44,983 nucleotides of DNA. Origin: Deltaproteobacteria bacterium. Lineage in GTDB: Bacteria > Desulfobacterota > Desulfomonilia > UBA1062. The number at the start of each line of letters is the position of its first letter. Within the stretch, counting starts at the first letter, position 1. The DNA is taken from positions 1-44,983 of the forward strand of contig JAGOOG010000017.1 of assembly GCA_017992605.1 (NCBI GenBank), in the 5' to 3' direction. The position numbers were made by a program, and so were the translations under genes. The notes below the pieces were generated by a model that saw nothing but the letters and a program-made list of their open reading frames with translations, was not told the DNA's origin and made no database searches. Below, piece by piece: positions 1 to 44,983 of this stretch.

Positions 1-3
1 GCG

Positions 4-24
4 GCCCTATCCTACGGATAGGGC
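4..24. terminator. Hairpin at left edge, possible terminator
   Basis: Nine-base perfect inverted repeat: GCCCTATCC at 4-12 and GGATAGGGC at 16-24, with a 3-base loop. It is followed by TTGG rather than a real T-run, so it is a weak candidate for ending a gene that lies to the left of the window. Confidence 0.3.
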
Positions 25-73
25 TTGGTCCCTCTCATCACTGACATATGGTGCTCAGATGGGGATATACAAA

Positions 74-118
74 GGGGACATTTTTAACGAGTTTAACAGG
101 GGGACATTTCTAACGAGT
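74..118. repeat. Two 19-base direct repeats
   Basis: GGGGACATTTTTAACGAGT at 74-92 recurs at 100-118 with one mismatch (T to C), 26 bases apart start to start. Repeated short motifs of this kind are found at the ends of some insertion sequences, such as the IS21 family. No transposase is visible in the window, so this may be the end of an element lying to the left, or a remnant. The family assignment is a guess. Confidence 0.5.
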
Positions 119-142
119 CTTGACACTCGGGAGAGAATCCCC

Positions 143-170
143 TTGACTTTGCGGCGCCGGAACATACTAA
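143..170 (+). promoter_or_regulatory. Candidate sigma-70 promoter for the tandem-ACT gene
   Basis: TTGACT at 143-148, a 16-base spacer, and TACTAA at 165-170. The predicted start of transcription is about 45 bases before the ATG at 224. Another TTGACA at 120-125 has no good -10 element behind it. Confidence 0.4.
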
Positions 171-223
171 TGAATATCGAAACAGACGGGTTATGAAATG
201 ACATTTCCATACCAAGGTGGACC

Positions 224-679
224 ATGACCGCATATCAGCTGACCGTACCGGTGGACAACAAGCCAGGGAGGCTCGCACAGGTATCGGGCATCCTTAACAG
301 GGAAAAGATCAACATCCGGGCCATCACCATCTCGTCCTTCGGGGACAAGGGGTTCTTCAACATCCTCGTGGACGACCCCAGGCTGGCCTTGAAGGCCCTC
401 AAAAAGGAAGGCGTCGAGGCAAGCCTCAAGGAGATCATCGCCGTGGTCATCGACGACAAACCGGGCGGCATGGACAGGCTCGTACAGCTGCTGGCAGAGA
501 AGAAGATCAACATCGAGAACGCCTACGGCTTCGTGCTCGAGAGCAACAAGACGGCGGTCTTCGTGGTGGACGTGTCCGACATCGATGGGACCCAGAAGAT
601 CCTCAGGGAACACAAGTTCAAGACGCTCACGCCCGAGGCCCTGGCCGAGATCGAGCCGTTCCATTACATGAAATACTGA
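224..679 (+). CDS. Tandem ACT-domain protein
   Basis: A 151-residue cytosolic protein built from two ACT domains, about residues 4-72 and 73-140. Each opens with the usual turn: VDNKPGRLAQV near residue 11 and IDDKPGGMDRL near 83. ACT pairs bind amino acids or similar ligands at domain interfaces. No catalytic domain is attached, so it is a stand-alone sensor or regulatory subunit. AAGGTGG lies just before the ATG. It converges on dctM, with only four bases between the stop codons. It resembles the ACT protein at 4090-4521, encoded beside an aryl-CoA ligase, which suggests a related ligand; that is an inference. The fold is near certain, the ligand unknown. Confidence 0.85.
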   Translation: MTAYQLTVPVDNKPGRLAQVSGILNREKINIRAITISSFGDKGFFNILVDDPRLALKALKKEGVEASLKEIIAVVIDDKPGGMDRLVQLLAEKKINIENAYGFVLESNKTAVFVVDVSDIDGTQKILREHKFKTLTPEALAEIEPFHYMKY

Positions 680-683
680 CCGG

Positions 684-1985
684 CTACCTGATCAGACCCG
701 GCAGGTACGTGGCCAGCTGCGGGAACGGGATGAGCAGGAAGCACAGCAGGATCATGGCGATGATGAACGGCACACACCCCTTGAAAATCATGTGCAGCGG
801 CACGTCGCGGGCCACCCCGTTCACCACGTAGCAGTTCACCCCCACCGGCGGCGTGACCACGCCGATCTGTGTCACGATCACGACGATCACCCCGAACCAT
901 ATGGGGTCGAAACCGAGTTCCATGACCACCGGGTAGAAGATGGGGATGGTCAGCATGATGAGCGCAAGGGCGTCCATGAAGCACCCGCCGACGAGGTAGC
1001 AGAAGATGATGAAGCTCATGATGACCCAGTCCGGCATGTCGAACCCGGTGATCCACCCCGCGATGTCGTAGGGGATGCGCGATACCGCGAGGAAATGCCC
1101 GAATATGGTGGCACCCGCCACGATGACCATGATCATGCAGGTGATGCGCGTGGTCTCGGACAAGGCCTGCAGGAAGCCCTTCCAGGTGAGCTGCCTGCGC
1201 GTGACCGCTATGACGATGGTGAAGAAGGCCCCCATGGCGCCTGCCTCGGTAGGCGTGAAGAAGCCGATGAAGAGACCGCCCATGACGAGCACGAAGATGA
1301 TGAGCGTCTCGGAAACCCCGGTCAGCGATGCCACCTTCTCCCTGAAGGAGAATCTGGGTCCCTTGGGTCCAAGCTCGGGTCTCATGGTCACCCAGATGAG
1401 CACGGCCGCGATGAAGAACATGGTCAGGATGATGCCGGGCAGGATCCCGGCTATGAAGAGCTTGCCGATGGACTGCTCGGTGAGAATGCCGTACACGATG
1501 AAGATCACGCTCGGAGGTATGAGGATCCCCAGGCTCCCGGCCGAGGCCACCACACCGGTAGCCAGTTCCGGCTGGTAATTGTACCGCTTCATCTCGGGCA
1601 GGGTGGCCGATCCCATGGTGGCTGCCGTGGCGTTGGTGGACCCGCAGATGGATGCGAAGAATGCACAGGCCCCGACAGTCGCGATGGCCAGGCCTCCCGG
1701 CAGGTGACCCATGAACTTGTATGCCGTGTCGAAGAGCCTGGTGCTGATGCCCGAGTGGAACGCCACCTGGCCCATGAGCACGAAGAGCGGGATCACGGTG
1801 AGGCTGTAGGAGGCGAAGGTGGAGAACGTGTCCTTGGCCAGCAGGTTCAGCGCGGCATCGGGCGAGACGATGGCGGCGAACCCGAAGAAGCCGACCAGGG
1901 CCATGATGAAACCTACGGGCATGCGGGAGAAGAGGAGGACGACCAGGGCCGCCAGGCCGATGAGGCCGATCGTGGTGGGCGTCAT
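684..1985 (-). CDS. dctM: TRAP transporter large permease (DctM family)
   Basis: A 433-residue inner-membrane protein with about twelve hydrophobic segments. It is the transport subunit of a tripartite ATP-independent periplasmic transporter, which uses an ion gradient to import organic acids delivered by DctP. The N-terminal pattern, with MPVGFIMALVGFFG and GACAFFASICGSTNATAATMG, is typical of the family, and the length is normal. The ATG overlaps the dctQ stop by four bases (ATGA). It is the last gene of the minus-strand operon that begins with iorA. The substrate cannot be read from the sequence; the gene neighbours suggest an aromatic or arylacetic acid. Confidence 0.93.
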   Translation of the reverse strand: MTPTTIGLIGLAALVVLLFSRMPVGFIMALVGFFGFAAIVSPDAALNLLAKDTFSTFASYSLTVIPLFVLMGQVAFHSGISTRLFDTAYKFMGHLPGGLAIATVGACAFFASICGSTNATAATMGSATLPEMKRYNYQPELATGVVASAGSLGILIPPSVIFIVYGILTEQSIGKLFIAGILPGIILTMFFIAAVLIWVTMRPELGPKGPRFSFREKVASLTGVSETLIIFVLVMGGLFIGFFTPTEAGAMGAFFTIVIAVTRRQLTWKGFLQALSETTRITCMIMVIVAGATIFGHFLAVSRIPYDIAGWITGFDMPDWVIMSFIIFCYLVGGCFMDALALIMLTIPIFYPVVMELGFDPIWFGVIVVIVTQIGVVTPPVGVNCYVVNGVARDVPLHMIFKGCVPFIIAMILLCFLLIPFPQLATYLPGLIR

Positions 1986-2476
1986 CCGATCTCCGCTCCT
2001 CTCAGCTGCCTGATGAACTCAACGAACAGGACCAGGCTGAGCAGCGCACAGCCGGCTGCGATGCCATACACGAAAGGGTATACGGGCATCTGGAGGGTGA
2101 GCGACACCTCCCTGCTCGCCTTGATGTCCTGCGCGAACACCACGCATTGCCATGAGATGACCGCAAAGAGCACCATGGCTACGAAGGAATTGACTGCATT
2201 GACGATGATCCGGGCCAGCCGCGGCAACCTCTCCACCAGGACTTCCACCGCGATGTGGCCCTTCATCACGCTCGTGTACGGAAGGGCGAAGGCGATCACC
2301 GCAGCCCCGGTGAATCCCACGATCTCGAAGGTTCCGGGTATGGGCGAATTGAAGAGACGGCCGAAGACATCGGCCACGGTGAGCAGCATCATGAACACGA
2401 GCGTGGCCTCGCCGATCCAGTTCATCTTCTCGGACAGGCGGGACATGAAACGTTCGACCCTCAGAAACGACAGCAT
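1982..2476 (-). CDS. dctQ: TRAP transporter small permease (DctQ family)
   Basis: A 164-residue inner-membrane protein with four predicted helices, the normal size and layout for DctQ, which supports the large permease. Typical features are the early segment GEATLVFMMLLTVADVFGRL and the IPGTFEIVGFTGA stretch after it. It overlaps dctM by four bases and follows dctP after about 80 bases that hold a strong hairpin (2505-2531). Confidence 0.9.
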   Translation of the reverse strand: MLSFLRVERFMSRLSEKMNWIGEATLVFMMLLTVADVFGRLFNSPIPGTFEIVGFTGAAVIAFALPYTSVMKGHIAVEVLVERLPRLARIIVNAVNSFVAMVLFAVISWQCVVFAQDIKASREVSLTLQMPVYPFVYGIAAGCALLSLVLFVEFIRQLRGAEIG

Positions 2477-2504
2477 GATCCTGTGCCTCTCTCGTTCGGT
2501 TCAC

Positions 2505-2531
2505 GCGGTCCCCCCGTTCGGGGGAGACCGC
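2505..2531 (-). other. Strong hairpin between dctP and dctQ
   Basis: GCGGTCCCCCC and GGGGGAGACCGC form an 11-bp stem with one bulged A and a 4-base loop. No T-run follows on the minus strand, so a full terminator is unlikely. A stable structure behind a binding-protein gene often protects its 3' end and raises its level over the permease genes; that function is inferred here. Confidence 0.6.
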
Positions 2532-2556
2532 CGCCACCATTTGTTGTGATTGGCCG

Positions 2557-3612
2557 TTACTGGGCGTTTTTCGCGATGAGTTCCTTCAGGATAGTTATTG
2601 CCTTGGCGCCTTCGATGTTCTTGGCCTTGACCTCTTCCTCGTAGCCCTTCATCACGGGTTCGACGGCCTTTTCCCACTTCTTGGTCTCGTCCGCACTCAG
2701 CTCGATGAACTTGTTTCCGAGCCCTTCGACATAGGTCCTGGCACTGGCGTCCGCATCGTCCCAGGCCTTGCCGTGTACCGCGATCCATTCGCTGCTCACG
2801 TCGGTGAACACCTTCTGGATCTCGGGTGTGAGCTGCTCCCACTTGGCCTTGTTCATGACCACGAACATGGCGGTGGTGTAGCCGATGGTCCGGCAATCGG
2901 TGGTGGCCCTGACCACCTCGCCCTGCTTCCAGCCCTCCATGGTCTCCATGGGGGCGAAGGTGCCGTCCACCACACCCTTCTGGAGGGCCTCGTAGGTTCC
3001 GGGCTGGGGCATGGCCACCGGAACGCCGCCGAGGGCCTCGACGACCTTGGAGCTCAGGCCCGTCGAGCGGATCTTCATGCCCTTGAGGTCCTTGAGGCTC
3101 GTGACCTCCTTCTTGGTGTGGAGCAGGCCCGGCCCGTGGGCATGGATGTAGAGCAGGTGAACATCATCGAGCTCCGCGGGCTTCATCTGCTGGTAGAAGT
3201 CATTGGCCGTCTTGGTCGCCGCCATGCCGGTGGGATACCCCAGGGGCAGGTCCACCGCCTCCATGACCGGGAAACGACCCCGGGTGTAGGCGAAGCAGGA
3301 CAAGCCCAGGTCCGATATTCCCTTGACCACACCGTCGTAGCAGTCGTTCGCGCTGGTCAGCGTGCCGCCCGGGAAGGTGTCGATCTTCACGGCGCCGTTG
3401 CTCCGGGTTTCAACCTCCTTCGCCCAGTCCTCGGCGGCCTTGCACTGAGGGTGGGTCGGCGGGAAGAAGATGCTGTACGTGAGCTTGATCGGCTCGGCCT
3501 TTGCCTGTTCCACGACCGCGGGCTCCGCCGGCTGCTCGTCCTTCTTGCCGCATGCACCAAGGAGCGACATCATCACGATGCAACACAGGATACCGAATGC
3601 TAACCTTTTCAT
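2557..3612 (-). CDS. dctP: TRAP transporter substrate-binding lipoprotein (DctP family)
   Basis: A 351-residue periplasmic binding protein. The N-terminus is a lipoprotein signal with lipobox LLGAC (Cys20), so it should be membrane-anchored rather than free. The DctP fold is marked by KLTYSIFFPPTHPQCKAAED near residue 43 and DLKGMKIRSTGLSSKVVEAL near 170. The Arg in GMKIRSTG corresponds to the residue that binds the substrate carboxylate in known DctP proteins. Its ATG overlaps the stop of the upstream zinc-ribbon gene (ATGA). Substrate unknown, probably a carboxylic acid. Confidence 0.92.
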   Translation of the reverse strand: MKRLAFGILCCIVMMSLLGACGKKDEQPAEPAVVEQAKAEPIKLTYSIFFPPTHPQCKAAEDWAKEVETRSNGAVKIDTFPGGTLTSANDCYDGVVKGISDLGLSCFAYTRGRFPVMEAVDLPLGYPTGMAATKTANDFYQQMKPAELDDVHLLYIHAHGPGLLHTKKEVTSLKDLKGMKIRSTGLSSKVVEALGGVPVAMPQPGTYEALQKGVVDGTFAPMETMEGWKQGEVVRATTDCRTIGYTTAMFVVMNKAKWEQLTPEIQKVFTDVSSEWIAVHGKAWDDADASARTYVEGLGNKFIELSADETKKWEKAVEPVMKGYEEEVKAKNIEGAKAITILKELIAKNAQ

Positions 3613-4049
3613 TGAACCTCCCCCTTTTCATTCGAAATGTCTTTATCGGATCCGAAAAGAGCCCCTGATCCCTCTTCTGCAGGGTCGAGGGTCTCCTTGC
3701 ACTTCGGGCACTTCTCGCTGGACTCGTACACCATGGTACCGCACTCGGAGCAGAGGAAGATCACCCCTGAGGCCGTGCCGGAAACCGGTATGCTGCACGG
3801 CAGCCCGCAGAGCCTTTTCAGGAGAACGACAACCTCGGAGAGAGCCCCGAAGAGGACATGCATGGCCACGCAGAAGATGAGGAAGAAGATACCCCCGAAG
3901 ATCCAGACGAATTCCCCGAGCCATATGGCGAAGCCTGTACCGACAAGCGCCGCCAGGATCCCGGACACGAGGAAGGCGCGGCCGATGACGGCCAGCCCTG
4001 CCTCTTTGCCGAGGTTGTCCTGGACGGTCTGCCTGATGATCCGTGCCAT
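3609..4049 (-). CDS. Membrane protein with C-terminal zinc ribbon
   Basis: A 146-residue protein of unknown function. Two hydrophobic helices lie at about residues 20-45 and 47-78. A short zinc ribbon follows (LCSECGTMVY and EKCPKCKE, two CxxC pairs about 15 residues apart), then an acidic tail. It lies between the ACT gene (40 bases upstream) and dctP (four-base overlap), so it belongs to the operon. It could be an accessory or regulatory membrane protein, but nothing in the sequence fixes its role. Confidence 0.75.
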   Translation of the reverse strand: MARIIRQTVQDNLGKEAGLAVIGRAFLVSGILAALVGTGFAIWLGEFVWIFGGIFFLIFCVAMHVLFGALSEVVVLLKRLCGLPCSIPVSGTASGVIFLCSECGTMVYESSEKCPKCKETLDPAEEGSGALFGSDKDISNEKGEVQ

Positions 4050-4089
4050 GGTCTCGCTTCCCTGCCTTTTCGCGGGCCCGCTGATGTGC

Positions 4090-4521
4090 CTAGAGGTTGT
4101 AGACCTGCTCGCCCTTGAGCACGGTGAACCCGTTGCTTATGAGCACCTCGATGGCGTGGTCGATGTTGTCGAACCGGAAGATGATCACGGCGTTCTCTCC
4201 GCTGCGCTCCACGAAGGCATACATGTACTCCACGTTGATGCCGTTTCTGGTGAGGATATCCAGGATGCTGTGGAGGCCGCCCGGCCTGTCCGGGACCTCC
4301 ACGGCGATGACGTGGGTCCTGCCGACGGCGAACCCGTTGTCGTTGAGCACCTTCTTGGCCCTGTTCACGTCGTCCACGATGAGCCTCAAGATCCCGAAAT
4401 CGCTGGTATCGGCCAGCGACAGTGCCCGGATGTTGATGCCCGCGTCCTTGAGGACCCTGGTCACACCCGAGAGCCCGCCCGGTTTGTTCTCAAGGAAGAT
4501 CGAAATCTGTTCCACCTTCAT
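4090..4521 (-). CDS. Tandem ACT-domain protein next to aryl-CoA ligase
   Basis: A 143-residue protein made of two ACT domains, with ligand-loop motifs [11 protein letters not shown] near residue 9 and [11 protein letters not shown] near 76. The start at 4521 has AAGGAGG seven bases upstream; the frame stays open to 4605, but that part overlaps paaK. It begins 13 bases after the paaK stop. It probably senses an aromatic amino acid or aryl acid and may modulate the ligase or oxidoreductase; this role is inferred from position. It is a paralogue-like partner of the gene at 224. Confidence 0.88.
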
Positions 4522-4534
4522 GAGAGAACCTCCT

Positions 4535-5836
4535 TCAAATGTTCCTCTTGTCGATGACGCGCTGGGCCTTGCCCTCGAACCGCTGCAGGCTCTTGGGCTC
4601 CACAAGCTTTATTTTGGCGGATATTCCGATGTAGTCCTTGATGTCCTTGGCAATACGTCGCTCCATGGTCTGCAGCTTCCGGATCTCGTCCGAGAAGATC
4701 CTTTCGCTCACCTCCACCTGGATCTCGAGGGTATCCAGCGACCCTTCGCGGTCGAGGATGAGCATGTAGTGCGGTTCCAGGCCCTCGATCTCCATGATCA
4801 CGCTCTCGATCTGGGAGGGGAACACGTTCACGCCCCGGATAATGAACATGTCATCGCTTCTGCCCGATATGCGCTCCATGCGGACAAAGGTCCTGCCGCA
4901 TCGGCACACCTCCCGCATGAGCCGCGAGATGTCCTTGGTGCGGTAGCGGATGAGCGGGAAGGCTTCCTTGGTGAGCGTGGTGAAGACGAGTTCCCCGCGC
5001 TGGCCGTCGGGCAGCACCTCGCCGGTTGCCGGGTCGATCACCTCCACGATGAAGTTGTCCTCGAAGATGTGCAGCCCTCTCCTGCCCTCGATGCACTCCA
5101 TGGCCACGCCCGGGCCCATGACCTCGGACAGCCCGTAGATGTCGAGCGCCGTGATGTCGAGCCTGCTCTCGATCTCTGCGCGCATGCGCTCGCTCCATGG
5201 TTCAGCCCCGAGGATGCCGACCCTCAGGCGGAGCGACTTCATGTCTATCCCCATCTCCTCCCCCGTCTCTGCCAGGAACAGCAGGTAGGAGGGGGTGCAG
5301 CAGATGGCCGTCGGCCCGAAATCCTGGAGGATCATGATCTGCTTCTTGGTGTTTCCCCCGGACATGGGGATGACGCTGGCACCGAGCTTCTCGGCCCCGT
5401 AATGGGCGCCAAGGCCGCCGGTGAACAGGCCGTATCCATAGGCGTTGTGGATGATGTCGTTCCTCGTGAGCCCTGCCGCGGCGAAGGAGCGGGCCATGAG
5501 CTCGGCCCAGGTTTCGATGTCGCGCTTGGTGTAGGCGACCACGGTGGGCTTTCCCGTCGTCCCGGAGGATGCATGGAGCCGCACGATGTTGCTCATGGGC
5601 ACGCTGAACAGCCCGAAGGGATAGTTGTCCCGCAGGTCCTGCTTGGAGGAAAACGGCAGCCTCTTCAGGTCGTCGAGGCCCTTGATGTCTTCCGGGGCCA
5701 CACCTGCCTCCTCGAATTTCTTGCGGTAGTAGCCGACCGTGTGGTAGACGCGTTCGACAACCTGTTTGAGCCTCTTGAGCTGCAGCGATTCCAGCGCCTC
5801 ACGGGGCAACGTCTCGAATTCCTCGTTGAAGATCAT
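4535..5836 (-). CDS. paaK: Phenylacetate-CoA ligase-type arylacetate-CoA ligase
   Basis: A 433-residue cytosolic acyl-adenylate enzyme. Members activate phenylacetate, indoleacetate or related acids with ATP and CoA. The AMP-binding loop is [14 protein letters not shown] near residue 90, followed by [15 protein letters not shown] and [10 protein letters not shown]; the C-terminal domain carries [19 protein letters not shown]. Length is normal for PaaK. It lies 28 bases after iorB. Together IorAB and this ligase link arylpyruvate, aryl-CoA and arylacetate. The direction in the cell depends on conditions; the Tyr/Phe attenuator upstream argues for synthesis of arylpyruvate. Exact aryl substrate unknown. 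Confidence 0.93.
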
Positions 5837-5864
5837 GCCACAACCCTCCTCTTTCTCGTGTCTT

Positions 5865-6434
5865 TCACTGCATTCTCAACCGAGCGCCCCGTTTGAACGC
5901 CTCGATATTCGCCTCCCGTATCCTGGCCGGCAGCATATCGCCGATGGTCTCTATCCAGAGCGATTCGGGCGGGTCCAGGAACGTGGACAGCATGCCGAGA
6001 AGCACGACGTTCACGCCCCGGGGATTGCCCAGCTCGGCGGCCAGGGCGCTGCCGTCGACGAGGTGGACGTTGGCGGTCTTCTCCCGGAGTATCGACGTGA
6101 TGTCCGGATACGGCTCCTTGCCCGACATGACCGTGGGTGGCGCCAGGCGGAACCGGTTGACGATGACGCGGGTATTCTCGTTGAGGTATGACATATACCG
6201 CGCGGTTTCGAGCTCTTCAAAGGAAAGCAGGATGTCGCAGGCTCCGTACGGGATGAGCGGCGAGGAAACCTGCGGGGCGAAGCGCACGTGCGACATCACG
6301 CTCCCTCCGCGCTGGGCCATGCCGTGAATCTCCGATTTCTTCACGTCGCACCCGTAGCGCATCATGATCTCCGAGAGCACATCGGATGCGAGGATGATGC
6401 CCTGCCCCCCGACTCCTGTCATGAGCACGTTCAT
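5865..6434 (-). CDS. iorB: Indolepyruvate ferredoxin oxidoreductase, beta subunit
   Basis: A 189-residue gamma-domain subunit of 2-oxoacid:ferredoxin oxidoreductases. It begins with [20 protein letters not shown] and has [20 protein letters not shown] near residue 36, both standard for IorB. With IorA it interconverts arylpyruvates (from Trp, Phe, Tyr) plus CoA and aryl-acetyl-CoA plus CO2, using ferredoxin. Its ATG overlaps the iorA stop by four bases. Confidence 0.95.
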
Positions 6435-8158
6435 ACGTCACCTCCGATGGCGCCTGCCGGGCAGAGCTCAGCACACACGTTGCATCCGACGCAAACCTCG
6501 TTAATATGCGCCTTCTCGTCCCTGAATTCAAGGGCCGGGCACCCGAGCCCGATGCATACCTTGCAGCCGGTGCACGTCTCCTGGTCGACCTTCAGGGGCT
6601 TGCCCGGGAGGAACCCGGTCTTGAGCAGCACGCAGGGGGCCTTCGAGATGATGACGGCCGGGCCTTTGGTCTCCAGGGCCTCCTTCACCACGGCCCGCGT
6701 GTTCTTCACCTCGTAGGGATTGACGGTCCTGACCCACTGAATGCCCAGGGACCTCACCAGGCCTTCCAGGTCGATGTCGGTGGTCCTGTCCCCCTCGATG
6801 GTCACCCCGGTGCCCGGGTGGTTCTGGGCCCCGGTCATGGCGGTGGTCCGGTTGTCCAGGATCACGATCACGGCCGCCCCGTTGTTGTATGCCAGGTTCA
6901 GCAGGCCGGTTATCCCCGAGTGATAGAAGGTGGAATCGCCGATGACCGCGGCCAGCTTCTGACCGCCCGGGCCGAACACCTTGGACATGCCGTGGGCATG
7001 GTTGATGCCCGCACCCATGCACAGGCAGGTGTCAATGGCATCCAGGGGCGGCAGGAAGCCGAGCGTGTAGCAGCCGATGTCCCCCGCGATGAAACACTTG
7101 TTGCGGCGCAGGGCGTAGAGCATGCTCCGGTGCGGGCACCCCGGGCACATGGACGGCGGCCTGCCGGGCAATGCCGGCTGGGCGGTCTTGAGAGCGGTCT
7201 CGCCCGAGACGGCCGCCCTGATGATGTCGGGGTTCAGCTCACCGCAGAGCGGCATGCGGTCCTTGCCGTGACAGGGAATGCCCAGGGCCCTGACCATCTC
7301 CTCCATGAAGGGATCGAGCTCCTCGACTACCCAGAGTTCCTTGACCTTGGAAGCGAATGCCCTGACGAGTTCGCCAGGAAAGGGGTACGGCATGCCGAGC
7401 TTCAGGAACGAGGCCTCCGGGAAGGCCTCCTTCGCATACTGATAGGCCACGCCTGATGATATGATGCCCAGGTCGGTGCCCGACATCACCATCCGGTTCA
7501 TGGGTGTGGCCTCGGCGAGCTTCCTCAGGGCCACCACCCGCTCCTCGATGACGGGATGACGTCTCCTCGCGTTTGCGGGCAGCATCACCCACTCCGCCGG
7601 ATGACGCTCGAGGGTCGGCGCCTTCTGCGGCTGAACATCACCGAGCTCCACGATGCCCATGGAGTGAGAGATCCTCGTGGTGGTCCTGACCATGACGGGC
7701 GTTCCATACTCCTCGCTTATCCGGAAGGCCTCCCTGGTGAAGTCCTTCGCCTCCTGGGAGCTGGACGGCTCGAGGAGGGCGATCTTGGCGAAGCGCGCAT
7801 AGTGCCTGTTGTCCTGTTCATTCTGGGAGGAAAACAGTTCGGGGTCGTCTGCGCTGATGAGCACGATCCCTCCCCGCACCAGGGTGTACGGCAGAGTCAT
7901 CAGCGGGTCCGCGGCCACGTTCACGCCGACGTGCTTCATGATGGCCAGCGCCCTGGCCCCTGTGTAAGAAGCGCCCACAGCCACCTCGAGGGCCACCTTC
8001 TCGTTGGGTGTCCATTCGGCATGGATATCCGGGTACTCTTTCACGATCGTCTCGAGAATCTCGGTGCTTGGCGTGCCGGGGTATGCGGAAGCGAAGGAGA
8101 CGCCCGCCTCCCATGCCCCCCGTGCCATCGCCTCGTTGCCGCTGAGGATCTTCTTCAT
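6431..8158 (-). CDS. iorA: Indolepyruvate ferredoxin oxidoreductase, alpha subunit
   Basis: A 575-residue cytosolic enzyme. The N-terminal pyrimidine domain starts KKILSGNEAMARGAWEAGV. The thiamine diphosphate domain has GDIGCYTLG and GDSTFYHSG near residues 360-410. The C-terminus carries two 4Fe-4S motifs, CTGCKVCIGLGCP and CVGCNVCAELCP. Start 8158 is chosen because GGGGA lies six bases upstream; the frame stays open to 8197, but that would run through the leader terminator. First structural gene of the operon. Expression should depend on read-through of the terminator at 8185-8215. Confidence 0.95.
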   Translation of the reverse strand: MKKILSGNEAMARGAWEAGVSFASAYPGTPSTEILETIVKEYPDIHAEWTPNEKVALEVAVGASYTGARALAIMKHVGVNVAADPLMTLPYTLVRGGIVLISADDPELFSSQNEQDNRHYARFAKIALLEPSSSQEAKDFTREAFRISEEYGTPVMVRTTTRISHSMGIVELGDVQPQKAPTLERHPAEWVMLPANARRRHPVIEERVVALRKLAEATPMNRMVMSGTDLGIISSGVAYQYAKEAFPEASFLKLGMPYPFPGELVRAFASKVKELWVVEELDPFMEEMVRALGIPCHGKDRMPLCGELNPDIIRAAVSGETALKTAQPALPGRPPSMCPGCPHRSMLYALRRNKCFIAGDIGCYTLGFLPPLDAIDTCLCMGAGINHAHGMSKVFGPGGQKLAAVIGDSTFYHSGITGLLNLAYNNGAAVIVILDNRTTAMTGAQNHPGTGVTIEGDRTTDIDLEGLVRSLGIQWVRTVNPYEVKNTRAVVKEALETKGPAVIISKAPCVLLKTGFLPGKPLKVDQETCTGCKVCIGLGCPALEFRDEKAHINEVCVGCNVCAELCPAGAIGGDV

Positions 8159-8184
8159 GATAGTTCCCCTTTGCCGGGTGATAT

Positions 8185-8215
8185 AAAAAAAGGCCATGGG
8201 GTTCTGCCCATGGCC
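8185..8215 (-). terminator. Intrinsic terminator of the ior leader (attenuator)
   Basis: On the minus strand GGCCATGGG (8215-8207) pairs perfectly with CCCATGGCC (8200-8192) around a 6-base loop. Seven T (8191-8185) follow directly. It lies between the leader peptide and the iorA ribosome-binding site, 26 bases before the ATG, so it can only act as a conditional terminator of the operon's own leader. Confidence 0.85.
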
Positions 8216-8251
8216 CTGTCTGTCACGCTACCGGCGCCCAGGCCTATGGGC
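8206..8251 (-). promoter_or_regulatory. Antiterminator competing with the ior leader terminator
   Basis: The minus-strand segment GCCCATAGGCC (8251-8241) can pair with GGCCATGGGC (8215-8206) over ten base pairs with a single bulged A, using up the 5' arm of the terminator. The same first segment can instead fold on itself (GCCCA at 8251-8247 with TGGGC at 8240-8236). The leader-peptide stop codon TAG lies at 8246-8244, inside this segment. A ribosome finishing the peptide would cover it, whereas one held at the Tyr/Phe codons (8285-8265) would leave it free. Confidence 0.75.
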
Positions 8252-8312
8252 AATCGCCCCTCCTAAAATAAAAGCGGTAATAATAAGCCTGGGTTGGTGT
8301 ATTTTCAAACAT
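8244..8312 (-). CDS. Tyr/Phe-rich leader peptide of the ior operon
   Basis: A 22-codon frame, ATG at 8312-8310, TAG at 8246-8244. The peptide starts MFENTPTQA, continues YYYRFYF (residues 10-16) and ends RRGDCP. Six of seven residues in that stretch are Tyr or Phe, the pattern of attenuation leaders such as E. coli PheL. It sits directly before an antiterminator and terminator. The weak point is initiation: AGGGGA is 11 bases from the ATG, and if the promoter at 8318-8348 is used the message would start at about the ATG itself (leaderless). Confidence 0.75.
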   Translation of the reverse strand: MFENTPTQAYYYRFYFRRGDCP

Positions 8313-8317
8313 CGCTC

Positions 8318-8348
8318 TGTATATCCCCTGACAGGGGCATCATGTCAA
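8318..8348 (-). promoter_or_regulatory. Candidate promoter of the ior operon with a palindrome in its spacer
   Basis: TTGACA (8348-8343), a 19-base spacer and TATACA (8323-8318) on the minus strand. The spacer contains the 13-base palindrome CCCCTGACAGGGG (8325-8337), a good candidate repressor site. Transcription would begin near 8312, the A of the leader-peptide ATG. The spacer is slightly long, so the exact start needs mapping. Confidence 0.5.
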
Positions 8349-8495
8349 GGGTTTTCTTGCACGCCCCCGTCAGGATCATCCCCGGACTTGCTTTTCATGC
8401 ATGGTTATGGTTCATAATGGAATTCCCGTTTTGTACAGGGGAAAGAACGTCTGGAACTAAGCTGCTTTTCCATACGGTTGTGGGGGGAACATCCC

Positions 8496-9728
8496 ATGCG
8501 TGTCAGAATGCTCGCCAGCCTCGCATTGGCCGTGACCATGCTGATCGTCTCGTGCAGCACGACTTCGTCCGTGGACCTTTCGCGGAAGAAGGACTCCGCC
8601 CATGACCTCATAGAGCTCCTGACCCTCGCAGAAAAAGGGGATTCACAGGCCCAGTACGACGTGGGGCTGATCTACACTAACGGGTGGGGTGTCGCCCAGG
8701 ATCACGCCAGTGCCGCCCAATGGTTCCGCAGGGCCGCTGAAGGTGGAAACGCCGAGGCCCAGTTCAACCTGGGCATCATGTATTACAAGGGCATGGGGGT
8801 GGATCGTGACTACGTCCAGGCCGCCCGGTGGTTCACCGTCGCCGCCGAATTCGGCTACGTGAAGGCCCAGAGCAACATCGCCTTCATGCACAGCAAGGGT
8901 CTCGGCGTCGACCAGGATTACGTCCAGGCGGAAAAGTGGTATCGCAGGGCCGGCCTGCAGGGGGACCTCGAATCCCAGAAGCGCCTGGGAGACATCTACT
9001 ACCATGGCACGGGGCTCATCCAGGATCCGGAGGAGGCCGCGCACTGGTATCTCAAGGCCGCAGCCCAGGGCAGTGCTGATGCCCAGGCGAACCTCGGCGA
9101 CATGTATTACCGGGGCGTCGGCGTGAAGAAAGATCCTCTCGAGGCCATCAAGTGGTACAAGGCCGCTTCGCTGCAGGGGAACGCCCATGCCCAGGGCTGT
9201 CTCGGCAACATCTATCTCAACGGCGAGGGCGTCCCCCAGGACTTCAGCGAGGCTGCAACCTGGTTCCGCATGGCCGCCGAGCAGGGAAACAGCCAGGCCC
9301 AGGGATTTCTCGGTTACTTCTATGACCATGGCCTCGGCACCCCCCAGGATTTCGTCGAGGCTGCCAGATGGTACCGCCTCGCAGCGGACCATGGAGACGC
9401 GATCATCCAGTTCAATCTCGGGCTCATGTACGCCACGGGCAAGGGGGTCCCCCAGGATTACGAAGAGGCTGCCAGGTGGTTCAGGAAATCAGCCGAGCAG
9501 GGCTACGACAAGGCGCTCTACAACCTCGGCATCCTCTACAGCAAGGGTACGGGGGTACCTCGGGATTTTCTGCAGGCCTATCTGTGTTTCCAGCTCGCTG
9601 CCGATCAGGGCATCCAGGACGCCATGGTCTACCTCGACGTCATGGCCCGCCGGATGACCCCGGACCAGATCGCCGAGGCAAAGGAAATGGCAAAGGCGTT
9701 GAAGGAGGCCACCTCAACGGCCAACTGA
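8496..9728 (+). CDS. Sel1-repeat lipoprotein
   Basis: A 410-residue protein starting with a lipoprotein signal (MLIVSC, lipid Cys near residue 20), so it should be exported and membrane-anchored. The rest is nine complete Sel1-type repeats of 36 residues and a partial tenth, each with a core like AQFNLGIMYYKGMGV followed by D/Y-x-x-A-x-x-WF. Such solenoids serve as protein-binding scaffolds in signalling, envelope and stress functions. No catalytic domain is seen. Start 8496 has a G-run (GGGGGG) about seven bases upstream. Transcribed away from the ior operon. The partner cannot be predicted. Confidence 0.9.
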   Translation: MRVRMLASLALAVTMLIVSCSTTSSVDLSRKKDSAHDLIELLTLAEKGDSQAQYDVGLIYTNGWGVAQDHASAAQWFRRAAEGGNAEAQFNLGIMYYKGMGVDRDYVQAARWFTVAAEFGYVKAQSNIAFMHSKGLGVDQDYVQAEKWYRRAGLQGDLESQKRLGDIYYHGTGLIQDPEEAAHWYLKAAAQGSADAQANLGDMYYRGVGVKKDPLEAIKWYKAASLQGNAHAQGCLGNIYLNGEGVPQDFSEAATWFRMAAEQGNSQAQGFLGYFYDHGLGTPQDFVEAARWYRLAADHGDAIIQFNLGLMYATGKGVPQDYEEAARWFRKSAEQGYDKALYNLGILYSKGTGVPRDFLQAYLCFQLAADQGIQDAMVYLDVMARRMTPDQIAEAKEMAKALKEATSTAN

Positions 9729-9767
9729 CGGTGCCCGAGGACGTTCCCGTCGGACCAGCCCGTTCGT

Positions 9768-9857
9768 CTATGCCAGGAAAGGTATGGACATGGCCCAGAG
9801 ATACTCGGGTATGACCATCACCTCGAGCACTGCCAGAACCGTCAACCATCTCTTCAT
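9768..9857 (-). CDS. Possible 29-residue membrane peptide
   Basis: A short frame in the gap between the Sel1 gene and dprA, opposite in strand to both. The ATG at 9857 has GAGGTGAT five bases upstream, an almost ideal ribosome-binding site. The product starts MKRWLTVLAVLEVMV, has two positive charges at the N-terminus and a hydrophobic body, and would make a single transmembrane helix. No family is recognised. The support is the binding site plus the membrane-peptide character; conservation is untested. Confidence 0.5.
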   Translation of the reverse strand: MKRWLTVLAVLEVMVIPEYLWAMSIPFLA

Positions 9858-9869
9858 AAGCGATCACCT

Positions 9870-10171
9870 CAACGTGTATATGTCCCTTACCAGCAACAAC
9901 TGTGCCTGCGAGGAAAGACTTGGAATATCATGATATTACCTTGTTGAATGCCAACCCGCTCCACGAAGAACGGCAAACAAGTTCCACGATCATGGGCACT
10001 ATTCGGGATAATGCATTGTAGTGCCGTGAAAGGCTTCTGGTCTCTCCGGGGCGGAAACCCCGACCGTTCCAAGCCTGCGTGGATCCGTACCGGCACGGCG
10101 TTCCCCCTTTCCATAATCATCCTTGACATCCGTCACCAACTTCCGTTAGCCTCCCAAATCCTGGAGATGGA
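9870..10171. other. Intergenic region before dprA
   Basis: About 300 bases without a convincing gene. An open frame of about 75 codons (9948-10175, plus) has no ribosome-binding site or recognisable product. A small stem, CGGGG and CCCCG around CGGAAA, lies near 10048-10063. TTGACA at 10123-10128 is a possible -35 element for dprA, but the sequence 17 bases on (TTAGCC) is a poor -10. Confidence 0.4.
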
Positions 10172-11263
10172 TTGATCCCTATGAACTCGACCCAGGCATG
10201 GATCGCGTTGGACCTGCTGCCGAACATCGGCCCGAAGACCGTCCGGAAACTCCTGCAGGTGTTCGGGAACCCCGGGTCCCTCTTCAGGGCACCTGCCTGT
10301 GAGATCTCGGGGCTCGGATTCCTCAGCAGGAACCAGGTCGATGCCATCCTGGCCGGCCCGGACGAAAACAGGGTTGCGGGCATCATGGCGGTGCTCGAGA
10401 GAACGGGATCCGCGGCACTCTGCCCGGACGATCCCGCCTACCCGGAAATCCTCAGGGAGATCGACGACCCCCCCAGCGTACTCTACGTCAGGGGCTCTCT
10501 GGAAGAACTCCAGCCCGCAGTCGCCATCGTGGGCATGCGTTCCCCGTCACTGTACGGAAAGGATACCGCCTTCAGGCTTGCCAGGGATCTCAGTTCCCAG
10601 GGCATCTCCATCATCTCAGGCCTTGCCCGGGGCATAGACGGGCAGGCACACCGCGGTGCGCTGGATGGCATTGCCGGGACCGTGGCGGTTCTCGGGTCAG
10701 GCATAGACATGATCTACCCCCCCGAACACCGGGACCTCGCCGAGCGTGTCAGCGCCAGGGGTGCAGTGGTTTCCGAATTTCCCCCGGGGACCAGGCCCGA
10801 TGCGAAAAACTTCCCCCGCAGGAACCGGATCATATCCGGGCTCGCCCAGGCCGTGGTCGTCGTGGAGGCGACGCTCAAGTCCGGAGCCATGATAACGGCC
10901 CGGTACGCACTGGATCAGGGCAGGCCCATCATGGCGGTGCCGGGCAACGTCACCAATGCGCGGTCCCAGGGCCCCCACCATCTCCTGAGACAGGGGGCGC
11001 TCCTCGTCGAGCACGCAGGAGACATCATCGCCGAGATCGCGCCCCAGCTCAGAGGCATCGTGAGGCAGTTCGACCACGCCGAAGCGCAACCGGATGACAT
11101 CCTCGCCATGGCGTCCGGATCGCCGGTGAGTATCGACGAGATCGCGATGCATCTCGACATCGACGTCACGGAGGCATGCCGCAGGGTGAGCACGCTCGAA
11201 CTCTCGGGTTCACTCAAACGGACTGCCGGGAACCGATACACGACAAGGAGCATTCATGGCTAA
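10172..11263 (+). CDS. dprA: DNA-processing protein DprA
   Basis: A 363-residue cytosolic protein that binds single-stranded DNA and loads RecA during uptake of DNA. It has an N-terminal helix-hairpin-helix part (LLPNIGPKTVRKLLQVFG), a Rossmann-like core with VAIVGMRSPSLYGKDTAFRL and GLARGIDGQAHRGAL, FPRRNRIISGL further on, and a C-terminal winged helix. The TTG start at 10172 is chosen because GGAG lies five bases upstream; the ATG at 10181 is 14 bases from it and is the alternative. The stop overlaps topA by eight bases. The order dprA-topA-trmFO is widely conserved. Confidence 0.93.
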   Translation: MIPMNSTQAWIALDLLPNIGPKTVRKLLQVFGNPGSLFRAPACEISGLGFLSRNQVDAILAGPDENRVAGIMAVLERTGSAALCPDDPAYPEILREIDDPPSVLYVRGSLEELQPAVAIVGMRSPSLYGKDTAFRLARDLSSQGISIISGLARGIDGQAHRGALDGIAGTVAVLGSGIDMIYPPEHRDLAERVSARGAVVSEFPPGTRPDAKNFPRRNRIISGLAQAVVVVEATLKSGAMITARYALDQGRPIMAVPGNVTNARSQGPHHLLRQGALLVEHAGDIIAEIAPQLRGIVRQFDHAEAQPDDILAMASGSPVSIDEIAMHLDIDVTEACRRVSTLELSGSLKRTAGNRYTTRSIHG

Positions 11264-13601
11264 ATCTCTCGTCATCGTGGAGTCGCCAGCCAAGGCACGG
11301 ACCATCAAGAGGTACCTGGGAAAGGGCTTCGAGGTCGAGGCCACCATGGGACACATCAAGGACCTGCCGAAGAGCAAACTCGGCATCGAGATCGAGCAGG
11401 GATTCACGCCCAGCTACAAGGTAATCCCGGACAAGCGCGACGTGGTCAAGAAGATCAAGAGCCGTGCGGACAAGGCCGACATCGTGTTCCTGGCATCGGA
11501 CCCCGACCGCGAGGGCGAGGCCATCGCATGGCACGTGGCCGAGGAGATAAGAAAACCCGATACGGCCGTCCGCCGGATCACGTTCCACGAGATCACCAAG
11601 AAGGCCATCGAGGAGGCGCTGAAAAACCCCAAGGGACTGAACCGCCCGCTCTACGACGCCCAGATGGCGAGGCGGTCCATGGACCGGATCGTGGGGTACA
11701 CCATGAGTCCGCTGCTCTGGAAAAAGGTCAAGCGGGGTCTCTCGGGCGGCAGGGTGCAGTCCGTTGCCCTGAGACTCATCTGCATGCGCCAGGAAGAGAT
11801 CGAGGCCTTCCAGTCGCGGGAGTACTGGACCGTCGAGGCGCAGCTGACGACCACGACAGGCGACACCTTCACGGCCAAGGTCGTCGTGCCCAAGGAGATG
11901 CCCGACGAACAGGCGGCCCGCCAGGTGGTCGAGGCGCTGCAGTCGGCACCTGCCATACTCATCAAGGCCGTCACCAGGCAGGTGCGGTCCAAGAACCCTT
12001 CGCCTCCCTTCATCACCTCGACCCTCCAGCAGGCGGCTTCATCCAAGCTGCGCTTCTCGGCGAAGAAAACCATGATGATCGCCCAGCAGCTCTATGAAGG
12101 GCTGCCCATCGGCGGCAACGAGATCACCGGTCTCATCACCTACATGCGTACTGACTCACCGGTCGTTTCCGAAGACGCCCTGGCCGAGGTGCGCGGGTTC
12201 ATCCCCGAGGCCTTCGGTACCGCCTATCTGCCAGAAAAACCAAGGCGCTACAAGGCCAAGAAGTCAGCCCAGGAGGCGCACGAGGCCATCAGGCCGACGA
12301 GCCTTCAGAACACCCCCGAAGCATTGAGACCCCACCTGAACGACGACCAGTATGCCGTCTACGACCTCATCTGGAAACGGTTCATCGCCTCCCAGATGAA
12401 CAGCGCATCCTTCAATCAGACCACCGTGGACATAGCGGCCGGCGATATCGCGCTTCGTGCCGCAGGATCCGTCATGACCTTCGACGGGTATCTGAAGTTG
12501 TACGATGCCAACGGCGATGAGGAAGAGAGCTCCCTGCCCGATTCCCTCGCCGCGGGTGACCGCCTGGCCTGCACCGCAGTGAGCCCTGAACAGCATTTCA
12601 CCCAGCCGCCGCCCCGCTACACCGAGGCGAGCCTCATCAAGGAACTCGAGGAGAAGGGTATCGGGAGGCCGAGCACCTATGCCCCCACGATCTCCACCAT
12701 CGTGGACAGGGGCTACGTGAGGATGGAAGCCCGTTCCTTCGTGCCCACCGAACTGGGGAGGGACGTCAATGCACTCCTCGTGAAGCACTACCCGAACATC
12801 CTCGACATCGGCTTCACCGCACGGATGGAAGATTCCCTGGACCTCATCGAGGAGGGCCAGTCGGCCTATGAGAAGGTCATGGGCGACTTCTACCGGACCT
12901 ACAACACCGAGCACGAGCAGGCCGCACAAAACATGGAGAATATCCGTGCCGAAGCCCGTCCTTCGGGCATCGTCTGCGAGGTCTGCGGCAGGGACATGCT
13001 CATCAAGCTCGGCAGGAACGGATATTTTCTCGGCTGTGCAGGCTATCCCGACTGCAAGAACACCAGGGAATTCACCAGGGACGAATCGGGAAAGATATGC
13101 CCGGTGGAAGAGAACAAGGCCCAGGAGACCGGAGAGACCTGCGAGAAGTGCGGGGCCCCCATGGTGGTCAAACGTGGCAGGTTCGGCCAGTTCCTCGCCT
13201 GCAGCAACTACCCGGAATGCAAGAACACCAGACGCATCACCAAGGCGCCCGAACCCACTGACCGGGTCTGCGACAAGTGCGGGGCCCAGATGGTCATCCG
13301 CCAGGGGCGCTTCGGACCCTTCCTTGCGTGCAGCGCCTACCCCGCGTGCAAGAACATCATGCCGTTCCCCCTCGGGGTCAAATGCCCCATGCCCGGGTGT
13401 ACGGGAGAGATCGTACAGCAGCGCACCAAGAAGGGAAAGACCTTCTATTCCTGCTCTCTGAAAGAGTGCCCGTTCATCAGCTGGACGAAGCCGGTGATCC
13501 AGGAGTGCCCCCGCTGCGGTTCGGGAATCCTCATACGGAAAGGCTCCAAACTTATCTGTGCCAATCCCGGGTGCACGCACAGCGAAGATGCACCGTCCTG
13601 A
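11256..13601 (+). CDS. topA: DNA topoisomerase I
   Basis: A 781-residue type IA topoisomerase that relaxes negative supercoils. The Toprim domain begins SLVIVESPAKARTIKRYLG and includes ASDPDREGEAIAWH. The catalytic Tyr is residue 296 in GLITYMRTDS. The C-terminus has four clear Cys4 zinc ribbons (for example CEVCGRDMLIKLGRNGYFLG and CEKCGAPMVVKRG) and a possible fifth, CPRCGSG...CANPGC, near the end. Overlaps dprA at its start and trmFO at its end. Confidence 0.97.
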   Translation: MAKSLVIVESPAKARTIKRYLGKGFEVEATMGHIKDLPKSKLGIEIEQGFTPSYKVIPDKRDVVKKIKSRADKADIVFLASDPDREGEAIAWHVAEEIRKPDTAVRRITFHEITKKAIEEALKNPKGLNRPLYDAQMARRSMDRIVGYTMSPLLWKKVKRGLSGGRVQSVALRLICMRQEEIEAFQSREYWTVEAQLTTTTGDTFTAKVVVPKEMPDEQAARQVVEALQSAPAILIKAVTRQVRSKNPSPPFITSTLQQAASSKLRFSAKKTMMIAQQLYEGLPIGGNEITGLITYMRTDSPVVSEDALAEVRGFIPEAFGTAYLPEKPRRYKAKKSAQEAHEAIRPTSLQNTPEALRPHLNDDQYAVYDLIWKRFIASQMNSASFNQTTVDIAAGDIALRAAGSVMTFDGYLKLYDANGDEEESSLPDSLAAGDRLACTAVSPEQHFTQPPPRYTEASLIKELEEKGIGRPSTYAPTISTIVDRGYVRMEARSFVPTELGRDVNALLVKHYPNILDIGFTARMEDSLDLIEEGQSAYEKVMGDFYRTYNTEHEQAAQNMENIRAEARPSGIVCEVCGRDMLIKLGRNGYFLGCAGYPDCKNTREFTRDESGKICPVEENKAQETGETCEKCGAPMVVKRGRFGQFLACSNYPECKNTRRITKAPEPTDRVCDKCGAQMVIRQGRFGPFLACSAYPACKNIMPFPLGVKCPMPGCTGEIVQQRTKKGKTFYSCSLKECPFISWTKPVIQECPRCGSGILIRKGSKLICANPGCTHSEDAPS

Positions 13602-14910
13602 AGTCTGCATCATCGGGGCGGGGCTCGCCGGGGTTGAGGCGGCCCATGTCCTCGCGGAGCGCGGCATAAGCGTGGAGCTCTGCGAGATGAGGCCGTCCAC
13701 CATGACCGCGGCCCACAAGACGGACCAGCTTGCCGAGCTCGTATGCAGCAACTCCTTCAAGGGCACCGACCCGTTGACGGCTCACGGTATCCTCAAACGT
13801 GAAATGGCGGGCCTCGGGTCCCTCGTCATGTCCGTGGCCATGCGCACCAGGGTACCTGCGGGCAAGGCCCTCGCCGTCGACCGCACCGCCTTTGCCGGGG
13901 CCATCACCGGGTACGTTGCGAGCCATGACCGGATCACGCTCAGACGCGAGGAGCTCAGGGCCATCGACAGGGACCGTCTCACCGTCGTCGCAACCGGCCC
14001 CCTGACCTCGGATGCCCTGGCCGGAGAACTTGCGGCAATGACGGCACGTGACAGGCTGTTCTTCTATGACGCCATATCCCCCATCATCGACACGGAGAGT
14101 ATCGATATGGGTCATGCCTTTGCGGGATCGCGGTGGTCCGACAGCGACACCGACTACCTCAACTGTCCCCTGGACAGGGACGAGTATTCACACTTCATGG
14201 ACCGGCTCCTGGCAGCGGACAGGGTCCGTGCGCATGAATTCGAGAATGTGAGGTTCTTCGAGGCATGCCTGCCGGTCGAGGTGCTCGCACGCAGGGGAGC
14301 CGACGCCCTGCGCTACGGTCCCCTGCGGCCGGTGGGGCTGAAGGACCCGAGAACCGGCAAGCGGCCTTATGCCGTGGTGCAGCTCCGCAGGGAGAACCTG
14401 GCCGGCGACGCCTGCACCATGGTGGGGTTCCAGACCAGGCTCACCTATCCGGAGCAGAAGAGGATCATCTCCCTCATACCGGCGCTCAGGAATGCCCGCA
14501 TCCTCCGGTATGGAAGCATCCACCGGAACACCTATCTGGACTCACCGCGGATACTGGCCTCGGACCTTCACATCATCGGCCATGAGAAAACCTATCTGGC
14601 CGGCCAGATTACAGGCGTGGAAGGCTACATGGAATCCGCCGCCATGGGCATCATGGCCGGCATGTCGGTGTGCGCGCGGATCAGGGGTGTGCCGTTTGCC
14701 CCCCCGGGACCTGAAACGGCACTGGGTTCCCTGCTCCGCTACATCACGGACCGCACCACGGGAGACTTCCAGCCCATGAATACCAACTTCGGCATCATGC
14801 CGATACCTGACGGGCCGAAGGCCGGGCGAGCCGAGGCCAGAAGCGCCGGGGCACGCAAAGCCTTCGAGCAGTGGCTTCATGAGATACGACAGATCCAGGT
14901 GAAGGCTTAA
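13588..14910 (+). CDS. trmFO: Folate-dependent tRNA (uracil-54) methyltransferase TrmFO
   Basis: A 440-residue flavoprotein that makes ribothymidine at position 54 of tRNA using methylene-tetrahydrofolate and reduced FAD. The FAD-binding motif is IIGAGLAGVEAAHVLAERG near residue 8; ELVCSNSFKGTDP near 53 and the later Cys in YLNCPLDRDEYSHF match the conserved cysteines of the family. Length is typical. The ATG at 13588 is inside the end of topA (14-base overlap), consistent with coupled translation; an upstream in-frame start would reach further into topA. Confidence 0.95.
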   Translation: MHRPEVCIIGAGLAGVEAAHVLAERGISVELCEMRPSTMTAAHKTDQLAELVCSNSFKGTDPLTAHGILKREMAGLGSLVMSVAMRTRVPAGKALAVDRTAFAGAITGYVASHDRITLRREELRAIDRDRLTVVATGPLTSDALAGELAAMTARDRLFFYDAISPIIDTESIDMGHAFAGSRWSDSDTDYLNCPLDRDEYSHFMDRLLAADRVRAHEFENVRFFEACLPVEVLARRGADALRYGPLRPVGLKDPRTGKRPYAVVQLRRENLAGDACTMVGFQTRLTYPEQKRIISLIPALRNARILRYGSIHRNTYLDSPRILASDLHIIGHEKTYLAGQITGVEGYMESAAMGIMAGMSVCARIRGVPFAPPGPETALGSLLRYITDRTTGDFQPMNTNFGIMPIPDGPKAGRAEARSAGARKAFEQWLHEIRQIQVKA

Positions 14911-15091
14911 ACAGGCATTCTACAGGCGGGGAACCGCATATGCGCGGTGCGCTGTTCCCTGAAGGGCAGTCCTCGAGGCTGCCCTGCGCAGAATACCGAA
15001 ACTTTCAGTTCACGAGAAACACCGATGTTCGGTATATACCAGCTGATACTACATGGAGCCGGGGCAGGCATTCACCTGCCCCGGCTGAACA
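14911..15091. other. Hairpin-rich gap between trmFO and cspA
   Basis: No gene is seen. Three inverted repeats lie close together: GGGCAG 14964-14969 with CTGCCC 14979-14984, ATACCGAA 14993-15000 with TTCGGTAT 15028-15035, and the strong stem at 15057-15086. The first may end trmFO transcription, although no T-run follows. Confidence 0.5.
15057..15086. terminator. Strong hairpin between converging trmFO and cspA
   Basis: AGCCGGGGCAGG (15057-15068) and CCTGCCCCGGCT (15075-15086) form a perfect 12-bp stem with a 6-base loop, six bases beyond the cspA stop. There is no T-run on either side. It probably ends or protects the cspA message and may act in both directions. Confidence 0.6.
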
Positions 15092-15292
15092 CTACAGCTT
15101 CATTACGTTCGATGCCTGCGGACCCTTGGGTCCGTTGGTCACCTCGAAGGTGACCTTCTCTCCCTCGGTAAGCGTCTTGAAACCGTCTCCTTTGATAGCA
15201 GAATAGTGAACGAACACATCGCTGCCGCCGTCCTGCGTGATGAATCCAAAACCCTTCTTTTCGTTGAACCACTTTACTGTTCCTGTAGCCAT
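15092..15292 (-). CDS. cspA: Cold-shock protein
   Basis: A 66-residue single cold-shock domain that binds single-stranded RNA and DNA and melts RNA structure. RNP1 is KGFGFI near residue 15 and RNP2 is VFVHYSAI near 27. Full family length. GGAGG lies seven bases before the ATG. The predicted message has a leader of about 150 bases, as in cold-regulated csp genes. The symbol names the family; the paralogue is not resolved. Confidence 0.95.
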
Positions 15293-15447
15293 TCATACCT
15301 CCGTTTTTTCAGGCTTTCTCCCTTGGCAAGAGGGATGGACCCGGGTGTTGATGTCTGGAAAAACGGGATTACCAGAATCCGGGAAAAACTTTCGAAGGGT
15401 TTTACCGCGGGTTAGCATGATAATGTCCATATTCCAGGCTGTTCAAG

Positions 15448-15476
15448 CATATACTTCCAAACAATCCACCTGTCAA
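15448..15476 (-). promoter_or_regulatory. Promoter of cspA
   Basis: Minus-strand TTGACA (15476-15471), a 17-base spacer and TATATG (15453-15448). Transcription would start near 15441, about 150 bases before the ATG. A long leader of this kind is usual for cold-shock genes, where it folds differently at low temperature. Confidence 0.6.
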
Positions 15477-15644
15477 GATGCATCCAACACCCTATCGGTT
15501 TTTTTGCCGGGAACCGTAATCACCAAAATCCCCGGGCATGGAAAGGATCGCCCGGGCCCTCGAAGGGACATTTCGCTCTTGCCCGCTGGAGGCCAAGCTG
15601 GTATCCGTACAAGGATTGACATGCACTCGGGGGGTACACGTTTC

Positions 15645-17096
15645 ATGAAGGCTCTCGACGGGCTCGATCCTCAGGCTTTGTGGAGGCACTTCGGGGAGAT
15701 CTCGCGGATACCGAGGGAATCGGGCAACGAGGCCGCCATCGCCGGGCATGTCAGGACCCTGGCCAGCGGCCTCGGGCTGGCGTGCACGACCGACGATGCG
15801 GGCAACGTCATCGTGAAGAAGCCCGGGACCAGGGGGATGCCCTCCCTGGCCCTCCAGTCTCACCTGGACATGGTATGTGAAAAGGACAAGAGCACGCCCC
15901 ACGACTTCAGCAGCGACCCCATCCGCCTGGTACGGGATGGAGACTGGATACGGGCCACGGGCACCACGCTGGGTGCGGACAACGGCATCGGGGTTGCCGC
16001 CATGCTCGCCATCATGGAGGACACGAGCCTCGCTCACCCTGATCTCGAGCTCATCTTCACCGTGGAGGAAGAGACGGGCCTGACCGGCGCACATGCGCTC
16101 GCGCGAGAATCGTTCTCGGCACACACGCTCATCAATCTCGACTCGGAGGACGAGGGCACCTTCATCATCGGATGTGCCGGCGGCGTGGACACCATGCTCG
16201 ACCTGGAGCTCGACTTCATGACGGTTCCGGAAGACACGAAGGCCCTTCTGCTCAGAATCGGGGGCCTCAGGGGGGGTCATTCGGGGGTGGACATCCACCG
16301 GGGACTGGGAAATGCGATCAAGCTCCTGGCCAGGATCCTCCACGCAACCTATCCCGTGTACGGCTTCAGCCTGGGCACTTTCCGCGGCGGCAGCAAGCAC
16401 AACGCCATTCCGAGGGATGCCGAAGCGGTCATTCATGTGGAATCGTCCGCCATCGGGGAGCTCATGCACGAGACCGTGCGATGGAACGACATCCTCCGGG
16501 GAGAATTTGAACACGTCGATGACGGCGTGGCGCTCGACCTGGAAGTGATGGATCACGGGGCGCCACGGGTGGTTGTGCCCGCCGATGCATCGAAGATCCT
16601 CCATCTCCTCCAGGCCCTGCCCCACGGGCCCCTGCACATCGACCCGGGCCTCGACGGCACCGTGGTCACCTCCACGAACCTGGCAGTCTGCTCATGGGAG
16701 GGCGACAGCCTCATCGTCACCACGTCACAGCGGAGCATCGTCGGGAGCGCACTCCGTGACGCCGCTGCCCAGGTGGCCTCCGCGGGAGAACTCGCCGGAT
16801 GCGAGGTGCGCCACGGCCATGGATACCCCGCATGGAGACCGAACCTCTCTTCTCCGATCCTCGCGACATGCACGCGCCTGTTCTCACGTGTTTCCGGGAA
16901 AGAACCCAGCGTGCGGGTCGTCCACGCCGGGCTGGAGTGTGCCGTGATCGCCGAGAGGATCGAGGGCCTCGACATGATCTCCTTCGGCCCCACCATCGAG
17001 CAACCCCACTCACCGCAGGAGCGGGTCAGCATCGAGAGCACGGGGCACTTCTGGGAATTCCTCGTCGAATTGTTGAAGACCATGGCCGGACAGTGA
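15645..17096 (+). CDS. pepD: Aminoacyl-histidine dipeptidase (PepD)
   Basis: A 483-residue cytosolic zinc dipeptidase of the M20 family (peptidase D / carnosinase type), close to E. coli PepD in length. Metal-ligand regions are LQSHLDMVCEKD near residue 68, LGADNGIGVAAM, VEEETGLTGA and, near the C-terminus, VVHAGLECAVIAER. It cleaves Xaa-His and other dipeptides. Start 15645 gives the usual N-terminus (MKALDGLDPQALWRHF); ATG 15621, with AAGGA five bases upstream, is a real alternative adding eight residues. Followed by a stem at 17100-17119. Confidence 0.92.
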   Translation: MKALDGLDPQALWRHFGEISRIPRESGNEAAIAGHVRTLASGLGLACTTDDAGNVIVKKPGTRGMPSLALQSHLDMVCEKDKSTPHDFSSDPIRLVRDGDWIRATGTTLGADNGIGVAAMLAIMEDTSLAHPDLELIFTVEEETGLTGAHALARESFSAHTLINLDSEDEGTFIIGCAGGVDTMLDLELDFMTVPEDTKALLLRIGGLRGGHSGVDIHRGLGNAIKLLARILHATYPVYGFSLGTFRGGSKHNAIPRDAEAVIHVESSAIGELMHETVRWNDILRGEFEHVDDGVALDLEVMDHGAPRVVVPADASKILHLLQALPHGPLHIDPGLDGTVVTSTNLAVCSWEGDSLIVTTSQRSIVGSALRDAAAQVASAGELAGCEVRHGHGYPAWRPNLSSPILATCTRLFSRVSGKEPSVRVVHAGLECAVIAERIEGLDMISFGPTIEQPHSPQERVSIESTGHFWEFLVELLKTMAGQ

Positions 17097-17099
17097 TCA

Positions 17100-17119
17100 G
17101 GACGGGTCGCTACCCGTCC
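17100..17119 (+). terminator. Hairpin after pepD
   Basis: GGACGGGT (17100-17107) pairs with ACCCGTCC (17112-17119) around a 4-base loop, three bases after the stop codon. A T-rich stretch (CCCTTTTC) comes only about 20 bases later, so terminator efficiency is doubtful. Confidence 0.4.
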
Positions 17120-17181
17120 ATGGCCGTGCCGCCCTCTCCCTTTTCAGACCCCATTTTTGCTCTGGCAGAACATGAATATTC

Positions 17182-17187
17182 TATATT
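17182..17187 (+). promoter_or_regulatory. Possible -10 element for serA
   Basis: TATATT at 17182-17187 in an AT-rich patch, 28 bases before the ATG. The best -35 (TTGCTC at 17157-17162) is 19 bases away and weak. Confidence 0.3.
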
Positions 17188-17214
17188 ATAGTGGGCCGGA
17201 GAGAGGAGGACTGT

Positions 17215-18375
17215 ATGTACAAGATCGACCTACTGAACAACATCTCGGAAAAGGGCTTGCGTCTTTTCACGGACAGGTATGAGTACCGCACAGGCGTCTC
17301 AGAGCCCGACGGCATCCTGGTACGAAGCAAGGAGATGAAGGACATGACCCTGCCCTCGAGTCTGAAGGCCATCGCCCGCGCAGGCGCCGGGGTAAACAAC
17401 ATCCCCATCGACAAGTGCTCGGAGAAGGGCATTGTGGTGTTCAATACCCCGGGTGCGAACGCCAACGGCGTGAAGGAACTGGTCATTCTCGGCATGCTGC
17501 TGGCCAGCCGGAAGGTGACCGAAGGAATTGCCTGGGCCAAGGGCCTCGTCGGCGAAGGCGACAAGGTCCCCGATCTGATCGAGAAGGGAAAGTCCAAGTT
17601 CGGCGGCACCGAGATCCTCGGCAAGAAAGTGGGCGTGGTCGGCCTGGGTGCCATCGGCACCATGGTGGCCAATGCCGCCGAGGGCCTGGGCATGGAGGTC
17701 ATCGGGTACGATCCGTTCCTGTCCATCGAGGCGGCATGGATGCTGTCCCGCAACACCAAGCGGGCCTCGAGCCTGGAAAAGCTCCTTGCCGACTCCGACT
17801 TCGTCACCCTGCACGTGCCGTTGAACAAGGACACCCGTGGATCCATCGATGCGGATAAGTTCGCCATCATGAAGAAAGGTGCCGTGCTCCTGAACTTCGC
17901 CAGAAGGGAACTCGTGAATACCGCGGACCTCAAGAAGGCTCTCGCCGACGGGATCGTGAGCTGCTACGTGACGGACTTCCCCGACGAAGAGCTCATCAAG
18001 ATGGACAGGAGCATAGCCATCCCGCATCTGGGTGCCTCCACCGAGGAGTCCGAGGAGAACTGCGCGATCATGGCGGCCATGCAGCTCATGGAGTACCTGG
18101 AAAACGGCAACATCAAGAATTCGGTCAACTTCCCCGAGACCCACCTCGACAGGTCGCCCAGCAAGAGGCTGACCATCGCAAACCAGAACCTGCCGGGCAT
18201 GATCGAGAAGATCACGCACCTCCTGGCCGAGAACAAGATCAACATCGCGGACATGATCAACAAGAGCAAGGGCAGCATCGCCTACAACATCATCGATATC
18301 GACGGCGATGTGAATGAAGGCCTGATCGGGAAGATCGGGTCCCTTGAAGGCGTCCTGGCGATACGGGTACTGTAG
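17215..18375 (+). CDS. serA: D-3-phosphoglycerate dehydrogenase, short ACT type
   Basis: A 386-residue cytosolic NAD-dependent 2-hydroxyacid dehydrogenase for the first step of serine synthesis. It has ARAGAGVNNIPIDKC near residue 57, the NAD loop VGVVGLGAIGTMVANAAEGL, LLNFARRELVNTADL and the catalytic His in IAIPHLGASTEESEENCA. The last 75 residues form an ACT domain (NQNLPGMIEKITHLLAENKI). GGAGGA lies four bases before the ATG. It belongs to the short class without the intervening domain; the long class seems represented only by the remnant at 18552. Other 2-hydroxyacid substrates are possible but less likely. Confidence 0.88.
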   Translation: MYKIDLLNNISEKGLRLFTDRYEYRTGVSEPDGILVRSKEMKDMTLPSSLKAIARAGAGVNNIPIDKCSEKGIVVFNTPGANANGVKELVILGMLLASRKVTEGIAWAKGLVGEGDKVPDLIEKGKSKFGGTEILGKKVGVVGLGAIGTMVANAAEGLGMEVIGYDPFLSIEAAWMLSRNTKRASSLEKLLADSDFVTLHVPLNKDTRGSIDADKFAIMKKGAVLLNFARRELVNTADLKKALADGIVSCYVTDFPDEELIKMDRSIAIPHLGASTEESEENCAIMAAMQLMEYLENGNIKNSVNFPETHLDRSPSKRLTIANQNLPGMIEKITHLLAENKINIADMINKSKGSIAYNIIDIDGDVNEGLIGKIGSLEGVLAIRVL

Positions 18376-18397
18376 GGAACTCCCCGGCCATACCGCT

Positions 18398-18434
18398 CCC
18401 GGGCACGGTCACCCACACGAACACCGTGTCCGGG
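18398..18434 (+). terminator. Hairpin after serA
   Basis: CCCGGGCACGGT (18398-18409) pairs with ACCGTGTCCGGG (18423-18434), twelve pairs including one G-U, with a 13-base loop. No T-run follows. It probably marks the end of serA before the next promoter. Confidence 0.45.
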
Positions 18435-18487
18435 GGCAGGCACACCCCGAATCCGTTTACCGTCGACCATCCCCGTCTCTCTTGGTG

Positions 18488-18533
18488 TTGACACCTCGGG
18501 AGCCATTTGTTACAAGTGCTCCGAATCTATAAT
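18488..18533 (+). promoter_or_regulatory. Promoter region before the mini-ACT gene and purA
   Basis: A perfect -10, TATAAT, lies at 18528-18533 with TTTGTT (18506-18511) 16 bases upstream. A perfect -35, TTGACA, lies at 18488-18493 with TACAAG 17 bases behind it. Either pairing could serve; the first gives a start about ten bases before the TTG at 18552. Confidence 0.55.
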
Positions 18534-18551
18534 CCCGGCTCAGGGGGAAGA

Positions 18552-18758
18552 TTGAAGATATTCATCAGCGATAAGCTGTCCGATGCGGGTGTCGAGATCC
18601 TCGGCGAGGCCGGCATCACTATCGCAGGGCTCCTCCTCGGCCGCGGCCGCCTGGAAGACACGGCCATCATCGACGTGGATACCGAGGTCCCCAAGAAGGT
18701 TATGGACAAACTGAGGTGGGTCCCGAACGCCCTGTCTGTCCAGGAGGCATTCATCTAG
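18552..18758 (+). CDS. 68-residue ACT protein, apparently an internally deleted SerA
   Basis: Starts with TTG at 18552, four bases after AGGGGG. The first 21 residues (MKIFISDKLSDAGVEILGEA) read like the N-terminus of long phosphoglycerate dehydrogenases. The remainder, with ITIAGLLLGRGRLEDTAIID and PKKVMDKLRWVPNALSV, reads like the last half of their C-terminal ACT domain. Both source regions contain an ILGEAGI-like segment, so an in-frame deletion between similar sequences would explain the joint. The secondary structure still reads beta-alpha-beta-beta-alpha-beta, a complete ACT fold, so it may be a functional small regulator rather than debris. It lies 31 bases before purA. Confidence 0.7.
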   Translation: MKIFISDKLSDAGVEILGEAGITIAGLLLGRGRLEDTAIIDVDTEVPKKVMDKLRWVPNALSVQEAFI

Positions 18759-18789
18759 CACGCAAGAGGGCTTGAGGAGGATCTCGCAC

Positions 18790-20073
18790 ATGGCAAACAT
18801 CGTGGTGGTGGGCACCCAGTGGGGTGATGAGGGCAAGGGCAAGATCGTCGATCTGCTCACGGAACGGTCCGACCTGATCATCAGGTTCCAGGGCGGCAAC
18901 AACGCCGGCCATACCCTCGTGGTGGGGGACAGAAAGGTCGTGCTCCACCTCATCCCGTCAGGCATCCTCCATCCGGGCAAACTCTGCGTGATAGGCTCAG
19001 GGGTGGTGCTGGACCCCGAGATACTCCTGGAAGAGATCGATGCCCTCAAAGAAAAGGGGTACGACATCTCGCCGGAGTCCATCGCCATAAGCGACCGAAC
19101 CCACGTGATCATGCCCTACCACCGCATCATCGACACCGCCAGGGACTGCACCCAGGGTATCGGGACCACGGGCAGGGGAATAGGCCCTGCCTACGAGGAC
19201 AAGGCCCGGCGTCTGGGCATCAGGGTGGTCGACCTCGCCAACGAGACTTACCTGAAGAAGAAGCTCGATGCAGCCTTCGAGGAAAAGCAGGAATACATCA
19301 CCAGGATCCTCAAGCTCAAGCCCCTGGACAAGGACAGCATATTCAAGAAGCTCTCGGCCATGGGCGCACGCATCAGACCCTATGTACGAGACGTCCCGGT
19401 CCTCCTCGACGAGAACATGAAGCAGGGCAGGCACCTCCTCTTCGAAGGTGCCCAGGGTGCCAACCTGGATATGGACCACGGCACCTACCCGTACGTGACG
19501 TCATCCAACACCGTGGCCGGTCAGGCATGTGTAGGCTCCGGCATAGGTCCGACGGCCATTCACTCGGTCATCGGCATCTGCAAGGCGTACACCACCCGCG
19601 TGGGGGGTGGCCCCTTCCCGACCGAACTCAGCGACGAGACAGGCGAAAGGCTCCGTGCCTTCGGCGGCGAATACGGGGCCACCACCGGCAGACCCCGGCG
19701 CTGCGGCTGGCTGGACCTGGTGGCGCTGCGGCACTCCATACGCCTGAGCGGCATCTCATACCTCGCCATCACGAAACTCGACGTGCTCTCGGGGTTCGAG
19801 ACCATCAAGGTGGCGGTCGAATACCGGTCCGTCGGCTCGACCATCGAGAACATGCCCGCGAACCTCGAGATGTACACGGACCTTCAGCCCGTCTATGAGG
19901 AACTGCCGGGATGGGAGGAGCCACTGAGCGACGTCAGGTCCATCGATCACCTGCCGCGGAACTGCAGGGCATATCTCGACTACATCGAGGGCAAGCTCGG
20001 CGTGAAGACCGCCATTGTCTCGGTGGGACCAAAGCGCGAAGAAACCATCGTGCTGGAGGACCTGTTTCGCTAG
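18790..20073 (+). CDS. purA: Adenylosuccinate synthetase
   Basis: A 427-residue cytosolic enzyme joining IMP and aspartate with GTP, the first committed step to AMP. The signature GTQWGDEGKGKIVDLL opens the protein; GGNNAGHTLVV, GTTGRGIGPAYEDK and FEGAQGANLDMDHGTYPYVT follow. Length is normal. The start is fixed by GAGGAGGAT about nine bases upstream. It is probably co-transcribed with the mini-ACT gene. Confidence 0.98.
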   Translation: MANIVVVGTQWGDEGKGKIVDLLTERSDLIIRFQGGNNAGHTLVVGDRKVVLHLIPSGILHPGKLCVIGSGVVLDPEILLEEIDALKEKGYDISPESIAISDRTHVIMPYHRIIDTARDCTQGIGTTGRGIGPAYEDKARRLGIRVVDLANETYLKKKLDAAFEEKQEYITRILKLKPLDKDSIFKKLSAMGARIRPYVRDVPVLLDENMKQGRHLLFEGAQGANLDMDHGTYPYVTSSNTVAGQACVGSGIGPTAIHSVIGICKAYTTRVGGGPFPTELSDETGERLRAFGGEYGATTGRPRRCGWLDLVALRHSIRLSGISYLAITKLDVLSGFETIKVAVEYRSVGSTIENMPANLEMYTDLQPVYEELPGWEEPLSDVRSIDHLPRNCRAYLDYIEGKLGVKTAIVSVGPKREETIVLEDLFR

Positions 20074-20102
20074 GCCCTGACCGGGCCTTCAGGCATCTAT
20101 CC

Positions 20103-20303
20103 TCAGGAGAAGCCCTTCGAGGAGCATGACGATGTGGATGCGCACGACCCGCACGCAGCCTTGCTGGACGCGGTTATCGACATCTTCTTCCTGACCTTTT
20201 TCGTCTCACACTTCGGGCATGCGGGATTTTCCCTGGCATTCATGGAAACCAGGGCCTCGAATTCGTTCCCGCATTTCTCACACCGGTATTCATAGATGGG
20301 CAT
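20103..20303 (-). CDS. FmdB-type zinc-ribbon protein
   Basis: A 66-residue protein with the family start MPIYEYRCEKCGNEFEALV and a second pair, CPKC, near residue 33, giving a Cys4 zinc ribbon. A Ser/Cys-rich tail follows (CGSCASTSSCSS). Small proteins of this family are common and are called putative regulators, but their function is not established. GAGGA is five bases before the ATG. It converges on purA. Confidence 0.85.
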   Translation of the reverse strand: MPIYEYRCEKCGNEFEALVSMNARENPACPKCETKKVRKKMSITASSKAACGSCASTSSCSSKGFS

Positions 20304-20337
20304 ACGGTCCTCACACTGTCTTTTATCGACCTCTCTT

Positions 20338-20366
20338 TAGGTAGTGCTCGTCGAGTCGCTTGTCAA
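20338..20366 (-). promoter_or_regulatory. Possible promoter of the FmdB-type gene
   Basis: Minus-strand TTGACA (20366-20361) and TACCTA (20343-20338) with 17 bases between. The -35 is perfect and the -10 is poor. Confidence 0.35.
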
Positions 20367-20406
20367 TATCCTTCGTGAACATAACCTTAAAGGGTGAATT
20401 TAACCT

Positions 20407-20435
20407 TTGACAAGCTCACCGGAACCATTTACCCT
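20407..20435 (+). promoter_or_regulatory. Promoter of the crotonase gene
   Basis: TTGACA (20407-20412), 17 bases, TACCCT (20430-20435). Transcription would start near 20442, right before the ribosome-binding site GAGAGGAGGG. An imperfect repeat, AAAGG then CCTTT ten bases later, overlaps the -35 and could be an operator. Confidence 0.45.
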
Positions 20436-20460
20436 TCACACAGAGAGGAGGGTACCCGCC

Positions 20461-21285
20461 ATGACGACACAGTACAACTTCTACAAAGTGGAAAAGAAGG
20501 CCCCCATCGCGTGGGTGTTCCTGAACAGGCCCGAGAAGAAAAACGCCATGGGCCCGGATGCGTGGAAGGAGATCATCCCCATATTCGCCGACATCGATGC
20601 CGACGAGAGCACACGCGTTGCGATCATTGCCGGCGAAGGCAAGGACCTGAGCACCGGCATCGACATCATGGGCATGGCCCCCATGATACCCACCATGAAG
20701 AACTGGGACATGAGCGCCAAGGGAAAGGTGCGGCTCTTCAAGGACATCTTCCCGCTCCAGGACGCCATGACGAGCGTGGAAAAGTGCTCGAAACCGGTCA
20801 TCTGCTGCTTCCACGGCTACAGCATCGGTGCGGCCCTTGATCTCGGGAGCGCCTGCGACATCCGCCTGGCTTCCGAAGACGCGAGGATCTCGCTGCGGGA
20901 GGCGGCGGTGTCCTTCATAGCCGATGTGGGAGTCCTGCAGCGCCTGCCGCACATCGTGGGCCAGGGCATCACCCGGGAGATGGCCTTCACGGCGAAGTTC
21001 ATCGACGCGAAGCGTGCCAGGGAGGTCAACCTGGTCAACGAGGTGTACCCGGACAAGGACGCGCTCCTGAAGGGCGCGGAGAGCCTCGCGCTCGAGATCG
21101 CCCAGTGCGCGCCGCTGGCGGTCCAGGGCGCCAAGGAGGTCCTCAACTTCTGCCGCGGCCAGAGCATTGCGGACGGACTCGAGTACGTGGCGGCGCGCAG
21201 CGCCATGGTCCTCCCGTCCGAGGACATCGCAGAGACCATGACGGCCTTCATGGAAAAGAGGAAACCGGTCTACAAGGGGAACTAG
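20461..21285 (+). CDS. Crotonase-family protein, dienoyl-CoA isomerase-like
   Basis: A 274-residue enoyl-CoA hydratase/isomerase family enzyme of the cytosol. The CoA and oxyanion-hole regions are NRPEKKNAMGPDAW, GEGKDLSTGIDIMGM and KPVICCFHGYSIGAALDLG. The active-site segment LREAAVSFIADVGVLQRLP carries a Glu and, eight residues on, an Asp, with the ADVG-LQRLP pattern of delta3,5-delta2,4-dienoyl-CoA isomerases. Plain enoyl-CoA hydratases have a different second acid. It therefore probably isomerises dienoyl-CoA esters in degradation of unsaturated acids or ring-cleavage products. Single-gene unit with its own terminator. Confidence 0.85.
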   Translation: MTTQYNFYKVEKKAPIAWVFLNRPEKKNAMGPDAWKEIIPIFADIDADESTRVAIIAGEGKDLSTGIDIMGMAPMIPTMKNWDMSAKGKVRLFKDIFPLQDAMTSVEKCSKPVICCFHGYSIGAALDLGSACDIRLASEDARISLREAAVSFIADVGVLQRLPHIVGQGITREMAFTAKFIDAKRAREVNLVNEVYPDKDALLKGAESLALEIAQCAPLAVQGAKEVLNFCRGQSIADGLEYVAARSAMVLPSEDIAETMTAFMEKRKPVYKGN

Positions 21286-21329
21286 ACCTCTCCAGCCGAC
21301 ACGGCAACAGATCGTAATCCTTGGAAGCC

Positions 21330-21361
21330 AGAACCCCCGGCACTGCCCGGGGGTTCTTTCT
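21330..21361 (+). terminator. Terminator of the crotonase gene
   Basis: AGAACCCCCGG (21330-21340) pairs perfectly with CCGGGGGTTCT (21347-21357), an 11-bp stem with a 6-base loop, followed by TTCTTC. A good intrinsic terminator 45 bases after the stop. Confidence 0.8.
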
Positions 21362-21449
21362 TCGACCCCGTGAAGCGCCTCGCGGCCCGCCCTCAGGAGC
21401 CCCTATGAAATTTTCTATCTGTCCATTATGATTGACTCATTTGATACAT

Positions 21450-21474
21450 GAAGCGGCCACATGGAGGCCTCTTC
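21450..21474. promoter_or_regulatory. Palindrome upstream of the PilZ gene
   Basis: GAAGCGGCC (21450-21458) and GGCCTCTTC (21466-21474) are inverted copies with one mismatch and seven bases between. It lies 45 bases before the ATG and could be an operator. The rest of the 230-base gap holds only the terminator of the preceding gene. Confidence 0.3.
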
Positions 21475-21518
21475 GAATCCTAAAGTTTTCCATCTCGGCA
21501 TTCCGATGAGGACTCTAG

Positions 21519-22562
21519 ATGGAGAAAAGAGAGAGCAAACGAAAAAAGACCCAGGCCTGGGAGGAACTGCAGGCACGGGCCAAAATCGGCGAGAACTCCT
21601 TCCGGTTCCCGGTGGTGGACATCTCCATCGGGGGCATCGGGGTCCTCGTGACCGACGGGTTCTCTCTCCTTCACAAGGGAACGCAACTCGAAATCGAGAC
21701 CCTGGAGAAAAAGGGAAAGGTCATTGCCACCTCCATCCCGGGCCGCATCGCCTACCTCGGCTCCGGGGTACCTTCCCGCATGGGCATCGACTTCTCTCCC
21801 GCCGACACCCCCATCGAGGCCTTCGCCCAGCTCAACGAGGGCGTTCCCGACACCGGCAGGATCATCACGGACAAGGAGCAGATCCAGCGGATGTTCGAAA
21901 ACGTGAAGAACCTGTCCCGTGGCTTCGGCGACATGCTCATGATGTATAGGCAGAAGGCCATCCCTGCCGAATTCTTCTATCTGCGCCCCGAGCAGGACAA
22001 CATGGTGCTGCGCATCGTGCGGATCTCTGATCTCAGGCTCCCCTTCCAGCCCCAGATAGACATGGTATACCCTTTCTACCTCTTCAAGGGTGCCGACGTC
22101 ATGCTGTTCACGGCGAGGATCAACGACATCATCAAGAACATCATGGAAACCACCTGGCCGGATGCGGTGCGGTATATCAGCAGACGAAGCGTGCTCAGAT
22201 ACCTGATGACCGGCGACGAGCCGCTGACCGCCACCCTTGTGCACCCCATAAACTCCGAGAAGGTAAAGGTGTTCATCTGGGACATCAGCATCGAGGGCAT
22301 GGGTGTCGAGGTGCTCGGCGACAAGGCACCGCTCATCGAGGGCATGAATCTCGCCACCATCTGGATCAATCTCCCCCAGGGGCCGTTGAAGACCATGGGC
22401 GTGGTGCGTTCCGTCAGGAGCGAGAATGTCCTGGACAAGACCCAGTTGGGGATCGAGTTCACCGGCGGCATGGAGCACTACCAGGACACCATCCTCAATT
22501 TCATCCTCGAGTCGGATCTTCCCTCCGAGATCATCCTGAGGCGGGCGAATCAGACGCGATAG
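21519..22562 (+). CDS. Double PilZ-domain protein
   Basis: A 347-residue cytosolic protein with two PilZ domains, at about residues 4-110 and 225-340. Each keeps both c-di-GMP contacts: RESKR (R4xxxR8) with DISIGGIG near residue 36, and RSVLR with DISIEGMG near 255. The middle region resembles a YcgR-type linker domain. Such proteins alter motility, secretion or polysaccharide output when c-di-GMP rises. Its target is unknown. The last 13 bases overlap the end of the converging epimerase gene, an enzyme of surface-sugar supply. Confidence 0.87.
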   Translation: MEKRESKRKKTQAWEELQARAKIGENSFRFPVVDISIGGIGVLVTDGFSLLHKGTQLEIETLEKKGKVIATSIPGRIAYLGSGVPSRMGIDFSPADTPIEAFAQLNEGVPDTGRIITDKEQIQRMFENVKNLSRGFGDMLMMYRQKAIPAEFFYLRPEQDNMVLRIVRISDLRLPFQPQIDMVYPFYLFKGADVMLFTARINDIIKNIMETTWPDAVRYISRRSVLRYLMTGDEPLTATLVHPINSEKVKVFIWDISIEGMGVEVLGDKAPLIEGMNLATIWINLPQGPLKTMGVVRSVRSENVLDKTQLGIEFTGGMEHYQDTILNFILESDLPSEIILRRANQTR

Positions 22563-23557
22563 TAGGACCGGTACCACTCGACGAATCTTTGTATGCCTTC
22601 CTCCACCGGGACCCCGGGCCTGAACCCCACGGCCGCCTCGAGATCGAGGGCATCGGCGCACGTTGCCTTCACATCGCCTTTCTGAAGCGGGAGCATGTTT
22701 TTTTCCGCCTGCCTGCCCAGGGCCTTCTCGAGGACCTCGATGAAGTGCATCAGGTTCACCGGGTGCGATCCGCCGATGTTGTAGATCCTGGACGGGGCGA
22801 AGCTGGTGCCCGGGTCCGGACGGGAGCCGTCCCAGGTCGGATCGGCCCTGGGTATGAGGAACATGATCCGATAGACCCCTTCGATGATGTCGTCGATATA
22901 GGTGAAGTCGCGCTGCATGTCGCCGTAATTGTAGATGTCGATGGCCCTTCCCTCGAGAATGGCCCGGGTGAACGTGAACAGGGCCATGTCCGGCCTTCCC
23001 CAGGGCCCGTAGACCGTAAAGAACCGCAGGCCGGTACAGGGGATACCGTACAGTGCCGCATAGGTATGGGCCATGAGCTCGTTGGCCTTCTTGGTCGCGG
23101 CATACAGTGATACGGGGTGGTCCACGTTGTCATGCACCGAAAAGGGCATCTTCGTGTTGGCGCCATAGACCGACGAGGACGATGCGTAGACCAGGTGGGG
23201 GACGCCATGGTGCCTGCAGCCTTCAAGGATGTGGAGAAAACCCGTGAGATTCGATCCCACGTAGACATGGGGGTTTTCGATGCTGTGACGGACACCGGCC
23301 TGGGCTGCGAGGTGGACCACCGCATCGAACCGCTCGCCGGCGAAGACCTCCTCCATGCCCCCGCGGTCGGCAAGGTCCAGCTTCCTGAACGTGAACTCAC
23401 CGTTTGATCCGACCCGGGCGAGCCGGTCTCTCTTGAGGGCGGGGTCGTAATACGGATTCAGGTTGTCGATACCGACGACCCTGTGGCTTTCATCGAGCAG
23501 GCGCCGCGCAACGTGGAAACCGATGAAGCCCGCGACACCGGTGACAAGCACGTTCAT
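22550..23557 (-). CDS. UDP-glucuronate 4-epimerase-like sugar epimerase
   Basis: A 335-residue NAD-dependent short-chain epimerase. NAD loop VTGVAGFIGFHVARRLL; the stretch NLNPYYDPALKRDRL near residue 36 is typical of UDP-glucuronate 4-epimerases; catalytic YASSSSVYG and SLYAATKKANELMAH (YxxxK). It would make UDP-galacturonate for cell-surface polysaccharide. Start 23557 has GGAGGAT nearby; an upstream in-frame ATG at 23578 is less likely. Last gene of a run from yebC, 32 bases after the HAD gene. Confidence 0.9.
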   Translation of the reverse strand: MNVLVTGVAGFIGFHVARRLLDESHRVVGIDNLNPYYDPALKRDRLARVGSNGEFTFRKLDLADRGGMEEVFAGERFDAVVHLAAQAGVRHSIENPHVYVGSNLTGFLHILEGCRHHGVPHLVYASSSSVYGANTKMPFSVHDNVDHPVSLYAATKKANELMAHTYAALYGIPCTGLRFFTVYGPWGRPDMALFTFTRAILEGRAIDIYNYGDMQRDFTYIDDIIEGVYRIMFLIPRADPTWDGSRPDPGTSFAPSRIYNIGGSHPVNLMHFIEVLEKALGRQAEKNMLPLQKGDVKATCADALDLEAAVGFRPGVPVEEGIQRFVEWYRSYYRV

Positions 23558-23589
23558 TGCATATCCTCCAGGAATCATGGGGTGAATAA

Positions 23590-24204
23590 CTACCAGGAAA
23601 CAACCCGAGATATGTCATAGATGCTGGGGATGCTCAAGACAAAACCGTCGGGGACCTCGGCGCCCACGACCACCGCGGCCATGCCCAGATTCCTTGCGGT
23701 GCGGACGTTGGCCATGCTGTCGTCCACGACCAGGTACTCCCCGGGTCTCCTGCCGTACAGCTGCATGACCTTGTGGTAGGCCCAGGGAAGCGGCTTGGGA
23801 ACGAAGTCCATGTATTCGATGGTGAACAGGTCCTCTATCATTCCGTCAATACCGAGGGCCTTCAGGATCCGACAGGCATACTCGAAGGACCCGTTGGTGA
23901 ACGCCACCATCGCCCTGTCAAGGGAACCCAGGGCGCTGCGGAGCCGCTCGTCCCTGCTCAGCATGTCTTCCACCGGGACATCGTGGACGTCCTTGAGATA
24001 ATGGGCGGGGTCGATCCCGTAGTGCCGCATCAGTCCCTGCAGGGTGGACCCGTATTCCCTGATGTAGGTCTTCCTGATCTGGCCCGCCTGCTGCCGGTCG
24101 ACCCGGCAGGTCGCCATGACGTACTGCTCTATCCTGCGGTCGACCAGAGAGAACGGGCCCGATCCCTTGGGATAGAGGGTGTCGTCGACATCGAGAAGGA
24201 CCAT
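23590..24204 (-). CDS. HAD-family phosphatase, pyrimidine 5'-nucleotidase type
   Basis: A 204-residue haloacid-dehalogenase-like hydrolase. Motif I is LLDVDDTLYP (nucleophile D5, acid D7), motif II AFTNGS, motif III Lys in FVPKPLPWAYHK, motif IV VVDDSMANV. The helical cap and DVDDTLYP form resemble yeast Sdt1/Phm8-type nucleotidases. The substrate may be a nucleoside monophosphate, but the family is promiscuous. Start 24204 follows GGAGGAG by six bases. It begins 20 bases after ruvB. Confidence 0.85.
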   Translation of the reverse strand: MVLLDVDDTLYPKGSGPFSLVDRRIEQYVMATCRVDRQQAGQIRKTYIREYGSTLQGLMRHYGIDPAHYLKDVHDVPVEDMLSRDERLRSALGSLDRAMVAFTNGSFEYACRILKALGIDGMIEDLFTIEYMDFVPKPLPWAYHKVMQLYGRRPGEYLVVDDSMANVRTARNLGMAAVVVGAEVPDGFVLSIPSIYDISRVVSW

Positions 24205-24224
24205 CGTCAGCTCCTCCGCACCGT

Positions 24225-25250
24225 TCAATCCTCGTCGAACATGTCCATCTGAGCAGATCCGGGCCTGAGGTCCACGGCCTTGTATCCCTTGGCGCATACC
24301 TGCCGGCCCCGCGGGGTACGTTTTATGTAGCCGTTCTGGATGAGGAAAGGCTCGTAGACGTCCTCGATGGTGTCCTTGTCCTCGCCGATGGATGCGGCCA
24401 GGGAATCGATGCCAACCGGGCCGCCGGTGAAGGTCTGCACCATGGTCCTGATGATCTTGCGGTCCATCCTGTCAAGGCCTGTCTTGTCGATGTCGAGCTT
24501 GGAGAGCGCGGCATCGGCTATGTCTGGCCCGATCGTGCCGTCACCGAGGACCTCGGCAAAGTCACGGACCCGCTTGAGCAGTCGATTCGCGATGCGGGGT
24601 GTGCCCCGCGACCGGCGGGCGATCTCGACGAGGCCCTCCTCGTGGGCGGTGATGCCGAGGATCGAGGCGGTACGCCTGAGGATCCGTGTGAGCTCCTCCA
24701 CCGAGTAGAACTCGAGGTGGCCGATGATGCCGAACCTGTCTCGCAGGGGGGAGGTTATCATGCCCGCCCTGGTCGTGGCCCCCACCAGGGTGAAGGGGTT
24801 GAGGTCGATGCGGATGGACCTGGCGGATGGGCCCTGGCCGATGATGATGTCCAGCTTGTGCTCCTCCATGGCTGGATACAGGATCTCCTCGATGGCGCTG
24901 CCGAGGCGGTGTATCTCGTCGATGAAGAGCACGTCCCGGGGCTCGAGGTTGGTGAGTATGGCGGCCAGGTCCCCGGACTTTTCGATGGCCGGTCCGCTCG
25001 TGACCCGCAGGCCCACCTGCAGCTCGTGGGCGATGATGTATGCAAGGGTGGTCTTTCCAAGCCCCGGGGGGCCGTAGAAGAGGCAGTGATCAAGGGCCTC
25101 GCACCTCCTGCCCGCGGCCTTGATGAAGACCCCCAGGTTCTCCTTGAGGGAATCCTGTCCCACGTACTCCCCGAAACTCCTGGGACGGATCTGGACTTCG
25201 AAGTCGCGCTCCTGACCGTTCAGCGTGTTCCCGGTGATCTCGTCCCTCAT
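24225..25250 (-). CDS. ruvB: Holliday junction branch-migration ATPase RuvB
   Basis: A 341-residue hexameric AAA+ motor that drives branch migration with RuvA. Walker [14 protein letters not shown] near residue 61, Walker [10 protein letters not shown], sensor [18 protein letters not shown], and a C-terminal winged helix with RTPRGRQV. Its ATG overlaps the ruvA stop by four bases. Confidence 0.98.
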
Positions 25251-25813
25251 AACAGTTCCTTCAACGCCCTGCGCACGAGGTCTTCCACGGTGTCGGCCTT
25301 CACCGAAGCCACCGCCTTGCGCGCCTGAGAATCAGAATACCCGAGCGTGGTCAGCGCGGCAACGGCGTCTTCGGCCATGTCCCGGCCGGGCTCCCTCCCC
25401 CTGGTCTTGAACTGCTTGGCGATCCGCTCACGGAGCTCCAGCACGATGCGCTGCGCACCCTTGCTGCCGATGCCCGGCAGGCTCATGAGGTAGGGGATGT
25501 TCTCGCTCGCGACCTCGTCGAGGAACCTGTTGGGCTCAACCGATGAGATGATGTTCATGGCGATCTTGGGCCCGATGCCGGAGACGTTCAGCAGCAGCGC
25601 GAAGATCTCCCGCTGCCGCTGGTCGACGAACCCGTAGAGGTCCATGCAGTCCTGCCTCACGATGAGCATGGTATGCAGGGTCACCTCGTGGTCATGGCCG
25701 CTCCTGAACTGGGTGCCGAGCGGTACGTTGACGAGGTACCCGACGCCGCCCACCATGATGACGGCCTGCGTGCCCGAGTGCTGGGCCACCTGTCCCCTGA
25801 GCATGCTGATCAC
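25247..25813 (-). CDS. ruvA: Holliday junction-binding protein RuvA
   Basis: A 188-residue tetrameric junction-binding protein. It has an N-terminal OB fold (MLRGQV...[10 protein letters not shown]), helix-hairpin-helix motifs ([16 protein letters not shown] and [19 protein letters not shown]) and a C-terminal RuvB-binding domain. The GTG start at 25813 is chosen because AGGAGG lies eight bases upstream and it overlaps the ruvC stop (GTGA); ATG 25804 would be too far from the binding site. Confidence 0.96.
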
Positions 25814-26304
25814 GTGACGAACCTCCTCATGCGGCGGGATGAAGAGTGACACACACCGATGGCCAGTGCGTCGGATGCATCCATGGACCTGACCGTACCC
25901 TTGGGGAGGTGCAGGATGGTGCTCACCATGGTGTGGATCTGGTCCTTTCCGGCATGTCCATAGCCGCAGGTGGCCTTCTTGACCTCGGTGGGGGTGTACT
26001 CGAACACAGGGATCCCCATCAGGGAGGCGGCCAGCAGTATGACCCCCCGTGCCTGGCCGAGCTTGAGGGCCGACTGGGCGTTCAGGGAATGAAAGGTAGT
26101 TTCCACCGCCACCTCCCCCGGGCCGAACTGCCGGAACATGTCGGTCAGCCCCTCGAAGATCTCCTTCAGGCGCAGCGCCATCTCGTCGGAGCGGGGTCTG
26201 ATGGTGCCGTGGGTCACGTACACCAGCCGTTCGGGGTCCTGGTGCATGTCGAGTATTCCGTAGCCCGTGGTCCTGGTCCCGGGATCGACGCCGCAGATTC
26301 TCAT
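25810..26304 (-). CDS. ruvC: Holliday junction resolvase RuvC
   Basis: A 164-residue endonuclease that cuts Holliday junctions. Acidic active-site residues are visible: D6 in CGVDPGTRTTGYGI, E in VAVETTFHSLNAQSALKLGQ, and two D in MDASDALAIGVCH. Its ATG shares bases with the yebC stop (TAATG), so it is coupled to yebC. Confidence 0.97.
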   Translation of the reverse strand: MRICGVDPGTRTTGYGILDMHQDPERLVYVTHGTIRPRSDEMALRLKEIFEGLTDMFRQFGPGEVAVETTFHSLNAQSALKLGQARGVILLAASLMGIPVFEYTPTEVKKATCGYGHAGKDQIHTMVSTILHLPKGTVRSMDASDALAIGVCHSSSRRMRRFVT

Positions 26305-27053
26305 TATGCCTGGAGCTCGGCCATCTCCTCGTCGCTGATGTCGAAGTTCGAGGACACCGCCTGGACATCGTCGAGGTCTTCCAGGGCGTCCAGCAGCTTC
26401 AGGGTCTGCTGGGCGGGCTTCCCGGTCAGGGTCACGTTGGTCTGGGGGATCATCTGGATCTCGAGCTGGGTGTACTTGATGCCCTTCCCCTCCAGGGCGG
26501 ACCGCAGACTCTCGATGTCCTCGGGAGAGGTGAGGATCTCGAAGGTGTCGCCGGTGTCCGTGATGTCGTCCGCCCCTGCGCCCAGGGCGATGTCATAGAG
26601 TGTCTCCTCGTCGACGACCGTCTTGTCGATGGAGGCATAACCCTTCTTGTCGAACATCCAGTTCACGCACCCCGTTTCGCCGAGGTTGCCGTTGTACTTG
26701 GAAAAGAGGTGCCGTATGTCCGCCACCGCCCTGTTCTTGTTGTCCGTGAGCACCTTGACGAGCACCGCCACCCCGCCCGGGCCATAGCCTTCGTACGTGA
26801 TCTCCTCGAACGCTGCCCCTTCGAGCTCTCCCGTCCCCTTCTTGATTGCGCGGTCGATGTTGTCCTTGGGCATGTTTGCCGCCTTTGCCGAGCTCACGGC
26901 AGCCCTGAGCCTGGCATTGCCCTCGATGTCTCCGCCGCCCATGCGGGCAGCCACGGTGATCTCCTTGATGATCTTGGAGAAGAGCTTGCCGCGCTTGGCA
27001 TCGGCCGCGCCCTTCTTGTGCTTGATGGTCGACCATTTATTGTGACCGGACAT
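26304..27053 (-). CDS. yebC: YebC/PmpR family protein
   Basis: A 249-residue protein with the family start [20 protein letters not shown] and the central region [20 protein letters not shown]. Homologues act as DNA-binding regulators or help translation of difficult messages; the exact role varies between species. The order yebC-ruvC-ruvA-ruvB is common in bacteria. Start 27053 matches the conserved N-terminus and follows a G-rich run. Confidence 0.95.
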
Positions 27054-27099
27054 ACAGGATCCCCCCCCCTTTTCGCACGTCTGTGTCAGGTGAACATGG

Positions 27100-27128
27100 T
27101 ATTTAGCATAGTGGTCGGGAGAAGACAA
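27100..27128 (-). promoter_or_regulatory. Promoter of the yebC-ruvCAB operon
   Basis: Minus-strand TTGTCT (27128-27123), a 17-base spacer and TAAATA (27105-27100), with TG before the -10 (extended -10). The start would be near 27093, about 40 bases before the yebC ATG. No SOS box was seen in this gap. Confidence 0.6.
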
Positions 27129-27196
27129 GCAGGGGACCTCAGGGAAATGCCTGCTCCATGAGACACTGAGCGGGTCGACGGGTTCCACCCCGGGGA

Positions 27197-27940
27197 TCAT
27201 CCCCTGGCCCTGTCGTAGTCCTCCATGATCCTGGCGATGTAGTTCCGTGTCTCTTCAGGCAGGTAGCCGGTGCTGCGCTCCAGGTTGCCCGCGCCCCAGT
27301 TGTAGGCGGCCAGGGCCTTCTTGACGTCACCGTCGTACCTTTCAAGCAGCCCCTTGAGATAACGGGTGCCCCCCATGACGTTCTGCTCCGGGTCATAGGC
27401 ATCGGTCACCCCCAGGTCCCGGGCGGTCCCTGGCATGAGCTGCATGAGGCCCATGGCGCCCTTGGGCGAGGTTGCGCCGGCATCGAATCCGCTTTCAGCC
27501 TTGATGACCGACACGATGAGGTTTCTGTCCACCCCGTAGGTTGAGGAGGCCCTGTCTATGATTCCATCCAAGTCCCCCCGCGCCACAGGAATGTCGTCCG
27601 CCTGGTGGGAGCGTCCGACTTTTGACTCATCCTGACGGGGAATGGCCACATCCGTCCTGGCGGGCATGAACGAAAAATCCGCCATGGTCGAGTCTTCATC
27701 GCTGTCCGAGAAGGCATCCATGACAGACCGGTTCATCCGGATCCTGACCAGCTCCAGCAGGGCGGCAAGCTTTTCCCTGTCCGCCCGCACCGCATTCGTG
27801 CCCGTTTCCCTTCTCGCGACGGTTTTCAGGAGCTCTGAAAAGGCGTCAGGGCCAGCTGCTGGACCTTTCGCAGCCTGTCCGTTTCCCAAGGGAAGATCCC
27901 TGAGCAGTCGTTCCAGAATATCAGGTGAAGAGACCTTCAT
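27197..27940 (-). CDS. Lytic transglycosylase, SLT domain
   Basis: A 247-residue protein with a C-terminal soluble-lytic-transglycosylase domain (about 125-247). The catalytic Glu is residue 149 in VIKAESGFD, followed by [17 protein letters not shown] and [11 protein letters not shown]. The first 120 residues are low-complexity and polar without a signal peptide, so export may depend on another route such as the flagellar or type III apparatus; this is an inference. It would cleave peptidoglycan, perhaps to open gaps for a surface machine. The stop lies 143 bases before yebC. Confidence 0.88.
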
Positions 27941-28051
27941 CCCTGCTCCCCCATGGTTTCATACCCTCACTATACAAATCCCATGCCATACCGGATCTTC
28001 CCCTGGAGGCTCATCCCGACTATCCCATAGCGGCAGCGTTTCGCTTTCATG

Positions 28052-28081
28052 AAAAAATGCAGGACCAGGAGAGGTCCTGCA
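28052..28081 (-). terminator. Terminator of the second TRAP operon
   Basis: TGCAGGACC and GGTCCTGCA (28058-28066 and 28073-28081) form a perfect 9-bp stem with a 6-base loop; on the minus strand six T follow (28057-28052). It lies about 45 bases after the livK-like stop. Confidence 0.8.
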
Positions 28082-28126
28082 TGGGACGTCAACATGTCCG
28101 CGAGATGCGTTCGAAAAGGGTGCTGT

Positions 28127-29371
28127 CTACCTTGTGTCGCGTGCGGCCTGGATCTCGCTCTCCGATCTCCAGGATTCATCGCCTTTGATGATGATCAGGT
28201 CCTTGTAGACGGGGAACGGGTACCGGGGGTCTTTCCCCACCATTCCCACATACGACGGACAGTTGAGCTGGTTGTCGATCTCCCGGAACGTGAGCTCTCC
28301 CCTGCATGTCCTGACCGTCATGCCGCTCATCGCGTCCTTGACTCTCGTGCTGTCGATGGTCCCTGTCTTCTCGATGCCCTGTTTCAGGGCATAGACCGCG
28401 TCGTATTCCAGGACAGCCCAGTCACTGGGGTATTGCCCGAACCGGGCCTTGTAGGTCTTCACGAAATGGCTCATCATGGGTATGTCCATGTGGGCGAAAA
28501 ACGGGGCGCGGGCCATGCCGATGACGCCCCTGGGAAGCTGGTCCCCACGTGCGATGAGTTCCGACACGCTGATGAGGGACCCCTGGTAGGGAATCAGCTC
28601 GAACAGGCCGAAGCTCTTTGCCTGATTGAACCATATGTCGTTGTCCTTGGATGCCAGCGAGCCGTAAATGAAGTCAGGCTTCTCGAGGATGATCTTCCTG
28701 ATGTACGGATAGAATTCCGTCTCTCCGAGCGGGGGCCAGAATTCTTTTTTCAGGCTTATCTCCGGGGACACCTGGTTCAGGACTTCCACGAAGTTCGACT
28801 GGGTTGACCGTCCCCACTCGTAATCCGATGCCAGGGTCACGTACGTCTTCCAGTTCTTGCCCTTCGACAGCTTCGACACGGCCAGGGCGGCAGCCTTTGC
28901 CTGCATGTAGGTGTTGGGGACCACGGAGAAGGTGTACGGGCTGAAGTCGTCCCTGGTGAGATTTTCGGAGTTGCTGATGGATGCTATGTGGAGCACCCCG
29001 TGCTCCCTGCAGACCGGCTTGATGGCAATCGCGGCCGCACTGGAGTAGGTACCGAGCACGCACCTGACCTTGTCGTCCTTGATCAGTTCACGTACCTTCT
29101 GTACCGCCGGGGCCGGTTGGGTGAGAGTATCCCTGACGAAGAGCCGTATCGGGTGCTTCCCCAGGAAGCCTCCCTGTGCATTGATCTCCTCGACGGCGAG
29201 CTCTATGGCCTTCAGGCCGTCCTGGCTGTAGAGTGCCCCGGGTCCGGAAAGGCCGAGCGCAACACCGAGGTGGTAGGGTTCCTCCGCGGATGCACCCGTT
29301 GGCGGGGCACAGAACATGAGGGCAATGAACGCCATGAGCATCGAACGGGTTTTCAGAATCGACTGTGTCAT
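28127..29371 (-). CDS. LivK-like periplasmic ligand-binding protein
   Basis: A 414-residue exported protein with a signal peptide ending near ASA-EEPYHLG. The mature part matches the type I periplasmic fold of branched-chain amino acid and amide binding proteins: GVALGLSGPGALYSQDGLKA, AVEEINAQGGFLGKHPIRL and CVLGTYSSAAAIAIKPVCRE. No LivHMGF genes are nearby. It begins 40 bases after dctM and shares the TRAP operon's terminator, so it may sense or deliver the same ligand. The ligand is unknown. GGAGGTGA precedes the ATG. Confidence 0.87.
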   Translation of the reverse strand: MTQSILKTRSMLMAFIALMFCAPPTGASAEEPYHLGVALGLSGPGALYSQDGLKAIELAVEEINAQGGFLGKHPIRLFVRDTLTQPAPAVQKVRELIKDDKVRCVLGTYSSAAAIAIKPVCREHGVLHIASISNSENLTRDDFSPYTFSVVPNTYMQAKAAALAVSKLSKGKNWKTYVTLASDYEWGRSTQSNFVEVLNQVSPEISLKKEFWPPLGETEFYPYIRKIILEKPDFIYGSLASKDNDIWFNQAKSFGLFELIPYQGSLISVSELIARGDQLPRGVIGMARAPFFAHMDIPMMSHFVKTYKARFGQYPSDWAVLEYDAVYALKQGIEKTGTIDSTRVKDAMSGMTVRTCRGELTFREIDNQLNCPSYVGMVGKDPRYPFPVYKDLIIIKGDESWRSESEIQAARDTR

Positions 29372-29411
29372 AGCTCACCTCCCGAGAGTCCTTAGATCAC
29401 CTCCGCATGTT

Positions 29412-30743
29412 TCAGTCACCGACAAAGCTGCCCAGCCACGTAACGGTCTGAGGGAAATAGGTCACGATGGCGAGGCCCACAATGATCAACAGCACGAAGG
29501 GAACAATTCCCTTGTAGACCTCCTTGATGTCGATGTTGTCCGGGTCCACCCCCTTGATGTAGAACAGGGCGTAGCCGAAGGGCGGCGTCACGAAGGAGGC
29601 CTGCAGGTTCACCGCCATGCAGATGACGAACCATATGGAGTCGAAGCCGAGATCCTGGGCGATGGGCAGGAAGAGCGGGAAGCAGATGAGCACGATCCCG
29701 ATCCAGTCGAGGAAGGCCCCCAGCACCAGGACGATAAGCTGCATGACCCAGAAGGTCCCCCATTTCCCGAGCCCCAGGCCGTTCACGAAGTCAGTCACCA
29801 CGTCGCCGCCGCCGATGCCGAGGAACACCCCGGTGAAGCAGGTGGCGCCGCACAGGATAATGATGACCATGCAATTGGTCTTGGCCGACTGCATGACCGC
29901 CTGATAGAGGCCTTTCCAGGTGAACTTCCCGTAGGCCAGCACCATGATGAAGGCGAGGAATGCGCCTACGCCGGCAGCCTCGGTGGGCGTGGCGATGCCG
30001 AAGAAGATGGATCCCAGCACCCCGAGTATGAGTATCATGGGCGGCACGAGGGACTTCATGACCATCTTGAACAGCTGCATGTTGGTGATGGCTGCCCGTT
30101 CCTCCCTGCTGATGGGCGGCCCGAGCTTCGGGTTGATCACGCAGCGGATGCCCACGTAGAGCATGTAGAGGGCTGCCAGGATCAGGCCGGGGATCACGGC
30201 ACCGGCGAAGAGCTTCCCGACGGACAGGGTGGCCTCGCTCGCCATGACCACGAGCATGATGCTGGGCGGGATCAGGATGCCGAGGGAACCGGAGCTGCAG
30301 ATGGCGCCGTATGAGAGCTTGTTGTCATACCCGTACCTCCTCATCATGGGCAGGGCCAGGAGGCTCATGGTGACGACCGATGCACCGATGATGCCGGTGC
30401 AGGCCGCGAACACCGTGGAGACGGCAATGACGGCAAGGCCGATCCCTCCCCGGGTCTGCCCCAGGAGGTAGCGCAGCGCATTGAAGAGGTCTTCGGCCAC
30501 CCCTGAACGGTCAAGGAACTGGGCCATGAAGATGAACAGTGGTATGGCAAGCAGGACATAGTTGTCCATGGTCCCCCAGATGCGGTTCATGAAGATGTAG
30601 AACACAGACGGGCCCCAGCCGATGTATCCGAAGAAGACGGCGAGACCGCCGAGCACGAAGGCCAGCGGGTGACCCATGAACAGGCCTATGAGCAGACCTG
30701 CGAACATGAGGACGGTCAGGAGTTCCGGGCTCAGGTCCATCAT
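29412..30743 (-). CDS. dctM: TRAP transporter large permease (DctM family), second set
   Basis: A 443-residue inner-membrane transport subunit with about twelve helices. Family signatures include FMGHPLAFVLGGLAVFFG, AACTGIIGASVVTMSLLALP and GSLGILIPPSIMLVVMA. It has a slightly longer middle cytosolic loop than the first DctM (684-1985). Its ATG overlaps the dctQ stop (ATGA); ATG 30740 is an alternative one codon on. The imported acid is unknown. Confidence 0.93.
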   Translation of the reverse strand: MMDLSPELLTVLMFAGLLIGLFMGHPLAFVLGGLAVFFGYIGWGPSVFYIFMNRIWGTMDNYVLLAIPLFIFMAQFLDRSGVAEDLFNALRYLLGQTRGGIGLAVIAVSTVFAACTGIIGASVVTMSLLALPMMRRYGYDNKLSYGAICSSGSLGILIPPSIMLVVMASEATLSVGKLFAGAVIPGLILAALYMLYVGIRCVINPKLGPPISREERAAITNMQLFKMVMKSLVPPMILILGVLGSIFFGIATPTEAAGVGAFLAFIMVLAYGKFTWKGLYQAVMQSAKTNCMVIIILCGATCFTGVFLGIGGGDVVTDFVNGLGLGKWGTFWVMQLIVLVLGAFLDWIGIVLICFPLFLPIAQDLGFDSIWFVICMAVNLQASFVTPPFGYALFYIKGVDPDNIDIKEVYKGIVPFVLLIIVGLAIVTYFPQTVTWLGSFVGD

Positions 30744-31240
30744 AGCTCCACCCCCTTGAGGATGTAGAACCTCTTGATCACCTCGGAGATCCCCTGGAGG
30801 ATGAGCAGGATGAAGGTGATGATGATGACGGTCTTGATGGGGTACAGCGGCGGAGCGAACACGCTCCAGGATGTCTCCTTCATTGCCCATGACCGCGCGG
30901 CGAAGCTGTAGCCCTGCCACACGCACACGATACAGAACGGGAAGAAAAACAGGAAGTATGTGATGATGTCGAGAATCGCCTTGCCTTTCTTCGAGAGCAG
31001 CATGGTGAAGACGTCCACGGACACGTGCGCCCTGTAGAGCAGTGCATAGGCGGCAACGATCATGAAATGGAGGCCATAGAGCTGCTTGAGCACCTCGAAG
31101 CTCCAGATGGTCGGTGCGTTCAGGAATCTCCGGAGGATGACCTCCATGACCGTCAGGAGCACCAGCGGCACGATGACCCAGCCGAAGATCCTGCCTGTCC
31201 ACTCACTGATTGAGTCAAGAAATCTGACCAGTCTTTTCAC
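30740..31240 (-). CDS. dctQ: TRAP transporter small permease (DctQ family), second set
   Basis: A 166-residue membrane protein with four hydrophobic segments, including FGWVIVPLVLLTVMEVILRR and ILDIITYFLFFFPFCIVCVW. Normal size for DctQ. It is separated from dctP by about 220 bases containing a 12-bp hairpin, and overlaps dctM by four bases. Confidence 0.92.
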   Translation of the reverse strand: MKRLVRFLDSISEWTGRIFGWVIVPLVLLTVMEVILRRFLNAPTIWSFEVLKQLYGLHFMIVAAYALLYRAHVSVDVFTMLLSKKGKAILDIITYFLFFFPFCIVCVWQGYSFAARSWAMKETSWSVFAPPLYPIKTVIIITFILLILQGISEVIKRFYILKGVEL

Positions 31241-31408
31241 CCTTATTTACCTCCTGTAGAAGCGGCTGAACTGTTCTCTCTTCTGCTGCGTTCGGTGAAA
31301 GCGCCCCATTGAATCACCTCGAGAAAATGGATGATGCCACGGTGCCATACTACAGATACCCGCTGCGTACCTTCATTCATTTCATTCAAGTCATTCCGTG
31401 CGGTACCA

Positions 31409-31449
31409 GGGACGGCAGGGACTGCGCCGTCGGCCGCCCCTGCCGTCCC
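31409..31449 (-). other. Strong hairpin between the second dctP and dctQ
   Basis: GGGACGGCAGGG (31409-31420) and CCCTGCCGTCCC (31438-31449) form a perfect 12-bp stem with a 17-base loop, directly after the dctP stop. No T-run follows on the minus strand. The rest of the gap (31241-31408) shows no gene. A role in stabilising the dctP message or partly stopping transcription is likely but inferred. Confidence 0.6.
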
Positions 31450-31459
31450 CATGCATTGC

Positions 31460-32545
31460 TTATTTCACATCCGGGTACACCGTGGGATTGAACCCGAAGC
31501 CGAACTGGCCTTCCATATCCCGCCATCTCTCGAAGGCCTTCCTGAACTTCATCTGGGATTCGATGGACTTCTTGAAGAGCGGGCTTTGCTTTGCCGATTC
31601 CGCAGTGTGCTTCGCTGCCAGCTTTTCGATGGTGTTCATCACCTCGTCATCGTACGTGGTGATCTTGATGCCCTTCTTGATAAACTTGTTCGTGAATTCG
31701 ATGCCGTCGTAATACTGCTTCGTGGTGAATTCCAGGGCAGCCGCCTTGGCCGCATACTTGAGGTCCTTCTGCAGGTCCGGGGTCAGCTTGTCCCACACCT
31801 TCTTGTTGATCATGACGCCCATGACGGAGGCGGGCTGGTGCCATCCCGGAACAGCCCAGTATTTCGTCACCTCGCCGAAACCCATCCCCCAGTCCGAGGA
31901 GGGGCTCGAGAACTCAGCAGCATCGATGACGCCCTTCTGCAGGGCCTGGTAGATCTCCTGGCCGGCCATGGCCACCTGAGCCGCACCGAGGTCCTTGAGG
32001 ATCTTGCCCTGGTGCATGCCCGACATGCGGATCTTCATCCCCTTGAGGTCTGCCAGGGTCTTTATGGGCTTGTTGCTCCTGAGACCGCACTCCATGGGAG
32101 TGACGCCGGTGACGAGGTAGACCATGCCGAACTTTCCATAGGCCTCGTCATAGATGGCCTGGCCTCCACCCTGATAGATCCAGAGCAGGTAATCGATGGG
32201 CGTGAGTCCCATGGGATACGATCCGAGGGTGTCGAATACCAGGTCCTTGCCCGCCCAGTAGTTCGGCCAGTCACCGGCCGCCTGGATGGTGCCCTTGCTC
32301 ACCGCGTCGAAGACCTCGTAGGAGGGCATCAGCGATCCGCCTGTGAAGAACTTGATCTCCAGGCGCCCCTTGCAGAGCTGGTTGGCGGCCGCAACGAATG
32401 CCTGGTCAGCCTCGATCAGTGAGATCGATGGCGGCCAGGTAGATGTCATTCTCCACCGTTCCACGGCAAAAAGCGGGGATGAGACGAACACGACAATGAG
32501 AACCAGGAACAGGATGGCTCCCCCAACGAATCCTAGTCTTTTCAT
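31460..32545 (-). CDS. dctP: TRAP transporter substrate-binding protein (DctP family), second set
   Basis: A 361-residue exported protein. A signal peptide (FLVLIVVFVSSPLFA) is cleaved near residue 27, with no lipobox. The mature part starts VERWRMTSTWPPSISLIEAD and contains DLKGMKIRMSGMHQGKIL, with the Arg expected to bind a carboxylate. It is closer to the mannitol/2-oxoacid-like DctP group than to the C4-dicarboxylate group; the ligand is not certain. AAGGAGG lies nine bases before the ATG. First gene of a probable sigma-54 operon. Confidence 0.92.
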   Translation of the reverse strand: MKRLGFVGGAILFLVLIVVFVSSPLFAVERWRMTSTWPPSISLIEADQAFVAAANQLCKGRLEIKFFTGGSLMPSYEVFDAVSKGTIQAAGDWPNYWAGKDLVFDTLGSYPMGLTPIDYLLWIYQGGGQAIYDEAYGKFGMVYLVTGVTPMECGLRSNKPIKTLADLKGMKIRMSGMHQGKILKDLGAAQVAMAGQEIYQALQKGVIDAAEFSSPSSDWGMGFGEVTKYWAVPGWHQPASVMGVMINKKVWDKLTPDLQKDLKYAAKAAALEFTTKQYYDGIEFTNKFIKKGIKITTYDDEVMNTIEKLAAKHTAESAKQSPLFKKSIESQMKFRKAFERWRDMEGQFGFGFNPTVYPDVK

Positions 32546-32673
32546 AATAGATTCCTCCTTTGATGGTTTGATAAGGCTTGGCGTCTTATTCTCACGACAT
32601 ATCTCAACACAGTGAGAACCCCCACATGACACGACACGATGCATATCTCTCTGATGTAATGGTGCTCAGGTTA

Positions 32674-32688
32674 GCAATTATCAGACCA
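32674..32688 (-). promoter_or_regulatory. Candidate sigma-54 promoter of the second TRAP operon
   Basis: On the minus strand TGGTCTGATAATTGC (32688-32674) has GG, ten bases, then GC, and keeps TGG and TTGC of the -24/-12 consensus. Transcription would start near 32662, about 115 bases before dctP. A palindrome, CACTGAACAGTG (32687-32698), overlaps its -24 end. Confidence 0.5.
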
Positions 32689-32866
32689 CTGAACAGTGCA
32701 CTATTATTGATTGTAATCATGAGCCTGGGCACTATCAAGGGCCTATCGGTGAAAACCGAGGCGGATATGGGCGCGACGAGGACGCCGGTTCTGGGCAGGC
32801 GCCCCGGTGTCAGACTGCGAGGAGTTCGGGAAAAGCCTTTTCGCTCGACATCATGTTTGCAAAGTT

Positions 32867-32894
32867 GTATACCATGGTGTAGCATTTGGTATAC
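32867..32894. promoter_or_regulatory. Inverted repeat, candidate activator-binding site
   Basis: GTATACCA (32867-32874) and TGGTATAC (32887-32894) are perfect inverted copies 12 bases apart. The site lies about 180-200 bases upstream of the TRAP promoter, a usual distance for a sigma-54 enhancer. It also overlaps the -24 element of the regulator's own candidate promoter, which would allow self-repression. Confidence 0.55.
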
Positions 32895-32901
32895 ATGTTG
32901 C
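32887..32901 (+). promoter_or_regulatory. Candidate sigma-54 promoter of the regulator gene
   Basis: TGGTATACATGTTGC has GG, ten bases, GC and an intact TTGC. Transcription would start near 32913, with the regulator's ribosome-binding site GGAG at 32929. It shares bases with the inverted repeat at 32867-32894. Confidence 0.45.
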
Positions 32902-32937
32902 TATTCTGATACTTTCCCGGACATGCGTGGAGATACC

Positions 32938-34383
32938 ATGAGTATTCAGAGCAGGACGGACCGTCTTCGCAATCGGAACTCCATAACCAGCGCCTTCTTT
33001 CACGATGACTCCCGGGCTCTCATCGACCAGCTCAAGCTTTTCAAGCTGATGTTCGACAACATATACAACGGCATCATGGTGACCGACATGGACGGTTACG
33101 TCCTTCTCTTCAACAGGCCCTACGGCGATTTCCTCGGCATCGACCCGGAAGAACAGATCGGGCGGCACTGTACCGACGTGGTCGAGAACACCCGCATGCA
33201 CATCGTTGCAAAGACGGGCAAGGCGGAGATCAACCAGATCCAGAGGATCAAGGGACAGGACATCATCGTTCAGCGTATCCCCATCTACAAGGACGGCAAG
33301 GTAATTGCAGTCTTCGGCCACGTGATGTTCAAGGACGTGAAAGACGTGGAGAAGCTGGCCAAGAAGCTTTCCTGCCTTGAATCCAAGGTCAAGCACTACG
33401 AACAGGAGCTCATGGCGCTGCGGTCCACCAGGTACACCTTCGAGAGCATTATCGGGGAGAGCGGTGCATTGCAGGCACTGAAAAGGGATGCCCTCAAGGC
33501 CACGTCGAACAACTACCCCGTACTGGTCACCGGGGAGAGTGGAACCGGCAAGGAGCTCTTCGCCCAGGCCATTCACCAGGGAAGCTCGCGCAGGCTCTAT
33601 CCCTTCATTCGCATCAACTGTGCGGCCATACCCAAGGACCTCATCGAGAGCGAGCTCTTCGGGTATGAACGGGGGGCATTCACCGGCGCCAAGGCAGAGG
33701 GCAAGCCCGGCAAACTCGAACTCGCCCACAGGGGTACCCTCTTTCTCGACGAAATAGGAGACATGCCCCTCGAGATGCAGCCGAAACTCCTGAGGGCACT
33801 CGAGGAAAAGGACTTCGAGCGGCTTGGCAGCACGAAGATCATCCGGTCCGATTTCCGGCTGATCGCAGCGACAAACAGGAACCTGGACGAGCTCATCGCC
33901 CAGAGTGGTTTCAGGAGCGATCTCTACTACAGGATCAATGTGATCCCGCTGCACATACCGCCGCTGAGGGAACGCCGGGACGACATCCTTCCCCTGGCGC
34001 GGCACCTGGTCAAGAAGATGGCCCAAGAAGCGACCTTCTCTGATATCGCCCTGGACCAGGAGGCTGAGCAGCTCCTTCTGTCATATGACTGGCCGGGGAA
34101 CGTGAGAGAACTCGTGAACGTGCTCGAAAGGGCTATGTTCTCCATGGAGGGTGATTCGATACATGTGTGCGATCTCCCGTTCCACCTCAGGAAGAAGATG
34201 GAACCATTTCCCGGGCCTCCCTCGTCCTGCCTGAAGGACGAGCAGACAAAGGCGGAGAAGAAGGCGATCATCAATGCGCTCAAGGAAACAAGAAACAAGG
34301 TCGAGGCCGCAAGGGTTCTTGGTATCCACAGGACGCTCCTGTACAAGAAAATGAAAAAATACAAGCTCACCCCGTATACATAA
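32938..34383 (+). CDS. PAS-domain sigma-54-dependent transcriptional regulator
   Basis: A 481-residue enhancer-binding protein. An N-terminal PAS domain (about 35-140, MFDNIYNGIMVTDMDGYVLL) would sense a small ligand or redox state. A short coiled linker precedes the AAA+ domain: Walker A GESGTGKELFAQAIH, intact GAFTGA loop in YERGAFTGAKAEG, Walker B LFLDEIGDMP. The C-terminal Fis-type helix-turn-helix is KVEAARVLGIHRTLLYKKMK. The complete GAFTGA loop means it can activate sigma-54 RNA polymerase. Divergent from the second TRAP operon, its likely target. Start 32938 has GGAG five bases upstream. Confidence 0.93.
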   Translation: MSIQSRTDRLRNRNSITSAFFHDDSRALIDQLKLFKLMFDNIYNGIMVTDMDGYVLLFNRPYGDFLGIDPEEQIGRHCTDVVENTRMHIVAKTGKAEINQIQRIKGQDIIVQRIPIYKDGKVIAVFGHVMFKDVKDVEKLAKKLSCLESKVKHYEQELMALRSTRYTFESIIGESGALQALKRDALKATSNNYPVLVTGESGTGKELFAQAIHQGSSRRLYPFIRINCAAIPKDLIESELFGYERGAFTGAKAEGKPGKLELAHRGTLFLDEIGDMPLEMQPKLLRALEEKDFERLGSTKIIRSDFRLIAATNRNLDELIAQSGFRSDLYYRINVIPLHIPPLRERRDDILPLARHLVKKMAQEATFSDIALDQEAEQLLLSYDWPGNVRELVNVLERAMFSMEGDSIHVCDLPFHLRKKMEPFPGPPSSCLKDEQTKAEKKAIINALKETRNKVEAARVLGIHRTLLYKKMKKYKLTPYT

Positions 34384-34633
34384 GCCTTCATCACCTCTGC
34401 CCCGGCAGGCGTCCTCACCGCCGGTTTCCTTTCGACGACTCGACGCACCCAATCCTTCCTGCGCATCTTCGTGGCATATTTCTTGAATTGATCCTTTGGC
34501 ATCATCTCCTGTGCAACGTGACCCATGCAGTGCCGGTTCGACGCGGCAATGAAATGATAGCGGGCTGTGCAGAGTTTTTCATGCTCTCCTCGTGTTCAAA
34601 CGCACGAACGAGAGAGACAAGGAGGGAGAATAT

Positions 34634-36622
34634 ATGGCCAAGAAACCGAGTATCCACCCCATGCTTTCGGCCCTGCCCCCGTTGCGGGTGGTCAGGGGCA
34701 AGATCGTCTCTGCAGAAGAGGCCGTGAGGGTCATACAGGACGGAGATACCGTCGCAACCAGTGGTTTCGTGGGGATCGGTGTTCCCGAGGAGATACTTCT
34801 GAAGATCGAGGAGTACTTCATCGAGACCGGCAGGCCAAGGAACCTCACCATTGTCTATGCGGCAGGCCAGGGTGACGGAAAGGACAGGGGGCTCAACCAC
34901 TTCGCCCACGAGGGTCTCGTGAAGCGCGTGGTCGGCGGTCACTGGGGCCTTGCACCGAAGCTCGGGAAAATGGCGATTGAGAACAGGATCGAGGCCTACA
35001 ATTTCCCCCAGGGCGTGATTTCGCACATGTTCAGGGACATTGCGGCACACAAGCCTCGCACCATCACCTCCATAGGCCTTAGGACCTATGTCGATCCCCG
35101 GTTGGACGGAGGAAAGATCAACTCGAGGACAAAAGATGACCTCGTGGAGCTTGTCAACTTCGACGGCAAGGACTACCTCGCCTACATGACCTTCCCGATC
35201 AATGTGGGCATCATCAGGGGCACGACGGCGGACACGGACGGCAACGTGACCATGGAAAAGGAGGCGCTCACCATCGAGGCCTACGCCATAGCGGCGGCAG
35301 CTAAAAACTCCAGGGGCTTCGTGATCGCCCAGGTGGAGAGAATCGCGGAAAGGGGCACGCTGAATGCACGCCAGGTGAAGGTGCCCGGGATCATGGTGGA
35401 CTGTATCGTGGTCTCCAAACCTGAAAACCACCACCAGACCTTTGCCGAGCACTACAACCCTTCATTCAGCTCGGAGGTGAAGATCCCCGTGCAGTCGCTG
35501 CCGCCCATGGAGCTGGGTCCCCGGAAGATCATCGCCCGCCGTGCTGCGTTCGAACTCCAGAAGAACAGCATCATCAATCTCGGGATCGGCATGCCTGAAG
35601 GGGTGTCCAACGTGGCGAACGAAGAGAAGATCATGGAATACATCACGCTGACCGCAGAGCCCGGCATCATCGGAGGCCTGCCGGCCGGTGGCCTGAGTTT
35701 CGGGGCGGGCACCAACCCGGACTGCGTCATCGACCAGCCGTACCAGTTCGACTATTACGACGGGGGAGGTCTCGACTGCTGTTTCCTCGGCCTGGCCCAG
35801 GCGGACAAGGAGGGCAATCTGAACGTGAGCAAGTTCGGCCCGAAATTCGCCGGCTGCGGCGGATTCATCAACATCAGCCAGAGTGCGAGGAAGGTGGTTT
35901 TCGTTGGAACCTTCACGGCCAGGGGGCTCAAGATCTCGGTCATCGACGGCAAGCTGAGGATCGACGAGGAGGGCACGGAAAAAAAGTTTCTCAATGCCGT
36001 CGAACACGTCACGTTCAGCGGCAGGCATGCGGTGAAGAACGGGACGCCGGTACTCTTCATCACGGAGCGCTGTGTCCTCTCCCTTACCAAGAAGGGCATG
36101 GAGCTCATCGAGGTGGCTCCGGGAATCGACATCGAGAAAGACATCCTCTCCCAGATGGGGTTCAGGCCGGTCATGAAGAAGCCTCCCCGTTTGATGGACA
36201 AGAGGATCTTCATGCCTGAACCCATGAGACTGAAGGACGACCTGATGAGCCTGTCCATGGAAGAGCGCCTGACCTATGACCCGGAGGAGAATCTCTTCTT
36301 CGTGAACTTCGAGGGGCTCAGGATAAGGTCCCGGGATGACATCAGGGAGGTCGAGGAAAAGGTGAGCGCGATCCTCTCTCCCCTCGGCAGGAAGGTCGGC
36401 GCCATCGTGAACTACGACAACTTCGACATAGTCCCCGAGCTCGTGGACGAGTACACCGAAACGGTCAGGAGGATCGTCAAGAAATTCTATACCGGGGTTA
36501 CCAGGTACACCACCAACACCTTCTTCCGGGCGAAACTCGGCGATGCGCTCAGGAAGAGAAAGCTGCCCCCCCACATCTACGAATCGCGCGAGCAGGCCAG
36601 GAGAGCGCTCGAAGAGGAATAA
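34634..36622 (+). CDS. Acyl-CoA:carboxylate CoA transferase with C-terminal extension
   Basis: A 662-residue enzyme of the family I CoA transferases in which both halves are fused (propionate/acetate CoA-transferase, YdiF type). The catalytic Glu is residue 342 in TAEPGIIGGLPAGG; the N-terminal half contains GFVGIGVPEEILLKIEEYF. It moves CoA between acyl groups, for example from acetyl-CoA to another acid. Fused family members are usually about 520 residues; here about 120 extra residues (about 540-662) follow, with FVNFEGLRIRSRDDIREVEE near their start. AAGGAGGGA precedes the ATG. Confidence 0.9.
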   Translation: MAKKPSIHPMLSALPPLRVVRGKIVSAEEAVRVIQDGDTVATSGFVGIGVPEEILLKIEEYFIETGRPRNLTIVYAAGQGDGKDRGLNHFAHEGLVKRVVGGHWGLAPKLGKMAIENRIEAYNFPQGVISHMFRDIAAHKPRTITSIGLRTYVDPRLDGGKINSRTKDDLVELVNFDGKDYLAYMTFPINVGIIRGTTADTDGNVTMEKEALTIEAYAIAAAAKNSRGFVIAQVERIAERGTLNARQVKVPGIMVDCIVVSKPENHHQTFAEHYNPSFSSEVKIPVQSLPPMELGPRKIIARRAAFELQKNSIINLGIGMPEGVSNVANEEKIMEYITLTAEPGIIGGLPAGGLSFGAGTNPDCVIDQPYQFDYYDGGGLDCCFLGLAQADKEGNLNVSKFGPKFAGCGGFINISQSARKVVFVGTFTARGLKISVIDGKLRIDEEGTEKKFLNAVEHVTFSGRHAVKNGTPVLFITERCVLSLTKKGMELIEVAPGIDIEKDILSQMGFRPVMKKPPRLMDKRIFMPEPMRLKDDLMSLSMEERLTYDPEENLFFVNFEGLRIRSRDDIREVEEKVSAILSPLGRKVGAIVNYDNFDIVPELVDEYTETVRRIVKKFYTGVTRYTTNTFFRAKLGDALRKRKLPPHIYESREQARRALEEE

Positions 36623-36650
36623 ACCATTCTCTGACACAAAGGAGGAAACC

Positions 36651-37157
36651 ATGCTGCCGGAGATCAAGAAGATACTCTACGCCACCGACCTTTCCAGGAA
36701 CTCAGCCTATGCGTACAAGTACGCCGTGAGTTATGCCGAGAAGTTCGATGCCATGATCACATTGCTCCATGTCATAGAGGACATGGGGCCCTCTGCCAGG
36801 GCGATGGTGGATGCATTCGTGCCGCCGGAGCATCACAAGAAGGTCATCAAGGAGTCCACCAAACGGATCAAGAAGAGGCTCTCCGTGTTCTGCGAGAAGG
36901 TCGGAAAGGAGTCTCCCCAGTGCCCCATGCGGGTGAGCTCCGTCCTGGTCCATGAGGGAAACCCTGTGGAGGAGATCCTCACGCAGGCGAAGAAACTTGA
37001 TGCAGACCTCATCATCATGGGGTCCCATGGAAAAGGATCCAGCAGCCATCCCTTCTTCGGCAGCACCGCCAAGCGGGTCGTAGGTCTTTCGAGGGTGCCG
37101 GTGGCCATAATTCCCATCCCTGAAGGGGAGACTGACGTCACGTTCTACGACATCTGA
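36651..37157 (+). CDS. Universal stress protein (UspA family)
   Basis: A 168-residue single Usp domain. The ATP-binding type motif is near the C-terminus: GSHGKGSSSHPFFGSTAKRV, following DLIIMGSHG. The N-terminus IKKILYATDLSRNSAYAYKY is typical. It starts 28 bases after the CoA-transferase stop, behind GGAGGAAACC, so the two are co-transcribed. Function in stress or energy sensing is not specific. Confidence 0.9.
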   Translation: MLPEIKKILYATDLSRNSAYAYKYAVSYAEKFDAMITLLHVIEDMGPSARAMVDAFVPPEHHKKVIKESTKRIKKRLSVFCEKVGKESPQCPMRVSSVLVHEGNPVEEILTQAKKLDADLIIMGSHGKGSSSHPFFGSTAKRVVGLSRVPVAIIPIPEGETDVTFYDI

Positions 37158-37195
37158 TCGTGTCCTCGAAGGGGGAAGCGGTAGATGGACCGGCA

Positions 37196-37708
37196 TCATT
37201 TCATGATGAAGGTCATGACCAGCGCGAACACCGCGTAGGTCTCGGGCATGGCGCCCGACACGAGGGCGTTGGCGAGCGTGTTGCGCCCCTCGAGGATGCT
37301 GCGGATGCCCGCGGCGCAGACCGTCCCCTGGTACCAGGCGCTGAAGAACATGGCAAGTCCGGCGATCGCCCCCTTCCCCGCCGCCGTGTACGGATCGGAA
37401 TTCAGCGCGTCCAGATTCGTGAACAGGACCACGATGGCGTATATTCCCTGTGATGATGGCATCAGGGCAACGGCGATGTTCTTGAAGAAGTTTTCCGATC
37501 CTCCGCCGAGCAGGGCCTGGAAGGCGATGGACAGGCCTATGGCCGACCCGGCCAGCCCCAGCGACACGCCCAGGCCCATGAAGATCTTCGCGACCAGGGG
37601 CCCCACATCACCGGCATCAGCCGCAGTCTGGGCGAAAGCTGGAGAAAGCAGTCCCACCAGCAGGACCGCGGCTGCCGTTCCGAACATCCATAGACGCCTG
37701 TTGCTCAT
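37196..37708 (-). CDS. atpK: V-type ATPase membrane ring subunit K
   Basis: A 170-residue membrane protein: a signal-like N-terminus (cut expected near AFAQ-TAA) and two helical hairpins, as in the duplicated V-type proteolipid. The positions known to bind Na+ in Enterococcus NtpK are kept: Ser86 and Gln87 in MPSSQGIY, Gln127 in WYQGTVCAAG and Glu156 in AMPETYAVF. The spacing of the last two (29) equals that in NtpK (110 to 139). This favours Na+ coupling, by comparison rather than by test. Last gene of the ATPase operon. Confidence 0.93.
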   Translation of the reverse strand: MSNRRLWMFGTAAAVLLVGLLSPAFAQTAADAGDVGPLVAKIFMGLGVSLGLAGSAIGLSIAFQALLGGGSENFFKNIAVALMPSSQGIYAIVVLFTNLDALNSDPYTAAGKGAIAGLAMFFSAWYQGTVCAAGIRSILEGRNTLANALVSGAMPETYAVFALVMTFIMK

Positions 37709-39531
37709 AAAGAACCCCTTTCGATCTTGAATGGTTTGTATTCGACGCCCCCTCCCTCGAAGAAACTCTTGAAGGCCTCCACGAAATGGAGTCGGGCGGA
37801 ATGGACGGTGCTGCCCAGGAGCGAAAGCGCCAGGTTGAAGGTATGACCGGCAACGATGATGATGAGCGCCAGCGGAATCCCGACGATCGGACCCGCACTT
37901 TCCATGGCCATGCCCGCCAGCTGGTTCATGACGGACGCGACGGCCGACGTGGCGATGCCGAGCCCGAAGAGACGGGCATAGGACAGGAGGTCTCCCACGA
38001 GGCCCGTGAGGCCGTAGATGTTCCAAAGGCCCAGGCCGAGCCTGGCCACCCATCTCCTGCTGTCGTTGGGGAACAGGAGCGTGAGAAGCAGTCCCGAGAT
38101 CAGGGCGGCCATGCCGCCGTAGAACAGGGGCATGTTCCCAGGCGCGGCGGGGGCGTCGAACCATATGCTGCGCGCTATGAGCAGGACCGAGCCCCACAGC
38201 ACGAGCATGAGGCCCAGCTTCTGCATCTTGACGTGGAAAGAGAAGGCCTGAAGCAGGCCCATCAGGTAGGACAGGGTCAGGTGGATGACGCCAAGGGCGA
38301 GGGAACAATAGAACAGGATCATCGGGTCGCCGTAGTTCACGTCGATGTCGACGAGGATCCAGCTCCTGCTGTCGAAACTGTAGCCGAACACGGAACCCGT
38401 TATGGTGCCGATGATGATCGCGGCAACGGCAAAGGCCTTGCAGAGTTTGACGACCAGACCCATTCCCTCGATCTTGCCGCCCCATTTCTTCCCCATGAGG
38501 TAAGCGATCAGATAGAAGAGCATGCCGTACCCGGCGTCGCTCAGGCAGATCCCGAAGAACAGCACCATGAAGGGCGCGAAGAAGGAGGAAGGATCCAGGT
38601 GACGGTATCTGGGGAGGCCGTAGAGTTGCTGCAGCGGTTGGATGCGCCGGACGAACCAGTTGTTCCGTATCAGGATGGGCGGTTCCTCCCCGTCGAGCGG
38701 CCCGCGGGCCACGGTGTGCAGCGGGAGACCGCTCTCCGCAAGCTTTGCCTTGAAACCCGTTTCCTGATCCTGCGGGATCCACCCCTGCAGACCGAAGAGG
38801 TAGGGTTCCCGGTACAGGGTGGCCATCGTCCCGGTGAAAGCCGCCTCGTTCAGCGCGCCGATCCACTGCTTCCTGATGACCCCGGCACGTTCGCCCACGC
38901 TGGCCAGCTCGCCGGAGAGCGACTCCATCTGCTCGCGGTGCCTGTGGAGCTCGGCATCCACCTCGGCGAGATTCATTTCGGGCCAGTTCAGCGGCGAGGC
39001 ATGGGCCACTTCCGGCGATTCACCCAGGCTCAGCGTGTAAAACAGCACGTCCCTCTTCCGGGCGACCACCTCGACCAGAACATTTTCGGGCGGCTGGAAC
39101 TCCTCCCACCTGCTCGCCTCCATGCGATACCTGCGAACGGCCAGGCCCGCCGCCTCCAGGGCATGGATGTGGGACAGGTCGAAATTTCCCCACGGTGTCA
39201 GGTCGGTCTTCAGGCGCTCAAGCGACTGGACCCGCAGTTCCATGTCCTGGTAGGTCAGGAGGATCTCCTCGGCGTAGCCGGTCAGCTCTTCGTCGGTGAT
39301 CGTCTCGTGCGGTGCCGCCTGACGGTCCTTGAAACGCGCCAGATCCGCCATGACCCTGTCGAGCTTCTTGACCCGTGCCACTACTGCGCCGTTCTTCCTC
39401 TCGAACTCGCCGGCCATTTCGGAGGCCGGCTCAACGTGCACCGCGCCCAGGGTCTGGAGAAGACGCACGGTCTCCTCCTGGACATCGACAGGACCCACAA
39501 TGAACACCCTCGTCATCCTGGCTATGGCCAC
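37705..39531 (-). CDS. atpI: V-type ATPase subunit I (a-subunit type)
   Basis: A 608-residue subunit with a cytosolic N-terminal half rich in coiled coil and a membrane C-terminal half of about seven helices (from FFAPFMVLFFGICLSDAGYG on). It forms the ion half-channels next to ring K and the stator attachment. Start GTG 39531 follows GGAGGAG; the next in-frame ATG (39516) is further from it. Stops four bases inside atpK (overlap). Confidence 0.93.
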   Translation of the reverse strand: MAIARMTRVFIVGPVDVQEETVRLLQTLGAVHVEPASEMAGEFERKNGAVVARVKKLDRVMADLARFKDRQAAPHETITDEELTGYAEEILLTYQDMELRVQSLERLKTDLTPWGNFDLSHIHALEAAGLAVRRYRMEASRWEEFQPPENVLVEVVARKRDVLFYTLSLGESPEVAHASPLNWPEMNLAEVDAELHRHREQMESLSGELASVGERAGVIRKQWIGALNEAAFTGTMATLYREPYLFGLQGWIPQDQETGFKAKLAESGLPLHTVARGPLDGEEPPILIRNNWFVRRIQPLQQLYGLPRYRHLDPSSFFAPFMVLFFGICLSDAGYGMLFYLIAYLMGKKWGGKIEGMGLVVKLCKAFAVAAIIIGTITGSVFGYSFDSRSWILVDIDVNYGDPMILFYCSLALGVIHLTLSYLMGLLQAFSFHVKMQKLGLMLVLWGSVLLIARSIWFDAPAAPGNMPLFYGGMAALISGLLLTLLFPNDSRRWVARLGLGLWNIYGLTGLVGDLLSYARLFGLGIATSAVASVMNQLAGMAMESAGPIVGIPLALIIIVAGHTFNLALSLLGSTVHSARLHFVEAFKSFFEGGGVEYKPFKIERGSL

Positions 39532-39545
39532 GTCCCTGCTCCTCC

Positions 39546-40169
39546 TCAGTATGAGTCCGTCTCTTCCATCATGGCCGCCTCGGTCATGCGCTTGGCCACC
39601 TTGGCAACGCCGACGGCTGCCGCCTGCTGGTCCTGGAGATAGACCACGATCTTGCGGATCGCCTCACGGCACCCGGGAATGAGGCGCTGCTCATAGAGGT
39701 TGATGCGCTGGCTCGTCTTCCGGAATCCTTCAAAGAGGACCCGTTCCCCGTCCCTGAGCATGCGGACCGCTTCGCGGCATCGAATGGCATCGCGGGTCTT
39801 CCGCAGGACCTCTTCGAAACTCGGCGGTGTGGCGAAATAGCTGTACGGTGGATCGCTGAACGCGATGCCGCCGAACTCGGGAACCTTGAGTCCCGCCACG
39901 TTGCGGACGGAAGACGTGATCTCCCTGATCTCGGTGAAATGTTTCAGGAGCGGCCCCATGTCCCCGTACAGTGCACCCCATGTCCTTATCTCACGCAGGA
40001 TCTCCTCCAGGTGGGTCTCCTGTTTGGCGATCTGCGTGCGCACGACGGCCAGTTCCATCATGAACTGCTGCTTCCTCGCCTCCAGCGCCGGCAGAAAGCG
40101 CTGGTACATGGCCAGCCGCTGCTTCTGCGTCCGGAGCGATATCTTGTTCAGTTTGATCCGTTCCGCCAT
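39546..40169 (-). CDS. atpD: V-type ATPase subunit D
   Basis: A 207-residue central-stalk subunit, long alpha-helical at both ends. The N-terminus IKLNKISLRTQKQRLAMYQR and the C-terminal YEQRLIPGCREAIRKIVVYL are typical. It couples A3B3 hydrolysis to ring rotation. It begins 25 bases after atpB and ends 14 bases before atpI. Confidence 0.93.
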   Translation of the reverse strand: MAERIKLNKISLRTQKQRLAMYQRFLPALEARKQQFMMELAVVRTQIAKQETHLEEILREIRTWGALYGDMGPLLKHFTEIREITSSVRNVAGLKVPEFGGIAFSDPPYSYFATPPSFEEVLRKTRDAIRCREAVRMLRDGERVLFEGFRKTSQRINLYEQRLIPGCREAIRKIVVYLQDQQAAAVGVAKVAKRMTEAAMMEETDSY

Positions 40170-40194
40170 GGTCGCCTTGCGCCTGTACGGCCGG

Positions 40195-41493
40195 TCACGC
40201 CGGCCAGTGCTTGTCTATGAATTCCTGCTTGATCTCCACCTCGTCGGGTTTGAAACACTCGGCCAGCGTCTTCCAACCGAGATCGAGCGCATCGTTGATG
40301 CCCAGATCGACGCGCAGGTCCATGAACCGGTCGTAGAAGAGCCGTCCGTACTTGAGATAGCGTTCGTCGTCGGCCGTCTTGTCGAACCCCATGGCCAGCT
40401 TCTGCTCCACCTCGCGGCTGCGTGCGAACAGTCGGATCATGCTGTTCATGATATAGCCGTGGTCCGGCCGCGTGACCTTGCCGATGACGAGCTGCTTGAG
40501 ACGCGACAGCGAACCGAAGGGCTCGATGACGCCGTTGCGCAGATAGAACTGGCCCTCGGTGATATACCCCGTGTTGTCCGGGACGGGATGCGTCACGTCG
40601 TCACCGGGCATGGAGGTCACGGCCAGGATCGTGATGCTGCCCGCCCCTTCGAAGTCGACCGCCTTTTCGTAGCGCGATGCGAGATCGCTGTAGAGAGAGC
40701 CCGGGTAGCCGAGGTTCGACGGAACCTGGTCCATGGATATGGCAATCTCCTTCATGGCATCGGCAAAGGCGGTCATGTCGGTGAGCAGGACCAGCACGCG
40801 TTTGCCCTGGACGCCGAACTGCTCCGCCACGGCGAGCGCCATGTCGGGCACGAGCAACCGCTCCACCACCGGGTCGGAGGCGGTGTGGACGAACATGATC
40901 GTGCGGGACAGCACGCCTGCCTCCTCGAAGGCGATGCGGAACTTCAGGTATTCGTCGTACTTCAGCCCGATGCCGCCCAGGACCACCACGTCCGCGTTGG
41001 CGCGCATGCCGATGCGGGCGAGCAGTTCGTTGTAGGGCTCGCCGGCGGCGGCGAAGATCGGCAGCTTCTGGCTTTCCACGAGCGGGTTGAAGACGTCCAC
41101 CATGGGCACCCTCGTCTCGATGAACCCCCGGGGGATGACGCGCATGACCGGGTTCACCGACGGGCCGCCGATGTTGATGCGGGGCAATGCCTTCAGGTCG
41201 GGGCCCTTGTCGATGGGCTCGCCTGAACCGTTGAAGATCCTGCCCAGCAGTGCATCGCCGAAGGCGACCTGCATGGGATGGCCGAGGAAGCGGACCGTGT
41301 CGCCCGTGGAGACGCCGCGTGACCCGGCAAAGACCTGCAGAAAGACGTCCCCGCCCCGCAGGCGGATGACCTGCGCCAGGGATACGCCGCTGCGGCTCTT
41401 GACAGTGGCCAGTTCGCCATAGGTAATGCCGGTGGCCGGCACCGCGATGATATCACCCTGAACGCGCACGATGCGGGTATGTTCGATGATCAT
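40195..41493 (-). CDS. atpB: V-type ATPase subunit B
   Basis: A 432-residue non-catalytic nucleotide-binding subunit. It keeps the family regions [15 protein letters not shown] and the arginine-containing [20 protein letters not shown] near residue 255, but lacks a Walker A lysine loop, as expected for B. Length is normal. Its ATG overlaps the atpA stop by four bases. Confidence 0.96.
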
Positions 41494-43274
41494 GAGTGAC
41501 TCGCTCCTTTGCCGTCGAGCATTGCCTCTATCTCCGATCGGTAACGCCGGTAGGCCTCTTCTCCGAAGGGACAGTACTTAAGCTGGAAAAACAGGTTCTG
41601 CAGGTGGGTCATCCGATCTTTCGCCTCCTCCTTGGACGCGAAGGCGAAGGCATGGTGCACCATGGCCATGAGCAGCAGGAAGTCAGATATCTGGCGCTGC
41701 CTCGACGTGGCCTGATCGACCTTGTCGAATGAGTCCTGCTGGAGGCAGACGGCATCTATGATCTCGGATTTCAGATAGGTGACCAGGTCATCCAGGCCGA
41801 TGCCCTCTTCACCCACGACCAGCATCATCTGGTGGATCTCGCTGCCCTTGAAGATCACGGCGTGGGCCTCCTGCACGAGATCGACCCATTTCTCGTGGCG
41901 CGTGTTGAGCGATGCCCGCATCTGCTCGATGTAGAGGCTCCAGGAGATGAGCGGGTCGATGGCCGGGTAGCGGCGCTGGTCGGAGCGCATCCGCGACAGC
42001 CCGTGAAAGGCGCCCACCACCTTGAGCGTGTTCTGCGTCACGGGCTCCTCGAAGTTGCCGCCCGCCGGAGAGACCGTACCGATCATGGTCAGCGAGCCGG
42101 TCCCGTCGTTGTACAGGCGGACCTTTCCGGAGCGCTCGTAGACGGCGGCGATACGGCTTTCCAGATAGGCGGGGAAGGCCTCCTCGCCGGGTATCTCCTC
42201 CATCCTGGCCGAGGATTCGCGAAGCGCCTGCGCCCACCGGGAGGTGCTGTCCGCGAGAAGCAGAACCTTGAGGCCGAGCTGCCGGTAGTATTCTCCCAGC
42301 GTGATTCCCGTGTAGATGGACGCCTCGCGGGCGGCCACAGGCATGGACGAGGTGTTGCAGATGATGACGGTGCGGTCCATCAGGGACTTGCCCGTTTTCG
42401 GGTCTTCCAGCCGGGGAAACTCGCGGATCGTTTCCACGACCTCGCCGGCACGTTCGCCGCAGGCCACGATGATCACGATGTCCGTCTCGGCGTACCGCGA
42501 GATGATCTGCTGCAGAACCGTCTTGCCGGCGCCGAAGGGGCCCGGGATACAGGCGGTCCCTCCTTCGGCCAGGGGGAAGAAGATGTCGATCAGGCGGCAT
42601 TGCGTGAGCAGCTGGATGTCCGGCAGCAGGCGCTCCTCGTATACCCGCATGGGCCGCTTGACGGGCCACTCCTGCTTGATCGTCACGTTGACCTCGTTGC
42701 CGACCTGCGAATCGACGTTCGTGAGGATTGCAACGGTGTCGTTCACCGTATACCGGCCGGCAGGCATGATCTCCTTCACTTCCCAGGTACCCAGAAGCAC
42801 GAGCGGCACCATGATGGGGTGCGGGAAGAGACCTTCCGTCACCTTTCCCAGGTAGTGCCCGGCCCGGACCTGCTCCCCTACCCGGGCCATGGGCTCGAAA
42901 TCCCAGAGCTTCGTCTGGTTCAGGGAGGGGAGATACTGGCCCCGCCTCAGGAAGAACCCCTGGTCGTTCTCCAGTTCCCTCAGCGGGTTCTGCAGGCCGT
43001 CGTAGATCATGCCCAGCATGCCGGGGCCCAGGGTGGCCGTGAGCAGCTCGCCGGAGAACTCGGCGTCGTCGCCGACCTTCAGGCCCGTGGTGCTCTCGAA
43101 GACCTGAAGATCGATATGAGAGCCGCGGATACGGATGACCTCCGACTTCAAAGGTACCCCATCGCACATCACATAGGCGACCTCGTTCTGGAGAACCTCT
43201 CTTTCCTCATCCACCTCACAGGTGACAAGAGGGCCATTCACCGCCACAATCCGACCGTGTGTTGGACCGTTCAC
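41490..43274 (-). CDS. atpA: V-type ATPase catalytic subunit A
   Basis: A 594-residue catalytic ATPase subunit. Walker A is [12 protein letters not shown] near residue 240, with the general non-homologous insert at about residues 120-185. [16 protein letters not shown] and [15 protein letters not shown] follow. The GTG start at 43274 overlaps the previous stop (GTGA) and has GGAGG six bases upstream; GTG 43292 is the next choice upstream. Confidence 0.96.
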
Positions 43275-43999
43275 ATCGAGCCTCCGTGCCACAGATACGT
43301 CTCTATATCGAAATCCTGGGTGATCATCTCCCAGCGGGAGTAGATCGCCGACCGGGCGACATAGGCCAGCAGTGCATCGATGGAGAAGGGTGCGATTCCC
43401 TCGTTCCGACCGATCTGCCGCAGGCGCTCCTCATCCAGAGCGCGTTCCGCCTCGAGCGGATTCTTCTGGTTCCTGAGCTGTGTCATCAGATTCGAGAAAT
43501 CACGGGGATGGAAGAACTCAAGGATTGCGTGGTCCTCCACGATACCCCCTTCCTCCCTGATCCGCATGGCTGCCAGGCTCGAGCGGAGCTCGATCTCCCA
43601 GGACAGGTAGTCGATGAGAAATCGGCATCCAAAACGCTCGGCAACGTCATGTGCATAGCTGTAATAGAGCTCCCAGAGCCGGTCATAGACATACGTGCGG
43701 TAGATGCCCCGTTCCCACTCGTCGCGGAAGGCCCGTATGAAGTCGGGAAGATCACGGTTGTCTGTCATGTCCTGCCGTGACAGGAGGCCCCCTTCCCTGA
43801 AGAGATCGCGACCCTGATCCATCTGTTCCCAGTTGTAGGCGTCCACGCCGTGCAGGAGCGCGCCGGCCAGTTCGTGGTGCTCCGGATGAACGTTTCTCAT
43901 GACGGTTGCAGACAGTTCTCCGAACCGCATGGGTATTTTCTCGCCCAGCGCCTCGGGCAGGGGGGGGAGGAGGCACATGAGAAAATAGTAATCGCTCAT
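43271..43999 (-). CDS. DUF2764 protein of the V-ATPase operon
   Basis: A 242-residue, mostly helical soluble protein, starting YYFLMCLLPPLPEALGEKIP. It matches the DUF2764 type found between atpE and atpA in chlamydial and spirochaetal V-ATPase operons. No classical subunit C gene is present in the cluster, so it may take that place under the I subunit; this is an inference. It starts six bases after the atpE stop. Confidence 0.82.
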   Translation of the reverse strand: MSDYYFLMCLLPPLPEALGEKIPMRFGELSATVMRNVHPEHHELAGALLHGVDAYNWEQMDQGRDLFREGGLLSRQDMTDNRDLPDFIRAFRDEWERGIYRTYVYDRLWELYYSYAHDVAERFGCRFLIDYLSWEIELRSSLAAMRIREEGGIVEDHAILEFFHPRDFSNLMTQLRNQKNPLEAERALDEERLRQIGRNEGIAPFSIDALLAYVARSAIYSRWEMITQDFDIETYLWHGGSM

Positions 44000-44005
44000 G
44001 CTCTC

Positions 44006-44626
44006 CTATGACCCTTCGCCTGCAAAGAAATGACTGCGGAAACGCGGAGAGCAGAAGTTCGAGAAGGCCTCCACGAGACCGGTGCTGAAGTTGAAATATG
44101 CGCCATGGCCCTGCACGCCCAGGTGAAATCCGAAGGTGATCTTGTCGGTGAAATGCACCACCAGCGGCCCGGCGGCCTTCTCCCTGAACTTTTCGATGAA
44201 CCAGGTCTCCAGTTCGGCCTGATCCTTCTTGGGCAGGAGGACCTCGAGCGAGCGTTCCCTGCCCTGACCCTTGAAAAATTCCGCCAGGACGATCTCGAGA
44301 ATGTGCTCGAGAAACCCCTTGTCGTTCAGAAGGGCCCTGATCTCCCCTTCCACGACGGGCGTCACCACGGCGGCCTCCAGTTTCTCCTTGACCATGATGA
44401 TGAAGTTCCGGGCGGCCGTCTCCATGTCCACCTGCATCTGTTTGAGGACCTTCTCCGCTTCGGACTTGGCGGCAGCCCTCGTCTTCTCCGCATTGGCACC
44501 GGCCTCGGCCACGATGGCGGCCGCCTGCTCCCTGGCGCTGCGTACAAGTTCATCGGCTTCGGCCCTGGCCGGTGCCAGTACCTTCTCGCTCAGTTCCTGT
44601 GTGATGTCCCCCAAGGTCTTTGCCAT
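44006..44626 (-). CDS. atpE: V-type ATPase peripheral-stalk subunit E
   Basis: A 206-residue protein with a long Ala/Glu/Lys-rich coiled coil (about 10-95, EADELVRSAREQAAAIVAEA) and a globular C-terminal part, the stator form of subunit E. Start 44626 is six bases after GAGGGG; ATG 44632 would touch the binding site and is rejected. First gene of the ATPase operon. No partner G/H subunit gene is visible upstream. Confidence 0.88.
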   Translation of the reverse strand: MAKTLGDITQELSEKVLAPARAEADELVRSAREQAAAIVAEAGANAEKTRAAAKSEAEKVLKQMQVDMETAARNFIIMVKEKLEAAVVTPVVEGEIRALLNDKGFLEHILEIVLAEFFKGQGRERSLEVLLPKKDQAELETWFIEKFREKAAGPLVVHFTDKITFGFHLGVQGHGAYFNFSTGLVEAFSNFCSPRFRSHFFAGEGS

Positions 44627-44777
44627 GTCCATCCCCTCGTGTCAGATTTGATGCATATATTCAGTCTTGCATGGATATTACTGCCCCTAACTGGTCATCG
44701 CCGATCAGGTCACACTTGAGCCATAGTCCGAAGCAGCTTCGGAGAAAGATATAAGGGGTGTTAACGACGCTCTTCTG

Positions 44778-44806
44778 CTATTAATTAATAAGGCTTAATT
44801 TTGCAA
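44778..44806 (-). promoter_or_regulatory. Candidate promoter of the V-ATPase operon
   Basis: Minus-strand TTGCAA (44806-44801), 17 bases, TAATAG (44783-44778). The leader before atpE would be about 145 bases long. Confidence 0.4.
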
Positions 44807-44871
44807 GATTTTTATGTATCCTTTCTGATCACTGACAGGGTAGCTGCCTGCGGGTGCATGGGACCGAACGA

Positions 44872-44900
44872 TTGCACACGGTCACAATTGTGCGTACAAT
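44872..44900 (+). promoter_or_regulatory. Promoter of the 4Fe-4S protein gene, with operator-like palindrome
   Basis: TTGCAC (44872-44877), a 17-base spacer and TACAAT (44895-44900). The spacer contains the perfect palindrome CACAATTGTG (44883-44892), placed where a repressor would block polymerase. Confidence 0.6.
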
Positions 44901-44931
44901 ACCAGACATGACATGACGATGGAGGTGATCC

Positions 44932-44983
44932 ATGTGGGATGCGTCGAGGTGCGATCTGTGCGGCGAATGCCTGGTGAAGTGCC
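44932..44983 (+). CDS. 4Fe-4S ferredoxin-domain protein (5' end only)
   Basis: Only 17 codons are inside the window. ATG 44932 follows GGAGGTGAT closely. The N-terminus MWDASRCDLCGECLVKC is a 4Fe-4S motif (CxxCxxCxxxC), so the gene probably encodes an iron-sulfur electron carrier or a heterodisulfide-reductase-like subunit. The rest runs off the right edge. Confidence 0.75.
   Translation, partial: MWDASRCDLCGECLVKC

Follow-up and report, generated by a model that had tools for sequence, protein, structure and literature searches.

A predicted Tyr/Phe leader-peptide attenuator upstream of indolepyruvate ferredoxin oxidoreductase genes in uncultured Deltaproteobacteria

For indolepyruvate ferredoxin oxidoreductase (IOR) and the phenylacetate-CoA ligase PaaK, annotation alone would suggest catabolism. 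In the window analysed here, which is the whole stretch of 44,983 nucleotides from a Deltaproteobacteria bacterium, the genes iorA, iorB and paaK are preceded by a short reading frame rich in Tyr and Phe codons and by an intrinsic terminator. This arrangement raises the question of whether the operon responds to the supply of these two amino acids and, if so, whether it makes or degrades them. Leaders of the trp and pheA operons carry codons for the product amino acid; the ribosome, by its position relative to the stop codon, chooses between an antiterminator and a terminator, and a protector helix sets the default. Judging from the sequence, we consider it highly probable that the iorA leader is a classical ribosome-mediated attenuator of this trp/phe type, acting on a route of aryl-acid uptake and reductive carboxylation to Phe and Tyr. 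The conserved codons and competing stems reported below support the ribosome-mediated Tyr/Phe attenuation that had been put forward in a preliminary description of the locus.

The leader frame and its competing helices

The leader ORF occupies positions 8312-8244 of the minus strand, to which all coordinates refer unless stated otherwise. It encodes MFENTPTQAYYYRFYFRRGDCP in 22 codons followed by a TAG stop codon, and it is not preceded by a Shine-Dalgarno sequence. The putative regulatory codons, Tyr-Tyr-Tyr-Arg-Phe-Tyr-Phe (YYYRFYF), lie at 8285-8265, and the 22-codon frame is present before iorA as the preliminary description had it. With six aromatics per seven codons, this frame is the only one above three among the 443 small ORFs on both strands of the window, and no ORF with at least five aromatic codons per seven occurs in 20 dinucleotide-shuffled windows. 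A chance ORF was rejected because nothing comparable appears in either set. A scan rule was also defined, which required a small ORF with at least five aromatics in seven codons and then a strong hairpin with a T tract within 110 nt. Applied to about 1.16 Mb of loci, it matched only ior, DAHP-synthase and related leaders.

Four RNA segments, A to D, can form three mutually exclusive helices, A:B, B:C and C:D. Segment A (8293-8283) overlaps the Ala-Tyr codons and constitutes the 5' arm of the protector. Segment B (8252-8237), which holds the stop codon (TAG, 8246-8244), pairs with A in the protector or with C in the antiterminator. Segment C (8217-8205) is both the 3' arm of the antiterminator and the 5' arm of the terminator, and segment D (8200-8190) is the 3' arm of the terminator. 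The terminator hairpin (8217-8190) has an 11-bp stem and a 6-nt loop and is followed by the T tract (8191-8185). A 26-nt linker connects the leader ORF to the terminator, and a further 26 nt lead from the T tract to iorA. In the antiterminator, 8252-8240 pairs with 8217-8205 through 11-12 base pairs; the A at 8245, which is the second base of the stop codon, bulges out. The protector pairs 8292-8283 with 8247-8238. The preliminary description had overlooked this last helix and had given the terminator a 9-bp stem, which is too short; the seven T between stem and iorA were found as reported. It had rightly placed the stop codon inside the antiterminator arm, where it falls within B in 17 of 17 leaders of the family, and had rightly seen that the antiterminator uses the 5' arm of the terminator, but its plain 10-bp helix gives way to the bulged pairing described here. 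The 128-nt leader region folds with z = -3.9.

Partition functions were calculated for the different positions of the ribosome. With a ribosome halted on the Tyr run before D has been made, B:C pairing reaches 0.96 in the window (median 0.99 over the leaders); with the ribosome at the stop codon, the terminator C:D reaches 0.97 in the window. In untranslated RNA, most leaders adopt A:B and C:D. Once D is present, the terminator beats the antiterminator at equilibrium in most leaders, so that the switch would have to be kinetic and co-transcriptional, as in classical attenuators. In the mechanism that we propose, ribosomes would load on the leaderless 5' end. With ample charged Tyr- and Phe-tRNA, the ribosome would reach the stop codon and cover B, C:D would pair and transcription would end before iorA. 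When Tyr or Phe is short, it would stall on YYYRFYF and cover A, leaving B free to pair with nascent C; B:C would then block the terminator and allow transcription of iorA-iorB-paaK-ACT, and probably of the TRAP genes too. If the leader is left untranslated, A:B would pair and the terminator would form by default.

The promoter consists of a -35 box TTGACA (8348-8343) and, after a 17-nt spacer, a -10-like GATATA (8325-8320) whose exact register we infer; the leader ATG follows 7 nt downstream. In all 17 complete leaders of the family the -35 box lies 36-40 nt before the leader ATG, which leaves room for a 5' untranslated region of no more than about 8 nt. The leader ORF is therefore predicted to be leaderless, with a putative transcription start at or next to the ATG. 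In these leaders, pairing to the anti-Shine-Dalgarno sequence is mostly weak before the leader ATG and strong before iorA. A similar distance from the -35 box to the ATG, mostly 35-37 nt, is observed in the DAHP-synthase leaders presented below. The promoter spacer of the window also contains a near-palindrome, CCCCTGTCAGGGG (8337-8325), possibly an operator or a chance occurrence; its sequence is not kept in the relatives, whose spacers differ and are often palindromic too.

Conservation and covariation in the family

The window's family is represented by 24 genomes, and its named records are uncultured Deltaproteobacteria from metagenomes; 20 of the genomes carry an iorA orthologue (at least 71% identity). 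The leader was found in 18 of these 20 genomes, complete in 17 and cut by a contig end in one (G014), and two relatives (G010 and G006) carry the operon without it. The leader peptides differ from one another, as in MLPNTLELLGFYFFIFRGMKVRP, MTQSDQLTAYYFYFYYRRSSCP and MVFGSFFFTYFSYVYWRLKTCP; what they have in common is the aromatic run, kept in 17 leaders, and a Pro as last residue, which in most cases follows Cys or Arg. The RNA arm imposes this CP or RP end. Aromatic codons are enriched in frame: 110 were counted in the 17 leaders versus 59.7 +/- 5.5 in shuffles, and the share of Phe, Tyr and Trp is 28% in frame against 15% and 11% in the other two frames. Insertions and deletions among the 17 leaders come in multiples of three inside the ORF and are mostly single bases in the linker. 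Substitutions in the leader are spread 34/35/41 over the three codon positions; this absence of third-position bias would be expected if only the aromatic codons matter, and is no proof of translation.

All three helices are supported by the alignment. In the terminator C:D, 99.4% of cells are paired across the 17 genomes. In the antiterminator B:C the figure is 92.6%, against at most 47% in slid controls; moreover, two genomes have replaced an antiterminator C-G pair by U-A and altered the D arm to match, so that three strands covary. The protector A:B has 80.2% of its cells paired, a value reached in 0 of 500 shuffles, and shows 15 both-sided changes versus 5.6 expected; it is weak in four leaders (L095, L101, L103 and L104). 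The shuffle control leaves relatedness in, whereas the slide control removes it and singles out each helix. RNAalifold recovered from the leader alignment only the terminator and a short local pairing, a consequence of the mutual exclusion of the helices. The aligned relatives keep the aromatic run, the layout with the stop codon in the arm and the three helices, with covariation in each; the loss of codons and stems that the preliminary description had named as evidence against attenuation was not found.

A strict scan for the ORF and terminator was extended to distant iorA genes (at most 57% identity, about 70 loci from many phyla) and detected no attenuator. Before iorA, the leader is thus confined to the window's family as far as searched.

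Sister attenuators in the phylum

A covariance model of the leader revealed a second class of attenuators before DAHP synthase in 16 genomes of the family, including the window's own. In the window genome this leader, MKTASASTRYGYYFWFYGAWPPVG (L158, G000:C56), was located through the gene and includes a Trp codon. Trp codons occur in 2 of the 17 ior leaders versus 14 of the 15 tabulated DAHP-synthase leaders (p = 7e-6, a value that is indicative only, the rows being related). Since DAHP synthase supplies the synthesis of all three aromatic amino acids and the ior leaders as a class go without Trp, this IOR is predicted to serve Phe and Tyr alone. In a small third class, leaders rich in Tyr or in Phe, each with a terminator, precede genes for LivK-type ABC substrate-binding proteins (L140, G013:C405; L149, G012:C68; L150, G018:C289; L208, G241:C9), a hint that importers of Tyr, Phe or aryl acids are attenuated as well.

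Outside the family, the leader model has hits at E <= 1e-4 in 29 of the genomes searched in the phylum. The sites fetched from them are, with few exceptions, aromatic leaders. The genes behind these leaders were assigned by sequence recognition, some of them also by scans, to shikimate kinase, an aminotransferase of aromatic type, DAHP synthase, ADH synthase, a LivK-type protein or an ADP-forming acyl-CoA synthetase. One leucine leader was found, before a 2-isopropylmalate synthase-like gene, and none of the fetched outside sites precedes iorA. The leaders before shikimate kinase-like genes belong to other families of the phylum (L177, L180, L182, L192, L198, L200 and L205). In another family (G258 and G136), aromatic leaders such as ...SYYYYYYWRGSP stand before solitary ADP-forming acyl-CoA synthetases (L185, L199 and L201), which possibly activate aryl acids; iorAB was looked for downstream of these leaders and none was found. 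The occurrence of aromatic leaders before further pathway genes across the phylum suggests a large, little-described attenuator regulon.

The operon and the direction of its pathway

The first gene, iorA (8158-6431), encodes the IOR alpha subunit (TIGR03336, 732.8 bits with a cut-off of 650.9). Its ATG at 8158 is preceded by a Shine-Dalgarno sequence, AAGGGG (8171-8166), which lies downstream of the terminator; such a sequence accompanies iorA in all relatives. Next come iorB for the beta subunit (6434-5865; PF01558, and NF005322 at 234 bits, slightly below the cut-off of 237), paaK of the phenylacetate-CoA ligase family (5836-4535; TIGR02155 at 640 bits, slightly below the cut-off of 646) and a gene for a protein with a pair of ACT domains, possibly an allosteric sensor (4530-4090; PF19571). 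They are followed by a gene for a 146-aa protein without family match (4049-3609), found in the operon of most relatives, and by dctP for a TRAP solute-binding subunit (3612-2557; PF03480), the position of which is kept in most relatives. Two last genes, known from the ORF list only, are assigned by position and hydrophobic sequence to a dctQ-like small membrane subunit (2476-1982) and a dctM-like large one (1985-684). In the family the genes keep the order iorA-iorB-paaK-ACT, and usually the 146-aa protein and dctP come after it.

An importer, a ligase that forms the CoA ester at the expense of ATP and an oxidoreductase that depends on ferredoxin would together make a complete route from aryl acids to aryl-pyruvates, the substrate of the TRAP importer being a prediction. 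Phenylacetate and 4-hydroxyphenylacetate would be imported, PaaK would activate them, and IorAB would carboxylate them reductively to aryl-pyruvates; transamination of these to Phe and Tyr would constitute a salvage beside the shikimate pathway. The genes of the operon probably serve to rebuild Tyr and Phe from scavenged aryl acids. An anabolic use of IOR with aryl acids is established in Methanococcus maripaludis (PMC3462420; PMC4162585), and in view of it the remark that the iorAB-paaK enzymes have mostly been regarded as catabolic should be softened. Rumen cultures are also able to make Phe from phenylacetate (PMC7356843). The use of IOR proposed here is the same as in M. maripaludis, which differs in being an archaeon for which the available parts of those two papers describe no leader-peptide attenuation; in the window, the IOR genes share a single operon with the PaaK, ACT and TRAP genes downstream of them.

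Both prephenate dehydratase and prephenate dehydrogenase are encoded in the window genome, so that salvage there would be a supplement and not the sole route. In G012, which is 99% complete, the gene for chorismate mutase-prephenate dehydratase has shrunk to that of a 102-aa chorismate mutase (L174:3691-3999, G012:C75). Its dehydratase and ACT domains are gone, the cluster is otherwise contiguous, and the attenuated ior operon is kept; G012 may still encode a dehydratase of another type. A candidate loss of prephenate dehydratase in G016 was rejected, as the gene falls at a contig end, and G018 and G022 (79-80% complete), where it is also missing, were left out of the count. Three genomes, G004, G019 and G021, have neither ior nor prephenate dehydratase, and the presence of ior is not simply tied to the absence of the dehydratase. 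The broadest form of our proposal is that in this uncultured family IorAB-PaaK and a dedicated TRAP importer represent regulated Phe/Tyr biosynthesis by reductive carboxylation of scavenged aryl acids, that the leaderless Tyr/Phe attenuators in control of it are part of a wider aromatic regulon with DAHP synthase and LivK-type importers, and that the route provides a main source of Phe in at least one lineage, G012; the case for it seems to us evenly balanced.

A genuine attenuator could also control an operon that degrades aromatic amino acids or aryl acids through an oxidative IOR, low Tyr/Phe acting as inducer, for example in peptide fermentation. We regard this as improbable, in spite of the first description of IOR from Pyrococcus peptide fermentation (a work cited in PMC13285125), of the oxidative action of aromatic oxoacid:ferredoxin oxidoreductases of related families in Clostridium, and of another IOR, 36-40% identical, that the window genome encodes. 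Antitermination at Tyr/Phe shortage would turn degradation on exactly when both are scarce, and the ATP that PaaK spends on acid activation fits uptake and carboxylation. In addition, the sister attenuators precede the gene of a biosynthetic enzyme, DAHP synthase, and G012, where prephenate dehydratase is lost, retains the operon.

Much more doubtful is a terminator that is constitutive, or regulated by a protein or a small molecule in a riboswitch-like manner, next to an aromatic ORF that is incidental. The near-palindrome of the promoter spacer is a candidate protein-binding site, but it is not conserved in sequence among the relatives, and a scan of the window with the Rfam covariance models at gathering score, which would bear on a riboswitch, gave 0 matches. 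An incidental ORF is difficult to reconcile with an aromatic run that is kept while the remainder of the peptide varies, with frame-keeping indels and a stop codon always in B, and with the lack of anything comparable among the small ORFs of the window. Barely credible, finally, is a leader that encodes a functional small peptide acting in trans, as the trpL leader peptide does in Sinorhizobium meliloti (PMC7298713), with attenuation secondary, since no sequence is conserved beyond the aromatic run and the RNA-imposed CP/RP end.

The ribosome-mediated attenuation that we favour shares with the Escherichia coli trp and pheA attenuators the codon-rich leader ORF, the placement of the stop codon and the protector default. 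It differs from them in its target, IOR and PaaK acting on aryl acids, in the joint use of Tyr and Phe codons, in the predicted leaderless ORF and in the bulged A that the stop codon contributes to the antiterminator. A leaderless leader peptide, with transcription starting one nucleotide from the start codon, has been described for ilvBNC of Corynebacterium glutamicum (PMC11857589). The three-hairpin layout of antiantiterminator, antiterminator and terminator is also alike, whereas ilvBNC concerns branched-chain amino acids in an Actinobacterium and has an unrelated sequence, and the leaderless start is only predicted here. Computational predictions of attenuators already exist for genes of aromatic pathways, e.g. 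for aroF in Shewanella and for tyrA supraoperons; in the available parts of these papers (PMC2659441; PMC1173090) they precede aroF, pheA or tyrA, and IOR or PaaK is not mentioned. Our literature search retrieved no paper combining IOR, attenuation and leader peptide, in agreement with the earlier suggestion that such control of iorAB-paaK is new. The mechanism would be of a known kind, and its target and physiology look new. The leader codons would then amount to a genetic label of enzyme use, marking IOR and PaaK for the synthesis of Phe and Tyr, and not of Trp, in an anaerobic bacterium. They allow one to predict, in a form open to direct test, in which direction the enzymes of uncultured organisms work and which substrates they accept.

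Two minor observations concern the surroundings of the operon and its paralogue. The TRAP operon ends facing a convergent plus-strand gene (224-679) for another ACT-pair-like protein. The second IOR of the window genome (L002, G000:C24:44776-46650) is without an aromatic leader and is perhaps the oxidative counterpart.

Follow-up and report, generated by a model that had tools for sequence, protein, structure and literature searches.

The question raised by this locus is whether a short open frame lying between two well-known genes is itself a gene or only what is left of one. In a 44,983-nucleotide stretch of DNA from a Deltaproteobacteria bacterium of the lineage UBA1062 (assembly GCA_017992605.1, contig JAGOOG010000017.1; the whole stretch is hereafter called the window), 68 codons and a TAG stop, beginning with TTG, are found at positions 18552-18758, with a serA gene for phosphoglycerate dehydrogenase (PGDH) upstream and purA downstream. 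An 83-aa call in the open reading frame list is the same frame, extended upstream to another TTG only. A first-pass annotation, made from the letters of the window, described the product as a stand-alone ACT protein that apparently arose when a long SerA lost its middle part, and suggested that it might be either a relic of gene replacement or a new serine sensor.

Xenologous displacement of genes in situ, within operons, is a described evolutionary process. The terms xenologous and in-situ gene displacement are used in PMC1274311 and PMC9425974. Type I PGDH, the enzyme to which the frame proved to be related, is composed of four domains, including an ASB and an ACT domain (PMC6300728). The evidence presented below indicates that the frame is very probably a pseudogene scar of a type I serA that was displaced in situ by a type II serA, and that it most likely persists for the sake of the putative purA promoter in its front end.

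Results

Homology of the 68-codon frame

Codons 1-17 of the frame correspond to the start of a type I PGDH of 528 aa, and the last 51-53 codons of the frame to its end (Table 1). Matches to type I SerA from the same genus reach 54-71% at the N-terminus of that protein (residues 1-24 of the frame) and 65-76% at its C-terminus (residues 16-68); both ends thus align on either side of the joint, as expected if the middle of a long SerA had been deleted. The best NCBIfam profile was that of type I PGDH (TIGR01327, positions 470-521, E 2.2e-5), while a generic ACT profile gave 0.016, so that the frame matches SerA better than other ACT proteins. The Pfam ACT model (PF01842) scored 15.4 bits, below its gathering cut-off of 27, and a sequence search of the PDB with the remnant as query returned a chance match only. 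In an alignment with a sister genome of the same genus (G003), the upstream leader, the start codon, the stop codon and the purA leader all align closely with the window, and homology is therefore not in doubt. The remnant shares with type I PGDH both of its ends, the site before purA, the promoter and the leader, but the substrate-binding, nucleotide-binding and ASB domains are deleted and the ACT residues have decayed.

Table 1. Features of the serA-purA region, in window coordinates
Feature	Position	Strand	Basis
Cold-shock protein gene, typical, ordinary	15092-15292	-	ORF list
Type II phosphoglycerate dehydrogenase, serA, 386 aa, C-terminal ACT	17215..18375	+	Pfam 2-Hacid_dh, 2-Hacid_dh_C; E. 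coli-type PGDH in PDB
Putative promoter, TTGACA (18488-18493), 17-bp spacer, TACAAG (18511-18516), upstream TG; ancestral serA-purA promoter	18488..18516	+	Sequence and conservation
Shine-Dalgarno of the lost serA, AGGAGG (G003) to AGGGGG	18542..18548	+	G003 alignment
Remnant 1, first 17 codons of type I serA, beginning with TTG	18552..18602	+	Alignment with relatives
Deletion junction GATCCTC, microhomology of up to 7 bp in relatives	18596..18602	+	Alignments
Remnant 2, final ~53 codons of type I serA with its stop, from the end of the ACT domain; shares the junction with remnant 1	18597..18758	+	Profile and alignments
Slippage site, Ile codons reduced to two from the four of intact genes	18666..18671	+	Alignments
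purA Shine-Dalgarno, GAGGAGGA	18774..18781	+	Sequence; conserved with G003
purA, adenylosuccinate synthase, lying downstream in the ancestral serA-purA unit	18790..20073	+	NF002223, 620.8 bits

The deletion junction

DNA alignment with the relatives shows that 458 of the 528 codons of the parent (1,374 bp) are missing, in frame. The DNA common to both sides of the joint in these relatives amounts to only 5-7 bp, at best GATCCTC (in G001), identical to the junction of the window, which makes this a microhomology junction. The earlier suggestion that both parental segments read like ILGEAGI was not borne out, since the N-terminal side in the genus reads IL(K/T)xGGF and only the C-terminal side reads (I/A)(I/L)GE(A/S)G(I/V). 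The remnant has also lost two of the four Ile codons of an ATC run in the third (core) strand, an in-frame loss of 6 nt that is evidently a slippage event. A literature search for a described internal-deletion pseudogene of serA gave nothing relevant.

The serA-purA site in relatives

Leaving aside the genome of the window (G000), 19 of the 24 family genomes match the C-terminal part of the remnant inside a frame of ~530-620 aa, and every one of the 13 same-family loci read out carries an intact type I serA (525-529 codons; 528 aa in the genus) that is immediately followed by purA. A full-length long serA, which the first-pass annotation had proposed to look for in relatives, thus stands at exactly this site. 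In four genomes of the same genus (G001, G002, G003 and G004), pepD lies upstream and purA downstream, as in the window, and the site, with these flanks shared by the remnant and the intact genes, is orthologous throughout G000-G004. No match to type I PGDH exceeded the cut-off in the window's genome, the sole strong match being the type II gene at 17215; serC is present, and so the serine pathway remains.

The arrangement in G003 deserves particular attention, because pepD, a type II serA, an intact type I serA and purA follow one another there on one contig. This is the missing intermediate, the arrangement to be expected immediately ahead of the deletion, and one in-frame loss of about 1,374 bp connects it to the state seen in the window. 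Among the 24 family genomes, 16 have type I only, 3 have both types, 5 have type II only and none lacks both. Loss of type I is therefore confined to genomes with type II (5/8 vs 0/16; Fisher p about 0.0013, hand-computed and with relatedness ignored). The loss in the window's genome is separate from that, in one event or several, in three genomes of a single genus (G019, G022 and G023).

The upstream type II serA

The short-type serA reported upstream of the frame is indeed a type II gene. It is 84% identical to the G003 copy at the same place, and its catalytic Arg and His align with those of E. coli SerA, as read from the alignment. Type II SerA of the family is about 75-82% identical to copies from Smithellaceae/Syntrophaceae, whereas for purA the figure is only about 52-58%, a contrast that suggests horizontal transfer; the gene probably spread in this way. 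In a tree of type II SerA the family members group with Smithellaceae/Syntrophaceae with no clean separation, and the tree favours neither direction.

Type II serA lies near purA both in this family and in Smithellaceae/Syntrophaceae (L041-L068), in differing orientations and positions, which would mean repeated arrival in the same purA neighbourhood. Some Smithellaceae (L054-L064) have the order type I serA, purA, type II serA, and others (L044, L045, L048, L049 and L052) have type II only, with type I absent, which suggests that the same displacement of type I serA happened there too.

The putative promoter block

The block of TTGACA, 17-bp spacer and TACAAG is found 64-71 bp before the intact serA in 13 of 13 relatives, although less exactly in three. 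Between G003 and the window it is nearly identical, while most of the other intergenic sequence is unalignable. The block has an upstream TG, and a wider motif, CCATTTGTTACAAGTGC, extends its -10 region (18488-18519). Most of 14 serA leaders and three scars have conserved this motif, which is longer than a promoter box requires and may include a regulator site.

In G019, G022 and G023, from which type I serA has been lost, the block is kept 155-239 bp before purA. A decayed serA start follows it in G019 (a colinear match of 35 bp with a score of 40, where shuffled sequences reached 25 at most), and there is no recognisable serA in the scars of G022 and G023, the best match in G022 being a weak, non-colinear 23 bp. 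The block is retained in all four scar loci, so that, on the sequences of these loci, promoter-sparing loss of type I serA has recurred; most simply, the block would be kept because it serves purA. We infer that it is a working purA promoter and that this role is the reason why the front end of the lost gene survived.

A scan for consensus promoters and terminators found nothing, since the -10 box TACAAG fails the rule of the scan, and no Rfam match to a leader RNA element occurs in 18376-18800. Of the ribosome-binding site and promoter claimed for the frame, the predicted promoter rests on conservation, and the Shine-Dalgarno sequence is there in weakened form.

Selection on the remnant

The 13 intact relatives share 21 invariant C-terminal columns, and the remnant has changed six of these (N>T, R>G, F>L, D>G, G>D and N>D), compared with 0-1 changes in each intact copy in a leave-one-out control. 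A codon model with free branch lengths, resting on 69 codons and one remnant genome, gave an omega of 1.2 for the remnant branch vs 0.02 for the background; equal omega was rejected (p 3e-5) and neutrality of the remnant branch was not. Under a clock, which is supported by the fact that G000 and G003 are equally distant from G002 in purA, omega_mini was 0.19, equal omega was again rejected (p 5e-5), and omega 1 was rejected for the branch as a whole. The remnant, with omega raised about ten-fold (p about 5e-5), is relaxed from constraint. Under the clock, uniform weak constraint (lnL -655.46) and initial constraint giving way to neutrality in the final ~17% of the branch (lnL -655.34) fit equally well.

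The inferred neutral age is about 0.07 substitutions/nt, at which a 68-codon frame has a probability of 0.75 of containing no stop, falling to 0.37 once a frameshift rate is assumed. An open frame is thus expected by chance and is not evidence for function; the frame is intact as annotated, but its intactness loses its meaning as a sign of use. Nor did the relatives supply a mini-gene under purifying selection, the short form occurring in one genome only among the 24 of the family, with relaxed constraint on its ACT residues.

Against a scar it can be held that the frame is open and the deletion in frame, as a functional peptide would need. The last 28 codons of the remnant differ from G003 by about one synonymous change, where purA would lead one to expect roughly nine; some constraint may act on this stretch, though the start of purA is similarly identical. 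Identity to G003 is about 93-95% across the final 84 nt of the remnant and the initial ~110 nt of purA (18675-18900), for which recombination or local constraint are possible causes.

That the short frame is still translated and useful, whether as a leader peptide tuning or protecting the expression of purA or as an ACT-like peptide, is improbable. The better form of this idea, itself distinctly unlikely, is that the frame was kept as a translated leader, in which the passage of ribosomes would prevent transcription polarity or couple translation to purA. The 6-nt loss, like the large deletion, preserved the frame; start, stop and purA leader are all kept, the purA ribosome-binding site begins 15 nt past the stop, and weak uniform constraint is compatible with the clock model. 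However, G019, G022 and G023, which have also lost type I serA, keep the promoter block only, with no matching open frame, the Shine-Dalgarno of the remnant has weakened, and chance suffices to keep the frame open.

The ACT fold and the serine site

Serine is contacted in PGDH by H344/N346/N364 (E. coli) or Y461/D463/N481 (M. tuberculosis), an Asn being common to both known sites (N364 and N481, respectively) (PMC6300728). In the alignment this Asn, which lies in the GINIA segment, is Thr in the remnant, and the PG turn (xPG loop) that precedes it has been replaced by the SerA N-terminus. The remnant thus lacks the PGDH contact residues of a serine-binding ACT domain. AlphaFold models of the 68-aa peptide reached a pLDDT of 57.5 from the single sequence and 51.4 with 14 sequences, which the shallow alignment may partly have lowered. 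Taken with the subthreshold Pfam score and two residues lost from the third strand, this low confidence, weak evidence by itself, gives no support to the claim that a full ACT fold is still spelled by the frame.

A new stand-alone, ACT-like serine sensor, built from the two SerA ends, with the N-terminal strand-helix replacing the lost one of the ACT domain, and acting perhaps on PurA or type II SerA, is accordingly very unlikely. It resembles stand-alone ACT-domain proteins (PF01842) in length and in the strand-helix-strand-strand-helix-strand order that can be read from its sequence, and its best profile match is to the ACT end of PGDH. It differs from them in its score below the Pfam cut-off, its missing serine site and an unconserved stand-alone form, and residues invariant in the ACT domain have changed; on these grounds, together with the low fold confidence and the single occurrence, the sensor was rejected, and the stand-alone protein of the first-pass annotation is not supported either. 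We infer that the 68-aa peptide has no function.

Least probable of all is an assembly artefact that dropped the middle of an intact serA from the contig, for although the genome is a draft of 63 contigs with a short repeat at the junction, 5-7 bp is too short to mislead assembly, no type I serA middle occurs elsewhere in the genome, and it was rejected on the private changes of the remnant, which at invariant sites and in the slippage deletion is unlike an intact gene.

Discussion

The relic after gene replacement is the proposal that has prevailed, with type I lost, type II adjoining, and both still held by G003. In an ancestor of the window's genome and G003, the type II serA would have taken up a place with pepD on one side and the native type I serA on the other. 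Serine synthesis would then have been covered by the type II enzyme, and the type I gene could lose its 1,374 bp through illegitimate recombination at the microhomology. The front end would have escaped deletion owing to the serA-purA promoter within it, the back end would join the purA leader, and the remnant would now be drifting near neutrality. The scar is real and roughly datable.

The locus agrees with displacement of a xenologous kind in situ in that a foreign type lies beside the native gene, the native gene is then lost, and the neighbourhood is conserved. Unlike the usual picture, both the intermediate state and a deletion scar with a retained promoter are visible, and, unlike displacement inside operons, the incoming gene lies just outside the native transcription unit. 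Displacement itself is a known process; the series of stages is unusually complete here.

A practical consequence is that annotators may mislabel such a scar as an 'ACT domain protein'. For the family, the loci form a before, during and after series of one enzyme gene replacing another of the same function, with both genes present, then a scar, and then older scars decayed almost to the promoter. Since all four scar loci spare the block before purA, they point to what selection appears to protect when an operon loses its first gene.
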